A stretch of DNA of 52,024 bases from a virus: positions 1 to 52,024 of the IMG/VR virus record IMGVR_UViG_3300046519_000223, one strand, 5' to 3'. How positions within the stretch are numbered: position 1 is the first letter of the stretch; every line of letters begins with the position of its first letter. Of the stretch, positions 1 to 52,024 are shown one piece after another. The translations under genes and the position numbers were made by a program. The notes under the pieces are model-generated. The model did no database searches, was not told the origin of the DNA, and saw nothing but the letters and a program-made list of their open reading frames with translations.

Positions 1-68
1 TTTCCAGGAGCTTCCACACCCACGTCTGACAAAAGTCATTTGGCTGACTCCCGTCAAGGTATGTCGCC

Positions 69-338
69 ATGTTATCGACTCTAGAACTACGCCACCTCGT
101 AGAGCAAAGCTTCCTCCCGACTCGCTGTGACTGTACGGTCGATCCACCTGCAGCGCTGACCGTTCGTTTTTATCACGGCACCTCGAATCAAGAAATCCTC
201 ACGGTCACCGGGATCCCGATTACCCCGCTCAACAACGGGTTTGCCATCGAGACCCTTATCGCGGATCTGCGAAACGACCTCGAACGTGTCAGCGCTACTG
301 CTCCTTGCTACTCGGCAAATCATACTGTCAAAAGGTAG
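69..338 (+). CDS. DUF1652-type small protein
   Basis: An 89-residue protein. Its opening MLSTLELRHLVE followed by FLPTRCDCTV and a later LTVTGIP stretch matches the Pseudomonas DUF1652 family as I remember it; the function is unknown. It has no membrane segment or signal. It converges with the minus-strand gene at 399-620. The same convergent arrangement of a DUF1652-like gene and a short minus-strand gene recurs at 37219-37697. It may be host DNA flanking the prophage or an accessory prophage gene; the sequence does not settle this. Confidence 0.75.
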   Translation: MLSTLELRHLVEQSFLPTRCDCTVDPPAALTVRFYHGTSNQEILTVTGIPITPLNNGFAIETLIADLRNDLERVSATAPCYSANHTVKR

Positions 339-398
339 CAGCGAAAAACGAAGGAAATAAAAAGCCGGCATCAGGGTCGGGCTGAGAAAGCTAATACC

Positions 399-620
399 CT
401 ATCTCCCGTCGTTCACGCCTTCCACTGCCCGGGCATAACGTGTAGTCGCCTCAGTTACCAGACGCTTTCGCTCGTCGCGATCGATAAATCCTTGTTTTAG
501 GTACACCTCTGCCAGTCGGAGCAATTCTTCATATTGCTCTTGCGCAGTCATTCGGATATCAGACCCATCCAGCAACTGATGCCAAGTTACAAGCGCTTGT
601 GATTTCCGGTCTTCGTACAT
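399..620 (-). CDS. Small protein, paralogue of the 37479-37697 gene
   Basis: A 73-residue protein of unknown function. An upstream in-frame start exists, but the ATG at 620 has a good AGAGGTG ribosome site, so it is preferred. The pattern QALVTWHQLL, then AQEQYEELLRLAEVY, then a C-terminal ERKRLVTEATTRYARAVE, is shared almost position for position with the 72-residue gene at 37479-37697 and more weakly with 35555-35797. It is soluble and probably mostly helical. It converges with the DUF1652 gene to its left. Confidence 0.7.
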   Translation of the reverse strand: MYEDRKSQALVTWHQLLDGSDIRMTAQEQYEELLRLAEVYLKQGFIDRDERKRLVTEATTRYARAVEGVNDGR

Positions 621-822
621 GGCAACACCTCTAAAGGGCTGTATGCGGTAGAGACCTCCGCTAGCGCGACGTTCAGCGGGGACGACATACGGCAAGTAAC
701 GATATGAACCAATTTTCATCCCGCCCGTCCTGTTACGCTTTTAAATTACTAGAATGGAGTCGGGTGATAATTACGACTTTTCGCATTAGCTGTTGAGGTT
801 GCGGAGTGTGAGAGGACAATTG

Positions 823-868
823 ATGGGGGGCCGCCTTCACCCTACACACTCGCCCCCTAGCCCCCCAT
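823..868. repeat. Inverted repeat with perfect 9-bp arms
   Basis: ATGGGGGGC at 823-831 pairs perfectly with GCCCCCCAT at 860-868 across a 28-base loop. No T-run follows on either strand, so it is not an ordinary terminator. It could be a protein-binding dyad near the attachment junction or a structured RNA element. Confidence 0.5.
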
Positions 869-952
869 GCACGCAGTACCCCTGTAAGACCTTGTGAAAT
901 GGCCGTTTTTACTGGCGCTCGCTGCAATCGAATGCCCACAAGTGCTTACACG

Positions 953-982
953 TGCGTGAGAGAGTCACGCAAAAGTCACGCA
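953..982. promoter_or_regulatory. Phased TCACGCA repeats, possible integrase or excisionase arm sites
   Basis: TGCGTGA (953-959) is the inverted form of two direct GTCACGCA copies at 964-971 and 975-982. The direct copies are exactly 11 bp apart, one helical turn. Short phased repeats of this kind in a non-coding junction resemble arm-type or Xis sites of tyrosine-integrase phages. The assignment is inference because no integrase is in view. Confidence 0.35.
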
Positions 983-1104
983 CCCTCCCACGGCGTCCTG
1001 CCGACCGAACACAATCCACCCATCGCAGTAGTGAATGACTGACACATCGCTGATATTCTCTCCGCCACGTTCGCCAGACATTAAGGGATGGAGGCGAAAA
1101 TAGA

Positions 1105-1140
1105 AGCCCCGAAGCCGCGAACCTTCGGGGCTTTGCTTTA
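1105..1140. terminator. Bidirectional terminator at the end of the late operon
   Basis: A 10-bp perfect stem, AGCCCCGAAG (1105-1114) with CTTCGGGGCT (1123-1132), is followed by T-rich sequence on both strands. Its position just past the last lysis gene fits the end of the minus-strand late transcript. Confidence 0.75.
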
Positions 1141-1144
1141 TCGG

Positions 1145-1234
1145 TTACTCAGCTATCGCGTAAATGATCAATGCTACAGCGAATACCCAGAAAACATTCA
1201 ATAACACTGACCACCATATAAACCCCTGATCCAT
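1145..1234 (-). CDS. 29-residue single-span membrane peptide
   Basis: A very short frame, ATG at 1234 to TAA at 1145, preceded by AAGGAAAGGCA, a strong ribosome site. The peptide starts MDQGFIWWSV and is almost entirely one membrane helix ending in IIYAIAE. It is the last frame of the late operon, directly after Rz1 and before the terminator. A role in lysis timing is possible from position only; no homology is recognised. Confidence 0.5.
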   Translation of the reverse strand: MDQGFIWWSVLLNVFWVFAVALIIYAIAE

Positions 1235-1321
1235 TGCCTTTCCTTGTGCAGGGCTTTAGTGCCTTGGCGGGAGTTTAACGCGTTACCTCTCTCACATACG
1301 CTTGGCACGCCGCCAGCGCGA

Positions 1322-1537
1322 TCAGTCCTTGGTCGCCGTCTCCTCTGATGGCGACAATTCGTTGAGCATGCGCGGGGTCAAGTCAGGTGCGCGTTCCTCC
1401 ATAAACCACGCCGCCGGCGCCGGTACCGGCTGACACTGAGCAACCACTGGCTGAATCCGTGGCGTCGAGTAGGACTGACAGCCGTAGATCAGCAGTGGCA
1501 AGGCGATCACGCAGGCGAGCCTGATTGGTTTGAGCAT
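1322..1537 (-). CDS. Rz1: Outer-membrane spanin subunit (Rz1-like lipoprotein)
   Basis: A 71-residue lipoprotein with signal sequence and lipobox LIYGC (Cys20), followed by a short proline-containing mature part. It starts inside the Rz gene (1383-1796) in another frame, overlapping it by 155 bases, the usual embedded Rz/Rz1 arrangement. The mature protein would sit in the inner leaflet of the outer membrane and join Rz across the periplasm to fuse the membranes at lysis. This is the first of two spanin pairs in the window. Confidence 0.8.
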   Translation of the reverse strand: MLKPIRLACVIALPLLIYGCQSYSTPRIQPVVAQCQPVPAPAAWFMEERAPDLTPRMLNELSPSEETATKD

Positions 1538-1796
1538 CGCTCAGTTCCTTGTAGTGGGTTTGGTCGCTGGCTGATAGACGCTGCTCCAGCGCTAGGCGCT
1601 TGGCCTGATCGGCGCGGATCTGGGCGGCGGCAGCATTGCTGATGCCGGCCAGATCGGACTGGTGCAGTCGGGCCTGCTCGGCAAGCTGCTTGCCGTAACG
1701 CCAGTCCTGCACTTTCCATGCGGAAAAACAAGCAATCGCCATCAGGAGCGCCACAAACGCCACCGTGCCGCCGATCCGCCACGACAGCGGAATCAC
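1383..1796 (-). CDS. Rz: Inner-membrane spanin subunit (Rz-like)
   Basis: A 137-residue type II membrane protein: an N-terminal span of about residues 7-25 (GGTVAFVALLMAIACF), then a long Ala/Gln/Lys-rich helical periplasmic part. The GTG start at 1796 overlaps the endolysin stop (GTGA). It partners the Rz1 lipoprotein nested in its 3' half. The frame is open further upstream, but that region is the endolysin gene, so the overlapping GTG is preferred. Confidence 0.8.
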   Translation of the reverse strand: MIPLSWRIGGTVAFVALLMAIACFSAWKVQDWRYGKQLAEQARLHQSDLAGISNAAAAQIRADQAKRLALEQRLSASDQTHYKELSDAQTNQARLRDRLATADLRLSVLLDATDSASGCSVSAGTGAGGVVYGGTRT

Positions 1797-2326
1797 GCCA
1801 GCACCGCCAACGCCTTTGCCCACAACTTCAGCCGCTCCGCCTGGCCATTGAGCCCTCCGTTGATCCGACGGGTGATGGTTTCGAACTTGTCGGCATCGGC
1901 CAGGGTGTTCAGCCCCTTGGTCGCCCAGAACCATGCAGCCGACAAACAGGCGTACTGCGGCTGCTCCAGCAGTTCCGGTTGGCTGATCAAGTCCAGAGCG
2001 AGTGCTTCGCCGCACGTCGCGTAGTTGGCTCGACCGGTGATCTGGATCAGACCCCGCCCGCGATACTTGAAGCCGTCACCGGAAACAGTATTGCCAAGGT
2101 CTGCCCGACCCTCGTACTTGGCCTGGGCAGTGGTTGGCCCCCAAATCTCGCGAACATAGACCAACTGTCCTGACTCATGACCGATCTGGGCGATGAACGC
2201 GGCCACGCGCCTGACCGCGACAATCTGAAACCGCTGCATCGCCGTGTTGAGGACAGGTGCAAAAACGCCGGCTTTGGCGCCGGCGTTCGGGAGGATCTGC
2301 AGCAACTGCTGCGCGGTGATGGGCAT
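1793..2326 (-). CDS. Endolysin, glycoside hydrolase family 19
   Basis: A 177-residue chitinase-like lysozyme cleaving the peptidoglycan sugar backbone. The catalytic acid Glu51 lies in IGHESGQ, and the family signature YEGRADLGN ... GDGFKYRGRG ... IQITGRANY follows. It has no signal peptide or anchor, so it needs a holin to reach the wall. The ATG at 2326 is chosen over an upstream in-frame start because GGAG lies seven bases before it. A terminator hairpin sits immediately upstream, so the gene may depend on late antitermination. Confidence 0.9.
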   Translation of the reverse strand: MPITAQQLLQILPNAGAKAGVFAPVLNTAMQRFQIVAVRRVAAFIAQIGHESGQLVYVREIWGPTTAQAKYEGRADLGNTVSGDGFKYRGRGLIQITGRANYATCGEALALDLISQPELLEQPQYACLSAAWFWATKGLNTLADADKFETITRRINGGLNGQAERLKLWAKALAVLA

Positions 2327-2342
2327 GCTTTTCTCCAGGCAA

Positions 2343-2365
2343 TAAAAAACCCGCTCAAGGCGGGG
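2343..2365 (-). terminator. Terminator fused to the endolysin ribosome site
   Basis: On the minus strand a CCCGC/GCGGG hairpin with a T6 tract is followed at once by ATTGCCTGGAGAAAAGC and the endolysin ATG. The same block precedes the tail gene at 8257, and a remnant is at 2693-2730. Confidence 0.65.
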
Positions 2366-2465
2366 GATCTCGGACAATGCTCATTTGCTAAAATTGAATT
2401 AGACGTGCACTCAGGCACTGGACCCGATCTCTGCTAATGCGCGCCCTTCTTGGCAGGAGCAGATC

Positions 2466-2624
2466 ATGAAAAGTGCAACATTTACGGGCATCTTGATAGC
2501 GCTGATCCTTTTAGGGTGCGTCGTAGCCGTCCCCCAAAAATCCGAAGGACAGAAAGATAGCAACTCTATTTCTTGTACCGTACCTCCGGTGAATCAACCG
2601 GGTTGCTTAAGGCGTTTTCCATGA
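2466..2624 (+). CDS. 52-residue lipoprotein, opposite to the late operon
   Basis: The ATG at 2466 follows AGGAGCAGATC, a strong ribosome site. The protein has a lysine near its start, a hydrophobic core and lipobox LLGC (Cys18), then a short hydrophilic tail with two more cysteines (SCTVPPVNQPGC). It lies on the plus strand between endolysin and tail-fibre assembly genes. That position, the opposite strand and export fit a moron, for example a surface-modifying or superinfection-exclusion lipoprotein; no family is recognised. Confidence 0.6.
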   Translation: MKSATFTGILIALILLGCVVAVPQKSEGQKDSNSISCTVPPVNQPGCLRRFP

Positions 2625-2692
2625 CCTTTGAAGTGATGCGATCTAAAGTCCATTGTTGGAAGCCAGTCAGTCCAACTGAGTGGTAAAGAACA

Positions 2693-2730
2693 CTTTTCTC
2701 CAGGCAAAAATAAACCCGCACTTGGCGGGC
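2693..2730 (-). other. Orphan copy of the terminator-ribosome-site block
   Basis: On the minus strand this reads CCCGCCAAGTGCGGG, then TTTATTTTTGCCTGGAGAAAAGTG. It is the same terminator plus Shine-Dalgarno block found before the genes starting at 2326 and 8257, but only an eight-codon frame (GTG TTC TTT ...) follows. It looks like the leader of a lost or replaced gene. Confidence 0.5.
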
Positions 2731-2749
2731 ATCAGAGTTGCTGTCTCGG

Positions 2750-3211
2750 TTACGGGGAGGTCGGCCACGTCAGCACTGGCATGCTGCACTCAGGGAAGCC
2801 ATCAGCTGTGGGTAGATCGCGAAGCGCTTGGCGGTAAGCCAGCACGGCACTCAGATTGGTTGGTGTAAGTGATGGAGTGACGCCCATCAGCAGTTCGTCG
2901 TTATGCCGCGTCATCATCCAATCAGACATGTACAGAAGCTGGGTGCGCTGCATCCTGGCAAGCTCGGACGGCGTATATGCAGGCGGTTGTTCCGGCTCGG
3001 GTTCCGGCTCGGGCGCTGGTCGCTCGCTCAACAGCCATTCTTGTGCGGCTTCGTCAAACTTGCAGATCGCGACAGCCGCGTCGAACGCTGGCGGTTCGAT
3101 GGCAGTAGCGTTGCCCGGAATAAGGTACACGCCAGGCTCTAGTGGCGACTCGTAAGCGTCCGCGTAACCGGCGAATTCAAACGTATCGGGGTAATAACTG
3201 AAAACAATCAT
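2750..3211 (-). CDS. Tail fibre assembly protein
   Basis: A 153-residue protein with the layout of phage fibre-assembly chaperones: an N-terminal fibre-like part, a flexible segment PAPEPEPEPEQPP (about 65-77), then a C-terminal stretch with MSDWMMTRHNDE and YRQALRDLP, typical of this group. It lies directly after the fibre gene, with AAGGAG six bases before the start. It probably helps the fibre fold or trimerise. Confidence 0.75.
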   Translation of the reverse strand: MIVFSYYPDTFEFAGYADAYESPLEPGVYLIPGNATAIEPPAFDAAVAICKFDEAAQEWLLSERPAPEPEPEPEQPPAYTPSELARMQRTQLLYMSDWMMTRHNDELLMGVTPSLTPTNLSAVLAYRQALRDLPTADGFPECSMPVLTWPTSP

Positions 3212-3221
3212 GTGTCGCTCC

Positions 3222-4421
3222 TTAGTATTTAATGCACGCCAAAAGTGCAGTGCTCTTCACTCGAGTCTCTGAACCACTACCCGAAGAGCCTGTGTTACCT
3301 GCAGACCAGTTCGCAAGTGTGGTACTGCCGCCACTGGCTGCCGTTGTGAAGAATGACCCAGCGCCGGGAAGCGAGTGGTTGTGCGACGGGTATGCATCGG
3401 CCTGATAGCTACCAAACACCCGCCCGGTATCAACGTTCGCGCCATTATCCCAACCGCGTGCCACCCTGGCGCGCATTTCTGGAACGTTGAACGTGGTCGA
3501 GCCATCACCCACACCAAATGGGCAGATAACAACGGTTGTTGTAGCGGTGGCCGTGGCGTTTGCAGACAGTGTGATGGTGCTGCCACCAACGGCAGTGATA
3601 GTTGCGGCTACGGGAATACCGGGTCCGCTAATCGGCATGCCGACCCACATGGCTTGCGGGCTGGCCACGCTTGAAATGCTGTTACTGCCCGATGTAACCG
3701 TGCCGGTTGGCTGCGCTGTGATGGCGTTGAACAGGGTTGCGAACGTCACCCGCGACACTGCTGCGCCGTTGGCCGCCAAGAAGCCAGCTGGTGGAGACAT
3801 TATTGCAAACCAGTCGACCTTTCCAGGCTGACTAAGCAACGTCGTCGCTTGTCCCAGCGTCAGCGCGTGCTGGCTTTGCGTGGCGTTGGCCACTTGCTCT
3901 GCAGCCCCGGTGCAGAACAGCAAGATGTAAGAGCCTCCGCCAACGGAGCTATTCCACTGAGCCCATGCCTCGCCGTTAGCAACAATTTCGCCACCCTGGA
4001 GAGCGGAGTGAGCGCCCCCGACGAGCGCTACGACACCAAGGCCATCATTGATTGTGCAGGCCCCAGTATTAGCGGTGACCGCTTTGAAACGGATGGGAAC
4101 GCTATCGCTACGGGCAGTGATGGCAGGCGTAAAGTTGCACACATAAGCATTGGCCGCTCCGGAATCGACGGCAAAACTGCTCGCACTGACGGCATCCCGC
4201 AGTGTGGAGTCCAGCGGTCCCATATCCAGCCAGGCAGTATTCGCGCTGTTACGCTTTTTCAAGCGATTCGTGCCAGTGTCAGCCCAGACCTGACAGGGGA
4301 GTGTCGTACCTGGCGCTCCCGCTCCGCTGCTTTGCGAGGCGAGCGCCTGTAGAGCGGCATTCATATCGGTTCGGAACGTTAGGCCAGGCCCATTGGCAAC
4401 GTCCATATCATGCTGCGACAT
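3222..4421 (-). CDS. Tail fibre with phage tail-collar domain
   Basis: A 399-residue receptor-binding fibre. The middle and C-terminal part carries a tail-collar signature: KVDWFAIMSPPAGFLAANGA, then GDGSTTFNVPEMRARVARGWD, VFGSYQADAYPSHNHS and a C-terminal ALLACIKY. The N-terminal part, with a TLPCQVWADTGTNRLKKR segment, probably attaches to the tail tip. A Ser/Thr/Ala-rich stretch near residues 240-295 interrupts the collar fold. It follows J and precedes its assembly gene, so it probably sets host range. Confidence 0.85.
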   Translation of the reverse strand: MSQHDMDVANGPGLTFRTDMNAALQALASQSSGAGAPGTTLPCQVWADTGTNRLKKRNSANTAWLDMGPLDSTLRDAVSASSFAVDSGAANAYVCNFTPAITARSDSVPIRFKAVTANTGACTINDGLGVVALVGGAHSALQGGEIVANGEAWAQWNSSVGGGSYILLFCTGAAEQVANATQSQHALTLGQATTLLSQPGKVDWFAIMSPPAGFLAANGAAVSRVTFATLFNAITAQPTGTVTSGSNSISSVASPQAMWVGMPISGPGIPVAATITAVGGSTITLSANATATATTTVVICPFGVGDGSTTFNVPEMRARVARGWDNGANVDTGRVFGSYQADAYPSHNHSLPGAGSFFTTAASGGSTTLANWSAGNTGSSGSGSETRVKSTALLACIKY

Positions 4422-4424
4422 AGG

Positions 4425-7400
4425 TCAGTATCCCTTTGAGATGTAGTCGATAGAGCGGCCCGACTGGGCGACTCCGCCGGAATTGCGGATGAAGACGGTG
4501 AAGCCGGTAGCCGTCTTTACCGAGACGTCCAGGTAGTCGCCAGGGGAAAGCCCTTGCGCGGTAAGGCTGACAGCAGGGGTTGCGTTGAACGGCGGCGAAT
4601 AGCTGATAACCAAACCGCCCGCGGGAACTGGAAGGTCATTTCCACTATCAATGCGATCGGGCATGTCGATCACCACCTCAAGCTTGGAAACGTCGATCCA
4701 GTGCGAAGTCAGCTGGACAGATCCGCGCAACTGGAAGTCGAACAGGCGCGCGCGATAGTCGCCGACGACAAACGGCTTCCACGCCGACCACGCTTCTGGG
4801 TAAACGTCCGATGTGCGCACCCAGAGCGACAGCGAGGCGCCGCTAGGCGGATCACCATCAATGCCGAGCAGTACATCGAAGTCCACCACTGAGTCGATGT
4901 AGGTACCGTCGTCATACAGCGCGGCCTCTACATCAGCGGTCAGTCGGCAGTCATAGACGTAGCCGAGGTCCGCCGGCGCAGCGAAGCTGTACGTCGCCGA
5001 CAGCAACGAGCCGCCGTACTTATCAATCTCGCCGAGCAGCGCATCGATATCCGTCACATCATCCACGAGCCCAGCACCCGACAGCTTCAGTACCCCCTCT
5101 GCAGCGGCTGCATTGACCGCCTCCCCGGTGAAGGCAGGCGACTCGGTAACCGTCAGCACCACGTTGGACGGCAGAGTTGCCTGCGCATCCGACCAGACCT
5201 CGGTGATAGGCCCGCCGACTCCAGAGGAGTCGACCGCACGCGCCAGGTACTTGCCCGGCAGCAACGCCACCACGGACGATGTTGAGCGCCCCGCTACCTC
5301 GATCAGCGGCAAAGCGGCGTCCCAAGTGGCCGCGGTATTGCGCGCATGACGAATGGCGATACTGCCGCCAAGCTTCACGTCCAGCTCTGGAACGGGGTCC
5401 CACGCCAGCGTTGCTACGCTGTTGATGACGTCCAGCCTCAGGCCGACTAGCGCCGTCGGTGGCGCCAGCAACGCCTGAGCGGTATAGGTCTGGATCGATG
5501 CCTCGCCGGAGAGTCCGAGCACGGACTTTGGCGTAACACGAACGGACCACAGGCCCGAGGATGCAGAATCGAAGTCGATGCTGGGCGTCGACACTTCACC
5601 GACATACTCCCAGTTCCCTCCCGGCTTCATTACCTCGATCTGATAGCGCATCGCCCGCGCCGACTGGGTCCAGCTGACCGACAGTCGCGCGGCGGCAAGT
5701 CCAGTACCGGTGTCGTACAGCGACTCAAGGAACGTCAGCTGCCCGACTGCATCTGGCTTAGCCAGGTTGACGATGCTGGTCGGGTTGTCGACGTCCGGTG
5801 TGCCGTACTCGACTTGGTTGAACTTGTCCGGGTCATACGCCACGGCGTTGATCGCGTAGGTGCCGTCGTCACCTTCGCTGATACCGATAACGCGAAACTT
5901 CTGCGTATCCAGTGCCGGAGTCGAAAAAACCCACGGCGCAGTAGCCAGCGGTGCTGTCGCAAGCGGCGGGGACACAGTGATTGATGTCGCGCCGGTGCCT
6001 ACAGTCACAGCTGCGCTCGCATAACTACCATCAGGCATGACCACGCCAACAACGCCCGCACCCGCAAAGCCGATTGGAGCATCCAGCAACAGGGTTGAAG
6101 CCGTGCTCCCCGCCAGCAGTCGCCCGCCATTACGTGCGCCGGCCCGATTGGCATCAGCGATGTCGATGATATCGCCAGGGACTGGAAGAGCACCGGCAGC
6201 GCCGACAGCAAAGGTTACCGCCTCGCTTTCGGCGTATAGCAGCCAGCGGCCCAGGCGCCGAGCCTGCCCGCGCGACGTGCAGCCTACAGCCACAACATCG
6301 CTCTGCTGGATCCGATTCCACTTGGCAATCAATTCTGGGCGCTCGACGATCTCGACCGATTGTTTGTATTGCTGAAGCGGATCATTCCAAGTAACAGCTG
6401 CAACGTTGTAGCGCTGATCCGAGGCGACAGACTGGTAGCTGAATTCACCCCCGACCACATCCGAATTGGTGAACGGAAGTCGGCTGGATCGCGGAGCATC
6501 CTGTACAGCAGTCAGGGTGCCGCCAGCCCAGAAGCAAATCGCCCTGAACACCGACACCATGTCATTTACGAGCTTCCAGGCGTCCTGTTGCGTGGTCAGC
6601 GCCAGGTTGCAAGTGAACCGCGGCTCCATGCCGCCGTAGCCGTTCGGGACCATCACGTCGCAATACTGCGCAATGCTGTACAGCGCGTACTTTTCAATCA
6701 GCGTTGAGTCGAGCAGGCCACCCAATCCATAACGCGTATTGGTCAGCATGTCGTACCAGATCCAGGCTGGATTATCCGTCCAGGCGCGGACAAATGAACC
6801 GCTCCAAGATCCGGTGTAGGCGCGAGTGACTGGGTTGTAGTTGCTCGGGATCCTGACCTTCAATCCCTTGACCAAGAAGGCCATGCGCGGAATGCTGGCG
6901 AACTGCTGCGCATCAATGCTGACACCGCACAGCGCAGTATTTGGATAGCGCAGCTTTTCATCCCATATGAGCGTAAACGAATCGAAAAACGTTCGGTTCT
7001 GGATCGCAGAGCTGGTCGAATCGCCCCCCATTCGGGTTGCCCGGATATAACGCGGCAGGCCGCCAGATACCGGCAAACGCAGATAGTACGAAAACTGCGT
7101 GCGGCTCATGGTTTTGCCATTGATCAAAATGTCTTCGCACAGCTGATACCACGCGCCGCTGCCAAGCTTGGCCTCCAGGCGAAAAATCGCCGAAGAGCCA
7201 CCTGTGTCGCCGTTTTGCGTATTCTGCGAGGACAGCTGCGGAACGCCGATAGTCACGCGGACTGCATCTGCATCGGTGTCGGTGATGGCGCGCTCGATGG
7301 GAACCCATCCTCTCAGTTCGACGCCAACCGACTGCTCGGCCTCAAGTCCGGTGATCGGCATATAGCTCTGCCACTGGGTGCCGGTGCGCGTATCGATGCT

Positions 7401-7637
7401 GACGCTGGAAAAGTTGTAGCTGCCGTCGGGGTTCTGTAGCGGCACATCGTCGAAGAAGATGCCCTGATCCCCACCGACGATGCCTTCTATCTCGCCCTCG
7501 CAGATTGCATGCAGTACCCGCACATGCTGACGCGAACGTAGGCTGTCCGGCGCTTCTACGGCGGCGCGTGCTGAACCGCTACCACTTCCGCCACCCTTAC
7601 CACCACCGCCTTTGCGGCCAACAATGACTTCGCTCAT
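4425..7637 (-). CDS. J: Tail tip attachment protein, J-like
   Basis: A 1070-residue central tail-tip and host-specificity protein of the lambda J type. The Gly-rich N terminus (about 8-25) leads into RVLHAICEGEIEGIVGG (39-55), a hallmark of J proteins. Phage tail-tip domains follow to about residue 620, then fibronectin-III-like segments (about 640-830) and a variable C-terminal receptor region. It overlaps gene I upstream by four bases (ATGA). The plus-strand frames within it are shadows. Confidence 0.93.
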   Translation of the reverse strand: MSEVIVGRKGGGGKGGGSGSGSARAAVEAPDSLRSRQHVRVLHAICEGEIEGIVGGDQGIFFDDVPLQNPDGSYNFSSVSIDTRTGTQWQSYMPITGLEAEQSVGVELRGWVPIERAITDTDADAVRVTIGVPQLSSQNTQNGDTGGSSAIFRLEAKLGSGAWYQLCEDILINGKTMSRTQFSYYLRLPVSGGLPRYIRATRMGGDSTSSAIQNRTFFDSFTLIWDEKLRYPNTALCGVSIDAQQFASIPRMAFLVKGLKVRIPSNYNPVTRAYTGSWSGSFVRAWTDNPAWIWYDMLTNTRYGLGGLLDSTLIEKYALYSIAQYCDVMVPNGYGGMEPRFTCNLALTTQQDAWKLVNDMVSVFRAICFWAGGTLTAVQDAPRSSRLPFTNSDVVGGEFSYQSVASDQRYNVAAVTWNDPLQQYKQSVEIVERPELIAKWNRIQQSDVVAVGCTSRGQARRLGRWLLYAESEAVTFAVGAAGALPVPGDIIDIADANRAGARNGGRLLAGSTASTLLLDAPIGFAGAGVVGVVMPDGSYASAAVTVGTGATSITVSPPLATAPLATAPWVFSTPALDTQKFRVIGISEGDDGTYAINAVAYDPDKFNQVEYGTPDVDNPTSIVNLAKPDAVGQLTFLESLYDTGTGLAAARLSVSWTQSARAMRYQIEVMKPGGNWEYVGEVSTPSIDFDSASSGLWSVRVTPKSVLGLSGEASIQTYTAQALLAPPTALVGLRLDVINSVATLAWDPVPELDVKLGGSIAIRHARNTAATWDAALPLIEVAGRSTSSVVALLPGKYLARAVDSSGVGGPITEVWSDAQATLPSNVVLTVTESPAFTGEAVNAAAAEGVLKLSGAGLVDDVTDIDALLGEIDKYGGSLLSATYSFAAPADLGYVYDCRLTADVEAALYDDGTYIDSVVDFDVLLGIDGDPPSGASLSLWVRTSDVYPEAWSAWKPFVVGDYRARLFDFQLRGSVQLTSHWIDVSKLEVVIDMPDRIDSGNDLPVPAGGLVISYSPPFNATPAVSLTAQGLSPGDYLDVSVKTATGFTVFIRNSGGVAQSGRSIDYISKGY

Positions 7638-8257
7638 GCGGGGATCGCCTCTGCCCAGGTGCCAATTGCAACAACGCTGGAGCCGACCAGCATCTTCCCG
7701 TAGATAACCGGCACCGGAAGGCCTTGCTGCGTCGAGTTGAAAGCGCCGTTGAACAGGTAGCTTGGCTTGTTCTCGGTGCTGGCTTGTTCTTGCTGGCTGG
7801 CGGCCTTGGGCACCGGGGTGAGCATCTGGATGATGCCACCTGCCATCATGGCTATACCCGTCGAAATTAACGCCGCACCAACTGGGGAGCCGGCCCCTTG
7901 GCTCATTACTGTCAGGACGACCCCCACCACAATAAGCACGGCGCCAAGCACCGTCTGAAACAAGCCGCCGTTCTTGCTGCCTGTCAGTACCGGAACGATC
8001 CGAATCTCAGTCGTCCCGCTAAGGCGTAATTCCTGCTCTCCGACATTTTCCCTGTTGCGGAAAATGGCGAAGCGCAGACCACGGCGAGCCGACTCTCGAA
8101 TGAAGTCCTCAAAGCCTGGGATCGTATGCTTAAGGGCGCTGAATGCCTCTGCAGCCGTACCGGTTTCGAGCAGGCGAAAACGCTCACGGCCGAAGGTCTG
8201 GGCCAGGCTGCCAGAGAACAAAATCCTGGTCATTCCCTTGTTATTGGCAGCGCTCAT
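7634..8257 (-). CDS. I: Tail assembly protein, I-like
   Basis: A 207-residue homologue of lambda I: ILFSGSLAQTFGRERF at the N terminus, EIRIVPVLTGSKNGGLFQ, then a long hydrophobic Gly/Ala stretch (about 105-150, VLGAVLIVVGVVLTVMSQGA ... AGGIIQMLTPVP) and a C-terminal part. The frame is open upstream, but the start at 8257 is preferred because CGGAGAAAAG lies just before it, directly behind a terminator hairpin. It probably acts in tail-tip assembly with K and J. Confidence 0.88.
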   Translation of the reverse strand: MSAANNKGMTRILFSGSLAQTFGRERFRLLETGTAAEAFSALKHTIPGFEDFIRESARRGLRFAIFRNRENVGEQELRLSGTTEIRIVPVLTGSKNGGLFQTVLGAVLIVVGVVLTVMSQGAGSPVGAALISTGIAMMAGGIIQMLTPVPKAASQQEQASTENKPSYLFNGAFNSTQQGLPVPVIYGKMLVGSSVVAIGTWAEAIPA

Positions 8258-8272
8258 ACTTTTCTCCGGGCA

Positions 8273-8297
8273 ATAAAAAACCGCCCTTAGGCGGTTT
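8273..8297 (-). terminator. Terminator fused to the gene I ribosome site
   Basis: A stem of AACCGCC/GGCGGTT with a T6 tract on the minus strand, then ATTGCCCGGAGAAAAGT and ATG. It separates the small lipoprotein gene upstream from the I and J genes. Confidence 0.7.
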
Positions 8298-8312
8298 TGA
8301 TGTTGTGGTGAC

Positions 8313-8648
8313 CTATATGCAGGTCTTGGCGGCGTCCTTCCACCCGCTGGTCCCTGCCCAGTCCATGGGAAGGAATACGCGAACTGTAGATCCGGCGCCG
8401 CTTTGGTCAATGACGGCCAGCGCCACCGTCCCCGTGTACATGGCCGAGGCAGCAATCTTGTAACCAGTTTCAGTCTCTATGGAGCTTGTCGATGCGTTGT
8501 ATTCCTGCCACTTCGGCGCCAAGCATCGAGCCAGAGCCTGCGGCGCTTTCTGAGATGATCCTGAATAGACAGGCTCGTCCTCTTGGAGCCCAGCAGTGGT
8601 ACAGCCGACAAGCGACATCATGAATAGTGCAGCAACGACCATGCGCAT
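8313..8648 (-). CDS. Lipoprotein inserted between tail genes K and I
   Basis: A 111-residue lipoprotein: a short signal with lipobox SLVGC (Cys16), then a small domain ending GWKDAAKTCI. GGAGG precedes the start. It splits the usual K-I order, has its own upstream gap and is closed by the terminator at 8273-8297, so it looks inserted. Two further cysteines in the mature part may pair. Possible roles are surface change or blocking of superinfection; no family is recognised. Confidence 0.7.
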   Translation of the reverse strand: MRMVVAALFMMSLVGCTTAGLQEDEPVYSGSSQKAPQALARCLAPKWQEYNASTSSIETETGYKIAASAMYTGTVALAVIDQSGAGSTVRVFLPMDWAGTSGWKDAAKTCI

Positions 8649-8706
8649 AGTGAGCCTCCAAGTATTTTGGCGACTCTAACAGGGAAGATGCGCACAAATA
8701 CAGGGC

Positions 8707-9414
8707 CTACCCGTTGTAGGTGAGGAAGTGCGTTGTGCGCTCTCGGTACGCGGCGCCGTACACCTCGCGACAGCTGAGACGCCCATATAGATGGTGCAGA
8801 AGCACGTCGCCATCCAGCCAGATCGCGCCATGGCACGGTGTCGGGCTGCCGATCGCCATCAAGATGACGTCGCCATTACTTGGCGTGTCGACCTCAACGA
8901 ACCCGGTCTTGGTGAAGTTCTCGACGTACAGGTTCTCACCGCTGTGCCACCAGTCATCCTTACGGTGGAAATCCATCAGCGTGATCCCGAGCTCTTGGCG
9001 GTAGTAGTCGCGGATAAGGGTGTAACAGTCGATTGCTCCGTGGACAAAGACCCTGCCCTCAAGCGGCATTTCACCAGCGGCCGGCATCTCATGCCAAGTT
9101 GAGACGCCACCCTTCAACCCGACAATCCACCACGCCATGCGGCTGACCGCGTGGCTGGCAATATCGTGCAGGCTGGGCTCTGGGCCGGCGTCAGGGTGCG
9201 AGTGGACAATGACGATGATGGCGCCCAAGTCTTCAGCGGCAGCATAGTCTTCAGGGTGCAGGATGAAATGATCCAGCTCTTCCGACTGGTTGCGGCATGG
9301 AACATACCGAGGCTTGCCGCGGGAATTGATGACAAGGCCCACAGCTTCGCGCGGATACTCGGCCAGCGCATGCGCCTCGGCGTCAGCGCGGCATTTGTTG
9401 AATGCTTCACTCAT
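8707..9414 (-). CDS. K: Tail protein K-like: JAMM peptidase plus NlpC/P60
   Basis: A 235-residue two-domain tail-tip protein. The N-terminal Mov34/JAMM metallopeptidase has Glu23 and H71-S-H73-P ... S81..D84, the complete zinc motif. The C-terminal NlpC/P60 peptidase has Cys130 in GAIDCYTLIRDYY and His198 in PCHGAIWL. It probably opens peptidoglycan during infection or processes tail-tip proteins. The ATG at 9414 (GAGG upstream) is chosen over a TTG six bases earlier; it overlaps the end of gene L's region. Confidence 0.92.
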   Translation of the reverse strand: MSEAFNKCRADAEAHALAEYPREAVGLVINSRGKPRYVPCRNQSEELDHFILHPEDYAAAEDLGAIIVIVHSHPDAGPEPSLHDIASHAVSRMAWWIVGLKGGVSTWHEMPAAGEMPLEGRVFVHGAIDCYTLIRDYYRQELGITLMDFHRKDDWWHSGENLYVENFTKTGFVEVDTPSNGDVILMAIGSPTPCHGAIWLDGDVLLHHLYGRLSCREVYGAAYRERTTHFLTYNG

Positions 9415-9416
9415 GA

Positions 9417-10109
9417 TCAAAGCCTCGGCACGCGAGCGATACCCGGAAAGCCACCAAACGGCAACTCGCCATTAGCGCCGAAGCGCATCTTGCAGCCAGT
9501 CATGGTGCGACTGCACTGATCTAATGCGAGATTGCTGGTCGGGCGGTTGGCATAGTCCGCCACCGGCCCGCCGGCGTAACCGCATTCGCCCGAGCGATAG
9601 GCCCAGAGGCAGGTGCCTGCCACCACCTGACGACGTGGGAGCTTGACACCCTGCAGGTCGAGCGGTGAGCCAAGCTCGAACTCGATCGCGGCCGGCGTCT
9701 CGTTAACCTTGCGCGTGATGATCCAGGTTTCGACCGGATACTCTTCGGCCGGGTTTGCCGTAGGGTTGCCGGCGGAAAAGTTAACCGCATCAAGGTACTT
9801 GACCAGCGTGCGGCGGCGTTTCAGCTTGACCGCGAGCAGGTCTTCATACGCCCGGCACAACGCTGAAATGTTCCCGCCGAAATTGCCGACCTGAAGCTTT
9901 GGTCTGGCCGGTGATCCCTGGCTGGGCGTGGCGAACTCGGCAGCATTGATTGGCCAAGGGGTGTATGTGTTGCCCTGCCATACGACGGAGCCCGACAGTT
10001 CGTTGGTTCCGGCGTGAAAGCGGATCGTTTGGCCGGGCAGCACCAACTCAAAGCCTTCCCATATCGTCAGGCCCTTCGCGAGCGAGAGCTGACCTTGAAG
10101 TTCACTCAT
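9417..10109 (-). CDS. L: Minor tail protein L-like with four conserved cysteines
   Basis: A 230-residue lambda L homologue at the tail tip. Cys167 and Cys176 (GTCLWAYRSGECGY) and Cys199 and Cys206 (DQCSRTMTGCKMRF) are the four cysteines that in lambda L bind an iron-sulfur cluster; the set is complete here. Its ATG overlaps the end of M. The order M-L-K is as in lambda. Confidence 0.92.
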   Translation of the reverse strand: MSELQGQLSLAKGLTIWEGFELVLPGQTIRFHAGTNELSGSVVWQGNTYTPWPINAAEFATPSQGSPARPKLQVGNFGGNISALCRAYEDLLAVKLKRRRTLVKYLDAVNFSAGNPTANPAEEYPVETWIITRKVNETPAAIEFELGSPLDLQGVKLPRRQVVAGTCLWAYRSGECGYAGGPVADYANRPTSNLALDQCSRTMTGCKMRFGANGELPFGGFPGIARVPRL

Positions 10110-10435
10110 TCGAACACCTCATCAAAAGTCATGGACAGGCCGTCAACACCCTTGGCGATGTTGGTGCGGACCCACTCACGGCAGACATACTTCCCTGTCG
10201 ATTGGCCGGAGTGCGTGTAGTCGAAGGATTCAATTGCGCCTCGGGCCTTGAGAAAGGCATCGATGGCTTCGATCTCCGCCTTGGGCCGCTTGAAGCTCAG
10301 AGCGAGCTTGCGCGGCTGTCGGTTGATACCGGTTCCCTGCCGCTGCTCGTACCCATCGCCGAACTTGATGACCTTGACCGTCGGGGTGATCGTCTTGGTG
10401 GCGTCGTAGGTCGGAACCCATGTGAATGTCGGCAT
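10106..10435 (-). CDS. M: Minor tail protein M-like
   Basis: A 109-residue tail-tip protein starting MPTFTWVPTYD, with VIKFGDGYEQR, a standard M-family segment, and a C-terminal YVCREWVRT. AAGGAGG lies before the start. It links the tape-measure end of the tail to the L/K/J tip. Confidence 0.9.
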   Translation of the reverse strand: MPTFTWVPTYDATKTITPTVKVIKFGDGYEQRQGTGINRQPRKLALSFKRPKAEIEAIDAFLKARGAIESFDYTHSGQSTGKYVCREWVRTNIAKGVDGLSMTFDEVFE

Positions 10436-10444
10436 GACGCCTCC

Positions 10445-13400
10445 TTAAGCGAGTTGCCCGCCGTTACGGCGCTGCCGCGCGATTTCCTGCTGTGCGACAA
10501 CCTTCATCGCCTCAGCCAATTTCGCCGGATCTGGGATTGTGCTCGCGCCGTTATCAGCTGCGTCGAAGTAGAAGGTCATGGTGATCGGTGTTGCGCTGCT
10601 TCCGCCGCGGATACCAAGGCGCCCTTGCGAGTCACGAGCCAGCGGAACAATTGCCTCTTCGCCAGCCTCGCCCATCACACCGGTTTTACCATTGGCCATA
10701 CCGAATGCCGTTGGCTTGCTGACGATACTGTTGGTGAAGGCGCCGCCATTGGCGAACATCTGCACGCCGCTGGACCAGGCGCCGCCTTTGGCTTGGGCGC
10801 CCACCCAATTTGAGTAGTCCGATCCTGTGTAGCCCGCCTGCGTGGAGCCGGCAGACGTCGTACCGCCGCCGAAGTAGGAGCTCGCAGCAGTAGCCGCCAG
10901 ACCAAACAAACCGCTCAGCGCCGACGAACTGGCCTGACGAGTAGCGATGCGTGCCATGTCAGCGAGAATCGATTTAGCAAAGTCTGCGAACGACAGCTTC
11001 CCGGTCATGGCGAAATTGACGATCGCATCTTCCATCGAGCTGAAGGCATTGGTGAACAGGCTTTTCGCCTGCCCGGCCACGTTATTCGCGCTGTCCAGGT
11101 AGTTCGCGAAGGCCGATGTAGCACCGGATTGCCAGTCGGACTGGGCTACAGACATCTTGTCGTAGTTGCCGACCACGGTTGCCCGATAACGGTCCTCAGC
11201 GGTTTCGAGGTTCGCCAGATCCTTCTGATAGTCATCCATGCTGTACTTGTCTGGAGCCGTCCGGCGACGATCCAGCAGCTTGGCGCGCTCCTCATTAAAC
11301 TTGTCTGTCGCCCCGTCGAGGCTGTTTTGAAGACCTTGCTGACGATCTCCCAGGCCGAGACCATTTGCTGCTCGCGTGCCAGATGCTTCAAGCGCGGCGC
11401 GTTGGCGTTCGAGCTGAGCGACATACGCTTCCGAGGCCGCAGTTTGCTTCTTGACCCGACCTTCTTCGTTTTTCTGCAGAACATTCAGCTCGGTGTCAGC
11501 ATCCCGCTGAGCCTTGACCATGGCGCTGCGGGCATCGGCGATCTTCTGATCGATCTGGATGACCTGCGCCGCGGTCGTGCCCTTTTTGGCCTTGGCCGCT
11601 TCGAGCGCGTCGATTTCTGACTGATAGCTCTGAGCGACTTCGGAAGCCTCCTGCTGCAGCAGACTGACGCGTTGCTCGGTGTAGCTGGCCTGAGAGATAA
11701 CCCCAGCCCGCTGAGAGGCTTCGAGCTCCTTATCCGCGTTTTTGTAGTAGGCCAGGGTTTCGGCCAATACATTCTTCGCGTTGTTGAAGCTGGTCAGGTC
11801 GACGCTGCCGGCGGCAGCCTTCGGATCCTTGAATTTGTCGTTGAGGTTCGCCATGTTCTTGGCGACCGCGGCAGGATCGAGTCGGGAGTCGTTCGGGTTG
11901 ACCTTCCGAATATCATCCAGGCTTTTCTTGTAGTCCTTGATCGCCTCGGCGCGCTTCTGTTCATTGGTCAGCGACGACTTGGTGAGAGCATCAACTTTCG
12001 ACATCGCGGAAACAGCGTCTTGCTGAGCCTTAGCCGTGTCGGCGTCATACTTCGCAATGTCAGCGCTTGCGTCCCGCTTGTCCTTCAGGAAGCTCAGTTC
12101 ATCCGTGATCGCCGTGATGCGGTCTTTCGCATCGCTATCCTCATAACCGGTACCGACTGTCGATTGCAGATAAGCCAGTTTTTGAGTGAGCTCAGCGACC
12201 CGCAACTGCTCATCTTGTTCACGCCCGACGTTCTTCAGCGCATCAAGAGTCTTCGCAGTTTCGCCACGGATAGCCGCCCAGGCTTTTTCAACAACCCCAA
12301 GGTTCTGCGTGATCTCCCCTGCTCGGCCTTTTACGGTCTCGGCATAGGTATCAGTGAGCAGCTTGGTCGCGCCGATCTCATCGCCCTGCTCTTTCAGAGC
12401 AACAATCTGCGAATAAACCGACGCGGTCAAAAAGTGATATTGCTCGTTGAGTGACTTGGCAGCAGCCACCGGATCTTCAGCAATTTTCACGAACTCGGCG
12501 ATGGTTGCATCGACTGACTTGCCGGTGGCTTTCTCCATTGCCAGGGCAGCTTCGGAGATCTCGACGAAACTGCCACTGGCCAGCTTTCCATTGCCGGCCA
12601 AAGTCGCCAGCACTTCTGCGGCCGCGCCAGTTGTGCCTACCGTAGCACTGACCTGACGGGCCATCTCGGAAAGCTGCCCGGCACTGGTCCCGGCGAAGTT
12701 GCCGGTGAGCGTCAACGCCTTGTTGTACTCGCTCGCCTCTTTGGTTCCCTGGTAATAAGCGTTTGTGAGGACGGCGATACCGGCAGCGGCCAAGGCAAGC
12801 GGAGCGGCAATGGCGGCGAATCCAATCGCGGCGCTACCGGCACCTGCGCCCAACTGAGCGACGGCACGAACACCGCTACCCCAGTCACCAGACGAAAGCG
12901 CATTACCGAGTTGAACAACGTTTTCCTGCGCCTGACGGGTACCCAGCTTCAGCCGGTCGAAACCGGTGGCAGTTTTCTCCAGAGCCGCATAGTTGCCGTC
13001 GATCTTGCTAAGAGCAGAATTGTACTGGTCTTGGCTGATGCGGCCCGCGTCCAGGTGTTTGCCCAGTTGCTCGACCTGCGTATCCAGCTTCGCTATCGAA
13101 GCGCGGGCCGGATCGATTGCGCCGAGCAGGCTGTTCAGCGCCTTCTGTTCATCCAGCGTCGACTTTGCCAAAGCCACTTGCTGCTTATCGAGCTGCGCGG
13201 TGACTTTGGAGAATTCCGCTTCGCCATAAGCACCGGTCTTGGCGAGTTTCGCCAGACTCTCGCGCTGCTTGGCTAGCTCCTGCGTGGTGGTCGCGCCTTT
13301 CGACAGCGACTTCTCCAGCGCTTCCATCTCTTTCATCAGGCCGACGGCGGACTGCTCGGCGCGATCGCCAGCCTTGGTCAGCTTGTCGAGATCGGTCGCA

Positions 13401-13453
13401 GCCTGGGCAGCATCAGCCGAGTCGACCTTAATGCCGAGTTCTGCAATGTTCAT
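10445..13453 (-). CDS. H: Tail tape measure protein
   Basis: A 1002-residue tape measure. The N terminus MNIAELGIKVDSADAAQAA leads into long Ala/Gln/Lys coiled coils (about 25-180 and 380-760). A hydrophobic segment (about 208-236, IGFAAIAAPLALAAAGIAVL) probably enters the host membrane. The C-terminal part holds SFADFAKSILADMARI and GEAGEEAIVPLARDSQGRLG, typical of the family. Tail length scales with its size, so a tail somewhat longer than lambda's (853 residues) is expected. Confidence 0.94.
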   Translation of the reverse strand: MNIAELGIKVDSADAAQAATDLDKLTKAGDRAEQSAVGLMKEMEALEKSLSKGATTTQELAKQRESLAKLAKTGAYGEAEFSKVTAQLDKQQVALAKSTLDEQKALNSLLGAIDPARASIAKLDTQVEQLGKHLDAGRISQDQYNSALSKIDGNYAALEKTATGFDRLKLGTRQAQENVVQLGNALSSGDWGSGVRAVAQLGAGAGSAAIGFAAIAAPLALAAAGIAVLTNAYYQGTKEASEYNKALTLTGNFAGTSAGQLSEMARQVSATVGTTGAAAEVLATLAGNGKLASGSFVEISEAALAMEKATGKSVDATIAEFVKIAEDPVAAAKSLNEQYHFLTASVYSQIVALKEQGDEIGATKLLTDTYAETVKGRAGEITQNLGVVEKAWAAIRGETAKTLDALKNVGREQDEQLRVAELTQKLAYLQSTVGTGYEDSDAKDRITAITDELSFLKDKRDASADIAKYDADTAKAQQDAVSAMSKVDALTKSSLTNEQKRAEAIKDYKKSLDDIRKVNPNDSRLDPAAVAKNMANLNDKFKDPKAAAGSVDLTSFNNAKNVLAETLAYYKNADKELEASQRAGVISQASYTEQRVSLLQQEASEVAQSYQSEIDALEAAKAKKGTTAAQVIQIDQKIADARSAMVKAQRDADTELNVLQKNEEGRVKKQTAASEAYVAQLERQRAALEASGTRAANGLGLGDRQQGLQNSLDGATDKFNEERAKLLDRRRTAPDKYSMDDYQKDLANLETAEDRYRATVVGNYDKMSVAQSDWQSGATSAFANYLDSANNVAGQAKSLFTNAFSSMEDAIVNFAMTGKLSFADFAKSILADMARIATRQASSSALSGLFGLAATAASSYFGGGTTSAGSTQAGYTGSDYSNWVGAQAKGGAWSSGVQMFANGGAFTNSIVSKPTAFGMANGKTGVMGEAGEEAIVPLARDSQGRLGIRGGSSATPITMTFYFDAADNGASTIPDPAKLAEAMKVVAQQEIARQRRNGGQLA

Positions 13454-13480
13454 CGACTCACCTTGAATAAGTGCCCGTCT

Positions 13481-13810
13481 TCACGGGCTGTTGTCGCGGG
13501 CTTCGGCCATGACTGCGATGGCTTCCGATTCCATTACGCGGATGTCCTGAAACACGCCGGGGCGATCCTTCGCCGGTACGCCGACGAGCCGCATCACATT
13601 TGGAAGGACGCCATAATCGAGACCGGTTGCGCCGCATGCGCCTGTACGCCACTGAGTCCACATCGAGTCCATGACGAGAAATGACTTCCAGTTGTCAGGC
13701 CAGACCTCGAAGGAGTCATCGACGTCCGACGGAGAAAGGCCAAACACTGAAAGAACGCCGGCCTCAGCGGTCGGCTCGTACAGTGCGCGCGCGGCATCGG
13801 TTAGTTTCCC
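13481..13810 (-). CDS. GT extension of the tail assembly chaperone (DUF1799-type)
   Basis: The frame is open from the slippery site at 13804-13810 to 13481 without a stop. It reads LTDAARALYEPTAEAG, then FGLSPSDVDD, EVWPDNWKSF and QWRTGACGATGLDYGVLP, a DUF1799-like domain rich in Trp. It has no convincing start of its own and probably exists only as the C-terminal part of a G-T fusion of about 234 residues made by -1 frameshifting. In lambda, GT recruits the tail-tube protein to the tape measure. Confidence 0.85.
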   Translation of the reverse strand, partial: GKLTDAARALYEPTAEAGVLSVFGLSPSDVDDSFEVWPDNWKSFLVMDSMWTQWRTGACGATGLDYGVLPNVMRLVGVPAKDRPGVFQDIRVMESEAIAVMAEARDNSP

Positions 13811-14184
13811 AGGCGGGCCTTCCCAAACGCTTCGCTGTAGGCCTTAACCACCTCATCTGATACGCCGATGCAGCTCTTCACCAGCGCAGTGATTGACTCG
13901 TCGCAAAGCTCGTCGTCAAAGCCCCACGACACGACCAAGTCCTTGATTTGATCAGCGCCCTGCTCGACTTCGGCCGCGGTTACTTCGGAAAGGGAGGGCT
14001 GTGTACCCTTGAAGCGCTCGCCGATGGCCTCCGCCTTTTCCTTCCATGAGTCGAACAGCTCAGCCAGCGCCGTACGGTCGCGGTACTTGAACGTGAACGG
14101 CACCATTGCCGGCGTGCCGCCAACCTGCGGAATGGAAACATCAACGGTGAACGTCGGTTTCGGCGCGATGGAAAACTTTGCCAT
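13801..14184 (-). CDS. G: Tail assembly chaperone G-like
   Basis: A 127-residue chaperone between the tail tube and tape measure genes, with an acidic helical C-terminal half and the terminal sequence AFGKARLGN. AAGGAATCCTC precedes the start. The last codons, CTG GGA AAC TAA, contain a -1 slippery heptamer, so a fraction of ribosomes should continue into the DUF1799 frame. G probably coats the tape measure while the tube assembles. Confidence 0.88.
   Translation of the reverse strand: MAKFSIAPKPTFTVDVSIPQVGGTPAMVPFTFKYRDRTALAELFDSWKEKAEAIGERFKGTQPSLSEVTAAEVEQGADQIKDLVVSWGFDDELCDESITALVKSCIGVSDEVVKAYSEAFGKARLGN
13804..13810 (-). promoter_or_regulatory. Programmed -1 frameshift site GGGAAAC
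   Basis: On the minus strand the heptamer G GGA AAC is in the right phase (CTG GGA AAC TAA), one codon before the G stop. Slipping back one base yields GGG AAA then CTA ACC GAT and continues 110 codons to 13481. Lambda uses GGGAAAG at the same place. Confidence 0.85.
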
Positions 14185-14193
14185 GAGGATTCC

Positions 14194-14841
14194 TTACGAC
14201 AGGTAGCGGGTAGGTGCTGCTTGCAGCGCCAAGGAGACGGTGCGAGTCAGCAGGTTGTTGCGGGAGACCGCCGGCTGCAGAGAGAACGATGTGTAGGCGC
14301 CGTAATACAACTTGTCGGTACCTGGCAGATTCAGGCGAGCGGCTTGCATTGACTTCGCGGAATCGGCGGCCGTAACGACGGCTACATAGGGCAGAGACGG
14401 GTCATCGGCGACAGTCAGCACCATGCTGGCGGCGGATTTGTCGGTCGGGAGCTGGCGGCCTTGCTGGTCTTCAAGGAAGACGATGTCGGCGTAGTTCTGC
14501 TCGCCGCCGGAGAAGGCAACATCGGTGATCTGAGGGATTTGAGCCCAAGTCAGTACCTTCGTCAGCGTGCCCGCGCCGGAGCCGGCAGGGAAGATCTGAG
14601 TGCTGGTGGTGTCGATCGCTTCCAGGGTGGTCGCGGTCGCTGTCGCTGTCTTGACGCGGACCACTTTGCCGTTGAGGGGCGTCCAACCAGAAGCGATTTG
14701 CACGATGTCCCCGGTAACCAGGGTGGCGCCTACGGTGGTGCAAATAGCTTCGGAGGCGTTGGAGATGGCGGTGAACGAGAGCGGAGCGGCGTAGGTAGCG
14801 GCATGCTCGAACGTCGCACCATTCGGGAGTTTGTAGCCCAT
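14194..14841 (-). CDS. Major tail tube protein
   Basis: A 215-residue tail tube subunit starting MGYKLPNGATFEHAATY, with a Thr/Ala-rich Ig-like middle, FSGGEQNYADIVFLEDQQGRQLPT and a C-terminal AAPTRYLS. The ATG at 14841 has GAGG before it; the longer frame upstream runs through a terminator. It sits between U and the chaperone, as lambda V does. Confidence 0.87.
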   Translation of the reverse strand: MGYKLPNGATFEHAATYAAPLSFTAISNASEAICTTVGATLVTGDIVQIASGWTPLNGKVVRVKTATATATTLEAIDTTSTQIFPAGSGAGTLTKVLTWAQIPQITDVAFSGGEQNYADIVFLEDQQGRQLPTDKSAASMVLTVADDPSLPYVAVVTAADSAKSMQAARLNLPGTDKLYYGAYTSFSLQPAVSRNNLLTRTVSLALQAAPTRYLS

Positions 14842-14866
14842 GGGGGTTTCCTCTTTGCAGAAATGA

Positions 14867-14890
14867 CAAAACCCGCTCAATGGCGGGTTC
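14867..14890 (-). terminator. Hairpin before the tail tube gene
   Basis: AACCCGC (14870-14876) pairs with GCGGGTT (14883-14889) around TCAATG, followed by TTTTGTC on the minus strand. It stands between the U-like and tail tube genes and belongs to the same hairpin family as those at 2350 and 26808. It is a weak terminator that may tune expression within the late operon. Confidence 0.55.
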
Positions 14891-14912
14891 TGGGTTTGCC
14901 CAACGGGCTAAT

Positions 14913-15329
14913 TCAGATGGTGTCGGCTCGGTACAAGAACGAAACCGGCACTGTATAGGTGGTGTCGTCTGGAATGCCGGGGCCTGGATCAACCGGCGTC
15001 ATCGTCATGACGGTCAGCGCACCCTTGGTGTTCCGCTCGTACAGCGGGAACAGCGCGGCGATCTGGTCCGCCAGCGCACCGGCCGCACCGCGGTACTTGC
15101 CCGACGGCGTCACGATGCTGACCTGAAACACGCCGGTGTACAGCTTGTGGTCGCCGCCTAGCGTGTTGCTTGCGGTATCGGCCGGCAGCGTGAAGGCCTT
15201 CAGATAGATGGCGCCGTCGACGGGCGTATAAGCCTCGTTCTCGACGACGACCTTCAGTGGTGCCGGCAAAGCCTTCGCCCAGGAGATCAGCTTGGCCTCG
15301 TATATCGAGGCGATGATGTTGTGGCTCAT
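14913..15329 (-). CDS. Minor tail protein, U-like tail terminator
   Basis: A 138-residue protein in the U position, with LKVVVENEAYTPVDGAIYLKAF, GDHKLYTGVFQVSIVTPSG and a C-terminal VPVSFLYRADTI typical of tail terminator (DUF4128-like) proteins. It overlaps the Z-like gene by four bases. It probably caps the tail tube and joins it to the connector. Confidence 0.8.
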   Translation of the reverse strand: MSHNIIASIYEAKLISWAKALPAPLKVVVENEAYTPVDGAIYLKAFTLPADTASNTLGGDHKLYTGVFQVSIVTPSGKYRGAAGALADQIAALFPLYERNTKGALTVMTMTPVDPGPGIPDDTTYTVPVSFLYRADTI

Positions 15330-15979
15330 ACCTGGTTGTTCCTGATGGCTTCATCGACGATCTGTTGAAAGCGAGCCAGGGTGATTCGAACCATGCCGCC
15401 TGGCGCCTGCTTCGAATGCCCATATTCCAATGGCACGCCGTAAGGAAGATTGTTCACGATGTAGGCCGTTTCGCCGATGCTCAATTGCTCGACCTGAAGC
15501 TTCAGCTTGGCGAGCGTGACATTGCCAGCTGGGTCGATCTGATCAATAACGCCATCAACTGGTGATCCGATAGAAAACTGCCAGTTCCCGCGAAAGCGCC
15601 CGCCCACGTAGTCCTTGCCGGCGACCAGTCCGTTCACGTTGAAGTTCTGGTCGCGCTCAGTCTTGGTCAGGGGCTTGGCGTATTTCACGCCGCGCTTTAG
15701 CTTGCCAGCCTTCGTGAAGTTGCTTTCGGTCAGGTTGATGACCGTATTGCGCACGGCCACCTTGAAGTCATACGCGTCAGCCGCCTCGGTGTTGGCTTGT
15801 CGATGTGCGACGTTGGCTGCCCAGATCTCGGGATTGCCCACCGGCGACATGCGAATGACGCTGCTGCCGATCTCAATCACGATCTCTCGGAACGTAGCGT
15901 CGATCCCAGCCTTGGCCTGCTCAGCAAACTGGCGGATGTTCTCGGCGAAGCTGCCATTGAGGCCCGAGTACTTGCTCAT
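15326..15979 (-). CDS. HK97 gp10-like / Z-like minor tail protein
   Basis: A 217-residue protein: an N-terminal helix SFAENIRQFAEQAKAGIDATF, SSVIRMSPVGNPEIW, YVGGRFRGNWQFSIG and a C-terminal YGVPLEYGHSKQAPGGMVRITL. These are standard segments of the gp10/Z family acting at the head-tail joint. It overlaps both neighbours by four bases. Confidence 0.85.
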   Translation of the reverse strand: MSKYSGLNGSFAENIRQFAEQAKAGIDATFREIVIEIGSSVIRMSPVGNPEIWAANVAHRQANTEAADAYDFKVAVRNTVINLTESNFTKAGKLKRGVKYAKPLTKTERDQNFNVNGLVAGKDYVGGRFRGNWQFSIGSPVDGVIDQIDPAGNVTLAKLKLQVEQLSIGETAYIVNNLPYGVPLEYGHSKQAPGGMVRITLARFQQIVDEAIRNNQV

Positions 15980-16347
15980 GATCGCACCTGCAGCTCGTAC
16001 AGGATCGGCGTGCCGGCTGGGTTGATCTCTTTCAGTGGCGGGACGATTGACCAGGTGCGCCCTTGGACGATGACTTTGTTCAGCAGGTCAGGCGCCCACG
16101 CCAAACCCTGCGCCGCGATCTTGAGTTTCTTGTCGCCCTGCTTGATGAGGCTGTTGTTCTGGAATTCTTGGCCGGTGAAGTCGAGCAGGATGCCTTGGGC
16201 GGTCTGCTCGGTGATGGTGTCAGGCGGCGCGCTACCGGCGTCGGGGTCGTACTCGCCGACGGTGACTGCTCGAATGGTCACAGGCTGGCCGAACTCTGTG
16301 ATCATATCCAGAGCCATCACGGCCATTTCGTCGTAGAAGGTGGCCAT
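15976..16347 (-). CDS. Head-tail joining protein
   Basis: A 123-residue protein starting MATFYDEMAVMALDMITEFGQ, with VTIRAVTVGEYDPD and WSIVPPLKEINPAGTPILYELQVRS, the pattern of small beta-rich head completion or adaptor proteins. It lies between the connector genes and the Z-like gene and overlaps the latter. Confidence 0.75.
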   Translation of the reverse strand: MATFYDEMAVMALDMITEFGQPVTIRAVTVGEYDPDAGSAPPDTITEQTAQGILLDFTGQEFQNNSLIKQGDKKLKIAAQGLAWAPDLLNKVIVQGRTWSIVPPLKEINPAGTPILYELQVRS

Positions 16348-16371
16348 GATTGCTCCAGCTCAGGTATCAGT

Positions 16372-16683
16372 TTATGACGCTGCTTCGAGATCCACGCCTG
16401 AGCGCAGGTATGCGATTCCCAGTGCGGGAATGAGCACACCTGAAAACAGAGTCAGCAGATCAATTTGCCGATCATCATGAAAGAAGTACAAAAGAAAAAT
16501 CGATGTGATCGCAATGACTGCGATCAGTGATTGAGAAAGGAGTGGCCCAAGCGTTCGTCGTACAGCTTTTAGAGCTCGCTGCCTGCCGAATGCGCACAGG
16601 ATCCACAAATAGAACCACTCAAAAATGGCAACCATAAAAATTGCCAAAGCCAATAACGTCGCAATAATCCCTGAATCAATCAT
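16372..16683 (-). CDS. Small multi-span membrane protein within the head-tail genes
   Basis: A 103-residue protein with three likely membrane spans: residues 5-30 (IIATLLALAIFMVAIFEWFY), 50-68 (SLIAVIAITSIFLLYFF) and 78-94 (FSGVLIPALGIAYL), joined by a basic loop GRQRALKAVRRT. It interrupts the connector genes and has gaps on both sides, unlike its tightly packed neighbours. It is not structural by appearance; a moron acting on the host membrane, for example superinfection exclusion, is the likeliest reading. Confidence 0.65.
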   Translation of the reverse strand: MIDSGIIATLLALAIFMVAIFEWFYLWILCAFGRQRALKAVRRTLGPLLSQSLIAVIAITSIFLLYFFHDDRQIDLLTLFSGVLIPALGIAYLRSGVDLEAAS

Positions 16684-16739
16684 GTCGAGGTCTTCCTTTG
16701 CTCATCTGGTGCATTATTTTTTTGGCTAGGATAATTGCA

Positions 16740-17240
16740 CTACGCGCGGACAGCAAACAACCCGCGCTTGAGTAGATAGTCAGCAAACTGCGTAGCACTC
16801 GGCCGGTCCGGCGCCGCCGGCAACAGTCGGCCGCTGGTGTTCGAGATCGTCGCGTACTCGCGAGTGACCGCACCTTCAACACGCTCCAGCGTCAAAGCGC
16901 CTTTACGCTTGTCGATCGGGTCGATGTCATCGGTATGAATCTCGGCAGCCAAAGCCATCTGACCATACTGGATTCGAGCCGGCAGGTAGTTGTCGGGCTT
17001 GATCTGGCAGTCCAGTTCAACCCCGCGGCGCGGCCAGGCCAGAGCCTGATCGCTATCCGTCTTGCGCCCCTTCCAGGTCATGCCATCCATCGCCAAGGCG
17101 GACCGGCGAAGCAGTGCTTCTTGCGCAGCAACATCCGCAGGGATGGTCACACCAAACTTGCCGGCGTACATGACCAGGTCCGCGGCGCTCGCGTAGCTTT
17201 CGGCGTCTGGCTTGCCGGTGCCGTCCTCGATGATGAGCAT
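16740..17240 (-). CDS. Head-tail connector protein (often labelled DnaT-like)
   Basis: A 166-residue protein with ADAESYAS-type N terminus (GKPDAESYASAADLVMY), MDGMTWKGRKTDSDQALAWPR and ARIQYGQMALAAEI. Homologues are often called DnaT-like ssDNA-binding proteins, but the position between capsid and tail genes and the gp6-like pattern favour a head-tail connector. Confidence 0.75.
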   Translation of the reverse strand: MLIIEDGTGKPDAESYASAADLVMYAGKFGVTIPADVAAQEALLRRSALAMDGMTWKGRKTDSDQALAWPRRGVELDCQIKPDNYLPARIQYGQMALAAEIHTDDIDPIDKRKGALTLERVEGAVTREYATISNTSGRLLPAAPDRPSATQFADYLLKRGLFAVRA

Positions 17241-17243
17241 GGG

Positions 17244-17459
17244 TCAGTCCTTGGGTTTGTTCAGGTCAGCGCCCACCTTCGCAGGTGCAGTGCGGTACTC
17301 AGCCTTCAGCGTAGCCTTCGGCGGCTTCTCGACTTCGCCGCCACGGTCTTCCGTGACATTGGCATCGATGATGATCAGGCCTTCCTTTTTGGCGATTGCC
17401 TTCACGTCATCTTCGTAGCGGTGGAACGGGCCCGGCAGATACCAGATGTTATCAGTCAT
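17244..17459 (-). CDS. Small conserved head-region protein
   Basis: A 71-residue protein starting MTDNIWYLPGPFHRYEDDVKAIAKK, then a charged, proline-containing tail. GGAG lies eight bases before the ATG at 17459. It follows the capsid gene. The function is unknown; a head accessory or connector role is inferred from position. Confidence 0.65.
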   Translation of the reverse strand: MTDNIWYLPGPFHRYEDDVKAIAKKEGLIIIDANVTEDRGGEVEKPPKATLKAEYRTAPAKVGADLNKPKD

Positions 17460-17512
17460 CACTGTCACTCCGCTGCGCCAGGGCATTATGCCCCGACACA
17501 GTCATCAGATGG

Positions 17513-18481
17513 TTACTTGGAGGCGTCGCCGATCAGAGCGACACCGGCGGTGTCCTTGATGCTGGCTGCGGTTTTGTCCCAGTTGGTGCCGGTGGCGAGC
17601 GCGGCGCTCGATGGAGACTTGCCGCCGTTCGCGACATCCCAGGTGTAACCCTTGATGCCGAGGCCAAAGGTGTAGTCCACCTGGATGGTCGTGGTGATGC
17701 GCTCGTTACCGTTGTTGGTCTGCACGTTCGAGATGATGTCTCGGTTGTCGTGCACCAGCGCCGCACCAGCTGCCAGACCCAGGATGATTTCCTTGTTTGG
17801 CGTGCCGGTTTGAGCGAGAGCCGGCGCATCGGTGACGATCGAGGTCTTGCCGAGGATGTCGACGACGCGAACGTTGCCGGCCTGGAACAGGTTGTTCGGG
17901 TTGGCAAGGCCCTGGCCGACCAGCTTGTGCCAGGTGGTGCCCTGCATGACTTGAGCAACCAGGTTCTGGCTGGCATCGCCGAACTTCGCATGCGCGCTGT
18001 TCAGGCCAGACTGGGAGATGCCAAGAGTGGCCGACACGTCGTTCACCGCAGCTGCTTGCGCAGTGATGGCCGCCACCAGTGCAGCGATCGCGGTGTTGAG
18101 CTGGTCTTTCAGCAGCACCTCGGCGAACGCGCGGCTCGCGACTTCAACACCCTGAGCAGTTGGACGCTGCAACCAGGTCATCTGCGACGGCTCGTAGCGA
18201 ATCGGACCGAAGCCACCCGCCACTTTCACGGTGGTGTCTTGCAGTTCGGTCAGGTCGACCGGAGTCACCGCAGCGTTGGCGCCGTAGCGGTTCACGCGAC
18301 GCTGAGCTGCACCGAGGTTCTGGAAGAACGACTCCTGCAGGAAATCACCGGTGAAGCCGTTCGGCGACAGCACAATCGCGCCGTTGCTGGCTGCGTTGAA
18401 CGCCTCCAGCATTTGGTCCAGCGTCTCGAGAGTCGCCGGCATGATGTAATCGTTGAAAACCTGCATTTGAGACAGGGACAT
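17513..18481 (-). CDS. Major capsid protein
   Basis: A 322-residue protein directly after the scaffold gene. It starts MSLSQMQVFNDYIMPATLETL, has GGFGPIRYEPSQMTWLQRPT in the middle and QVDYTFGLGIKGYTWDVANGG near the C terminus, a pattern of the gp13-like branch of HK97-fold capsid proteins. Its position (portal, minor head, scaffold, then this) and size make the call firm. Confidence 0.88.
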   Translation of the reverse strand: MSLSQMQVFNDYIMPATLETLDQMLEAFNAASNGAIVLSPNGFTGDFLQESFFQNLGAAQRRVNRYGANAAVTPVDLTELQDTTVKVAGGFGPIRYEPSQMTWLQRPTAQGVEVASRAFAEVLLKDQLNTAIAALVAAITAQAAAVNDVSATLGISQSGLNSAHAKFGDASQNLVAQVMQGTTWHKLVGQGLANPNNLFQAGNVRVVDILGKTSIVTDAPALAQTGTPNKEIILGLAAGAALVHDNRDIISNVQTNNGNERITTTIQVDYTFGLGIKGYTWDVANGGKSPSSAALATGTNWDKTAASIKDTAGVALIGDASK

Positions 18482-18492
18482 GGGTCAAATCC

Positions 18493-19203
18493 TTAATTTA
18501 GGGGGAGATCAGAGAACCGGGACGCAATTGCCGCCGTGCGCTCCGCTTTGGTACCGCCGATGTTTCCTTTTGCGGCCCCGCCGCCACCTCCAGCACCCCC
18601 GGCCCCGCCGCCAGATGCCTTACTACCCGCGATCAACGGCGCAAACGCCGTGTCGTTTGCGAATTCTGCTTTCAGCTCATCCAGCGTTGCCGCCGAGAGC
18701 TTGCCCTGCTGGTCGAGTACGACCACAACAGGCTTCCCGTCGCGTTGCTCGACGCTCAACCGGCGTTCGATGTGCGGCAACAGGGCTTTGGCGCTGCCCG
18801 GGATTGCCAAGGCAGACGCGATATCAGTAGCGGTACGGCCGACAGTCAGATCCCGGATCTGAGTGCTCAGCGTTGTCCGCTCCTGCTCCAGCGTGCCGTT
18901 CAGCTCAGCTTCGCGGCGGTTGTACTTCTCGGACCAGGAGCGCTCGAGTTCTTCGACGTTGCCGGACTTCCGGGCATTCTCTTCGCGCTCTAGGCGGGCC
19001 TGGTCTTCGGCGTCCTTGCGAGCCTTGTCGGCGGCCTTCTTCTCGTCCAGCAGTTCCTGAACCTTGGATTTCAGGCCCGAAACGTCTTCAGGTTGCGGCA
19101 GACCTTCAATGCCGAGCACGAACTTGCCGTCCTTCTCGGTGTAAAGAGCGCGCACGGTGTCATCCACCCCTTCCAGAGTGTCCAGCTGATATTTCAAACC
19201 CAT
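18493..19203 (-). CDS. Scaffold protein
   Basis: A 236-residue protein with a long charged coiled coil (about residues 42-115, VQELLDEKKAADKARKDAED and on), a globular middle, a Gly/Ala-only linker (about 195-212) and a basic C terminus. It lies just before the capsid gene. It guides capsid assembly and is removed afterwards; no protease motif is visible in it. Confidence 0.85.
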   Translation of the reverse strand: MGLKYQLDTLEGVDDTVRALYTEKDGKFVLGIEGLPQPEDVSGLKSKVQELLDEKKAADKARKDAEDQARLEREENARKSGNVEELERSWSEKYNRREAELNGTLEQERTTLSTQIRDLTVGRTATDIASALAIPGSAKALLPHIERRLSVEQRDGKPVVVVLDQQGKLSAATLDELKAEFANDTAFAPLIAGSKASGGGAGGAGGGGGAAKGNIGGTKAERTAAIASRFSDLPLN

Positions 19204-19242
19204 TTTCTTGTCTCCCAGAGACGTTGGTGCAGGCCCTGCCTG

Positions 19243-20331
19243 CTATTTGATGCCCGCCCGCTCGAACGCCAAAGGCTCAAGAGCCTTCATCTGCACAAGG
19301 GTCAGAGGTGAAAAGTTGCGATCAAGCTGCAGCTCGGAGAACCGTTCGATGCTCAGGCCGCCTTCGCGGAAGAGCTTGGCGCGGACCGGGCCGATGGCCT
19401 TGTCCTGGAACGCTGCCGGCTGCTGCTTGAGCCATTCGTAATACGACTGGTCTGCCCTGACCTGCTGCGGCCCGCTATCGCCAATGGATGCGCGGGTCGC
19501 GCCCTCGGAAAACAAGGCGCTAAAGCGAGTGATGGCAACAATTGTGGATCTGCACTGAATGTGCAAAGGAGGCCGCGGCCCTTCAGTCAGCTTGAAGCGC
19601 TGCTTGTCGAGGGAGCGGCATTGGCTGGTCGTCTTCGTATCCAGCGTGCTGACCCACTCCACCGCCTGCACGACGTCGGCGTTCTCTTTCAGCGTCTCCA
19701 TGCGTGCCTGGGTAGCGACGTGCTGCACCGCCGTTCGCACCACAGCGCCGGCATTCCGGTTGGTCGTGGCCAGGATCCCGTCGTTGTACTGAAGCGCCTT
19801 GGTCCCACGAATGTTCTTGATGATCTGGAAGTTCGTCTGGCCTTCGAAGAAGCCCTGCCGGATCGCGCCTGTGAGGCGTTGTCGCTCGGTGGTGGTGAAG
19901 CTATCAATGAACGACTTGAGCAGCTTGCCGCCATCCGCGCCGCGCACGCTGAGCGGGTTGCCGAGGATTGCCGTCCTGATTGCAGCAGCACCGGGCACCG
20001 CGGCATCAAACGAGACGCCAACCGGCGCCGCCCGTGTCAGGCTGGTCGCTTCGAACTCGGCCTCGTAGTTCGCAATGTCGATCAGGTCGAGGTTCAGCTT
20101 GTCGCTGTAGCGGTTGAAGATGCCCAGCAGCAGGCTATCGACTTCGCTCAGCAGCCGCTCCAGCCGAGCAACGGTGTAATCCGTCAGATCGGTCCGAGTC
20201 AGCCGCTCACGAATCGAGCGGTCAATCTCCTTGAGGAAAGGTCCGAACTTGGCGACCTCCCCCGATTTCAGTTGCTCGAGGAAGACCGCGTGCCGAATGG
20301 TGGCATCAAGGATTGCTTGGTTGGCCGCCAT
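19243..20331 (-). CDS. Minor head protein, SPP1 gp7 / Mu F family
   Basis: A 362-residue head morphogenesis protein. The C-terminal half has the family signature VEWVSTLDTKTTSQCRSLD, then LHIQCRSTIV. The N-terminal half is helical. It overlaps the portal gene by 26 bases. Family members are packaged in a few copies near the portal and may be ejected with the DNA. Confidence 0.88.
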   Translation of the reverse strand: MAANQAILDATIRHAVFLEQLKSGEVAKFGPFLKEIDRSIRERLTRTDLTDYTVARLERLLSEVDSLLLGIFNRYSDKLNLDLIDIANYEAEFEATSLTRAAPVGVSFDAAVPGAAAIRTAILGNPLSVRGADGGKLLKSFIDSFTTTERQRLTGAIRQGFFEGQTNFQIIKNIRGTKALQYNDGILATTNRNAGAVVRTAVQHVATQARMETLKENADVVQAVEWVSTLDTKTTSQCRSLDKQRFKLTEGPRPPLHIQCRSTIVAITRFSALFSEGATRASIGDSGPQQVRADQSYYEWLKQQPAAFQDKAIGPVRAKLFREGGLSIERFSELQLDRNFSPLTLVQMKALEPLAFERAGIK

Positions 20332-21763
20332 TGTTGACTCCAGTATCGTCGAGATTCAGGCCTGCGCCGCTGGTTTCCAGCTCGCCCCGGATGTCGTCAT
20401 CAGTCTTCTCAGGGTCGATCACCCCGCGGTCACGCAGGTACTGCCAGAAGTCCGATTCGGGAAGCTTGCCGCCCTGCACTGCATTGAACAGACCGGTGAG
20501 GATCGTTGCGTCGAGGCTGATCTGGCTGAAGTCCTGATTGAGTTTGTAGACGACTTCGCCAGGCGCGTTCACGAATTCAGCCATCCAGACCAGGCACTGG
20601 CTGTAGGCCTCGCTGACGTTGCTCACCACCAGCGACAGAACGCTGTGTTCCGCGGCGCTGTCGTTGTCGGCCTGGGTGGCGGTCTTCACCGCGCTGCCTC
20701 GCTCGATTAGTCTGGCACCGAGCGACACCATGTCCTCTTTCTTGCCGTCCATGGCCTCTTTGGCCACCGTGTTCGGCTGTGCCTGCCAGACGCCGCACGT
20801 GCCACTGACCGGAAGCAGCCAAGGCGCGCGGGAGCCAAGGAAGATACCGTTCTTTTCCATGTGGTCGCGCCACTGCTCATCGAGTCCCGCCATCCACGGC
20901 TGAGGCTGGCCCACCAGGTAGGCAGCCTCCTCGTAATCCGCGCTGTTGCGGTAATGACCGATGTTGATTTCGGCCATGTCGTACAGCGGTGAGTCGTCGA
21001 TGCTGGTGTCGTTGTTCTCGCTGCCGAGAAACTGGAACGGGATCACTCGCCAAGGCTGACCGAGGCCATTTAGCGGAGTGAAGGGCGCGATGATCATTGT
21101 CGTCTGGCTGGAACCCTCTTCCCACACTTCCTGCGTATAGACACCGGCGGCATCCAAGCGCAGCACTCGAAACTGAACAACCTGTTCGCTGCCAAACCCG
21201 TCATCGGTGTCGACATCGACCGTCTCGCGCAACACGACCAAGCTCAGCAGATGCTGGCCGCCGACTTGGCGAGTTTTCCAGTTGATGATCGCCTCGGCCG
21301 GGTAGCTGGCGATGTTCGCCCGGGCCCGACCTGCTTGTTCGTCTGCCTTGCTCACCGATCCGGCCACGACAGCCGCGTAATCCACCAGCAACCCGTGACG
21401 GCCGACTTCGAGCAGATGCCCGATGATCGATTGCGACTGCTGGTAGATGCTCACGCCTTGCCCGTCGATGTCCTTCGACACGTAGTCGAGGGCGCCGGGA
21501 ACGGTCAGCGTTGGCCAGGTGCGGAACACCGCCCCCACCAGACTGTGTTTTGTCCGGCCCGTTGCGTTGTAGAACACGGCGCGCTTCTTGTACGCGTCGT
21601 AGCGATCCTTGTTGTCCTTGCTGGTGTCCGAAGCATTCGGTCGAGGTAGGTACTGATCACCGGCAGCCTTAATGGTTTCCGAACCCTTGCAGACGTCGCG
21701 CACCAAGCGCCAGCGGTACTGCGCCGCCTTGTACTCGGGACGGGTAAAAGTGACGTCCGTCAT
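20306..21763 (-). CDS. Portal protein (DUF4055 type)
   Basis: A 485-residue portal. YKAAQYRWRLVRDVCKGSETI at the N terminus, RDHMEKNGIFLGSRAPWLLP in the middle and VVYKLNQDFSQISLDATILT near the end are DUF4055-type segments. It forms the ring through which TerL packages DNA. It overlaps TerL upstream by four bases and the minor head gene downstream. Confidence 0.9.
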   Translation of the reverse strand: MTDVTFTRPEYKAAQYRWRLVRDVCKGSETIKAAGDQYLPRPNASDTSKDNKDRYDAYKKRAVFYNATGRTKHSLVGAVFRTWPTLTVPGALDYVSKDIDGQGVSIYQQSQSIIGHLLEVGRHGLLVDYAAVVAGSVSKADEQAGRARANIASYPAEAIINWKTRQVGGQHLLSLVVLRETVDVDTDDGFGSEQVVQFRVLRLDAAGVYTQEVWEEGSSQTTMIIAPFTPLNGLGQPWRVIPFQFLGSENNDTSIDDSPLYDMAEINIGHYRNSADYEEAAYLVGQPQPWMAGLDEQWRDHMEKNGIFLGSRAPWLLPVSGTCGVWQAQPNTVAKEAMDGKKEDMVSLGARLIERGSAVKTATQADNDSAAEHSVLSLVVSNVSEAYSQCLVWMAEFVNAPGEVVYKLNQDFSQISLDATILTGLFNAVQGGKLPESDFWQYLRDRGVIDPEKTDDDIRGELETSGAGLNLDDTGVNNGGQPSNP

Positions 21764-23061
21764 CGGGCGACTCCCATTTTCATTGAGGTGACCGGTTTAA
21801 TGATCGGGTACTCGCGATGGATAAAGTAACCGCCACCGTCGTTGGCGTGGTCGTTGCCTTGGCTCTTGTCCGGCTCGCCGTTGGGCGCCCAGATCTGTTG
21901 CTCAAGGCCGTCGGCATAAGTCGGGCATGTGAACGGGTTCACTAGGTAACGCCGCTCGCCCTGCGCGTTGCAGAACATAGCGTTCATGGCGTTGATCCGA
22001 TCCTTCACTGGCGGGTTGGCCGCCGGCGCGATGACCGTGAAGCCCGCCTGCTTGAGCATGGCGATATCGGTGACGCTGGCATTGACAGACTTGCGCGAAT
22101 CACCCGAGGCATCCGGGTAGATCCGGATCTCGCAGGTCTTCTTGTAGTCGTTGCCGTTATGCTCCCAGTAGCGTTCCTTGATGCGGCGGATCATGTCCGG
22201 CGTGTCGTAGCCATCCATCAACTCATCCACTGCCCGGGGCAGACCCTGATCGCGCTTGACGTGCGTTACCGCCGCCATCTTGCCGACGTTGAAGTCCATG
22301 CCGATGAACAGAGGCTCACCCGGCTGCACAGTGTCGAAGCACTGATTCAGCTTGCGGTCGTACGTGTGGTAGATCGAGCCGGATGTCAGGTTGACGAACT
22401 GGCCGTTCAGATAAGCGAGGATCAGCTGCGGCGGATACGACTCCATCAACGATTCGATGTAGTCGCTTGGCAGGTTCAGTTCGTTGTCGAACGTGCTGGC
22501 CTGCACCAGGCCGTACATCTCATTCAGCTTCGGCTTGTCGCGGAGCTGCTTCACGAATTGCAGGAAGACGAACTTGAAGCCTTCCGGCGTCGTGGTTACG
22601 TCGACGCCGTTCTTCAGCCCCGGCAGGTTGTAACGCATCCGAGCAATGATCTTGCGCCAAGCCTGCTGCGCCTTGATCGACGTCAGCACGTCCAGTTCGT
22701 CCACCAGGGCGTGGCCAATCTTGAAACCGACAATCGTCTGCGGCTTCTCCATAGACCGGCAAATGACAGTGCCGCGATACTGCCGGCCGCTGTAAATGTG
22801 AACCTCATGGTTCGCCTGGTTGATCTTGGTCTTCAACCCCCAGTCAAAGGCCACCTCTTCCACTGTCGGATAGAAGATGTCCCGGATCTGCGGGTAAGTC
22901 GGTGCGAAGTACCCAGCGTTGACGCCAGGCCACTCCATGAAGTGCTTGCACAGCGCCGAACATCCAACCCAGGTCTTGCCTGAGCCGAACCCTGCAACGA
23001 ATGCGCGGAATTTATGGGGCAGTGTGAGGAAGTGAGCCTGCGGAACATTAAGGCTCGGCAT
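21760..23061 (-). CDS. terL: Terminase large subunit
   Basis: A 433-residue packaging motor. Walker A is G24-FGSGKT30, Walker B is ALVDELD (118-124), and the C-terminal RNase-H-like nuclease shows FIGMDFNVGK (about 250) and RIYPDASGDSR (about 320). The ATG at 23061 has AGGAAG upstream; an ATG 15 bases earlier is less well placed. It overlaps the end of terS by 14 bases. Confidence 0.93.
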   Translation of the reverse strand: MPSLNVPQAHFLTLPHKFRAFVAGFGSGKTWVGCSALCKHFMEWPGVNAGYFAPTYPQIRDIFYPTVEEVAFDWGLKTKINQANHEVHIYSGRQYRGTVICRSMEKPQTIVGFKIGHALVDELDVLTSIKAQQAWRKIIARMRYNLPGLKNGVDVTTTPEGFKFVFLQFVKQLRDKPKLNEMYGLVQASTFDNELNLPSDYIESLMESYPPQLILAYLNGQFVNLTSGSIYHTYDRKLNQCFDTVQPGEPLFIGMDFNVGKMAAVTHVKRDQGLPRAVDELMDGYDTPDMIRRIKERYWEHNGNDYKKTCEIRIYPDASGDSRKSVNASVTDIAMLKQAGFTVIAPAANPPVKDRINAMNAMFCNAQGERRYLVNPFTCPTYADGLEQQIWAPNGEPDKSQGNDHANDGGGYFIHREYPIIKPVTSMKMGVAR

Positions 23062-23509
23062 TCGGCTTCCTCGCATCGACTACATCGACCTGAATGCGGG
23101 TCGGGATTGCTGGCTCGTCGTCAGGCTCTTCCTTTCGATTGCGGTTGACGTACATGTCGCCGGTTTCTTTCGCGGCCTGCTCCAGAATCTGCATGGCGAG
23201 GCCGATGTTCTTCATCGTCTCGGCACGTTCTACAAACCGATTCATGGCGCGGAGGCGGAACGCACGATTGGCGATCGGGATCTCAGCCGTCTCTTCGCGG
23301 AATCGCTTCCGAGTGTCTTCGAACATCGTCACCCAGCGCTTTGCCAGCCCCTTCCCTGAGGTCTTCGTGGGATCGTGCGTTTCCACCTGCTGGCGGGTAA
23401 CCGATACCCCATATTCTTTCTGGACCGCTTCAACAACCTGTGAGGGCGTGTCGAAGCACGCCAGGGCCTGAACGATAAAGGCCTTCACGTCGTTTTGAAG
23501 GGCTGCCAT
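23048..23509 (-). CDS. terS: Terminase small subunit (DUF2280 type)
   Basis: A 153-residue DNA-recognition subunit. The N-terminal helix-turn-helix region (VKAFIVQALACFDTPSQVVE ... YGVSVTRQQVETHDP) and RFREETAEIPIANRAFRLRA are typical of DUF2280 terminases in Pseudomonas and Burkholderia phages. The acidic C-terminal tail probably contacts TerL. Its cos or pac site was not identified. Confidence 0.88.
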   Translation of the reverse strand: MAALQNDVKAFIVQALACFDTPSQVVEAVQKEYGVSVTRQQVETHDPTKTSGKGLAKRWVTMFEDTRKRFREETAEIPIANRAFRLRAMNRFVERAETMKNIGLAMQILEQAAKETGDMYVNRNRKEEPDDEPAIPTRIQVDVVDARKPNAEP

Positions 23510-23540
23510 AGATTCTCATCCGTCCAGAGCCTGTCAAGAA

Positions 23541-24164
23541 TCAGGCCGACTTAAGCAGACAGGTTCCGCAGGCCCTCGATATGTTCAATTTCCCTACCTC
23601 GGCAGGTTTGTTTGCAGCATCCACCAACGCTTGAACGTCAGGGCTCGCACCGTAGCGACGCACCACACCGACGAACTCTTCGACGTCGTGTCCGCGCATC
23701 TCGATCTTGGGAGCACCTTCCTTGGTGAAAGCTGGCTGACCGTATTTGTCTTTGGCGTGAGCTAGGTGATACAGCTCATGCTCAACCACGGCACAGAAGT
23801 CGGTATCGCTGCACTGGGCGCAGTAGTCAGCGGCCAGCGTGATGATGAAAGCCGGCACATCGCCGAACCAATCGAACATCTGTTGTTCCATCCGGGCTTT
23901 CTGCCAACCACCAGCGCGGAACGCGACTTGCTCGGCCTGACCCAAGACTGTTCGGCCTTGTTTTTCGAAGTGTGAAGACGCCCACATGATCCGGATGTCT
24001 GCATCCAGCAGATGGGCATGGTCTTCGTTGTGAATGCTGCCGGTGTCGGCAAGGATCTCGGCGCTCAGCCACTCCCACACCTCAGGCGCTGGAATCAGGC
24101 GAATACCGAAGTCGGAAAGCTCGGATAGTTCGAGTAGCGACTTGGGTGGCATCGGTCTTTTCAC
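23541..24164 (-). CDS. Putative phage metallopeptidase
   Basis: A 207-residue protein with a zinc-binding H129-E-L-Y-H133 in AVVEHELYHLAHAKDKYG. The pair CAQC (115-118) and two C-terminal cysteines (ACGTC) may also bind metal. The GTG at 24164 follows GGAGGTGG. Similar proteins occur next to terS in many tailed phages; the substrate is unknown. Head maturation or a host target are both possible. Confidence 0.82.
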   Translation of the reverse strand: MKRPMPPKSLLELSELSDFGIRLIPAPEVWEWLSAEILADTGSIHNEDHAHLLDADIRIMWASSHFEKQGRTVLGQAEQVAFRAGGWQKARMEQQMFDWFGDVPAFIITLAADYCAQCSDTDFCAVVEHELYHLAHAKDKYGQPAFTKEGAPKIEMRGHDVEEFVGVVRRYGASPDVQALVDAANKPAEVGKLNISRACGTCLLKSA

Positions 24165-24197
24165 TGGACCACCTCCGAGACGACCCGAAAGCCAAAG

Positions 24198-24216
24198 AGA
24201 AAATGATTATCATTAA
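24198..24216. promoter_or_regulatory. Fur-box-like palindrome
   Basis: The 19 bases starting GAAAATGATTATCATT match 15 of 19 positions of the classical Fur consensus GATAATGATAATCATTATC, with a perfect ATGAT-T-ATCAT core. It lies between the divergent metallopeptidase start (24164) and the small plus-strand gene at 24311. Chance occurrence in an AT-rich spacer cannot be excluded. Confidence 0.4.
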
Positions 24217-24310
24217 TGCAAACCGACGAAACTGCACCCCTTTCGGGTGGCGCGAAGCCTGAGTATGTGAAGAATGGGACGGGTCTTTCTAAATCACCAA
24301 GGATTTTGCG

Positions 24311-24481
24311 ATGCCCAACGCTTTTGAATCACTTCTGTTCGTCCTGGCTGTCTTTGTTGGCCCGCTTGTTCTTCATCGCTTCTTCAGCTGGTATTCGAAG
24401 AAATTGCGCTACATCACCTCTTCCATTGCCATTCACGCTGCGTTCTTTGCCTACTGGCTTGCCAACCACTACCCGCAGTAA
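24311..24481 (+). CDS. 56-residue two-span membrane protein
   Basis: ATG at 24311 follows AAGGATTTTGCG. The peptide has two hydrophobic segments (about 6-24 and 36-51) around a basic loop, RFFSWYSKKLRY, which predicts a hairpin with the loop in the cytoplasm. It lies opposite to the late operon. A minus-strand frame at 24329-24544 competes for the same DNA; the plus-strand reading is preferred for its clear membrane topology and ribosome site. It could be a moron or a holin-like protein. Confidence 0.5.
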   Translation: MPNAFESLLFVLAVFVGPLVLHRFFSWYSKKLRYITSSIAIHAAFFAYWLANHYPQ

Positions 24482-24531
24482 AGCGACCGCCAGGAAAAGG
24501 CTGCCCGACGCCAACACCATCAGTGCCGCAC

Positions 24532-24801
24532 TCACCCGCGGCACACCTCACCTTCCGCGTCTTCCAGAATGATTTCGATCAGCTTCTGCTCACCCAGCCG
24601 GAACAGGGCAAGCGACTGCATGTCGTCGGCCATCGGGCCAAACCCGAACACCTCGATGCGACCGCTCCCAGTACGCATGCCGATCACGCCGACCGAGCAG
24701 GCTTCACGTTCGCCCGACTCAAGGTCATCGGCGATCTTGCGCAACGTGTGGACTGCATCACGCCAGCCTTCACGCTTGAATTCCAGCAGCTTAGCGGCCA
24801 T
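24532..24801 (-). CDS. Small conserved phage protein, unknown function
   Basis: An 89-residue soluble protein starting MAAKLLEFKREGWRDAVHTLRKIADDLESG, with VGVIGMRTGSGRIEVFGFGPMADD and an acidic C terminus. AAGGAG precedes the ATG. It lies between the lysis genes and the metallopeptidase. The amphipathic N-terminal helix suggests a partner-binding protein. Confidence 0.65.
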   Translation of the reverse strand: MAAKLLEFKREGWRDAVHTLRKIADDLESGEREACSVGVIGMRTGSGRIEVFGFGPMADDMQSLALFRLGEQKLIEIILEDAEGEVCRG

Positions 24802-24900
24802 TCATTTCTCCTTGGAGGGATCGGCCTCGCTTCAATAAGCCGACGCCCTTTTGGAAGCGGGAACGCCTCCTCAGTCCACTAACTCATTGGGGATCGATGG

Positions 24901-24931
24901 TCTATGGTTAGGCATCAGACCAAGCCATAGA
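24901..24931 (+). promoter_or_regulatory. Inverted repeat overlapping a gene leader
   Basis: TCTATGG (24901-24907) pairs with CCATAGA (24925-24931), ending at the GAGGAA ribosome site of the gene at 24942. In RNA it could partly mask that site; in DNA it could be an operator. Confidence 0.4.
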
Positions 24932-24941
24932 GGAACTGGAA

Positions 24942-25130
24942 ATGATCGAGCGCATCACTGAGGGATTGGTAGTGCAGGCGGCCAGGGAATGGGCTGCACG
25001 AAAGAACAAAAGCAATACATCCGCCGTAGCCAATGCTCAGGAAACGATGGTCGCGCTCAAGGTCAAACTGAGCGATGAGGAGTATGCCCAAGCATTGGCA
25101 AAGCTTTATCGCGATTACGAAGAGTCGTAA
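24942..25130 (+). CDS. 62-residue protein on the opposite strand in the late region
   Basis: A small soluble protein (MIERITEGLVVQAAREWAAR ... LSDEEYAQALAKLYRDYEES), with GAGGAACTGGAA before the ATG. It is helical and acidic at the C terminus; no family is recognised. It is a plus-strand singleton among minus-strand late genes with its own inverted repeat in front, so it is probably expressed independently, possibly in the lysogen. Confidence 0.6.
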   Translation: MIERITEGLVVQAAREWAARKNKSNTSAVANAQETMVALKVKLSDEEYAQALAKLYRDYEES

Positions 25131-25141
25131 ATAACGCGTGT

Positions 25142-25330
25142 TCAGCTCACCATGATGTTGGTCTGCATCTGGGCGTGCCCGTGCAGCAGCGATACGACCA
25201 AGCCCTGAGGTAGGCCTGCAGCCTTGGCAGCGTCAATCGCTTTGGCAATGGCGCTATCCAATTCAGTGATCGCCTGGTTGATGGCGGGACTCAGTGGCAA
25301 TGCGTGATGCAGGCGCGTTACGTTGGTCAT
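25142..25330 (-). CDS. Small phage protein behind the 36-bp dyad
   Basis: A 62-residue protein starting MTNVTRLHHALPLSPAINQA, with a helical middle (ITELDSAIAKAIDAAKAAG) and LPQGLVVSLLHGHAQMQTN. GGAG precedes the ATG at 25330. It follows the second Rz1. The 36-bp dyad at 25345-25380 occupies its whole leader, so it is the likely target of that element. The function is unknown. Confidence 0.6.
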   Translation of the reverse strand: MTNVTRLHHALPLSPAINQAITELDSAIAKAIDAAKAAGLPQGLVVSLLHGHAQMQTNIMVS

Positions 25331-25344
25331 GCTTACTCCAATGT

Positions 25345-25380
25345 CGCGACACAATTTGATGATTCGCGAAACGTGTCGCG
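25345..25380 (-). promoter_or_regulatory. 36-bp dyad element, copy B
   Basis: On the minus strand: CGCGACACGTTTCGCG, ten AT-rich bases, then AATTGTGTCGCG. The outer arms CGCGACAC/GTGTCGCG are perfect inverted repeats. It is 31/36 identical to copy A at 30495-30530, in the opposite orientation. It sits between the Rz1 stop and the gene starting at 25330. Confidence 0.7.
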
Positions 25381-25382
25381 AA

Positions 25383-25658
25383 CTACTTGCTCTGACTGCG
25401 CTTGATCTGGGCGTCCACCTGGTCGGCGCATGTGTCCAGCAGCTTGATGGCCTGATCCTTGAGCTCCCACACATCGCCGTTGAGGCGAAGGTCAGACTCG
25501 TCGGGGTCTACCCGCTCACACGGGATCAGCTCAGGGGCTTCCAGCCTTAATGTTTCTGTCTTTACCACTACTGGTGGCGGCTTTCCCGCGCAGGCCGTCA
25601 GGCAGAGGCTGAGCAGCCCAATCACGAACAGGCTTGCTGTTGCGCTTGAGATCTTCAA
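25383..25658 (-). CDS. Second Rz1-like outer-membrane spanin lipoprotein
   Basis: A 91-residue lipoprotein: signal plus lipobox LTAC (Cys23), then GKPPPVVVKTE, a proline-containing linker, and a helical C-terminal part with LLDTCADQVDAQIKR. It starts within the Rz-like gene (25531-25920) in another frame, overlapping it by 128 bases. With that protein it makes a second spanin pair next to the holin. Confidence 0.8.
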   Translation of the reverse strand: MKISSATASLFVIGLLSLCLTACAGKPPPVVVKTETLRLEAPELIPCERVDPDESDLRLNGDVWELKDQAIKLLDTCADQVDAQIKRSQSK

Positions 25659-25920
25659 AGTCTTTCCTCGCCTTTTTGGCTTTGTCTTCGCTGGCCTTGA
25701 TTCGCTTGTTGAGGTCGGCGGTGTAGGCGGCGTTGCGCTGGGCTTCGGCGCGGAGGGTGGTGATCGTCGCCTGGCTCTCGGTGTTAGCCGCGATGGCGTC
25801 TTGCTTGCCCTTGGCCTCGATCGTCACTTGGCCTTCAAGCGCAATGACCTGATAGTGCTGGATGCCCAGCAACAGGACGGCAACGAGCGCGATGATTGCT
25901 GCGGCGGCAAAGGCCTTCAT
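25531..25920 (-). CDS. Second Rz-like inner-membrane spanin
   Basis: A 129-residue protein: an N-terminal membrane anchor (about 3-21, AFAAAAIIALVAVLLLGI), then a coiled coil (about 30-95) and a Pro/Gly-containing end. Its ATG overlaps the holin stop, and its 3' part is shared with the Rz1-like gene. Its sequence differs from the Rz at 1383-1796, so this is not a recent duplication. Confidence 0.8.
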   Translation of the reverse strand: MKAFAAAAIIALVAVLLLGIQHYQVIALEGQVTIEAKGKQDAIAANTESQATITTLRAEAQRNAAYTADLNKRIKASEDKAKKARKDFEDLKRNSKPVRDWAAQPLPDGLRGKAATSSGKDRNIKAGSP

Positions 25921-26231
25921 AGCGAATCAACCTTGCGACCCAGGAAGCGGGTCACCAGTTCACGAATGGCTGTGACGCCAAGAAAGCCAATAGCACCACC
26001 GGCCGCGACCGAAAGGTTCGATGGCCACTCCATCCAGGCGATAACGCTACTGGCTGACAGGCTCAGGCCTCCGCAGATCAGCGCCTCGAAGATAATTCGG
26101 CGCTTACTGGTTTCTTTGGCGTCATAGAGCACGCGCAAGAGGGAGATGAGGATCGCCATAATTGCGCCCTGTAGGAGTGGATTGCTCATTGCCTCCCAGA
26201 ACTTGGCCCAGCTCTCAGGTCTGTCCGGCAT
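25917..26231 (-). CDS. Holin
   Basis: A 104-residue membrane protein starting MPDRPESWAKFWEAMSNPLLQG. It has three likely spans (about 20-38, 47-66, 73-90), a basic stretch between the first two (DAKETSKRR), and a basic C terminus RFLGRKVDSL, the pattern of phage holins of the LydA/phage_holin_3 type. The ATG at 26231 has only a poor ribosome site. It precedes the Rz/Rz1 pair. No endolysin is adjacent; the only one is 24 kb downstream at 1793-2326. Confidence 0.78.
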   Translation of the reverse strand: MPDRPESWAKFWEAMSNPLLQGAIMAILISLLRVLYDAKETSKRRIIFEALICGGLSLSASSVIAWMEWPSNLSVAAGGAIGFLGVTAIRELVTRFLGRKVDSL

Positions 26232-26325
26232 GATTGAGAATCCAATGGCTCCCTCTCGGGGAGATTGATAGATCCGACTCCAGCAGCACTCCCAGCTCGG
26301 AGCAATGGGTGTGGTGGAGCCGAAA

Positions 26326-26354
26326 ACGAAAAAGCCCCGCACAATGGCGAGGCT
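26326..26354 (-). terminator. Terminator upstream of the holin
   Basis: On the minus strand GAGCCTCGCCATTGTGCGGG forms a stem and is followed by GCTTTTTCGTTTTC. It lies in the holin leader, where lambda-type phages carry a late terminator that the antiterminator overcomes. Confidence 0.6.
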
Positions 26355-26435
26355 CATATAAAGAGTTTGAATCATTCAGACCGGAGGCAAGAGAAATTTA
26401 CTCGCACCCATACTAGGCTCAACAGGTGATAGCCA

Positions 26436-26678
26436 GTGGCCATGAGGTCCGCCGTGAAGCTCTCGAATTTTATTATCTGCTACAGCTTCAACGGGTACCG
26501 CGTCGTGTTCGCCCATCCCTCGACAACCATGACAGAGGCGGATGCTTGCTACCTCTCCTTAATTCACTCTGGCAGCAATCTTGGTTCAGGTCCGCCATGC
26601 GGCGGAACAATCAGAGCAATGCGAGATTTCGTGAGATTAAGCGGCATCACCGAAGTAACTTGGCACCGATCTTTGTAG
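26436..26678 (+). CDS. DUF6555-like small protein
   Basis: An 80-residue protein from a GTG with AGGTG upstream; an ATG two codons on is an alternative start. NFIICYSFNGYRVVFAHPSTTMTEADACYLSLIHSG resembles small Pseudomonas proteins of the DUF6555 group (tentative). It is on the plus strand between the two late-region terminators, opposite to the operon, so it may be a moron. Confidence 0.55.
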   Translation: MAMRSAVKLSNFIICYSFNGYRVVFAHPSTTMTEADACYLSLIHSGSNLGSGPPCGGTIRAMRDFVRLSGITEVTWHRSL

Positions 26679-26801
26679 ATTCTGACTGGCGCGAAAGGCC
26701 CCGCTTAATGCGAGGCCCGAAATAGGTGTGAGGGTCTTTCCCCTCCTGTCCGCCAAAGACCTGGCTGTCCTGGCTAGAGGTAAGTTCTTTTATTGCGCCC
26801 A

Positions 26802-26830
26802 CAAAAAAGCCCGACTCAATGGCCGGGCTT
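26802..26830 (-). terminator. Terminator after the Q-position gene
   Basis: AAGCCCG and CGGGCTT arms around a 10-base loop, followed by TTTTTTG on the minus strand. It ends the early transcript just after the gene at 26905-27450, corresponding to the late terminator region of lambda-type phages. Confidence 0.7.
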
Positions 26831-26904
26831 CTCCGTTGCTTCACTCCTAAACGCACGAAGGAATGACAGGATGTGTGGATAATGGCTCATTGGCTCACTG
26901 CCAG

Positions 26905-27450
26905 TCAAGCGGCTTTTGTCTCAATCAGTTCTTCTGCATCCAGCAGCGTTTGAGCGCACACCAAAGCCTCATCGACTTCACGCTCCAGCGCCTTGCGGAT
27001 GTCGCGCCGCCAGCGCTCCTGAGTTTTGATCGGGTGCGGCTCGTTCGACCAATTGTCCATCTCGTACCACCCGGCAGGCAGCACATTGGTCGAGCGTTTG
27101 CCATCTACGCCCGGCAGCTTCGGCAGTGCCCAAGTGACGACCGCGCAATGCAGGAATCGCTCGGGAGCCGGTGAGCGCATCACCTTGGTCAGTTCGGCAA
27201 TGGCGGCATGTTTGCGTTCAGTGTGCGTCGAGAACTTCGCTACCAGCACGCGCCAGTGAGCTGCCGACAGAGATTTGTGCAGACGACCGAACACCCAGCA
27301 GTCGGTCAGGAACGCAGCCTCCTTGCCGACGATCTCCCCCTTCTGCTTGGCACACTGCACCTTTGGCTCGAAGTCACAGCCGCCGGCGGAATTGATGGTC
27401 TCGGCGGCGAGCGCCCGAACAACTGCGGATACCACGTTGCGATAGGTCAT
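26905..27450 (-). CDS. Q-position protein, possible late antiterminator
   Basis: A 181-residue basic protein at the end of the early operon, directly after NinG (4-base overlap) and before a terminator, where lambda has Q. It shows GGCDFEPKVQCAKQKGE and SAAHWRVLVAKFSTHTERKHAAIAEL, and a helical C-terminal part (RKALEREVDEALVCAQTLLDAEELIE). No antiterminator motif is recognised, so the role rests on position. Confidence 0.6.
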   Translation of the reverse strand: MTYRNVVSAVVRALAAETINSAGGCDFEPKVQCAKQKGEIVGKEAAFLTDCWVFGRLHKSLSAAHWRVLVAKFSTHTERKHAAIAELTKVMRSPAPERFLHCAVVTWALPKLPGVDGKRSTNVLPAGWYEMDNWSNEPHPIKTQERWRRDIRKALEREVDEALVCAQTLLDAEELIETKAA

Positions 27451-28028
27451 GCTGCTCTCCCCTTCAGCTCTCTTGTTTTTGCCCGATAGTCGGCGGTCAT
27501 CGCCTTCAGCTCTTCGACGGTGTACTTCTTCGGCTCATGCGGACCTTCCAGCCAGTCGACTGCTTCGGCGCCGATCCGCTTCACCAGCGCGATGCGGTAA
27601 TTGACGATGTTCCCGGACAGCTGGGTGTTGCATGGCGAACACTGGCGATGGCAATTCAGCGGCTCGAAGCGCAGTGCAGGGTTGCTGCCGACGGTGCGGT
27701 AGTGCCCGGCGTCGTACTTGCCTTGGTGGTGCCGTCCGCAACTGATGCACGGCAATGCAGCGTCACGCTCACGCACCCACGCATTGAACGCAGTCTGCGT
27801 GTCCTTGAGATGCTCGGCCCGGCTCTTCAGCTTCTCCTTGCGGACCTTGATCTCTTTGCGCTCGATCTGAGCCAGCGACTTGCGAGCCTTCTCCCGGTTT
27901 TTCGGCGCATCGATGATTGCGCATGCCGGGCTGCAGACTGCCTGACCCAGCCGCGCCGGGACGAATGAGGCCCCGCACTCTGCGACTCGGCATTTTTTCA
28001 GGCGGGGTTGTTTGGCGGCGAGACTCAT
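27447..28028 (-). CDS. ninG: NinG recombination protein
   Basis: A 193-residue NinG/Rap-like protein. An N-terminal zinc ribbon (CRVAECGASF ... AVCSPAC), a charged helical middle, and an HNH-like C-terminal region CISCGRHHQGKYDAGHYRTV ... NCHRQCSPCN with conserved Cys and His. Lambda Rap aids Red-mediated recombination by resolving branched DNA. It overlaps both neighbours by four bases. Confidence 0.92.
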   Translation of the reverse strand: MSLAAKQPRLKKCRVAECGASFVPARLGQAVCSPACAIIDAPKNREKARKSLAQIERKEIKVRKEKLKSRAEHLKDTQTAFNAWVRERDAALPCISCGRHHQGKYDAGHYRTVGSNPALRFEPLNCHRQCSPCNTQLSGNIVNYRIALVKRIGAEAVDWLEGPHEPKKYTVEELKAMTADYRAKTRELKGRAA

Positions 28029-28246
28029 GCAGCCTCCCCGAACATTTCCAGTTGACCGTGCGGAGGATCGAGGTAGGTCATCGCACGGCGATTCGCCATG
28101 CTCTTGCGGAAGGCTGCGCGCTCCAGACGGCGATCAGCAGAGCCTGCGCCGTTGCACCGGTAGAAGGCCAGGTTTGAGCGAGCTCGGCCAGACCAGAATT
28201 GGCGATTCGCTTTCGGACACAGACTGATTTCTTCGAGAGTCGTCAT
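28025..28246 (-). CDS. Small protein between ninB and ninG
   Basis: A 73-residue basic protein, MTTLEEISLCPKANRQFWSG ... PHGQLEMFGEAA. It overlaps ninB and ninG by four bases each, so all three are translated together. No family is recognised; the position suggests a Nin-region accessory protein. Confidence 0.7.
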   Translation of the reverse strand: MTTLEEISLCPKANRQFWSGRARSNLAFYRCNGAGSADRRLERAAFRKSMANRRAMTYLDPPHGQLEMFGEAA

Positions 28247-28713
28247 GCAGCCTCCTTGCTCAGCAAATCGGTGAAGACCACGCCTTGGCTGGTGAAGAAC
28301 GCGGCGATGCGGTCGGTGTAGGCCACGCCCTGGGCGCGGTTGAACAGGCTGGTAACGGGGAATCCGTCAGGACCGAACAGCTTGCACTCGCCCATCATGG
28401 CCAGCTTCTCCTCGTAGGGCAGATGGCGCATGACTCGGTACCACGCTGCTTGGAACCCCGAGTCCTCGTTCAGCAGGATCTGCACGCCGAAGTGCAGTTT
28501 GCAGTACCGGCGAGCGTCGGCCGCGTCGCCGATCTGGGTCATTTCGGCGATGCGCTTGTACATCCCAAACCACAACGAGTTCTGATCGAGCGTGCGGTCC
28601 TTGCCCGGGCGCATAGAGACCACGACGAACTTCTTGTCGCGGTACATGGTGGTCAGGCAGCTGATGGCCTCGGAGAGCTTGGCCGGGCTGTTGACGCTGA
28701 TTTTGTCGCTCAT
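28243..28713 (-). CDS. ninB: NinB recombination mediator
   Basis: A 156-residue NinB/Orf homologue. KFVVVSMRPGKDRTLDQNSLWFGMYKRIAEMT is a family signature, followed by YCKLHFGVQIL. Lambda Orf binds single-stranded DNA and helps load the annealing protein, which fits the RecT and exonuclease genes at 42.5-44.1 kb. Confidence 0.9.
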   Translation of the reverse strand: MSDKISVNSPAKLSEAISCLTTMYRDKKFVVVSMRPGKDRTLDQNSLWFGMYKRIAEMTQIGDAADARRYCKLHFGVQILLNEDSGFQAAWYRVMRHLPYEEKLAMMGECKLFGPDGFPVTSLFNRAQGVAYTDRIAAFFTSQGVVFTDLLSKEAA

Positions 28714-28805
28714 GCCGTCACCGCCATTGTGATCAGGACGCAGAACACGCCAATGGCGAAACCGGCAAAGGTGCAGGCCAGTGTGTTTGCGGATTTAGGA
28801 ATCAT
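28710..28805 (-). CDS. 31-residue membrane peptide coupled to ninB
   Basis: The start at 28805 is within TGATG, overlapping the DnaC-like stop, with GAAGGAGG upstream; the stop overlaps the ninB ATG. The peptide MIPKSANTLACTFAGFAIGV and on is one membrane span. Perfect coupling on both sides argues that it is real. The function is unknown. Confidence 0.6.
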   Translation of the reverse strand: MIPKSANTLACTFAGFAIGVFCVLITMAVTA

Positions 28806-29611
28806 CAGAAACCCTCCTTGCCGCGCTGAGATTCCCACTCGAACGGAATGACGATTACCCCGCCCTCCCGCAGACGATCCGCACACCGCTCGCCGATGGC
28901 GGCCGGCAGTGCCTTGGCGTCCAAGTTCGAAACGATCACCGTCGGGCGCTGTTCCTCGTACCGACCGTTGATGATTGCGAATAGCGTTGTCAGCTCGAAG
29001 TCGCTGGGCTTTTCCTTGCTAACGCCGATCTCGTCGAGGATGAGCAGCGACGGACTGACGAGGCTCGACAGGATCTGGCTTTCGCTCTGCTCGCTGGTCC
29101 GGTCGTACGTGGCGCGGATCGCTTGCAGCACGGCGCCGACAGTGCGGTACACGGCGGTGGCGCTCGATCTGGCCATGATCTCGTTTGCGATGGCCACGGA
29201 CAGGTGAGTCTTGCCAGTGCCAGGCTTGCCCAGCAGTAACAGGCAACGGCCCGACTCGGCGATCAGCGAGAACTCAGCAGCGTACCGGCGGCAGGTGTTC
29301 AGCGCCTTGTGCTGCTCGGCGGTGGTGGCCATGTAGCCTTCGAAGGTTTTGCCAGCGAAGCGCTTCGGGATCAGCGCCGAGCCAAGCTTGCGCTCCATGG
29401 CCATGCGGAGCATCAGCGCCTTACTTTGGCGCTCAGACTCTTCCGTCGCTTCCTGGGCAATGCGGGAGCACTCGGGGCAGCCGGTCTTCAGCTCGCGGCC
29501 GATGACCGAGAAAATCTTCTGCTCGAATTCACCGTGGGTTTCGCAATCGGCGGGCTGGATGCGAGTTCCTGGCGGAAGCTCGGGGGTCGGTTGTACTGGT
29601 TCAGAACGCAT
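28805..29611 (-). CDS. DnaC-like helicase loader
   Basis: A 268-residue AAA+ ATPase. Walker A G128-KPGTGKT135, Walker B LLILDE (189-194), and a zinc-ribbon-like N-terminal part (Cys23, His26, Cys45, Cys48). It fills the lambda P place, loading host DnaB at the phage origin with the O-like initiator upstream. It overlaps the O-like gene by 11 bases. Confidence 0.9.
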   Translation of the reverse strand: MRSEPVQPTPELPPGTRIQPADCETHGEFEQKIFSVIGRELKTGCPECSRIAQEATEESERQSKALMLRMAMERKLGSALIPKRFAGKTFEGYMATTAEQHKALNTCRRYAAEFSLIAESGRCLLLLGKPGTGKTHLSVAIANEIMARSSATAVYRTVGAVLQAIRATYDRTSEQSESQILSSLVSPSLLILDEIGVSKEKPSDFELTTLFAIINGRYEEQRPTVIVSNLDAKALPAAIGERCADRLREGGVIVIPFEWESQRGKEGF

Positions 29612-30464
29612 AGCTACCGTCCTCCCGCTGGATCAGTCCGTCGGTGTAGTTGCGGTCATCGAAGCCGGTGTGACGGGACTGAGCGACCGGTGCCGGGGCC
29701 GACTCGGCCATGCGCTTGATCACCCAGGACGCCTTGAATCCCTGCCACCCAGAAGTCAGCGCCTCGGTGATCGCGTCGGCGGCGGTGATCCCGGCTTCGA
29801 CGCACTTGGCCAGTTCAGCGTTGACGGTTGACCAGACGGTTGCGGTGACGGCGGCGCGCTTGGCCTTGCGCTGGGTTAGCCAGTCGGCCAGCAGTTGTTC
29901 AGGGACGTTGTGCGGGTTGTCGGCCAGCAGCTGGGTCATGCCGAACGGAGCCTTGCGATCAGGCTTCGGTTGTTCCGGTTGCTCTTGGGGCGGATTAATC
30001 TCTTCCGAAGGAAGAGTTAATAGGGGTTCTTTCTTTGTATAAAGAAGGCAAGTTGCCGTTTTGGTCTCACTCGCATCAGGTCTCAGTGAGACGATTTGGG
30101 CTGAGTGAGACGATTTGGTCTCAGTGAGATTTACAGGTTTTTCCTCATAGAAGGACCACTCGCGAATAGGGGAAATCCCGATATCACCTCGGCTCCCCCC
30201 TACACGAAAAATGATTCGACGCTCAAGGAGATGACTGATCGCTTTCGACGTGACGTCTCGGCGCATGTTGGTCTGCTTGCCGATATCGTCGGCGGTCAGG
30301 CGCTTGGTTTCGAGTTGATAGCCGATGGTCTGCCGTGCAATGGCCATGAGAACGCGCAGTTCGCGCGCTGGCAGGTCAACCGTAGCCAAAGCCTCCATCA
30401 GGCTGTTGTCCATACGGGTGAATCCCCTGCTGCTGTTCAGCTGGATAATGTTGTCGGGAGGCAT
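29601..30464 (-). CDS. O: O-like replication initiator
   Basis: A 287-residue initiator. The N-terminal part (NIIQLNSSRGFTRMDNSLME ... LPARELRVLMAIARQTIGY ... DIGKQTNMRRDVTSKAISHL) is a Phage_rep_O-type winged helix that binds origin repeats. The middle (about 110-160) is encoded by the iterons and is low in complexity. The C-terminal part probably binds the DnaC-like loader. Confidence 0.88.
   Translation of the reverse strand: MPPDNIIQLNSSRGFTRMDNSLMEALATVDLPARELRVLMAIARQTIGYQLETKRLTADDIGKQTNMRRDVTSKAISHLLERRIIFRVGGSRGDIGISPIREWSFYEEKPVNLTETKSSHSAQIVSLRPDASETKTATCLLYTKKEPLLTLPSEEINPPQEQPEQPKPDRKAPFGMTQLLADNPHNVPEQLLADWLTQRKAKRAAVTATVWSTVNAELAKCVEAGITAADAITEALTSGWQGFKASWVIKRMAESAPAPVAQSRHTGFDDRNYTDGLIQREDGSYAF
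30000..30135. other. Replication origin within the O-like gene
   Basis: Three 19-bp repeats start at 30079, 30098 and 30117, each with TCTCAGTGAGA or a close variant; a degenerate fourth begins at 30063. To their left are an AT-rich stretch (30017-30060) and a perfect 7-bp-arm palindrome CTCTTCC-GAA-GGAAGAG (30000-30016). Iterons beside an AT-rich segment inside the initiator gene are the lambda origin layout. Confidence 0.8.
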
Positions 30465-30494
30465 TACATGGCTCCCTGAGAACGAATTTTGAGG

Positions 30495-30530
30495 CGCGAC
30501 ACGTTTTGCGAGTAATGAAAATGTGTCGCG
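30495..30530 (+). promoter_or_regulatory. 36-bp dyad element, copy A
   Basis: CGCGACACGTTTTGCG, ten bases, then AAATGTGTCGCG, with CGCGACAC/GTGTCGCG arms. It is 31/36 identical to copy B at 25345-25380. It lies 30 bases upstream of the O-like gene and upstream of a possible plus-strand promoter, so it could control either. Confidence 0.7.
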
Positions 30531-30545
30531 GCATTAGTTGGGGTA

Positions 30546-30638
30546 TTTACAGAAGCGCTAGAACTCTGCATGATTCGCCTCACAGATGCTTTACGTTGTA
30601 CGCAGTTGAAGAAACCACCGGGCCTGGTGGTTTTTTTT
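30546..30638 (+). ncRNA. Possible OOP-like small RNA between O and CII-like genes
   Basis: A TTTACA / 17 bases / CATGAT promoter (30546-30574) would start a transcript near 30581 that ends at a perfect hairpin, AACCACC-GGGCCT-GGTGGTT, with T8 (30613-30638). The RNA of about 58 bases runs against the CII-like and O-like genes, exactly where lambda encodes OOP RNA. It stops about 30 bases short of the CII-like 3' end. The -10 match is only moderate. Confidence 0.45.
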
Positions 30639-30668
30639 CGCCTGCTGTTTGTTGGAATTCAGTTTTCA

Positions 30669-31094
30669 TCAGGCAGCCTTCAGCGATTCGCGCAGCACGT
30701 GCAGCGCGTCGATGGCTTCCTGGATGGCTTTGTCGCCCTGGGCTTTTTCGTGCTGACTGATGTGGTTGTCGGCGGTGGCGTCGAAGATCAAACGACCCAC
30801 GTCGCCGCATTCGGCGGTCAAATGGCACAGCGCAACCATCAGCGGTTTCGCTGCCGGGCGCTCACGCTCCACCAGGTCAAACCCGAAGCGATCCGCCCAG
30901 GCCGCCAGCGGGCGGAAGTCACGAGTGAACGCCATGATCCGATCAAGCTCGGCAACGTTCATGTTGTGGCTGTCATAGTCGGGGTTGGCTTTCTGGGCCA
31001 ACAGGGTGCGAGACGTGAAGCTCGCGCCTTCCGCGATCTTCTTGGTGCCGTGCTCGTCGACTACGTCGTAGATGGCTCTCATCAGTGATTGCAT
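30669..31094 (-). CDS. CII-family phage regulatory protein
   Basis: A 141-residue DNA-binding protein of the Phage_CP76/CII-like type: SLMRAIYDVVDEHGTKKIAEG at the N terminus, FTSRTLLAQKANPDYDSHNM (helix-turn-helix) and AFTRDFRPLAAWADRFGF. GGGGTG precedes the ATG. It lies between Cro-side genes and O, as cII does, so it probably decides between lysis and lysogeny. Palindromic operators stand upstream at 31193-31261. Confidence 0.85.
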   Translation of the reverse strand: MQSLMRAIYDVVDEHGTKKIAEGASFTSRTLLAQKANPDYDSHNMNVAELDRIMAFTRDFRPLAAWADRFGFDLVERERPAAKPLMVALCHLTAECGDVGRLIFDATADNHISQHEKAQGDKAIQEAIDALHVLRESLKAA

Positions 31095-31192
31095 GTAACA
31101 CCCCGAAAATCGTTACGTGGCGTCGAGCCACTACTTTGGAGAAACTCTGTTCATCAACTGATCAGGGACGAATCCATGACCTTCTGTTCTTC

Positions 31193-31261
31193 TTGGCCCC
31201 TTATTAGGTGCCAACTCCGCTTGGCCCAATCGCTACTGCGCTGGCCCCTAATAAGGGGCCA
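31193..31261. promoter_or_regulatory. Paired palindromic operators upstream of the CII-like gene
   Basis: TGGCCCCT-AATA-AGGGGCCA (31242-31261) is perfect. TTGGCCCCT-TATT-AGGTGCCAA (31193-31214) has one mismatch and the central bases inverted. A TTGGCCCAA site (31221-31229) lies between. Two matching dyads in a short leader make a repressor target; the binding protein is not known. Confidence 0.7.
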
Positions 31262-31266
31262 GACCG

Positions 31267-31518
31267 TTACCTCACGGGGAAAATTGAAACCACGTTTCCT
31301 GTCTGCGCCTCTTGTGCGCAGTGATCAGCGAGGCGTCTTCGCAAGGTTGTTTTATCCGCTGCGAGGCGAGCAGCACTGCGCCGCTCGACCGCCCGCTCTG
31401 TCATTTGCAAAATCCGGTCAGCGAGTTGATCCATGCCGATACCAACCTCGTCAGCCCAGCGCTCAAGCTCGTCCTTCTCGTCCTGCGTGTACTGCCCTGC
31501 TTCGGGTATTGCGGACAT
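31267..31518 (-). CDS. Small helical protein in the early regulatory region
   Basis: An 83-residue protein, MSAIPEAGQYTQDEKDELER ... HCAQEAQTGNVVSIFPVR, rich in charged helix. GGAGGAGG precedes the ATG at 31518. It lies between the RHH-like gene and the operators. It may be a small regulator; no family is recognised. Confidence 0.65.
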   Translation of the reverse strand: MSAIPEAGQYTQDEKDELERWADEVGIGMDQLADRILQMTERAVERRSAARLAADKTTLRRRLADHCAQEAQTGNVVSIFPVR

Positions 31519-31540
31519 TGGTGCCTCCTCCATGGCCTAC

Positions 31541-31894
31541 TCAGGCGCTAAGTTTCTTGTCGTTAACCTGGGAAATCGTGTCCTGCTCTCGCCTGGCTTT
31601 CAGAGCCGCACGTATGAGGTCGCGAACTAGCGCGCCAGGCTGAATTTTCAGCTCGCGGGCCAGTTCGCCCAGTGCTGGAAAGCCGTCCAGCTCGTCCGAT
31701 TCGCTGTCATCGATCAACGGGAAGTACCCGTAATCCTCCTTGAACCGCAGAGCCGCCAACGTGAGGTCGCGAACCAAGGCGCCCGGCTGAATCTCACGCG
31801 CTAACGCTTCCACCTGGAGAGCGGCGTAAGCGGCGTCATTGAGGCGCGACTTCAGCTGGTGGGTGTTGCGATGCGTCTTGTTTTTGTAGGCCAT
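31541..31894 (-). CDS. Ribbon-helix-helix-like protein with an internal repeat
   Basis: A 117-residue protein. THQLKSRLNDAAYAALQVEA then IQPGALVRDLTLAAL has the strand-helix-helix order of an Arc/CopG-type fold. The helical part recurs later as LARELKIQPGALVRDLIRAAL. A tandem or pseudo-dimeric DNA-binding protein is the likely reading. The ATG at 31894 has GGAAGTG; the open frame upstream overlaps the Cro-like gene and is not used. Confidence 0.68.
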   Translation of the reverse strand: MAYKNKTHRNTHQLKSRLNDAAYAALQVEALAREIQPGALVRDLTLAALRFKEDYGYFPLIDDSESDELDGFPALGELARELKIQPGALVRDLIRAALKARREQDTISQVNDKKLSA

Positions 31895-31929
31895 TGGTTC
31901 ACTTCCGCATTCAGGGTGGCGACTGAGGG

Positions 31930-32169
31930 TTAAGCGGCGGCTTTCTTTGGGTGGGCTTCTGCGAGCAGCCAAGACGGCTCGAACGGCTTCCCCTTTGCGG
32001 CAGCTAATGCAGCAATCCGTTCTGCGTAGCGCGTCTCGCCGGTGTATTCGGTGCGTGGCAGGCAATCAGCGGTAAGCCACTTGTAAACGGCCCGAGGAGA
32101 CTTTCCGCAAGCCAGCGCAACCACTGGCACGCCGCCAGCGTCATCTATCGATTTCTTGAGCGGCCGCAT
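31930..32169 (-). CDS. Cro/YdaS-type repressor
   Basis: A 79-residue protein, MRPLKKSIDDAGGVPVVALACGKSPRAVYKWLTADCLP, with a Cro/YdaS-like helix-turn-helix and a Lys/Ala C terminus. GGAGG precedes the ATG. It diverges from CI across a 38-base gap containing operators, which is the usual cro/cI switch. Confidence 0.85.
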   Translation of the reverse strand: MRPLKKSIDDAGGVPVVALACGKSPRAVYKWLTADCLPRTEYTGETRYAERIAALAAAKGKPFEPSWLLAEAHPKKAAA

Positions 32170-32190
32170 AAGGCCTCCGGGTCAATTATG

Positions 32191-32239
32191 AACTTACAGT
32201 ACATATTATGTCGGAACTGAAAGTACATGCAAGTGCATG
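32191..32239. promoter_or_regulatory. CI/Cro operator region
   Basis: Two 14-base direct repeats, AACTTACAGTACAT (32191-32204) and AACTGAAAGTACAT (32215-32228), are 24 bp apart. Two palindromes, ACATA-T-TATGT (32201-32211) and CATGCA-AG-TGCATG (32226-32239), overlap them. On the minus strand CATAAT serves as a -10 for the cro promoter, inside the first palindrome. The CI start lies between the repeats. Confidence 0.65.
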
Positions 32240-33011
32240 CGATATTGAACCTATGGTTCAGATAGAAGAATTGCGCACTGCTTTCGTCGCTCGCCTTAAA
32301 AAGGCTTTAGCGGCCAACGAGATACCCGAATGGGGCGCAGGCGCTCGCCTTGCGAAAATGGCCGGCGTCACGCCTAAAGCCACCAGCAAATGGATGAACG
32401 GCGAGTCAATGCCTGGCGGCGCAAAAATGCTCGCCATCGCTACCGCGCTGAAGGTTCGTGTTGAGTGGCTTGAATATGGCCGCGGCAAAATGCGCGAAGG
32501 CGAGCCTTCTGCCAACCCCGAGACTGCTAGCGCAGACATCCTTCCATTCGCGTCGAGCGAAAGTGATGGTGTGGTAAGCGATGAGAAATACGCTTTTATC
32601 CCCCAGTACACGGCGATGGCTTCTGCTGGTGTCGGGCATGAAAACCCACACATCGAACTTCGAGGCACTCTTGCCTTTAAGCGCGAATGGCTGCGAATCA
32701 AAGGCGTCAACCCGAAGAGCTTGAAAGTCATCTACGCGGATGGCGACAGCATGTGGCCAACGATCAATGACCACGATGTTCTGCTGGTTGATGAGTCGCG
32801 CGTCGATCCTATCGATGGCCAGATATTTGTGATGTTCAGCCAAACCAAGGGCACGATCGTGAAGCGCCTGATCGAGTCGGATATCGACGGCTGGATCATT
32901 CGAAGCGACAACCCGGACAAGATTAATCACGGCGATCAGATTCTGCCTGATGGCGAAATTCACGAACACCGCATCCTCGGTCGCGTCATCTGGCGCGGAG
33001 GGGATTTGTAA
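32208..33011 (+). CDS. cI: CI repressor with S24 autocleavage domain
   Basis: A 267-residue repressor. Helix-turn-helix about 44-85 (ARLAKMAGVTPKATSKWMNG), linker, then an S24 peptidase-like domain: cleavage site Ala140-Gly141 in ASAGVG, Ser181 in GDSMWPT and Lys219 in GTIVKRL. RecA-stimulated self-cleavage should induce the phage after DNA damage. No ribosome site precedes ATG 32208, so it may be leaderless or start at ATG 32253. Confidence 0.92.
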   Translation: MSELKVHASACDIEPMVQIEELRTAFVARLKKALAANEIPEWGAGARLAKMAGVTPKATSKWMNGESMPGGAKMLAIATALKVRVEWLEYGRGKMREGEPSANPETASADILPFASSESDGVVSDEKYAFIPQYTAMASAGVGHENPHIELRGTLAFKREWLRIKGVNPKSLKVIYADGDSMWPTINDHDVLLVDESRVDPIDGQIFVMFSQTKGTIVKRLIESDIDGWIIRSDNPDKINHGDQILPDGEIHEHRILGRVIWRGGDL

Positions 33012-33069
33012 CTCCTGGCACTGGCGGGGTATGCACGCCAGATAATGAAACCGGCTTAGGGATAGAGCG

Positions 33070-33651
33070 ATGGGAATGAGATTTCAGAAGCGGATCCAGA
33101 TGCTTCCCTGGGTTTGGCTGAACATCAGCAAGTCCGGCTTCAGCTTTTCATTTGGCCCGCCAGGGCTGAGCGTTAACGTCGGCAAGAAAGGAACAAGGGT
33201 TACCGCCGGGCTGCCAGGCACAGGCCTGTCGGCAAGCCATTTGATCACTTCGGATCCTGCACAGGTCCAGGATTACGAAGAGGCGAGAGCGGAAGCATTG
33301 GCAAACGCAGATAAAACGATTGCCGAGATTGATGTATTGCTCACCGAGTGCCGCTTCGCTGGTTGGCTGGAGAACTACCTGGACCAAGACAGTTACGCAG
33401 CAGATCCAATGTATGGCAGGGCCGTGATCGCTACTCTCACAGGAAATCACCTGAGCCCCGCCTATGTTGCTCGTCACTTGAGCGTTGATCTGGCTCGCGG
33501 GAAAAAGCTGGTAGGACTTATGGAGGCTGATGGAATAGTTCCTGAGGAGCCTGGGGCTTTTACTCCCATATCTCCGCTGGATATTGTCTCGCTCAAACAG
33601 GCTTTCGAGAGATACGAGGTCGGATCAGGCGAGTGGCAGTCAAGCCGCTGA
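33070..33651 (+). CDS. DUF4236 protein with FtsK-gamma-like C-terminal domain
   Basis: A 193-residue protein. The N-terminal DUF4236 signature GMRFQKRIQMLPWVWLNISK, GFSFSFGPPGLSVNVGKKG and TRVTAGLPGTGLS covers about 1-57. The C-terminal part (RAVIATLTGNHLSPAYVARH ... LARGKKLVGLMEADGIV) resembles the FtsK gamma winged helix that reads DNA polarity sites. It starts the operon downstream of CI. The function is unknown; a DNA-binding sensor is possible. Confidence 0.78.
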   Translation: MGMRFQKRIQMLPWVWLNISKSGFSFSFGPPGLSVNVGKKGTRVTAGLPGTGLSASHLITSDPAQVQDYEEARAEALANADKTIAEIDVLLTECRFAGWLENYLDQDSYAADPMYGRAVIATLTGNHLSPAYVARHLSVDLARGKKLVGLMEADGIVPEEPGAFTPISPLDIVSLKQAFERYEVGSGEWQSSR

Positions 33652-33666
33652 TAAACGAGGTTTCCC

Positions 33667-33918
33667 ATGCCCCCCACCAAGCCCAACCAAGAACTACGCC
33701 GCGAACTCAAAGCGCTAGGGTTCAGCCTTGAGCAAGCCGCAGACGAAGTGCTCAGAATCACCAAGGACTGCCGAGATGTCGAGGTGATAGCCGCCCTGAA
33801 GCTGATTGCGAAGCTCTACGAGGATGCAGATCGGCTTGCGGCCCTCGCGGATAAGGTGAAGGCAGGAAAGATTGTTTACGATCCAGAGATGAATAGATGG
33901 CTTGGCGGGGATATTTAG
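33667..33918 (+). CDS. Tandem paralogue 1
   Basis: An 83-residue helical protein, PTKPNQELRRELKALGFSLE ... KLYEDADRLAALADKVKAGKI, ending RWLGGDI. It shares the pattern P.QEL..DL, a central helix, and ADEVK.G.I near the end with the next two genes. No family is recognised. Confidence 0.75.
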   Translation: MPPTKPNQELRRELKALGFSLEQAADEVLRITKDCRDVEVIAALKLIAKLYEDADRLAALADKVKAGKIVYDPEMNRWLGGDI

Positions 33919-33927
33919 GAAGGGATC

Positions 33928-34164
33928 ATGGGGCTCAACAAACCAGAGCAAGACCTGAAGCGCGACCTCCAGGGTGTCGCCTCCGACCTCAAATGGTCAG
34001 CCGTCGAGCTGATGCGAGTCGCCGAGCGGCTGAGTCTGGCCGGCAATGAAGCAGATGCCCAGGCACTGCTGAAGATGTGCACCGTGTTCCATGCCGATGA
34101 GGATCGGCTGGCTGCTTACGCTGATGAAGTCAAAAGCGGTGTGATTACTAGGGAGGCTAGGTAG
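33928..34164 (+). CDS. Tandem paralogue 2
   Basis: A 78-residue protein, MGLNKPEQDLKRDLQGVASDLKWSAVELMRVAERL ending ADEVKSGVITREAR. It is about the same length as its neighbours and clearly related: LKWSAVEL corresponds to IRWSIVEL in paralogue 3. It lies nine bases after paralogue 1 and is contiguous with paralogue 3. Confidence 0.75.
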   Translation: MGLNKPEQDLKRDLQGVASDLKWSAVELMRVAERLSLAGNEADAQALLKMCTVFHADEDRLAAYADEVKSGVITREAR

Positions 34165-34446
34165 ATGACAGACCTTATGAAAGGACTCGACGGCGTCAGA
34201 ACGCCCCAGCAGGAGCTGTTCTACGATCTTGAGGACTTGGCGGCCGTCATTCGGTGGTCAATCGTTGAGCTAACCGATGTGGCCAGTCGCGCAAAGACAA
34301 CGCGTGATGCTTTCGAGTTGAGAAGAGTCTGCCAGATACTGACGACGGAGCAGAGAAAGATCGGTCGCCACGCGGATGAGGTGAAGGCGGGAAGGATTGT
34401 ACGAGGCGATCTTGGGGATTCTGGCTGGCATGGAGATATCACTTGA
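34165..34446 (+). CDS. Tandem paralogue 3
   Basis: A 93-residue protein with TPQQELFYDLEDLAAVIRWSIVELTDVA, a middle helix, and HADEVKAGRIVRG; it ends SGWHGDIT, echoing WLGGDI in paralogue 1. Its stop overlaps the next start. The repeated duplication suggests subunits of one assembly or diversified partners. Confidence 0.75.
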   Translation: MTDLMKGLDGVRTPQQELFYDLEDLAAVIRWSIVELTDVASRAKTTRDAFELRRVCQILTTEQRKIGRHADEVKAGRIVRGDLGDSGWHGDIT

Positions 34447-34724
34447 AAGCTAGAGAAGACGGAAAGGCATACGCACAGGATGTAACCTTGGACGAGTTTT
34501 CTGAGTTCCTTCAGAAAAATGAACTCAATGGTGGTTATTGTCGTCGTTGCGGGAATGGGACTTGGGAAATTCCAAAGCATGAAGAAAAGCCGGTTCTTCT
34601 ATCTCTCACTACGCCGGCCCACCCGGACGGCATAGGCGCTTTTTTCGTTAGTTGCTCGAATTGCGGACACATCGAACAATTTCTTTCGCAGACCGTGGTG
34701 TCGCGCCTGATGGGCTGGCATTAA
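34443..34724 (+). CDS. Zinc-ribbon protein
   Basis: A 93-residue protein started by TTG, with GGAG seven bases before; the start overlaps the previous stop (TTGA). CRRCGNGTWEIPK and CSNCGHIEQF form two CxxC pairs about 37 residues apart, a zinc ribbon. Its stop overlaps the next ATG (TAATG). Function unknown. Confidence 0.75.
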   Translation: MKAREDGKAYAQDVTLDEFSEFLQKNELNGGYCRRCGNGTWEIPKHEEKPVLLSLTTPAHPDGIGAFFVSCSNCGHIEQFLSQTVVSRLMGWH

Positions 34725-35428
34725 TGGGTACCGTCTATAGGTTCAATGAGTCTCGTTCTATTAATGACGGGACCTCTCCTGGTGACGATCAGGCTTGGCT
34801 GAGCGCCAATGACATTGTTGCTTTGCGGGAAATGAGGAATGATGTTCAGGAGCTCTTAAAAGAGTATGACGAACATCAAAACAGTGACACTTCACGGAAA
34901 CCTGACGATACTGACTCCATGAACGACGTTACCATGGACCAAATCGACAAGAAGCTATCCGGCATAGAAGATCGGATGGATAAACGCGTCGAGAGAATTG
35001 AGCGCGAAACCGATAGGCGATCCGCTGAGTTCCGGCGTGAGATCGAGGTCCGCGATGCCGCCTTCAAAAGCGAGCAAGCCTTGCGAGACAAGTCGCTTGA
35101 TGAACGGTTCAACTCGTTTTTCATCGCCCAGGCTGAACGCGACAAGGCTCAGCTTGAGCGTGACAAGCGCTACGAATTGCTCGCTGATCGTGTCACCAAA
35201 GCTGCCGAAGGCGCCGAAGAGGCTGCTAAACAAGCGGCGACGGTGAAATCGAATTACTGGGCAGCCGTGGCCGTGCAATTATTGGCAGTCGGGGCGATTA
35301 TCGTCGGCGCTTATTATGCAAATCAGGCAAACGTTTTTGGTGCTATGCAGACAACTATGTCGGCTTACCAGGCCGGAAAGGACTCTGCCAAGCCAGCCGA
35401 AACACCTCAGGCTATGCCAGCGAAGTAA
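34724..35428 (+). CDS. Coiled-coil protein with C-terminal membrane span
   Basis: A 234-residue protein. A long charged coiled coil (about 70-180, IDKKLSGIEDRMDKRVERIE and on) leads to one membrane span (about 183-205, WAAVAVQLLAVGAIIVGAYY) and a short polar tail. It is the last gene of the CI-linked operon, closed by a terminator. This topology is common for membrane-anchored sensors or effectors; nothing shows which. Confidence 0.78.
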   Translation: MGTVYRFNESRSINDGTSPGDDQAWLSANDIVALREMRNDVQELLKEYDEHQNSDTSRKPDDTDSMNDVTMDQIDKKLSGIEDRMDKRVERIERETDRRSAEFRREIEVRDAAFKSEQALRDKSLDERFNSFFIAQAERDKAQLERDKRYELLADRVTKAAEGAEEAAKQAATVKSNYWAAVAVQLLAVGAIIVGAYYANQANVFGAMQTTMSAYQAGKDSAKPAETPQAMPAK

Positions 35429-35445
35429 CCTTTCTAAATTCTAAC

Positions 35446-35470
35446 AAGCCCGGCCCTGCGTCGGGCTTTT
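35446..35470 (+). terminator. Terminator of the CI-linked operon
   Basis: AAGCCCG/CGGGCTT stem followed by TTTCG, just after the coiled-coil gene. Confidence 0.8.
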
Positions 35471-35473
35471 CGA

Positions 35474-35573
35474 TCTGCCTGTCATATCTTCGTCACACCT
35501 ACCAAGCACAATGCGGTCAGCCAAAGGGATTTGGCCCTCTACAGAGAGCCCGGCCTAGCGCCGGGCTTTTTCA
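35474..35573 (+). ncRNA. Duplicated element R1, possible small RNA gene
   Basis: About 100 bases nearly identical to 36319-36420. Both copies run TCTGCCTGTCAT, TTCGTCACACCTACCAAGCA, then GCCAAA-GGGA-TTTGGC and a GC-rich terminator with a T-run. A promoter-like front, one internal hairpin and a terminator, without an open frame, fit a small RNA or an attenuated leader. The terminator overlaps the 3' end of the minus-strand gene at 35555. Confidence 0.5.
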
Positions 35574-35797
35574 TTTCTGACCGGTGCCGCCATGCACTCT
35601 GCGGTGCTCGCAAGCAATGCCCCCGCTTTCTGGACCAGCTTGCGCCACTCGTTGCTACAGATAAGCCCGGAGCGCTCCATGCCGTCCGCCGCCCTCAGCA
35701 ACTTATCGTAACGTGCTTCGTCGCTAATGAGGTTTGCAGGCATCGAGAACAGCTTTTGCCAGTTGGCTAGCGCCTGCTTCCTTAAGTCCCTTTTCAT
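35555..35797 (-). CDS. Small protein of the 399-620 family
   Basis: An 80-residue protein. QALANWQKLFSMPANLISDE ... YDKLLRAADGMERSGLICSN has the same layout as 399-620 and 37479-37697, though more diverged. A G-rich ribosome site (GGGGGGAT) precedes the ATG at 35797. Its end overlaps the R1 terminator, used there in the other direction. Confidence 0.62.
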   Translation of the reverse strand: MKRDLRKQALANWQKLFSMPANLISDEARYDKLLRAADGMERSGLICSNEWRKLVQKAGALLASTAECMAAPVRNEKARR

Positions 35798-36032
35798 AAG
35801 ATCCCCCCGCATTGATTACCCGGGATAAATGCGCAATTCATCAAGCAGCTCACTGAGCACAAGGTAAGAACAAAGCTTATCACTTGACGGGCTTTTCGCT
35901 TCTGTCTTGCGCCTCCGCAGACACCACCTACACTGAGCCTGCCGAGTCTTACTCTCCTTTCTCTCGGCATTGGCCCGCCCGTGCGGGCTTTTTTCTGCCT
36001 GCTACGCTTTCTTTCTCTATGGAGGAAATGCC
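35798..36032. other. Leader with promoter-like motif and terminator before the 36033 gene
   Basis: CACCTACACTGA near 35928-35939, a short leader, then GCCCGCCCGTGCGGGC with T6 (35973-35995), then the ribosome site of the next gene. The same order, with CACCTACACTGA and a terminator, precedes the paralogous gene at 37901. An attenuator is a possible reading. Confidence 0.45.
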
Positions 36033-36275
36033 ATGCCTACCACCCCCAACGATCTGACCCATGCCCTGCTCTACCGCTTTAACCAGAACATCATGGCCCT
36101 CGACTGCGCTATTGAAGAAATCGCTGTCTGGATCGACCAACGCGGCTCTGCAGACGTGTCTGACCGGATCGATGATCATCTGGCTGTAATCACCGCAAAC
36201 TCGGACTTCATAGCCAAAGCCTTGGCGGATCTGAGAGCTAGAAGGATGCCGGAAGAAGTTGTTGATCCAGACTGA
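36033..36275 (+). CDS. Small protein, paralogue of the 37901 gene
   Basis: An 80-residue protein starting MPTTPNDLTHALLYRFNQNI; ALDCAIEEIAVWIDQRGS matches IGEAFEEIATWLDKEGA in the 37901 gene, with the same length and helices. GGAGG precedes the ATG at 36033. Function unknown. Confidence 0.68.
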   Translation: MPTTPNDLTHALLYRFNQNIMALDCAIEEIAVWIDQRGSADVSDRIDDHLAVITANSDFIAKALADLRARRMPEEVVDPD

Positions 36276-36289
36276 ATTCGGAATCATTG

Positions 36290-36316
36290 AAGCCCGGCCC
36301 AGCGCCGGGTTTTTTG
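36290..36316 (+). terminator. Terminator after the 36033 gene
   Basis: AGCCCGGCCCAGCGCCGGGT followed by T6. Confidence 0.8.
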
Positions 36317-36318
36317 TA

Positions 36319-36420
36319 TCTGCCTGTCATTCCTTCGTCACACCTACCAAGCACACTGCAGTCAGCCAAAGGGATTTGGCCACGTGCATAAAGAGCCCGG
36401 CCAAGTGCCGGGCTTCTTTT
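36319..36420 (+). ncRNA. Duplicated element R2, possible small RNA gene
   Basis: Second copy of R1 with the same 5' block, the GCCAAA/TTTGGC hairpin and a terminator (GCCCGGCCAAGTGCCGGGC, then CTTCTTTTTT). A few changes lie in the linker, and the hairpins are kept. It stands between the 36033 and CBS genes. The rest of the gap to 36652 shows no gene. Confidence 0.5.
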
Positions 36421-36652
36421 TTGTGATCGGCTTTCACTCCGGTCCGCCAATGCGTATACGCTGGAAGCGGACGATAAACCCCTAAGTAGAATAGAGATCA
36501 AGACAGCCCTCGCCAGCAGCCTACCGATAGGGTGTTGCTTGGCCTAGCGTCGACCAATGGGGGTGAAAGAGTCTGAACCCCTTTCGTCCTCCTTCAGTCG
36601 AAATAAATGGCAGTCCTTGCCCACTGAATCATCACTTAAGAGGAGTCTTTTC

Positions 36653-37069
36653 ATGAAGATTTCGGAAGTAATGACGAAGGACGTTAAAACAGCCAAGCCC
36701 GGCCACACAATCCAAGAAGCAGCCAGCCTCATGGCCAAGATCGACAGCGGCGCCATTATGATCGAGGAGCAAGAACGCCTGGTTGGTATGATCACGGACC
36801 GAGACATCGCAGTCAGAGGCGTAGCCAAAGGACTCGCAGCAGATACCCCTATCAGCAAAATAATGAGTGGTGGCGTCCGCTATTGCTTTGAGGATGAGGA
36901 CGTTGAGCATGTGGCCAAAAACATGGCCGATATTCAGCTCCGCCGCTTGCCTGTACTCAACCGTGACAAGCGCCTAGTTGGCGTGGTGTCCTTAGGGAAC
37001 ATTGCCAGCGCTAGATCGCAAACCGCTTCTGCTACTGTTCTGCGGGGAGTAGCACAAGCCCATAAATAA
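36653..37069 (+). CDS. Tandem CBS-domain protein
   Basis: A 138-residue protein made of two CBS domains only: MKISEVMTKDVKTAKPGHTI ... LVGMITDRDIAVRGVA, and PISKIMSGGVRYCFEDEDVE ... LRRLPVLNRDKRLVGVVSLG. Such domains bind adenosyl ligands (AMP, ATP, SAM). GAGGAG precedes the ATG at 36653. Host bacteria have many such stand-alone proteins, so it was probably picked up from a host. Its role in a prophage is unknown. Confidence 0.88.
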   Translation: MKISEVMTKDVKTAKPGHTIQEAASLMAKIDSGAIMIEEQERLVGMITDRDIAVRGVAKGLAADTPISKIMSGGVRYCFEDEDVEHVAKNMADIQLRRLPVLNRDKRLVGVVSLGNIASARSQTASATVLRGVAQAHK

Positions 37070-37085
37070 TTTGTCTGACATGGCT

Positions 37086-37112
37086 AAAGCCCGGCCTAGC
37101 GCCGGGCTTTTT
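37086..37112 (+). terminator. Terminator after the CBS gene
   Basis: AAGCCCGGC-CTAGC-GCCGGGCTT followed by TTTTG. Confidence 0.82.
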
Positions 37113-37218
37113 GTTTCCTCGTTCAGTCCGCCGCCAGCCCAGTATCAACCTGCCACCATTTACACCTCGCCCCCAAATACTAGGCTTATATCCACTCCCT
37201 CTGTTTACGGAAAAGCGA

Positions 37219-37482
37219 ATGGACACCCTAAGCAAGCTGGAAATCGAAGCAGTGCTTTCAAGCCGACTACCAAACTGCACCATTTCCTGCTCGATAAGTC
37301 CAGATGGCACCGCGTCCGTCGACGTAATAGGACCAGAATCGGATCAGTTCACGATCATAAATATCGACCGTTTCCAGTATCACGGCGACGCAGGCATCAA
37401 TAGGCTCGCCCGCGAGATCCTGGAAGAAATGGTTATGTCGCGACAATTATCGCACCGCCAGTCACGCGTAAGTCAGGCTTAA
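37219..37482 (+). CDS. DUF1652-like small protein
   Basis: An 87-residue protein, MDTLSKLEIEAVLSSRLPNCTISCSI ... INRLAREILEEM. The layout (N-terminal helix, LPNCTISCSISPDGTASV strand pair, C-terminal helix) resembles DUF1652 and the gene at 69-338, but similarity is weak. It converges with the 37479 gene, overlapping it by four bases. Confidence 0.6.
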   Translation: MDTLSKLEIEAVLSSRLPNCTISCSISPDGTASVDVIGPESDQFTIINIDRFQYHGDAGINRLAREILEEMVMSRQLSHRQSRVSQA

Positions 37483-37697
37483 ACTCTGCCTACGCTTTCG
37501 ACCGCGCGTGCATAGGCAGCCGTCGCCACCTCTATCAAGGTCTTGCGCTCTTCCGGGCCAATAATTCCTTTCTCTCGAAAATAGTCGGCGAGCCGAAGCA
37601 GTTCGTCGTACTGCTCCCGCGCATCCATCTGAACTTCAGGGTTCGTCAGTAACTCATGCCAGGCGGATAGCGCCTGCGCTTTCGGGTCGTCGTTCAT
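37479..37697 (-). CDS. Small protein, paralogue of the 399-620 gene
   Basis: A 72-residue protein. QALSAWHELLTNPEVQMDAR, EQYDELLRLADYFREKGIIG and ERKTLIEVATAAYARAVESV match the 399-620 protein closely. With the convergent DUF1652-like gene it repeats the pair at the left end of the window. Confidence 0.7.
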   Translation of the reverse strand: MNDDPKAQALSAWHELLTNPEVQMDAREQYDELLRLADYFREKGIIGPEERKTLIEVATAAYARAVESVGRV

Positions 37698-37837
37698 GAT
37701 CAGGCCTCTGGGCTGTGTTTCGGTAGATACTGATGAACTTCGGAGGTTTCATTGCTTACGACGTACGGCTGGCAATTGCCCGTCGCCCACCTACACTGAT
37801 CTTTTGCTGAAGGATCAGCGATCGGCATGAGAGCAAA

Positions 37838-37863
37838 CGGCCCGCCTAGTGCGGGCTTTTTGT
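37838..37863 (+). terminator. Terminator in the leader of the 37901 gene
   Basis: GCCCGC-CTAGT-GCGGGC followed by TTTTTG, 38 bases before the GTG start and after a CACCTACACTGA motif, the same layout as before the 36033 gene. Confidence 0.7.
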
Positions 37864-37900
37864 TGTCTGCGCGCCCAACACCCCGACGGAGGAATGAACC

Positions 37901-38122
37901 GTGGCTCACCCAAAACTATTCCCGGCTGTGCTGGCCAGTCTTCAGTTGAATCAGATGATGATCGGCGAGGCCTTCGAGGAGATCGCTACCTGGCTGGATA
38001 AGGAAGGAGCGACAGATACTGCGCAGAAGCTGAGGGTTCGCGTCGGCGACCTAAGATTCAACGCGGAAGTGATGGATAGGGCGATTACAGAGCTGCTCAC
38101 TTCCGACGAGATCATGCATTGA
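37901..38122 (+). CDS. Small protein, paralogue of the 36033 gene
   Basis: A 73-residue helical protein, starting at GTG with GGAGGAATGAACC upstream. LNQMMIGEAFEEIATWLDKEG matches the 36033 gene. A terminator lies both before and after it, so it forms its own unit. Confidence 0.65.
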   Translation: MAHPKLFPAVLASLQLNQMMIGEAFEEIATWLDKEGATDTAQKLRVRVGDLRFNAEVMDRAITELLTSDEIMH

Positions 38123-38155
38123 CCTCCCTCGCCGAATGATCCAAAAGACAATTCG

Positions 38156-38180
38156 AAGCCCGTAAATCGCGGGCTTTTTT
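38156..38180 (+). terminator. Terminator after the 37901 gene
   Basis: AAGCCCG-TAAATCG-CGGGCTT followed by TTTT. Confidence 0.78.
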
Positions 38181-38240
38181 ACGCCTCAAGGAAAAATATG
38201 TACTTTTGGTACTTTACAACTGTGAACCGTTGGTACATAT

Positions 38241-38363
38241 TCACTCCATCGCAACCGGCACCCAATCAGGGACCAGCTGCGAAGGGCCGAGAAACCCGCC
38301 GCTCTTTAGCTCCACCGCTTCACCTTGCCGGATCACCACCGGCCCAGATTCAAAGGCAGCGAT
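38241..38363 (-). CDS. 40-residue frame with an ATC where the start should be
   Basis: The frame reads AAFESGPVVIRQGEAVELKS, then GGFLGPSQLVPDWVPVAME, which looks protein-like, with Gly and Val spacing of a small beta barrel. GAGG lies seven bases before an ATC codon at 38363, and a stop lies four codons upstream of it. Either an ATC start, a GTG start further in, or a gene that lost its ATG. Low certainty. Confidence 0.3.
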   Translation of the reverse strand: MAAFESGPVVIRQGEAVELKSGGFLGPSQLVPDWVPVAME

Positions 38364-38588
38364 GAACCGGCCTCAACGGTTCAGAGGGTTGGCAACTGAC
38401 CCGGGCGTGCAGCGTAAAACGCCAAGAACAGTTATCCAGCGGGAGAACAAGCCGAAAGGCCCGCGGCTGGAAGAACAATTTGAGATAGGCCAGTGATCGA
38501 CGCCAGAAGCGGATCACTGCGGAAAGTTTCACTGATGCACCTGGTGACGGGTGCATTGGGAAAACAACCACTACAGCGGAGCACAGTC

Positions 38589-38864
38589 ATGAACGAAGCT
38601 CAGATAGAGCGGGTGCGGGAAATTGTTCAAGAGATCGCGACTGACGAAAGCATCACCTTTGACGAGGCTTTCGCAATCGCGATGGGGCACCTTAAGTACT
38701 GGGCAGACGAAATGCCTAAAGGGAAAACGTTCTCTGGCGGCGGCTCACATCAAGCAGGCTTCAGCCAGGCAGACCAATCGCTTGACTCAGAGACAAACAC
38801 TGAAGGATCGGCAGGGTACGAGAATGGGGCGGCTATCGCTTTAACTCTTTCCCTTAGCTCATGA
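38589..38864 (+). CDS. Small acidic helical protein
   Basis: A 91-residue protein, MNEAQIERVREIVQEIATDE ... FAIAMGHLKYWADEMPKG, then a polar, low-complexity tail. GGAG lies seven bases before the ATG. Its last 115 bases overlap the convergent gene at 38750-39031, and the tail looks less coding-like than the first 55 residues. Function unknown. Confidence 0.5.
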   Translation: MNEAQIERVREIVQEIATDESITFDEAFAIAMGHLKYWADEMPKGKTFSGGGSHQAGFSQADQSLDSETNTEGSAGYENGAAIALTLSLSS

Positions 38865-39031
38865 GTGGTCAGCGAGCTTGCTCCGTAATAGGTGCCGGGC
38901 GGCATCCTGAGAACCCCACTATCCCCTAGAACTGTTCTCTTGAGCCCAAGCGCTTCCAGCGCCTTGTGTAGGTCTGCGTATTCCTCACTGTCAGCTTTGA
39001 AAATCTCAACCCGCACCATGTAATTCGCCAT
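38750..39031 (-). CDS. DUF2622-like small protein
   Basis: A 93-residue protein starting MANYMVRVEIFKADSEEYAD, with LHKALEALGLKRTVLGDSGV and LRMPPGTYYGASSLTTHELR, resembling small DUF2622-type proteins of E. coli prophages (tentative). A weak AGGA site precedes the ATG. The ferredoxin-like pattern suggests an RNase-like or inhibitory role, but no catalytic residues can be named. Confidence 0.62.
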   Translation of the reverse strand: MANYMVRVEIFKADSEEYADLHKALEALGLKRTVLGDSGVLRMPPGTYYGASSLTTHELRERVKAIAAPFSYPADPSVFVSESSDWSAWLKPA

Positions 39032-39587
39032 AACGACATTCCTTGTTTCGACTGTGGAGGCCGAAGCATATGGTTTTCCCTCGACTGTGGAAAGCGAGGA
39101 AACAGGGAGCCTGCCCCTGTAAAAACAGGCGCCTTCAACTGAACAACCAGCGCCACGTCAGCCTGACGAAAACTGCCCGAGCACCTGGTACTCCCCAGCA
39201 CCAGGCCGCATCGGAGAGTGATCGAAGCGTGCCCAAGCGGGCTGCAGCGCTAGGATCGCAAAGCCCCGGGAATCTCCTGAGCCGGTATGAGCGAGACGGC
39301 CAACACTATAAACGCGGCGGGAAACAAGCAGGGGTTGCGCCCTGGTGTTTCGATCACTCTCCGATGCGGACGAAACTGCGGCCTATAACCGCCCACCTGC
39401 GTCGAATCCCAGAATCGGTTGTTATCGAGCGCTGGCGAACTGAACACGGCCGTGGAACCCGGCGCCGGAGACGTGACCGGCGAGCAGATGAATGCGCAGT
39501 GCTGATGCGCATAGGGCTCGGGCCTTGTTGGGATACCTCACGGGATTACAGGGGTGAGGATCGAAGCCGGTCATGCGGAACAGTGAC
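39032..39587. other. 556-base stretch without a clear gene
   Basis: One plus-strand frame reads protein-like in three pieces (near 39286-39386, 39387-39512 and 39513-39587) separated by in-frame stops, possibly a decayed gene. The long Arg-rich frame over 39043-39591 is probably spurious. TCGACTGTGGA occurs twice near 39050 and 39080. Confidence 0.45.
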
Positions 39588-39860
39588 ATGACGAACTCAG
39601 TACTTCATGCCGGGATCAGCTCCGGCCATCTGCAACACCTCGTCCAGTTGGCAAGGTCGTTTATCGCGACGTCAGCGCTGGAGCCGGACAGCGTAACCGG
39701 ACCGATCATCTCGAAAGAGGCTGCATCGGAATGTCGGCGGGTCATGAAAAAAGCTGATCTGGATTGGCGGGCAATGCGATTACCCGGACGTAGCCAATCA
39801 TCACAGTCAGGACCGACATTCCAATGCAGCTTCGATAGGTGGCCACTGCCTGCCCAGTGA
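39588..39860 (+). CDS. Hypothetical small protein
   Basis: A 90-residue frame, MTNSVLHAGISSGHLQHLVQ ... KEAASECRRVMKKADLDWRA, with GGAA seven bases before the ATG. The first 65 residues look like a helical protein; the tail is Ser- and Gln-rich. No family is recognised. Confidence 0.4.
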   Translation: MTNSVLHAGISSGHLQHLVQLARSFIATSALEPDSVTGPIISKEAASECRRVMKKADLDWRAMRLPGRSQSSQSGPTFQCSFDRWPLPAQ

Positions 39861-40184
39861 GCGAGCAATAGGAGGTTGCGCCATGAAGTAGCGGAACGAT
39901 CCACCCCGCGAGGTGCAGCAAGCCTGAAGGCTGCGCCCAACACTCATCCAGGCAGCGGACAGTAGGCCGTCGATGTCACCGCGCATCGGCCGGGTTCCCG
40001 GTAGGCCGCCCCAGCGCACGAAGACAACTTGATGCTGCAAACCCAGGCCGTCGCCAGTAGCGGGCCTGGGCACCCTTCCCGCCCGATAAATCCCGCATGC
40101 GACTTCCCACGGCGCCCTCCGGTAGCTGGCCGTGCTGCGAGGTCGCAGCCGAGTTTTGTTGGATCAACCACAGAGGTATTTGCG
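39861..40184. other. 324-base leader without a gene
   Basis: No gene seen. A hairpin of CCCAGGCC with GGGCCTGGG arms lies near 40040-40070, with no T-run. It is the likely promoter and leader region of the plus-strand recombination operon that starts at 40185; no clear promoter boxes were found. Confidence 0.45.
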
Positions 40185-40436
40185 ATGCGCCCAGTAATGA
40201 CTCGAATCGGCAATTCCCGCTCCGGCTTCAAGAGCGCTGGTAAAGCGCTGTTCCATCACTGGGGTGTAGACACGATTGAAGCTGATACCGGCTTTGGAAA
40301 CTACACCGTAGCAGTCGTCGAGTACCCAGACGGCCGTGTCGACATTTTTCCCCCGGCGAACATTTTGTTCCTCGATGTGCAGGACCAGGGTCAGGCGGTA
40401 ATCGACACCTTCACCGGCGAAGCAAAAGTCGCATAA
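40185..40436 (+). CDS. Small protein at the head of the recombination operon
   Basis: An 83-residue protein, starting MRPVMTRIGNSRSGFKSAGK, with YTVAVVEYPDGRVDIFPPAN and DQGQAVIDTFTGEAKVA. AGAGG precedes the ATG. Beta-rich and soluble. No family is recognised. Confidence 0.65.
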   Translation: MRPVMTRIGNSRSGFKSAGKALFHHWGVDTIEADTGFGNYTVAVVEYPDGRVDIFPPANILFLDVQDQGQAVIDTFTGEAKVA

Positions 40437-40457
40437 CCCGCCACTCTGGAGGCGACC

Positions 40458-40706
40458 ATGGCAACCAGCTATGCAGACGGTGCGCAAGCCCGAGAGTGGG
40501 ATAGGCGCTACGACGCTTGGGGTCGCGAGAAGAAAGCGAAGCCCGACGAGTTCCACGACTACGAAGCCTCCGAACAGATGCGCACTCAGGCGCTGCCTGA
40601 TCGTGCCGCTCGCGTAATCGAAGAGCGCAAAAGCCTGGCGCGGCGCATTACCGCAACCATGGCTCAAATGGAAATGGTGTGTCCGCCAAAAGGAGGCGCA
40701 GCGTGA
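40458..40706 (+). CDS. Small charged protein
   Basis: An 82-residue protein, MATSYADGAQAREWDRRYDA ... RIVEERKSL-like helix ... PPKGGAA. TGGAGG precedes the ATG, and its stop overlaps the next start (GTGA). Helical; unknown function. Confidence 0.65.
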   Translation: MATSYADGAQAREWDRRYDAWGREKKAKPDEFHDYEASEQMRTQALPDRAARVIEERKSLARRITATMAQMEMVCPPKGGAA

Positions 40707-40936
40707 ACACTGAAGAACGGGATCACCAGACTGCTGTCACCTGGATCGAAGGCGAGATCGACAACATGATCCGCGACCTCGGCAAGCCAAACGCCAGTTC
40801 CGCGGCGACATCTGTCATCACCCTGGCCTTTCTGTTGCGCGTCATCGACGACGGCGAGCAGCGTCACTACCGGGCCCGCATCGATCAGATTTACTCCTCC
40901 TACAACGAGTCGAACAAGCAAGGAGCAGCAGCATGA
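40703..40936 (+). CDS. Small protein, operon member
   Basis: A 77-residue protein starting at GTG 40703, with AGGAGG before it: NTEERDHQTAVTWIEGEIDN, then AATSVITLAFLLRVIDDGEQ and a helical end. The overlaps on both sides show tight translational coupling. Unknown function. Confidence 0.68.
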   Translation: MNTEERDHQTAVTWIEGEIDNMIRDLGKPNASSAATSVITLAFLLRVIDDGEQRHYRARIDQIYSSYNESNKQGAAA

Positions 40937-41127
40937 CGACCCCACCGGTTAAATCACTGATCGACGAGCAACTCGACGAGATCGAATCGAAGCTGGTCCT
41001 GCTGGGTTTCGGCCTACCGTTCAACGAGGTGATTGGCAGGTCTCGCGAAGCCCTGGTCGTCAGCCTGCCACGTCGTCTGGCGGCAACCATGAAAGGCGGC
41101 CGGATCGCGGTGAGGGTTCGGCCATAA
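40933..41127 (+). CDS. Small protein, operon member
   Basis: A 64-residue protein, TTPPVKSLIDEQLDEIESKL ... RRLAATMKGGRIAVRVRP. AAGGAG precedes the ATG, which overlaps the previous stop. No family is recognised. Confidence 0.65.
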   Translation: MTTPPVKSLIDEQLDEIESKLVLLGFGLPFNEVIGRSREALVVSLPRRLAATMKGGRIAVRVRP

Positions 41128-41240
41128 CTTCCTATCAGCGCGCAAAGCGCTTTTGGTTCTGGCGCGGCTCAGCCATCGCCCTGCTCTTCTTCACCGCCTG
41201 GATGTTGGCAAGCGCCTACTCCGGCCAGCTCACTCAATAA
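41124..41240 (+). CDS. 38-residue membrane peptide with ATA at the start position
   Basis: The frame reads TSYQRAKRFWFWRGSAIALL, then FFTAWMLASAYSGQLTQ: a basic, aromatic N terminus, one membrane span and a polar tail, which looks real. The codon overlapping the previous stop is ATA (ATAA), with GAGGG at the usual distance, where ATGA would be expected. It may use ATA, or have recently lost its start. Confidence 0.4.
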   Translation: MTSYQRAKRFWFWRGSAIALLFFTAWMLASAYSGQLTQ

Positions 41241-41282
41241 CCCACACCTTCAAAGCTGCGTACCGCGCCGCAAGGAACTGTC

Positions 41283-42437
41283 ATGTCCGCAAATACTAAA
41301 CAAGCACAAGAATCGCTCGAAATGAGCGAAACCGACGACGTACAAAAATCTGTGGTTCCTGCGGTTGCCGTCACCGACATCGCCGAATATCGGCCGCACG
41401 AGGAACAGATCGTTCGTCTGGAAACCACTTACGCGAAGCTGGTCGTTGACTGCTCGACCAGCGAAGGTTTGGCGAATGCGAAGGAAGTTCGCGTTGATAT
41501 CCGCGACGTGCGCTACGCCCTGGCGAACACCACCAAGACGGCGCTCGTTCCATATCAACAGAAAGTCAAAGATGCCCAGGCTCGCGTCAACCAGGTTAAG
41601 GAGTTCGGCGAGGCCCTGAAGGATCGAGTCTTGGCAATCGAGGCGCCTGTTGACGAAGCAATCAAGGCCGAAGAAAAACGCGTAGCTGACGCCAAGGCCG
41701 AGCGCGAGCGTGTCGAGGCGGAACGTGTCGAAGCTATCCGGACGAAGATTACCCGCTTTAGTTCTGTCGCTGCTGCATATGCAAGCCGCAGCGCTGCTGA
41801 TGTCGCAAGCGTCCTGCAAAGCGTCAAGGAGTCGGTGATTCTGCCCGAAGAATATGCCGAGTTCGAAGCTGAAGGCACCATCGCCCGCGACAACGCGATT
41901 GATCAGCTTGAAACGCTGCACAAGTCTGCGGTTGAACGAGAAGAGGCTGCCGCCAAGCTGCTGGCCCAGCAGAAAGAACTTGATGAACTGCGCGAGAAGC
42001 AACGCATTGCCGACGCTGAAGCTGAGGAGTTGCGCAAGCAACGCGCCGAGGAAGACCGTCTGCGTTTGAAGAAGCAGCAGGATGATCTGGACCAGCAGCG
42101 CCGCGACATGGAAGCACAGCAACGCCAACAACGTGAGCAGCAGGAAGAGCAACAGCGCCAGCAGCGCGAACGCGACGCACAGTATCAACGTGACCAAGAA
42201 GAGCTGGCCCGCCTGCGCGCCCAGGCTGCGGCACCACTTCCAGTCACCCCAGTGGCTGCCCCAGTGGTCGCGGAGAAGGCTGAAGTAACACCTATCAGTG
42301 CGCATGCGATCGCCGCTCAATCCGATGACGTGACTACGACCGCCCCATCGGTTGACGACATTGTCGAGGTTGTAGCCCTGGGTTTCGACGTGGACCTCGA
42401 CACTGCTCGCGCCTGGCTTCAAGCCATCCGCTTCTAA
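41283..42437 (+). CDS. Coiled-coil protein of the RecT operon
   Basis: A 384-residue protein. A folded N-terminal part (about 25-120, VAVTDIAEYRPHEEQIVRLE and on), then very long charged helices, including a Gln/Arg-rich stretch (about 260-320), and a small C-terminal domain with DIVEVVALGFDVDLDTARAW. Similar proteins precede recT in many phages. It may act in recombination, but the role is unproven. The 437-codon frame on the other strand is its shadow. Confidence 0.75.
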   Translation: MSANTKQAQESLEMSETDDVQKSVVPAVAVTDIAEYRPHEEQIVRLETTYAKLVVDCSTSEGLANAKEVRVDIRDVRYALANTTKTALVPYQQKVKDAQARVNQVKEFGEALKDRVLAIEAPVDEAIKAEEKRVADAKAERERVEAERVEAIRTKITRFSSVAAAYASRSAADVASVLQSVKESVILPEEYAEFEAEGTIARDNAIDQLETLHKSAVEREEAAAKLLAQQKELDELREKQRIADAEAEELRKQRAEEDRLRLKKQQDDLDQQRRDMEAQQRQQREQQEEQQRQQRERDAQYQRDQEELARLRAQAAAPLPVTPVAAPVVAEKAEVTPISAHAIAAQSDDVTTTAPSVDDIVEVVALGFDVDLDTARAWLQAIRF

Positions 42438-42490
42438 CCACCCTTTCCATCTAACGGCCGACCCGCTCCTTGTCGGCCACGGAGAGCGCA

Positions 42491-43456
42491 ATGAACGATT
42501 CAGACACTCAAGCAACAACAAGCCTCGCCACGTACCACGATCCGTCGCACAACGCCGCTGCACTCATCCTCGATCCAGGCACGATGAGGTCGATGACTGA
42601 TCTTGCGACCATGATGGCTGATGGGAAAACGACGGTTCCTGAACACCTGCGGGGCAACAAGGCCGACTGCATGGCAATCGTCTTGCAGGCAATGCAGTGG
42701 CAAATGAACCCATTCGCGGTAGCTCAGAAAACGTTCATCGTAAAAGGTGGCGCGCTGAGCTATGAAGCCCAGTTGGTCAACGCCGTGATCACCTCCAAGG
42801 CTCCCACCATCGACCGCCTGCACTATGACTGGTTTGGTCCTTGGGAAAAGATAGTTGGCAAATTCCTCGTTAAGAAAAACGCTGAAAACAAGGAATATCG
42901 TGTTCCTGGCTGGGGCTTGCTCGACGAAGTGGGCTTGGGCGTCAGAGTGTGGGCAACATTCCGTGGTGAGGACGAGCCGCGAGTGCTTGAGACACTCATG
43001 GCGCAAGCTCGTACTCGTAACTCCACACTTTGGGCTGACGACCCAAAGCAGCAGATCGCCTACCTCGCTACAAAGAAGTGGGCTCGCCTGTTTTGCCCAG
43101 ACGTGATCCTGGGTGTTTACACGCCTGACGAGTTCGAAGGCTCCTACGGAAACGAGATCGATATCACTCCTACCGAGCAGGCCAATAACACTGCGGCCGC
43201 ATCTAGCGTTTCCTTCGGTCCGAAATCCCCCTCACCGGAAATCGACGGAGTATTCGCCGACCTTTTGGCCGTCGCGAAACAGCAGGACATCGACGCCTAT
43301 GCGGCAGCTTGGGCAGGTCTCAAGCCGAAGCAGCGCGCAGCAATCGGTCTGGAGTGCCATGAAGCGCTCAAGTCCATGGCGGCAACTGTTGATGGCGACT
43401 TCACCGACATAACTGGCACCCACGACGACCTGTCTCAGGCCGAGGAAGCGGCGTAG
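42491..43456 (+). CDS. recT: RecT-family annealing protein
   Basis: A 321-residue single-strand annealing protein. HLRGNKADCMAIVLQAMQWQ, NPFAVAQKTFIVKGGALSYE and QLVNAVITSK are RecT hallmarks; the C-terminal part is variable. The ATG at 42491 follows GGAGAG. It works with the exonuclease next to it to recombine phage DNA ends. Confidence 0.92.
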   Translation: MNDSDTQATTSLATYHDPSHNAAALILDPGTMRSMTDLATMMADGKTTVPEHLRGNKADCMAIVLQAMQWQMNPFAVAQKTFIVKGGALSYEAQLVNAVITSKAPTIDRLHYDWFGPWEKIVGKFLVKKNAENKEYRVPGWGLLDEVGLGVRVWATFRGEDEPRVLETLMAQARTRNSTLWADDPKQQIAYLATKKWARLFCPDVILGVYTPDEFEGSYGNEIDITPTEQANNTAAASSVSFGPKSPSPEIDGVFADLLAVAKQQDIDAYAAAWAGLKPKQRAAIGLECHEALKSMAATVDGDFTDITGTHDDLSQAEEAA

Positions 43457-44118
43457 TGAGAACGGAACTTCAAGGCACTGAAAAGTGGCATGCAGACCGA
43501 TCTGGCCGAGTGACAGCCAGCCGGTTTAAAGATGTGATTGCCTGGGGGAAGCCTGACAAAAATGGGAAGCGCGAGCCTATGGGTGCGCGCACCTCATACA
43601 TGCGCGAACTGTGCTTCGAGCGACTGGCAAAGAAGTCCAAGCACAACGTCAGCAGTGCTTCCATGAAGTGGGGTCACACCGAAGAACAGAAGGCTCAGGA
43701 CGCCTACGAGATGCTGACCGGCAACATCGTCATACCATCAGAGTTCATCGTCCACCCGAAGTACGACTGGCTCGGCTGCTCACCAGACGGCCTGATCAAC
43801 GATGACGGGGGCACCGAGTCGAAGTGCCCTTTCAACGAGGCGATTCACGTCAGGACATGGCTCGAAGGCATGCCCGAGGAACACATGCCGCAGGTCCAAG
43901 GCTGCATGTTCGTTACGGGGCGAAAATGGTGGGACTTCCTATCGTTCGATTCTCGCCAAGATGAAGAGTGTCAGCTCTACATCGAGACGATTCACCGCGA
44001 CGAAGACTACATCGCCAACCTGCACAAAGAGCTGGTCCAGTTCAACCTGGAGCTGAATCGCATGGTCGATGAGGTCGCGGACAAGGCCCGGGCGCAGGCC
44101 CATCGCTTAGGAGCTTGA
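43456..44118 (+). CDS. YqaJ-type / lambda-exonuclease-like nuclease
   Basis: A 220-residue exonuclease. GTEKWHADRSGRVTASRFKD at the start, GHTEEQKAQDAYEM, then catalytic Asp in LGCSPDGLI and ExK in GTESKCPF, the PD-(D/E)XK residues. The GTG start overlaps the RecT stop (TAGTG). It makes the 3' single strands that RecT anneals. Confidence 0.92.
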   Translation: MRTELQGTEKWHADRSGRVTASRFKDVIAWGKPDKNGKREPMGARTSYMRELCFERLAKKSKHNVSSASMKWGHTEEQKAQDAYEMLTGNIVIPSEFIVHPKYDWLGCSPDGLINDDGGTESKCPFNEAIHVRTWLEGMPEEHMPQVQGCMFVTGRKWWDFLSFDSRQDEECQLYIETIHRDEDYIANLHKELVQFNLELNRMVDEVADKARAQAHRLGA

Positions 44119-44120
44119 TC

Positions 44121-44363
44121 ATGATCAGCAACCTTAAATACGACATCGAGTTCCGGCGCGAGAAAGCTCTGGAGCTTTCCAGCCAGGTCGAACAGCACTT
44201 AGCCGCGGGCGGGCGCTTCTCCAGGTCGGAGCCCGCTCAAATCAATCCACCACCTGCTGAGCGTTCCACAAAGATCGATCCAGACACCGTCCTCAAACGC
44301 CGCCCCAAGGCGATGACACGGGCTGAGCGGTTGGCGCTTCGCAAAATGGCGGACTCACTATGA
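44121..44363 (+). CDS. Small basic protein after the exonuclease
   Basis: An 80-residue protein, MISNLKYDIEFRREKALELS ... KAMTRAERLALRKMADSL. AGGAGC precedes the ATG. Helical, Lys/Arg-rich, coupled to the next gene (4-base overlap). Unknown function. Confidence 0.68.
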   Translation: MISNLKYDIEFRREKALELSSQVEQHLAAGGRFSRSEPAQINPPPAERSTKIDPDTVLKRRPKAMTRAERLALRKMADSL

Positions 44364-44821
44364 GCAAGCGCAAACCCAACAACATGCGTGCCCGAGTCGA
44401 GCGATCGTGCCGGGCACTGCTCAGCACCAACCACGTCGCAGTGGTGAACATCGATCCCAGCGGCCACCAGGGCATGATCAATTACAAGTCGCTGAAGAAC
44501 ATCGCGCCCGGAAAGATTGGTCAGGCCGTGTGCGGTATTCCCCATCGCTGGACGATCTACCTCAGCGCTCTCTGTATTGATGCTCGCGGCGACCGCTACA
44601 GCAAGTCGATTGAGGTGGCGCCGGACGGCGTCTATCTCTCCGACCATCTGGAAGACGTGATCGAGCATTGCTACAAGAAGCTGCGTGACTCCGCCAATCA
44701 AAGCCAGATGGTGGCTTCTGGTTGGATCGCTATTCCTGAATCCATATCGCTCGACGAGGCTCACGCTGCACGGATTTTTGAAGCGGTCGGAGCCTGGAAT
44801 CAGGTCAAGGTAGCAGCGTGA
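44360..44821 (+). CDS. Conserved phage protein of unknown function
   Basis: A 153-residue protein, MSKRKPNNMRARVERSCRAL ... NHVAVVNIDPSGHQGMINYK, then SGWIAIPESISLDEAHAARI. It overlaps the previous gene by four bases. A mixed alpha/beta protein; no family is named. Confidence 0.7.
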   Translation: MSKRKPNNMRARVERSCRALLSTNHVAVVNIDPSGHQGMINYKSLKNIAPGKIGQAVCGIPHRWTIYLSALCIDARGDRYSKSIEVAPDGVYLSDHLEDVIEHCYKKLRDSANQSQMVASGWIAIPESISLDEAHAARIFEAVGAWNQVKVAA

Positions 44822-44896
44822 GACGCTTCCGTACCCAACAACGCAAACGACAAACCTGGCTGGCGCTGCCGGCCAGTGGCATAGAAGAGGTTGGCC

Positions 44897-45205
44897 ATGG
44901 CCAAGAGCAACGCGGACATTCAGAAGGACAAACGCGCCAAGGAGCGTGCCCTGCTGGATCGGATCGGCGCCGAGAAGCGCACGCTGATTGTGTCGAAAGC
45001 GCTGGTTGATGCACTTCAGGTGCTTGGCGAGCGCCACGACTTCGAGGAATGGCAGGAGACGGTGTCGACGTTCCTGATCAACCTAGCTTCCGAGCCCGCC
45101 GAAGAGTCCGCCCGCTTCGCCATCATGTCGCGACCTGAAATCATTGTTAAGGAAAAGTGGTCGCGACAGCTTGAAGAGTTCGCGAAGACCGGCATCGAAG
45201 CCTGA
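44897..45205 (+). CDS. Small helical protein
   Basis: A 102-residue protein, MAKSNADIQKDKRAKERALL ... LVDALQVLGERHDFEEWQET. AGAGG precedes the ATG. A basic N terminus and a helical core give a ribbon-helix-helix-like impression (KRTLIVSKALVDALQVLGER), so a small DNA-binding protein is possible. Confidence 0.68.
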   Translation: MAKSNADIQKDKRAKERALLDRIGAEKRTLIVSKALVDALQVLGERHDFEEWQETVSTFLINLASEPAEESARFAIMSRPEIIVKEKWSRQLEEFAKTGIEA

Positions 45206-45206
45206 A

Positions 45207-45431
45207 CTACTCGTCCTTCGGAACCAGAGGAAACGGACGGTAGAACTCGATTTTAGCGTTCAGGAACTTGGCAACTACTTCTGCCTCCTCCATGGTGGCG
45301 CCGTCAACTAGATCAAAAACGGGCGGATCGACTGGTAAGCCCGGAATGTCATCGTGAAATTCCATCATCAAGTAAGGCCGACCCACATCGGTTTCTTTGA
45401 TCGTGAAGACGACTCTCGTTTTGTAGCTCAT
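45207..45431 (-). CDS. Small acidic protein with conserved leader
   Basis: A 74-residue protein, MSYKTRVVFTIKETDVGRPY ... DGATMEEAEVVAKFLNAKIE. GGAGG precedes the ATG at 45431. Its leader (45442-45527) resembles that of the minus gene at 46792-47034. Ferredoxin-like alpha/beta; unknown function. Confidence 0.65.
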   Translation of the reverse strand: MSYKTRVVFTIKETDVGRPYLMMEFHDDIPGLPVDPPVFDLVDGATMEEAEVVAKFLNAKIEFYRPFPLVPKDE

Positions 45432-45441
45432 ATCAGCCTCC

Positions 45442-45527
45442 ATTATCCGGCGTCATGCCGGAGCTTCAAGCAATAGCCCACAAACACAATTCACGCCACC
45501 GCATCCGGTCATGGAGGGCGGCGCCTA
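45442..45527 (-). promoter_or_regulatory. Conserved leader with CCGGC-CATG-CCGG hairpin, copy 1
   Basis: A hairpin (CCGGCGTCATGCCGG), then CAATAGCCCA, AATTCACGCC and GCATCCGG. The same order occurs at 47045-47110, in each case just before the ribosome site of a minus-strand gene. It probably contains a promoter and RNA leader. Confidence 0.5.
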
Positions 45528-45542
45528 CCCGAGGTAACCGCT

Positions 45543-45890
45543 ATGCCAATTGCAACAGATACCGCCGAGTTCCTTGAAGAGCTGAACGGCGGCGCGTTCG
45601 CCAGCCAGATCGGCCACGCCCTTTCCGAAGTCGCCGCCGGCGTCGTAGATCACGGCAAGGTCGGCAAGCTGGTGATCACCCTGGACTTCAGCCAGATCGG
45701 CGAATCCAGCCAGGTGAAGATCAAGCACAAGCTCGACTACAAAGTACCGACCAAGCGCGGCACCCGCAGCGAGAACACCAGCCTGGATACGCCGATGCAT
45801 GTCGGCTCCGGCGGCAAGATCTCACTGTTTGCTGAGAAGCACGGCCAAATGTTCACCCGGGACGAGGCGCCAATCCCGCGCCGCACTTGA
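45543..45890 (+). CDS. Conserved prophage protein next to YfdQ
   Basis: A 115-residue protein, MPIATDTAEFLEELNGGAFA ... GKLVITLDFSQIGESSQVKI, with SGGKISLFAEKHGQMFTRDE near the end. GAGGTAACC precedes the ATG. It stands before yfdQ. Beta-rich; function unknown. Confidence 0.7.
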   Translation: MPIATDTAEFLEELNGGAFASQIGHALSEVAAGVVDHGKVGKLVITLDFSQIGESSQVKIKHKLDYKVPTKRGTRSENTSLDTPMHVGSGGKISLFAEKHGQMFTRDEAPIPRRT

Positions 45891-45931
45891 TCCCCCCCCG
45901 GCAGCACCCCTTCCCCATAGAGACCTGAAAT

Positions 45932-46747
45932 ATGTCCCTCACGAAAGAAGCAATTCAACTGATCACCGATACTGCGCTGATTGCCACGGCGAAAGCGCTA
46001 GACACTGACATGCCAACCGCAGTGCTGCCTGAAGGCGCAAAGGTAATCAGCCTGGAAGCCTTCGGCGCATTCCGCAGCCGCTTCCGTGGCACCTTTTCCA
46101 CCAACTCCCTGATGGATTTCGGCAAGTACGTCACCGACCGGGCTGTCGTCGATGCCAAGGGCTTTATCAATCAAGACGAGATGACCTGCTCAGTACTGTT
46201 CAATCTCGGTACCGAAGCAGCCCCTGGCCATGCCGATGATCGGGCCGTACTCAAGCTGAAGGCAACAGCTGGTTACCAGGCGGTGCAGGCAATCAGTGGC
46301 CGGGCCATGTCGCAGAAAGACATGAGCGACTGGATCGAGGACTGGCACAGCACGTTGTCGGCCGTCGGCGAAGACAACCAGAACATCAGCCTTGTGAAAG
46401 CCATTGCAGCGGTGCGCACCATCACGGTGAAGGCATCGTCCGAAAGCGATCACGCCGTCAGCGAGACTCGCGCCAGCCGCAGCGCCATGGACTCCATCGA
46501 GGCGACCAGCAAAGAAACGCTGCCGACTTCGCTGATCTTCTCGGTAGTACCGTTCGAAGGGCTGCAGCTGCGCGAGATCATTCTGCGCATTTCGGTCATC
46601 ACCAGCGGAGCACAGCCGGCCCTGAAGCTGCGCTGGGTTGGTGAAGAGGTCCAGCGCGAAGAGATCGCTCAGGAATTCAAGTCGGTGCTTCAGGACAAGA
46701 TCGGTGAGGCCGCCGTGTTGTCTCTCGGTGCATTCGATCCGAAGTAA
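45932..46747 (+). CDS. yfdQ: YfdQ-like protein (DUF2303)
   Basis: A 271-residue protein of the DUF2303 family: VISLEAFGAFRSRFRGTFST, YVTDRAVVDAKGFINQDEMT, then QKDMSDWIEDWHSTLSAVGE and VVPFEGLQLREIILRISVIT. Found in many prophages near recombination genes; the function is unknown. Confidence 0.82.
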   Translation: MSLTKEAIQLITDTALIATAKALDTDMPTAVLPEGAKVISLEAFGAFRSRFRGTFSTNSLMDFGKYVTDRAVVDAKGFINQDEMTCSVLFNLGTEAAPGHADDRAVLKLKATAGYQAVQAISGRAMSQKDMSDWIEDWHSTLSAVGEDNQNISLVKAIAAVRTITVKASSESDHAVSETRASRSAMDSIEATSKETLPTSLIFSVVPFEGLQLREIILRISVITSGAQPALKLRWVGEEVQREEIAQEFKSVLQDKIGEAAVLSLGAFDPK

Positions 46748-46791
46748 GCGCCTCAGGCCAGGTAACCGGCCTGACCCACCCTCACCTATTG

Positions 46792-47034
46792 CTAAAGGCC
46801 TTTCTGTTCGATGAGTGCTTGAGCGATTTTGTCCAGCTCTTCATGAGCCACAATCTCATCAGACCAGCGGCCTACCACCTCCTGGTAGTACTCGACCGCT
46901 TCCGGGCTATCACCTTCTGGCTGGCGAATAGGACCGAGAAACGCCACCTGCGGCGGGCCATCCTTCTGCGGGCCGAACGTGATCCACACTTTTGGGTCGT
47001 TCTCTGGGTAGCCGTACGAATCCCAAGAAGCCAT
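46792..47034 (-). CDS. Small acidic protein with conserved leader
   Basis: An 80-residue protein, ASWDSYGYPENDPKVWITFG ... HEELDKIAQALIEQKGL. GGAGAATCG precedes the ATG. The leader is like that of 45207-45431, although the proteins are unrelated. Unknown function. Confidence 0.68.
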   Translation of the reverse strand: MASWDSYGYPENDPKVWITFGPQKDGPPQVAFLGPIRQPEGDSPEAVEYYQEVVGRWSDEIVAHEELDKIAQALIEQKGL

Positions 47035-47044
47035 ATCGATTCTC

Positions 47045-47110
47045 CTTTACCGGCCCCATGCCGGGCCATTCACCAATACCCCAATTCAACGAATCACACC
47101 ACAGCATCCC
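47045..47110 (-). promoter_or_regulatory. Conserved leader with CCGGC-CATG-CCGG hairpin, copy 2
   Basis: CCGGCCCCATGCCGG, CATTCACCAATACCCCA, AATCACACCACAGCATCCCGG in sequence, aligned with 45442-45527. A third, partial relative (CGCATCC ... GGAG ... GCGGCGCCT) is at 47521-47562. Confidence 0.48.
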
Positions 47111-47121
47111 GGCATAGATAC

Positions 47122-47457
47122 CTATTCAACCCTGATGTTGATGTCTGGTGTGGACTCCATCGTTGGTCGACGCAGCTCAGGATCATTTTCACTGAGGCAA
47201 CGGAACTGCAGCTCTGCATTTGCATAGCGACCGTAACCCGAATCCCTGGACGCATCCTTAACCGGCATGAGCTGCTTACCTTTGCTCTCGCAGAAAGCAT
47301 TGGCCTCTTTGTACAGTTCAGCCTTTACGGCCCCGCCGCCGAAGGTGGTGAAGCTGCCATCCTTCGCGATCATGTAAGTGTCACGCCCCATTGGCACAAC
47401 ACCAGGTCCAGAACAGCCGGCGACGAGAGCAATCGTTGAAACCAGTAAAAGCCGCAT
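47122..47457 (-). CDS. Lipoprotein
   Basis: A 111-residue lipoprotein: lipobox LVAGC (Cys15), then GPGVVPMGRDTYMIAKDGSF and ANAFCESKGKQLMPVKDASR. GGAGCTCAATAG precedes the ATG. Similar small lipoproteins are common in Pseudomonas genomes. A disulfide could join its two later cysteines. Moron-like cargo. Confidence 0.78.
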   Translation of the reverse strand: MRLLLVSTIALVAGCSGPGVVPMGRDTYMIAKDGSFTTFGGGAVKAELYKEANAFCESKGKQLMPVKDASRDSGYGRYANAELQFRCLSENDPELRRPTMESTPDINIRVE

Positions 47458-47583
47458 CTATTGAGCTCCATGCGTGAGTGATGGCGAATCATAGAGCCAT
47501 CAATCTGCCACTTCACCAATTTTCACCCCACTGTCGCATCCAGGCACGGAGTGCGGCGCCTGACTGAGCTCACTAACTGCGCT

Positions 47584-47742
47584 TCAGTCTTGCTTAATCC
47601 CTGTGTACCACACGCCCGTTGCCCAAACTTTCCAACTGACTACGTTGATCTTGTGGCAATGCTCGCACTCGACCTCGAACCGCTGGCTGTCGTTATCGGG
47701 AACGAAGTCCATCGTCAAACCGCAGTAGGCACAATCCGACAT
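47584..47742 (-). CDS. Small zinc-ribbon protein
   Basis: A 52-residue protein: CAYCGLTMDFVPDNDSQRF, then VECEHCHKINVV, two CxxC pairs. AAGGAG precedes the ATG at 47742; an ATG ten codons earlier with GAGG is possible. It diverges from the PP-loop gene. A metal-binding or adaptor protein. Confidence 0.62.
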   Translation of the reverse strand: MSDCAYCGLTMDFVPDNDSQRFEVECEHCHKINVVSWKVWATGVWYTGIKQD

Positions 47743-47867
47743 TCCCAACTCCTTGTTTTCGCAATCACTCATAAAGCACGCCTCAATATGACGCGTTAAG
47801 CGTAGCCCGAACTCCCACTTTAACAAATCACGCCAGCCGGCGAGGCAATCGGCTGTCTGGAGCAATT

Positions 47868-48737
47868 ATGAATCCCTACATGATCACCGGCCCGGCCCAG
47901 ATCGGCATCAGTGGCGGTCGCACCAGCGGGCACATGGTCTACAAGATCCTCGAAGCGCACGGCGGCACCCTTCCGCCGGACGTTCACCTGTTTTTCCAGA
48001 ACACTGGCAAAGAGCGCGAGGAAACGCTGGTCTTCATCGATCAGATCGCCAAGCGCTGGAACGTCAATATCGTGTGGATGGAGTGGTGCCGGGTTTACGG
48101 CCAGTCGGATGACGAGCCCTGGTACAGGTTGGTGGACTTCGAAACAGCCAGCCGCAGCGGCGAGCCCTTCACCATGATGCTCGAGTACTATGCCGCATAT
48201 CGGAAGGCCGAAAAGAACCTGCCACCGGTGCTGCCGAACTTCTCCAACAACATGTGCACCGCCTACCTGAAAGTGAAGATCGGCGAGAAGCACATGCGCG
48301 CCCTGGGATATACCGAATGGGATTGTGTCATCGGCATCCGGTACGACGAGCCAAAACGCTACCACCGCATGATGGCGGCCAATGATCGTGGCGGCACCCG
48401 CTGGGACAACCTCTGCCCCTCCTATACGGCCGGCGTTACTAAGGAGGATGTCGGCAAGTTCTGGGCCGCTCAGCCATTCGACCTGGGCATGGATTCAGAC
48501 TTCGGCAACTGCGACCTGTGCTGGAAGAAAAACGAAGGAAAGCTGATCAAGACCATCATTGAAGACCCGTCGCGGGTTATCTGGTGGTCAGGAACTGAAG
48601 AGCGATTTGGCCAGGTCTTCCGGCAGGATCGAGCTAACTACAAGACGATGGGCTGGTCTGCCGAACAGCGATCCCGGCAGACCGACTTCGATTTCGACTA
48701 TCTCGCCGAAGACATCGACTGCTTCTGCGGTGACTGA
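47868..48737 (+). CDS. PAPS-reductase-like PP-loop protein
   Basis: A 289-residue protein. The PP-loop S15-GGRTSG21 binds ATP or an adenylyl sulfate; HLFFQNTGKEREETL follows as in phosphoadenosine phosphosulfate reductase family members. Cys130 (NNMCTAYLK), Cys183, Cys215-x-x-Cys218 (NCDLCWKK) and Cys285-x-Cys287 at the C terminus could hold an iron-sulfur cluster or donate sulfur. Phage members may act in nucleotide or tRNA sulfur chemistry rather than sulfate assimilation. TGGAGC precedes the ATG. Confidence 0.85.
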   Translation: MNPYMITGPAQIGISGGRTSGHMVYKILEAHGGTLPPDVHLFFQNTGKEREETLVFIDQIAKRWNVNIVWMEWCRVYGQSDDEPWYRLVDFETASRSGEPFTMMLEYYAAYRKAEKNLPPVLPNFSNNMCTAYLKVKIGEKHMRALGYTEWDCVIGIRYDEPKRYHRMMAANDRGGTRWDNLCPSYTAGVTKEDVGKFWAAQPFDLGMDSDFGNCDLCWKKNEGKLIKTIIEDPSRVIWWSGTEERFGQVFRQDRANYKTMGWSAEQRSRQTDFDFDYLAEDIDCFCGD

Positions 48738-48738
48738 G

Positions 48739-49356
48739 TTATCTCATGTTGGCATAATGCTGCTCAAAAGCGCGCCAGAAATTATCGATAAAAATAAAAT
48801 GCCCGGCTAGCTCTAAACGAAAGACTTGAATTTCCCGCTCCGTAAAATTCTCCGTTATGACGAATTTCTCTATTTTCTGAGTTATATTAATCATTGCTGC
48901 AAGAATGTGGTTATGAGCAATAACCAATTCATATTCTCCAAGCTCATGAGCGGGAATCAAGCTTAACGACTTTAAAGACGCCTTGAATATTTCTGAGTAA
49001 CCAACATTCCACGCTAGCTTTACATTATTTTGCCCATCATCTGCAGCAAGTAGTTCCTTCAAACCCTTTGCATGATCAACCGCGTGCTTTACGACTGCGA
49101 AGAGGGCCTTAGACTTCTGCTTCGAGATGAGCAGTCTTTGTTCCTCTTGTCGTTTAACCTGATTATTACCAACCGTAAACGCCCCCCAAATCGCGGCGAT
49201 TGATCCGATTGCCTGAACCCAACTTGCTATTTCGCTGCTGTTCAAACTGAAGTGCGTGATACCTAGAGTCATAAGAAAAAGCACTGCCAGAGCAGCGACA
49301 ACACTTTGTACAGAGCACCAAGGTTTAAATATTTCCTTTCCGTAGTCGTTCAGCAT
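48739..49356 (-). CDS. AT-rich membrane protein
   Basis: A 205-residue protein with two membrane spans (about 17-37, SVVAALAVLFLMTLGITHF, and 45-62, SWVQAIGSIAAIWGAF) and a helical cytoplasmic part. Its base composition is visibly richer in A+T than both neighbours, a sign of recent transfer. GGGAGATGGG precedes the ATG. Its 3' end lies one base from the PP-loop gene's stop, so the two converge. Possible anti-phage or exclusion function. Confidence 0.75.
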   Translation of the reverse strand: MLNDYGKEIFKPWCSVQSVVAALAVLFLMTLGITHFSLNSSEIASWVQAIGSIAAIWGAFTVGNNQVKRQEEQRLLISKQKSKALFAVVKHAVDHAKGLKELLAADDGQNNVKLAWNVGYSEIFKASLKSLSLIPAHELGEYELVIAHNHILAAMINITQKIEKFVITENFTEREIQVFRLELAGHFIFIDNFWRAFEQHYANMR

Positions 49357-49421
49357 CCCATCTCCCTTTGATTATTTCGCAAATATACCCAACTACGATT
49401 CAGTCTGACTCCTCAGCAGTC

Positions 49422-49838
49422 TCAGTCATAACCGCCCTTTATGTTGCGGATGATCGGGTGCGCGTCACTCCGCCGATAGACTCGAAGTTTCAAATCGCTT
49501 GAGCACGTGATTACTGAATACTTTTCTGTTGATGGTTGCTGTTCAGAAACTACTTCGGAGCAGTCCCAACCGTAGGTATTTAAGGCATGCCATGCCAGGT
49601 CCGCCTTCGTGAGATTCCGGCTGCTATGAGCATGCGAGAGATCATGGTTGAACTCAGAATCTTCGGCCTTCGTTGACTCCTTTGGGGGAGATGCTTGAGC
49701 TGGTGCGACCTGCGCTTGAGAAACGCTGTAGCTGGTGGTGACTTTAGCGGTTGGATTGTTGTGACTATCCATCATCCCTTTTCCAACAACCCCGGCGAGC
49801 CCTACTGCCAAAACGATCCCAATGGTTCTTCTTTCCAC
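49422..49838 (-). CDS. Single-span exported or anchored protein
   Basis: A 138-residue protein. An N-terminal anchor (ERRTIGIVLAVGLAGVVGKG), a Ser/Pro/Lys-rich linker, then a small domain with two cysteines (TYGWDCSEVVSEQQ, VITCSSDLKLRVYRR), likely a disulfide in the periplasm. A GTG at 49838 is preferred to a TTG 15 bases earlier. Unknown function. Confidence 0.6.
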   Translation of the reverse strand: MERRTIGIVLAVGLAGVVGKGMMDSHNNPTAKVTTSYSVSQAQVAPAQASPPKESTKAEDSEFNHDLSHAHSSRNLTKADLAWHALNTYGWDCSEVVSEQQPSTEKYSVITCSSDLKLRVYRRSDAHPIIRNIKGGYD

Positions 49839-49953
49839 GACAGCTTGCCCCAATCAAAAGACGTTGATCATGTCAGCTTGAGTTGAACCCAGTCCACAAC
49901 TTGAACCCATAACAGTCATAACCGCCCGGGCATGACCCGGCATAGGACGCCCC

Positions 49954-50271
49954 ATGCCCACAGAAAACAACCAGGCTGATCCTTTCGGCCCGAACGGTCG
50001 CACGTTCCACATTCATCTGAGCGTCCGCGGCGCGCTTCGCGACTTCAGCAAGCGTCAGCTCAAAGGGATGTTCCGGATGGAAGGTGGCCATGAGTGCACC
50101 GCGGACGAGGCTAAGGATCATCTGCTCGAGGCTCTGGCCCAGGGCAAGGAAGTGCTGCCGTTCGGGCCGCCCTGTGACGGATTCGACTTTGCTGGCAACG
50201 GCTGCCCTGGCCACGACAACCCGCCACCGGTTGTGAATACCCATGATCTGGTATCGACGGAGATTGCCTGA
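49954..50271 (+). CDS. Small phage protein, accessory operon
   Basis: A 105-residue protein, PTENNQADPFGPNGRTFHIH ... ECTADEAKDHLLEALAQGKE, with PFGPPCDGFDFAGNGCPGHD near the end. It overlaps the next gene by one base. It has two or three cysteines and histidines near the end that might bind metal. Confidence 0.7.
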   Translation: MPTENNQADPFGPNGRTFHIHLSVRGALRDFSKRQLKGMFRMEGGHECTADEAKDHLLEALAQGKEVLPFGPPCDGFDFAGNGCPGHDNPPPVVNTHDLVSTEIA

Positions 50272-50510
50272 TGAGCGAAGTGAAGCGCTGGAAATTGAAG
50301 GGCTTCCTACCTGGCGTTGAAGGCGAGTGTAAGGCTGTGTTCCAACCTTTCGTGGTTCTGGCCGACGACTTCGACCGCATCGCGGCCGAGCGTGACGCCC
50401 TGCAGCTGCGCCTAAACGCGGCGGATCAGCGGATTGATGATATATCGGCAGAAATTGCAGCAGTGCGGCAAGGCCCCTGCAAGATGATCATCGGGGACGA
50501 ACTGCCATGA
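50271..50510 (+). CDS. Small phage protein with coiled coil
   Basis: A 79-residue protein, starting SEVKRWKLKGFLPGVEGECK, then a heptad-like helix (FDRIAAERDALQLRLNAADQ). Small proteins of this kind with a beta hairpin and coiled coil are common in Pseudomonas and enteric phages. It overlaps both neighbours. Confidence 0.7.
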   Translation: MSEVKRWKLKGFLPGVEGECKAVFQPFVVLADDFDRIAAERDALQLRLNAADQRIDDISAEIAAVRQGPCKMIIGDELP

Positions 50511-50803
50511 CCCATAAATGCTACCGGCGCGACCCGGACGTAAACGCCGTCACCGACCTTGTGACGGACGAGGAGATGCAGAGCGTGTTCCAAGGCACCA
50601 ACTTCGGCCACGACGATTTCCGTGGTTTGTTGGCCCAGGGTTGCATCAAGGCGCTGGCCTGCTGGCATCAAGGGCACACGCTTACCACCATCCTGGACGA
50701 GCTGCGCCTGATCAACTGGAACAGGCAGACCAGCAAGATCAAGGTCACCGTCAAGGGCCGTCACTACATCTGGCTCGCCTTCAAAGGTCGTCCGGGCGTC
50801 TGA
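50507..50803 (+). CDS. Small phage protein
   Basis: A 98-residue protein, THKCYRRDPDVNAVTDLVTD ... GHTLTTILDELRLINWNRQT, then VTVKGRHYIWLAF, a beta-type end. It overlaps the previous gene by four bases. Unknown function. Confidence 0.7.
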   Translation: MTHKCYRRDPDVNAVTDLVTDEEMQSVFQGTNFGHDDFRGLLAQGCIKALACWHQGHTLTTILDELRLINWNRQTSKIKVTVKGRHYIWLAFKGRPGV

Positions 50804-50833
50804 TTCCGACAGGAGTACATCTGTACTCCACTG

Positions 50834-51133
50834 CTATTTCGCGGTAGCAGGTCGGCAAGTGCTCGCACCTCCAGCAGCAGCCAACTGACGAGCTCGACCG
50901 ACACCCCAAGCCAAAACTCTGTTCATCGATTCGTTAGGGCGTGAGTCAATAGTCTCTTCATGCAACGCCATGCCATCGGGAGCATAAATCCCAATGAACA
51001 TTTCAGTCTTTCCAGCGCGCGATAGCCTGACCTGCACGTCAATGAGAGGTCCATCATTGAGCATTTCATCGTGTGTTCTGTGGTGGAGCTCGGGGTCCGC
51101 CCACGCCCAGAAGGTGTCGCCTCTAAATCTCAT
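50834..51133 (-). CDS. Paralogue 1 of a pair near the right end
   Basis: A 99-residue protein, MRFRGDTFWAWADPELHHRT, then HDEMLNDGPLIDVQVRLSRA and MFIGIYAPDGMALHEETIDS, AWGVGRARQLA. The same pattern occurs in the gene cut at 52024. The ATG at 51133 has a weak ribosome site. Unknown function; a small alpha/beta protein. Confidence 0.68.
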   Translation of the reverse strand: MRFRGDTFWAWADPELHHRTHDEMLNDGPLIDVQVRLSRAGKTEMFIGIYAPDGMALHEETIDSRPNESMNRVLAWGVGRARQLAAAGGASTCRPATAK

Positions 51134-51299
51134 AGAGCCCGCCTGCCTGTACCTTGTGAGGGTCAATAGAGTCCAAAAATAGCCCTGTGCGGACAAAGTG
51201 CAACCTTGCCTAAACGGTATCGGACAGCTGGTCGCAACATCTGTACGGATTCAAATTCCCTTTACAACTTTCAGCCGCTATAGCGGCAAAGGAACAGTC

Positions 51300-51623
51300 A
51301 TGCTTGAAGAAACTGTATTGATCCAGCCTGTCCCTGTTGTGCGCGAGGTGGATGGCTGGTGGCACCACCCCGATCTGCCGATGTTCGAAGAGGACCAAGG
51401 CGAAGAATCGCGGGAGTGGGTAAAGGTTCAGGGTCTGACCATCGTTACCGCCGAAATGGAATACGAGGTCGATACAGACAACGACCCGTACTTTGAGCAG
51501 GGCGAGGGCTCTTGCGCGCACTGGGAACCGAGCAAACCCGATGGCGAAGGTTGGTTTGTGCTGGCCATTTCCGACACCGACAACGGCCCGGCTTGCTGGT
51601 GGGCACGGCGGGTGACGCCATGA
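51300..51623 (+). CDS. Small acidic phage protein
   Basis: A 107-residue protein, MLEETVLIQPVPVVREVDGW then HHPDLPMFEEDQGEESREWV and AISDTDNGPACWWARRVTP. AAGGA precedes the ATG. Very acidic and rich in Trp. Such acidic proteins sometimes act as DNA mimics, but that is only a possibility here. Confidence 0.68.
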   Translation: MLEETVLIQPVPVVREVDGWWHHPDLPMFEEDQGEESREWVKVQGLTIVTAEMEYEVDTDNDPYFEQGEGSCAHWEPSKPDGEGWFVLAISDTDNGPACWWARRVTP

Positions 51624-51676
51624 TCCTCCCCGCCCTCGCCTACATGGCCTGGCTCATCTACTCGGGGCCACGGTGA
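51620..51676 (+). CDS. 18-residue hydrophobic peptide
   Basis: ATG overlaps the previous stop (ATGA). The peptide MILPALAYMAWLIYSGPR is short and hydrophobic. It may be a real coupled small protein, or chance. Confidence 0.35.
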   Translation: MILPALAYMAWLIYSGPR

Positions 51677-51743
51677 TAAATCAACAGGTCAACTACGCAC
51701 CGGGGAAATGACCGGTGCGGAGCTGAACCATTGCGAGGTGTTT

Positions 51744-52024
51744 TCAGGCGGCTGATGTTCGATGAGGGTGAGGAGTTGAAGATTGATTAGCGCCAGTCTG
51801 AGCACCAAGCACCAAATTGCTATTTGCAACTGCGCACGCCCGCCCGACGCCCCATGCGAGCGCGGTAGCCACCGTATCGTTGGGCAAATGATCGTGAGAT
51901 TCCTCAAACACAGGACATCCCATTTTACCGTAGACACCAATAAACAGTTGCGTTCTTCCCTTTCTGGAAACTCTGGACTGAACATCGATGACAGCGCCAT
52001 TACTTAGCACTTCGTCGTGCGACA
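51744..52024 (-). CDS. Paralogue 2, cut by the window edge
   Basis: The frame is open through base 52024, so its start is missing. SHDEVLSNGAVIDVQSRVSR, then LFIGVYGKMGCPVFEESHDH and ALAWGVGRACAVANSN align with the 50834-51133 protein. The C-terminal tail is different. Confidence 0.7.
   Translation of the reverse strand, partial: SHDEVLSNGAVIDVQSRVSRKGRTQLFIGVYGKMGCPVFEESHDHLPNDTVATALAWGVGRACAVANSNLVLGAQTGANQSSTPHPHRTSAA

Follow-up and report, generated by a model that had tools for sequence, protein, structure and literature searches.

A 36-bp Dyad Occurs Twice in the Phage Genome

The DNA analyzed was IMG/VR virus record IMGVR_UViG_3300046519_000223, positions 1 to 52,024, and this whole stretch of 52,024 nt is called the window here. 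It harbors two copies of a 36-bp dyad (A and B) and a degenerate third site (C), together with the following features:

25142–25330, minus strand: gene for a 62-aa protein (phrog_15190), following copy B
25345–25380, minus strand: copy B, 36-bp dyad CGCGACACGTTTCGCGAATCATCAAATTGTGTCGCG of the "AT" arm type, beginning 2 nt past the Rz1 stop codon
25383–25658, minus strand: Rz1-like gene, ending 2 nt before copy B
27447–28028, minus strand: gene located between A and B and coding for NinG (Rap-type endonuclease family)
29601–30464, minus strand: gene for the replication initiator O (Phage_rep_O), downstream of A
30464–30571, minus strand: leader reading frame of 35 aa, MQSSSASVNTPTNAATHFHYSQNVSRLKIRSQGAM followed by a stop, running through A and ending in a TAA that overlaps with the start codon of O (TAATG)
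30495–30530, plus strand: copy A, 36-bp dyad CGCGACACGTTTTGCGAGTAATGAAAATGTGTCGCG of the "AT" arm type, in the cII–O gap
30546–30574, plus strand: OOP-like promoter (−35 TTTACA at 30546–30551, 17 bp, −10 CATGAT at 30569–30574), directed from A towards cII
30612–30639, plus strand: intrinsic terminator of the OOP-like short RNA of about 55 nt, between A and cII
30669–31094, minus strand: cII gene upstream of A, with a product of the Phage_CP76 family (186-CII type)
44897–45205, plus strand: gene for the ribbon-helix-helix (RHH)-like phrog_5439 protein, with site C in its 3' end
45128–45166, plus strand: degenerate third site C, TCGCGACC-N23-GGTCGCGA, within the 3' end of the phrog_5439 gene

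The coordinates of A and B, reported in an earlier note on this DNA, were correct; the 8-bp outer arms are exact and identical in both copies, and A (plus strand) and B (minus strand) agree in 31 of 36 bases. The CATT described behind both copies was also found, preceded by G in A (GCATT) and by A in B (ACATT). Exact dyad matches in the window were limited to A and B. The next listed match carried 3 mismatches; the expected number of matches this loose is 0.74. The half-site is CGCG[A/C]CACGTTT, present in inverted orientation with a fixed span of 36 bp, and its inner pair (9/28 of the dyad) is often unpaired. This length is rigid: among the IMG/VR copies no span was shorter than 36 bp and two were longer, both with 37 bp (+1).

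The Dyad Is Nearly Confined to Mobile DNA of Pseudomonas

A search with the arms and a free 20-bp interior retrieved at least 120 IMG/VR stretches, nearly all of which shared interior bases. A dyad of either arm type was present in 114 of 399 Pseudomonas genomes, while the reversed control pattern was present in 0 of 399. Positive genomes had 1–6 copies, typically as pairs 5–10 kb apart within one prophage. Among GTDB contigs, 119 stretches fitted a stricter pattern, and the named ones were all from Pseudomonas except for one contig filed under Streptomyces. This 8.4 kb contig (L158, Streptomyces sp. IBSBF 2953) resembles a Pseudomonas prophage fragment and probably represents assembly contamination. 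A search of a plasmid collection gave no real match, and a literature search on the motif found nothing relevant. Random scatter over unrelated genomes, or arms that differ between related phages, had been named as observations that would speak against the element. The dyad was instead nearly confined to Pseudomonas mobile DNA, with conserved arms.

Named phage records with the dyad are phiAH14a, PseuP_222 and phiAH14b, a putative satellite of phiAH14a (PMC4936722). The satellite (L406) has a CG-type dyad at 10506–10541 and a lone half-site at 4716, which codes for ENVAR at the end of another gene. Its helper phiAH14a mixes arm types: the A-like site is of the CG type, whereas B is of the AT type. 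In another class (L147, L150, L151, L153, L176, L192, L228, L231), the dyads lie beside the composite repeat CCTGACCTCCCATTTCGGTAGGGCAGGTGT; these loci resemble accessory genomic islands more than lambdoid prophages. An integrase gene is located near the dyad in L178, L193 and L128, and in L178 the dyad lies directly upstream of an excisionase-like gene.

Two Matched Arm Types Exist

The dyads fall into an "AT" arm type, CGCGACAC/GTGTCGCG, and a "CG" arm type, CGCGCCAC/GTGGCGCG, which is fully compensated. Each was found in at least 120 IMG/VR stretches. In the search for the CG type all 128 of 128 copies were compensated, although the pattern permitted nine combinations. Mixed arms occurred in only 9 cases in IMG/VR, and G/C or T/A at the variable arm pair was never seen in an IMG/VR search with a somewhat stricter interior pattern.

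A and B had the same arm type in 26 of 28 host prophages (exceptions: P26 and P27). Further exceptions were phiAH14a and two or three IMG/VR loci that mix types. The type at C matched that at A and B in 20 of 23 prophages. In a gyrB tree the arm type tracked the host subgroup, with mixed genomes present, and 10 of 50 genomes with at least two copies had both types together. Since the arm type tracks the host subgroup, the agreement within a phage may partly reflect population structure. The two arm types would represent two recognition and exchange groups.

Site A Lies within a Leader Reading Frame and beside an OOP-like Unit

Copy A is found at the homologous position in 149 relatives. It sits within the O leader, and a sigma70-like promoter and a terminator lie immediately downstream of it, as the earlier note had suspected. 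In relatives a sigma70-like promoter with a spacing of 16–17 bp was present at a fixed offset from A (171 at the main offsets, compared to 4 of 844 control windows). A strict test detected a terminator beyond this promoter in 82 of 150 loci and in 12 of 149 controls; this test visibly missed many. In lambda, the OOP RNA unit (PMC5869508) consists of pO/tO between cII and O. The unit in the window is likewise a short antisense unit between these genes and directed at cII, but differs in its predicted transcript of about 45–60 nt and in a promoter that overlaps the start codon of the leader frame. We know of no such dyad in lambda.

It had been overlooked that A is inside a reading frame. This applied to 149 of 149 loci, with the frame on the strand opposite to the OOP-like promoter. 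The leader ATG precedes the dyad by 38–53 nt and in most cases falls on the complement of the −10 box; the leader peptide follows the pattern M..NTP..VATRF....NV[SA]R. In 122 of the 149 loci the frame reads on into the downstream protein. We counted 45 different tails behind the leader, including Rha, Bro-N, ANT and KilA-N proteins; a match to T5orf172 was marginal. Within O, GTCTCAGTGAGAC-type repeats at about 30064–30129 are candidate iterons, and their sequence is unlike the dyad.

A Third Site Is Located at the End of the phrog_5439 Gene

Site C had also escaped the first inspection. Relatives hold an intact 37-bp version of it at the 3' end of the RHH-like phrog_5439 gene, where it codes for PRHE.....ENV[SA]R. 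The Arg codon was CGA with the partner TCG in 10 of 10 cases and CGC with the partner GCG in 14 of 14 cases, so that the Arg codon completed the palindrome in 24 of 24. A sequence pattern and a helical AlphaFold model mark the phrog_5439 protein as RHH-like. Its predicted fold had no significant match in the PDB, and the best non-significant matches include many RHH-type folds.

Site B Is Locked to a Stop Codon and Precedes a Possible Cargo Slot

Copy B had been described as filling the leader of a small gene. It does lie in the gap that separates the stop codon of Rz1 from the start of the 62-aa gene. Copy B lacks a promoter and does not represent a normal operator; neither at B nor at C was a promoter found at the offset that corresponds to the promoter at A. 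A stop codon was positioned exactly 2 nt before the dyad in 144 of 228 non-A copies, and 128 of these 144 stops terminate a frame of at least 45 codons. In relatives the slot after B is often occupied by an Acb2/Tad1-hairpin gene (PF24729, anti-CBASS type), for example in L124, L130 and L146. These frequent occupants suggest that it is a slot for anti-defense cargo, and in the window the phrog_15190 gene may likewise represent cargo of this kind.

Selection Acts on the DNA Rather than on the Peptide

For an unbiased codon test, 80 loci were fetched by homology to the Rha protein; 55 of them were unique and had the leader peptide. The arms were perfect in 52 of the 55. Not a single synonymous change was found at the fourfold-degenerate arm codons across these loci: Ala was always GCG (55/55), Val GTG (55/55), Thr ACA (40/40), Pro CCA (15/15) and Ser TCG (39/39). 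The left arm is read in different frames at C and A, and the palindrome is nonetheless kept. The lack of synonymous arm codons and the maintenance of the palindrome across frames showed that the constraint acts at the level of the DNA and not of the peptide. We concluded that the dyad is a real, widespread and strongly constrained element.

Module Breakpoints Coincide with the Dyads

Pairs of loci that are similar on one side of B were unrelated on the other side in 76–77% of cases. For A this value was 33–71%, depending on the direction (0.33/0.71). At a distance of 100–500 bp from the dyads the same mismatch measure was mostly 0–5%, with off-dyad peaks for A of 0.56 at +100 (one direction) and about 0.25 at −300/−400, and for B of up to 0.21.

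The breakpoints were spread over the arms and the interior of the dyad and did not define a single crossover point. The core sites of loxP/dif-type tyrosine recombinases consist of inverted arms of about 13 bp and a short variable spacer of fixed length. The dyad shares the inverted arms and the fixed-length spacer; its breakpoints do not appear to be confined to the spacer. This spread speaks against the action of a classical site-specific recombinase and is compatible with plain homologous recombination at a conserved operator.

Candidate Binding Proteins

The genes that co-occurred best with the dyad were those for NinG (odds 9.6 at the genome level) and phrog_5439 (odds 6.4). They were near-universal in the prophages examined, being present in 30 and 29, respectively, of 31 dyad-bearing phages, while 24 of 114 dyad-bearing genomes lacked both. 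The NinG sequence does not track the arm type, and the predicted strand residues of phrog_5439 vary widely and do not track it either. Both are unproven candidate binders. A host-encoded factor may be a further candidate, as the arm type tracks the host subgroup, yet the two types co-reside in the 10 of 50 multi-copy genomes mentioned above.

The other proteins considered did not qualify as general binders. Of the 82 A loci flanked by more than 3 kb of sequence, only 37 had CII (PF06892), which the earlier note had suggested. Rha was found in 21 of 50 records and is absent from the window. For O, its own iterons in the window differ from the dyad, and a satellite with no O in its annotation carries the dyad as well.

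Discussion

Joining of phage modules is usually credited to illegitimate or relaxed homologous recombination plus selection, and how modules are joined without gene breakage is an old question. Here such joints are marked, in hundreds of Pseudomonas phages, by one palindromic word that is conserved at the DNA level within coding sequence. In lambdoid coliphages, the mosaic joints carry boundary (linker) sequences, which are short and conserved and where unrelated modules meet. The dyad resembles them as a short conserved sequence at module joints, at which the similarity of genome pairs starts or stops. It differs from them in that a single palindromic word, whose arms come as two matched alleles, recurs at three places and is under DNA-level selection inside genes. 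Its conservation exceeds mere homology without further DNA structure, as the arms are matched and the palindrome is kept via synonymous codons. Homeologous recombination by Red-type enzymes is described in PMC2327257.

The analysis showed DNA-level selection, matched arms, a rigid length, the frame lock, a location at breakpoints and the presence in a satellite. The earlier note had proposed one protein that links the early and late programs. A shared trans-acting protein is indeed the simplest reading, since the arms are matched, the length is rigid, and A and B agree in type. However, the coincidence with breakpoints, the third site and the occurrence in the satellite and in islands indicate that the link is not only one of early to late; a pure regulatory link would not predict that the sites coincide with module breakpoints.

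The reading that we favor, with a confidence just short of even, is that the dyads are DNA sites of one symmetric protein and double as joints for module exchange. Each dyad would consist of two identical inverted half-sites recognized by one symmetric DNA-binding protein, and lambdoid phages of Pseudomonas would have about one site per region, with C in the early-left region, A in the cII–O gap and B where lysis genes give way to head genes. At these joints phages and the satellite would exchange modules. Recombination between two dyads would spare the 12-codon unit, the frame and the neighboring stop codon, and antirepressor domains, tails of RHH proteins and cargo genes could thereby be attached without damage. 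The protein would originate from the phage or the helper, and it may promote exchange rather than only regulate, with exchange as a by-product. The exact placement of the element at joints, in frame and beside stop codons, makes module exchange a more plausible role than that of a plain operator. Viral regulators with Rha, Bro-N, KilA-N and ANT domains are known for domain shuffling; the same families are swapped here, but the place in the DNA where the N-terminal leader is joined and exchanged has become visible. The two matched alleles, together with silent mutations, make the questions of the binder and of exchange testable. The system would show a connection between satellite and helper and the swapping of anti-defense cargo (Acb2/Tad1-type, after B).

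We regard it as doubtful, though worth considering, that the dyads belong to a dedicated exchange system, in which a symmetric protein encoded by the phage or helper, possibly with NinG or the RHH-like phrog_5439 protein, would use one site per region and promote swaps in which prophages and satellites trade domains and cargo with the frame preserved; the arm alleles would serve as compatibility groups of host subgroups.

An ordinary operator is a rather unlikely explanation that nevertheless deserves serious attention. By binding the dyad, a phage regulator would govern both the OOP-like promoter at A and the transcription that runs past B and C, and breakpoints would lie there only because this is the one sequence common to the phages. 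The promoter and terminator at fixed offset from A are consistent with this, a site for a dimer or tetramer would fit the matched arms and the rigid length, and a satellite would gain by sensing the regulator of its helper. However, no promoter is present at the corresponding offset from B or C, C lies within the 3' end of a gene, B is locked 2 nt past a stop codon, and neither CII nor Rha is universal.

We consider it improbable that the dyad acts as an RNA hairpin in the mRNA of each operon (as attenuator, processing site or antitermination signal), with folding controlled by translation of the leader or of Rz1. The arms can form a stable RNA stem (−12 to −13 kcal/mol), and the ribosome would have fixed positions relative to this stem at both A and B. 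Such a hairpin would not explain why the length of the 20-nt interior is almost constant in hundreds of copies, why no G-U intermediates between the arm types were seen, why pair 9/28 is often unpaired, and why the homology of A and B runs in opposite orientations relative to their transcripts; in addition, no Rfam family matched in the window.

A selfish palindromic element that inserts in frame and has no phage function, like Rickettsia palindromic elements or REPINs, would fit the in-frame residence in unrelated genes, the palindromic structure and the island copies, but is very doubtful given the 1–6 copies per genome at mostly a few homologous positions, the matching of arm types per phage and the lack of synonymous decay. 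Rickettsia palindromic elements reside in frame within genes, and the dyad shares with them the palindrome in frame within unrelated proteins; its copies are found at a few homologous positions. The REPIN/RAYT repeats of P. fluorescens are also palindromic units (PMC3390384). In contrast to both, the dyads have low copy number, fixed homologous positions, matched arm alleles and no known link to a transposase, and unlike the high-copy, extragenic REPINs they often lie in genes.

The operator of phage 186 CII (Phage_CP76 family) consists of widely spaced inverted half-sites. The dyad is alike in this respect, and the CII of the window belongs to the same family, but the half-sites and their spacing differ, and a CII gene is absent beside more than half of the A dyads. 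Between the gene for an 88-aa protein and cII (31094–31267), the window harbors the inverted repeats GGCCCCTTATTAGGTGCC / GGCCCCTAATAAGGGGCC, at which a further regulator may have its operator.
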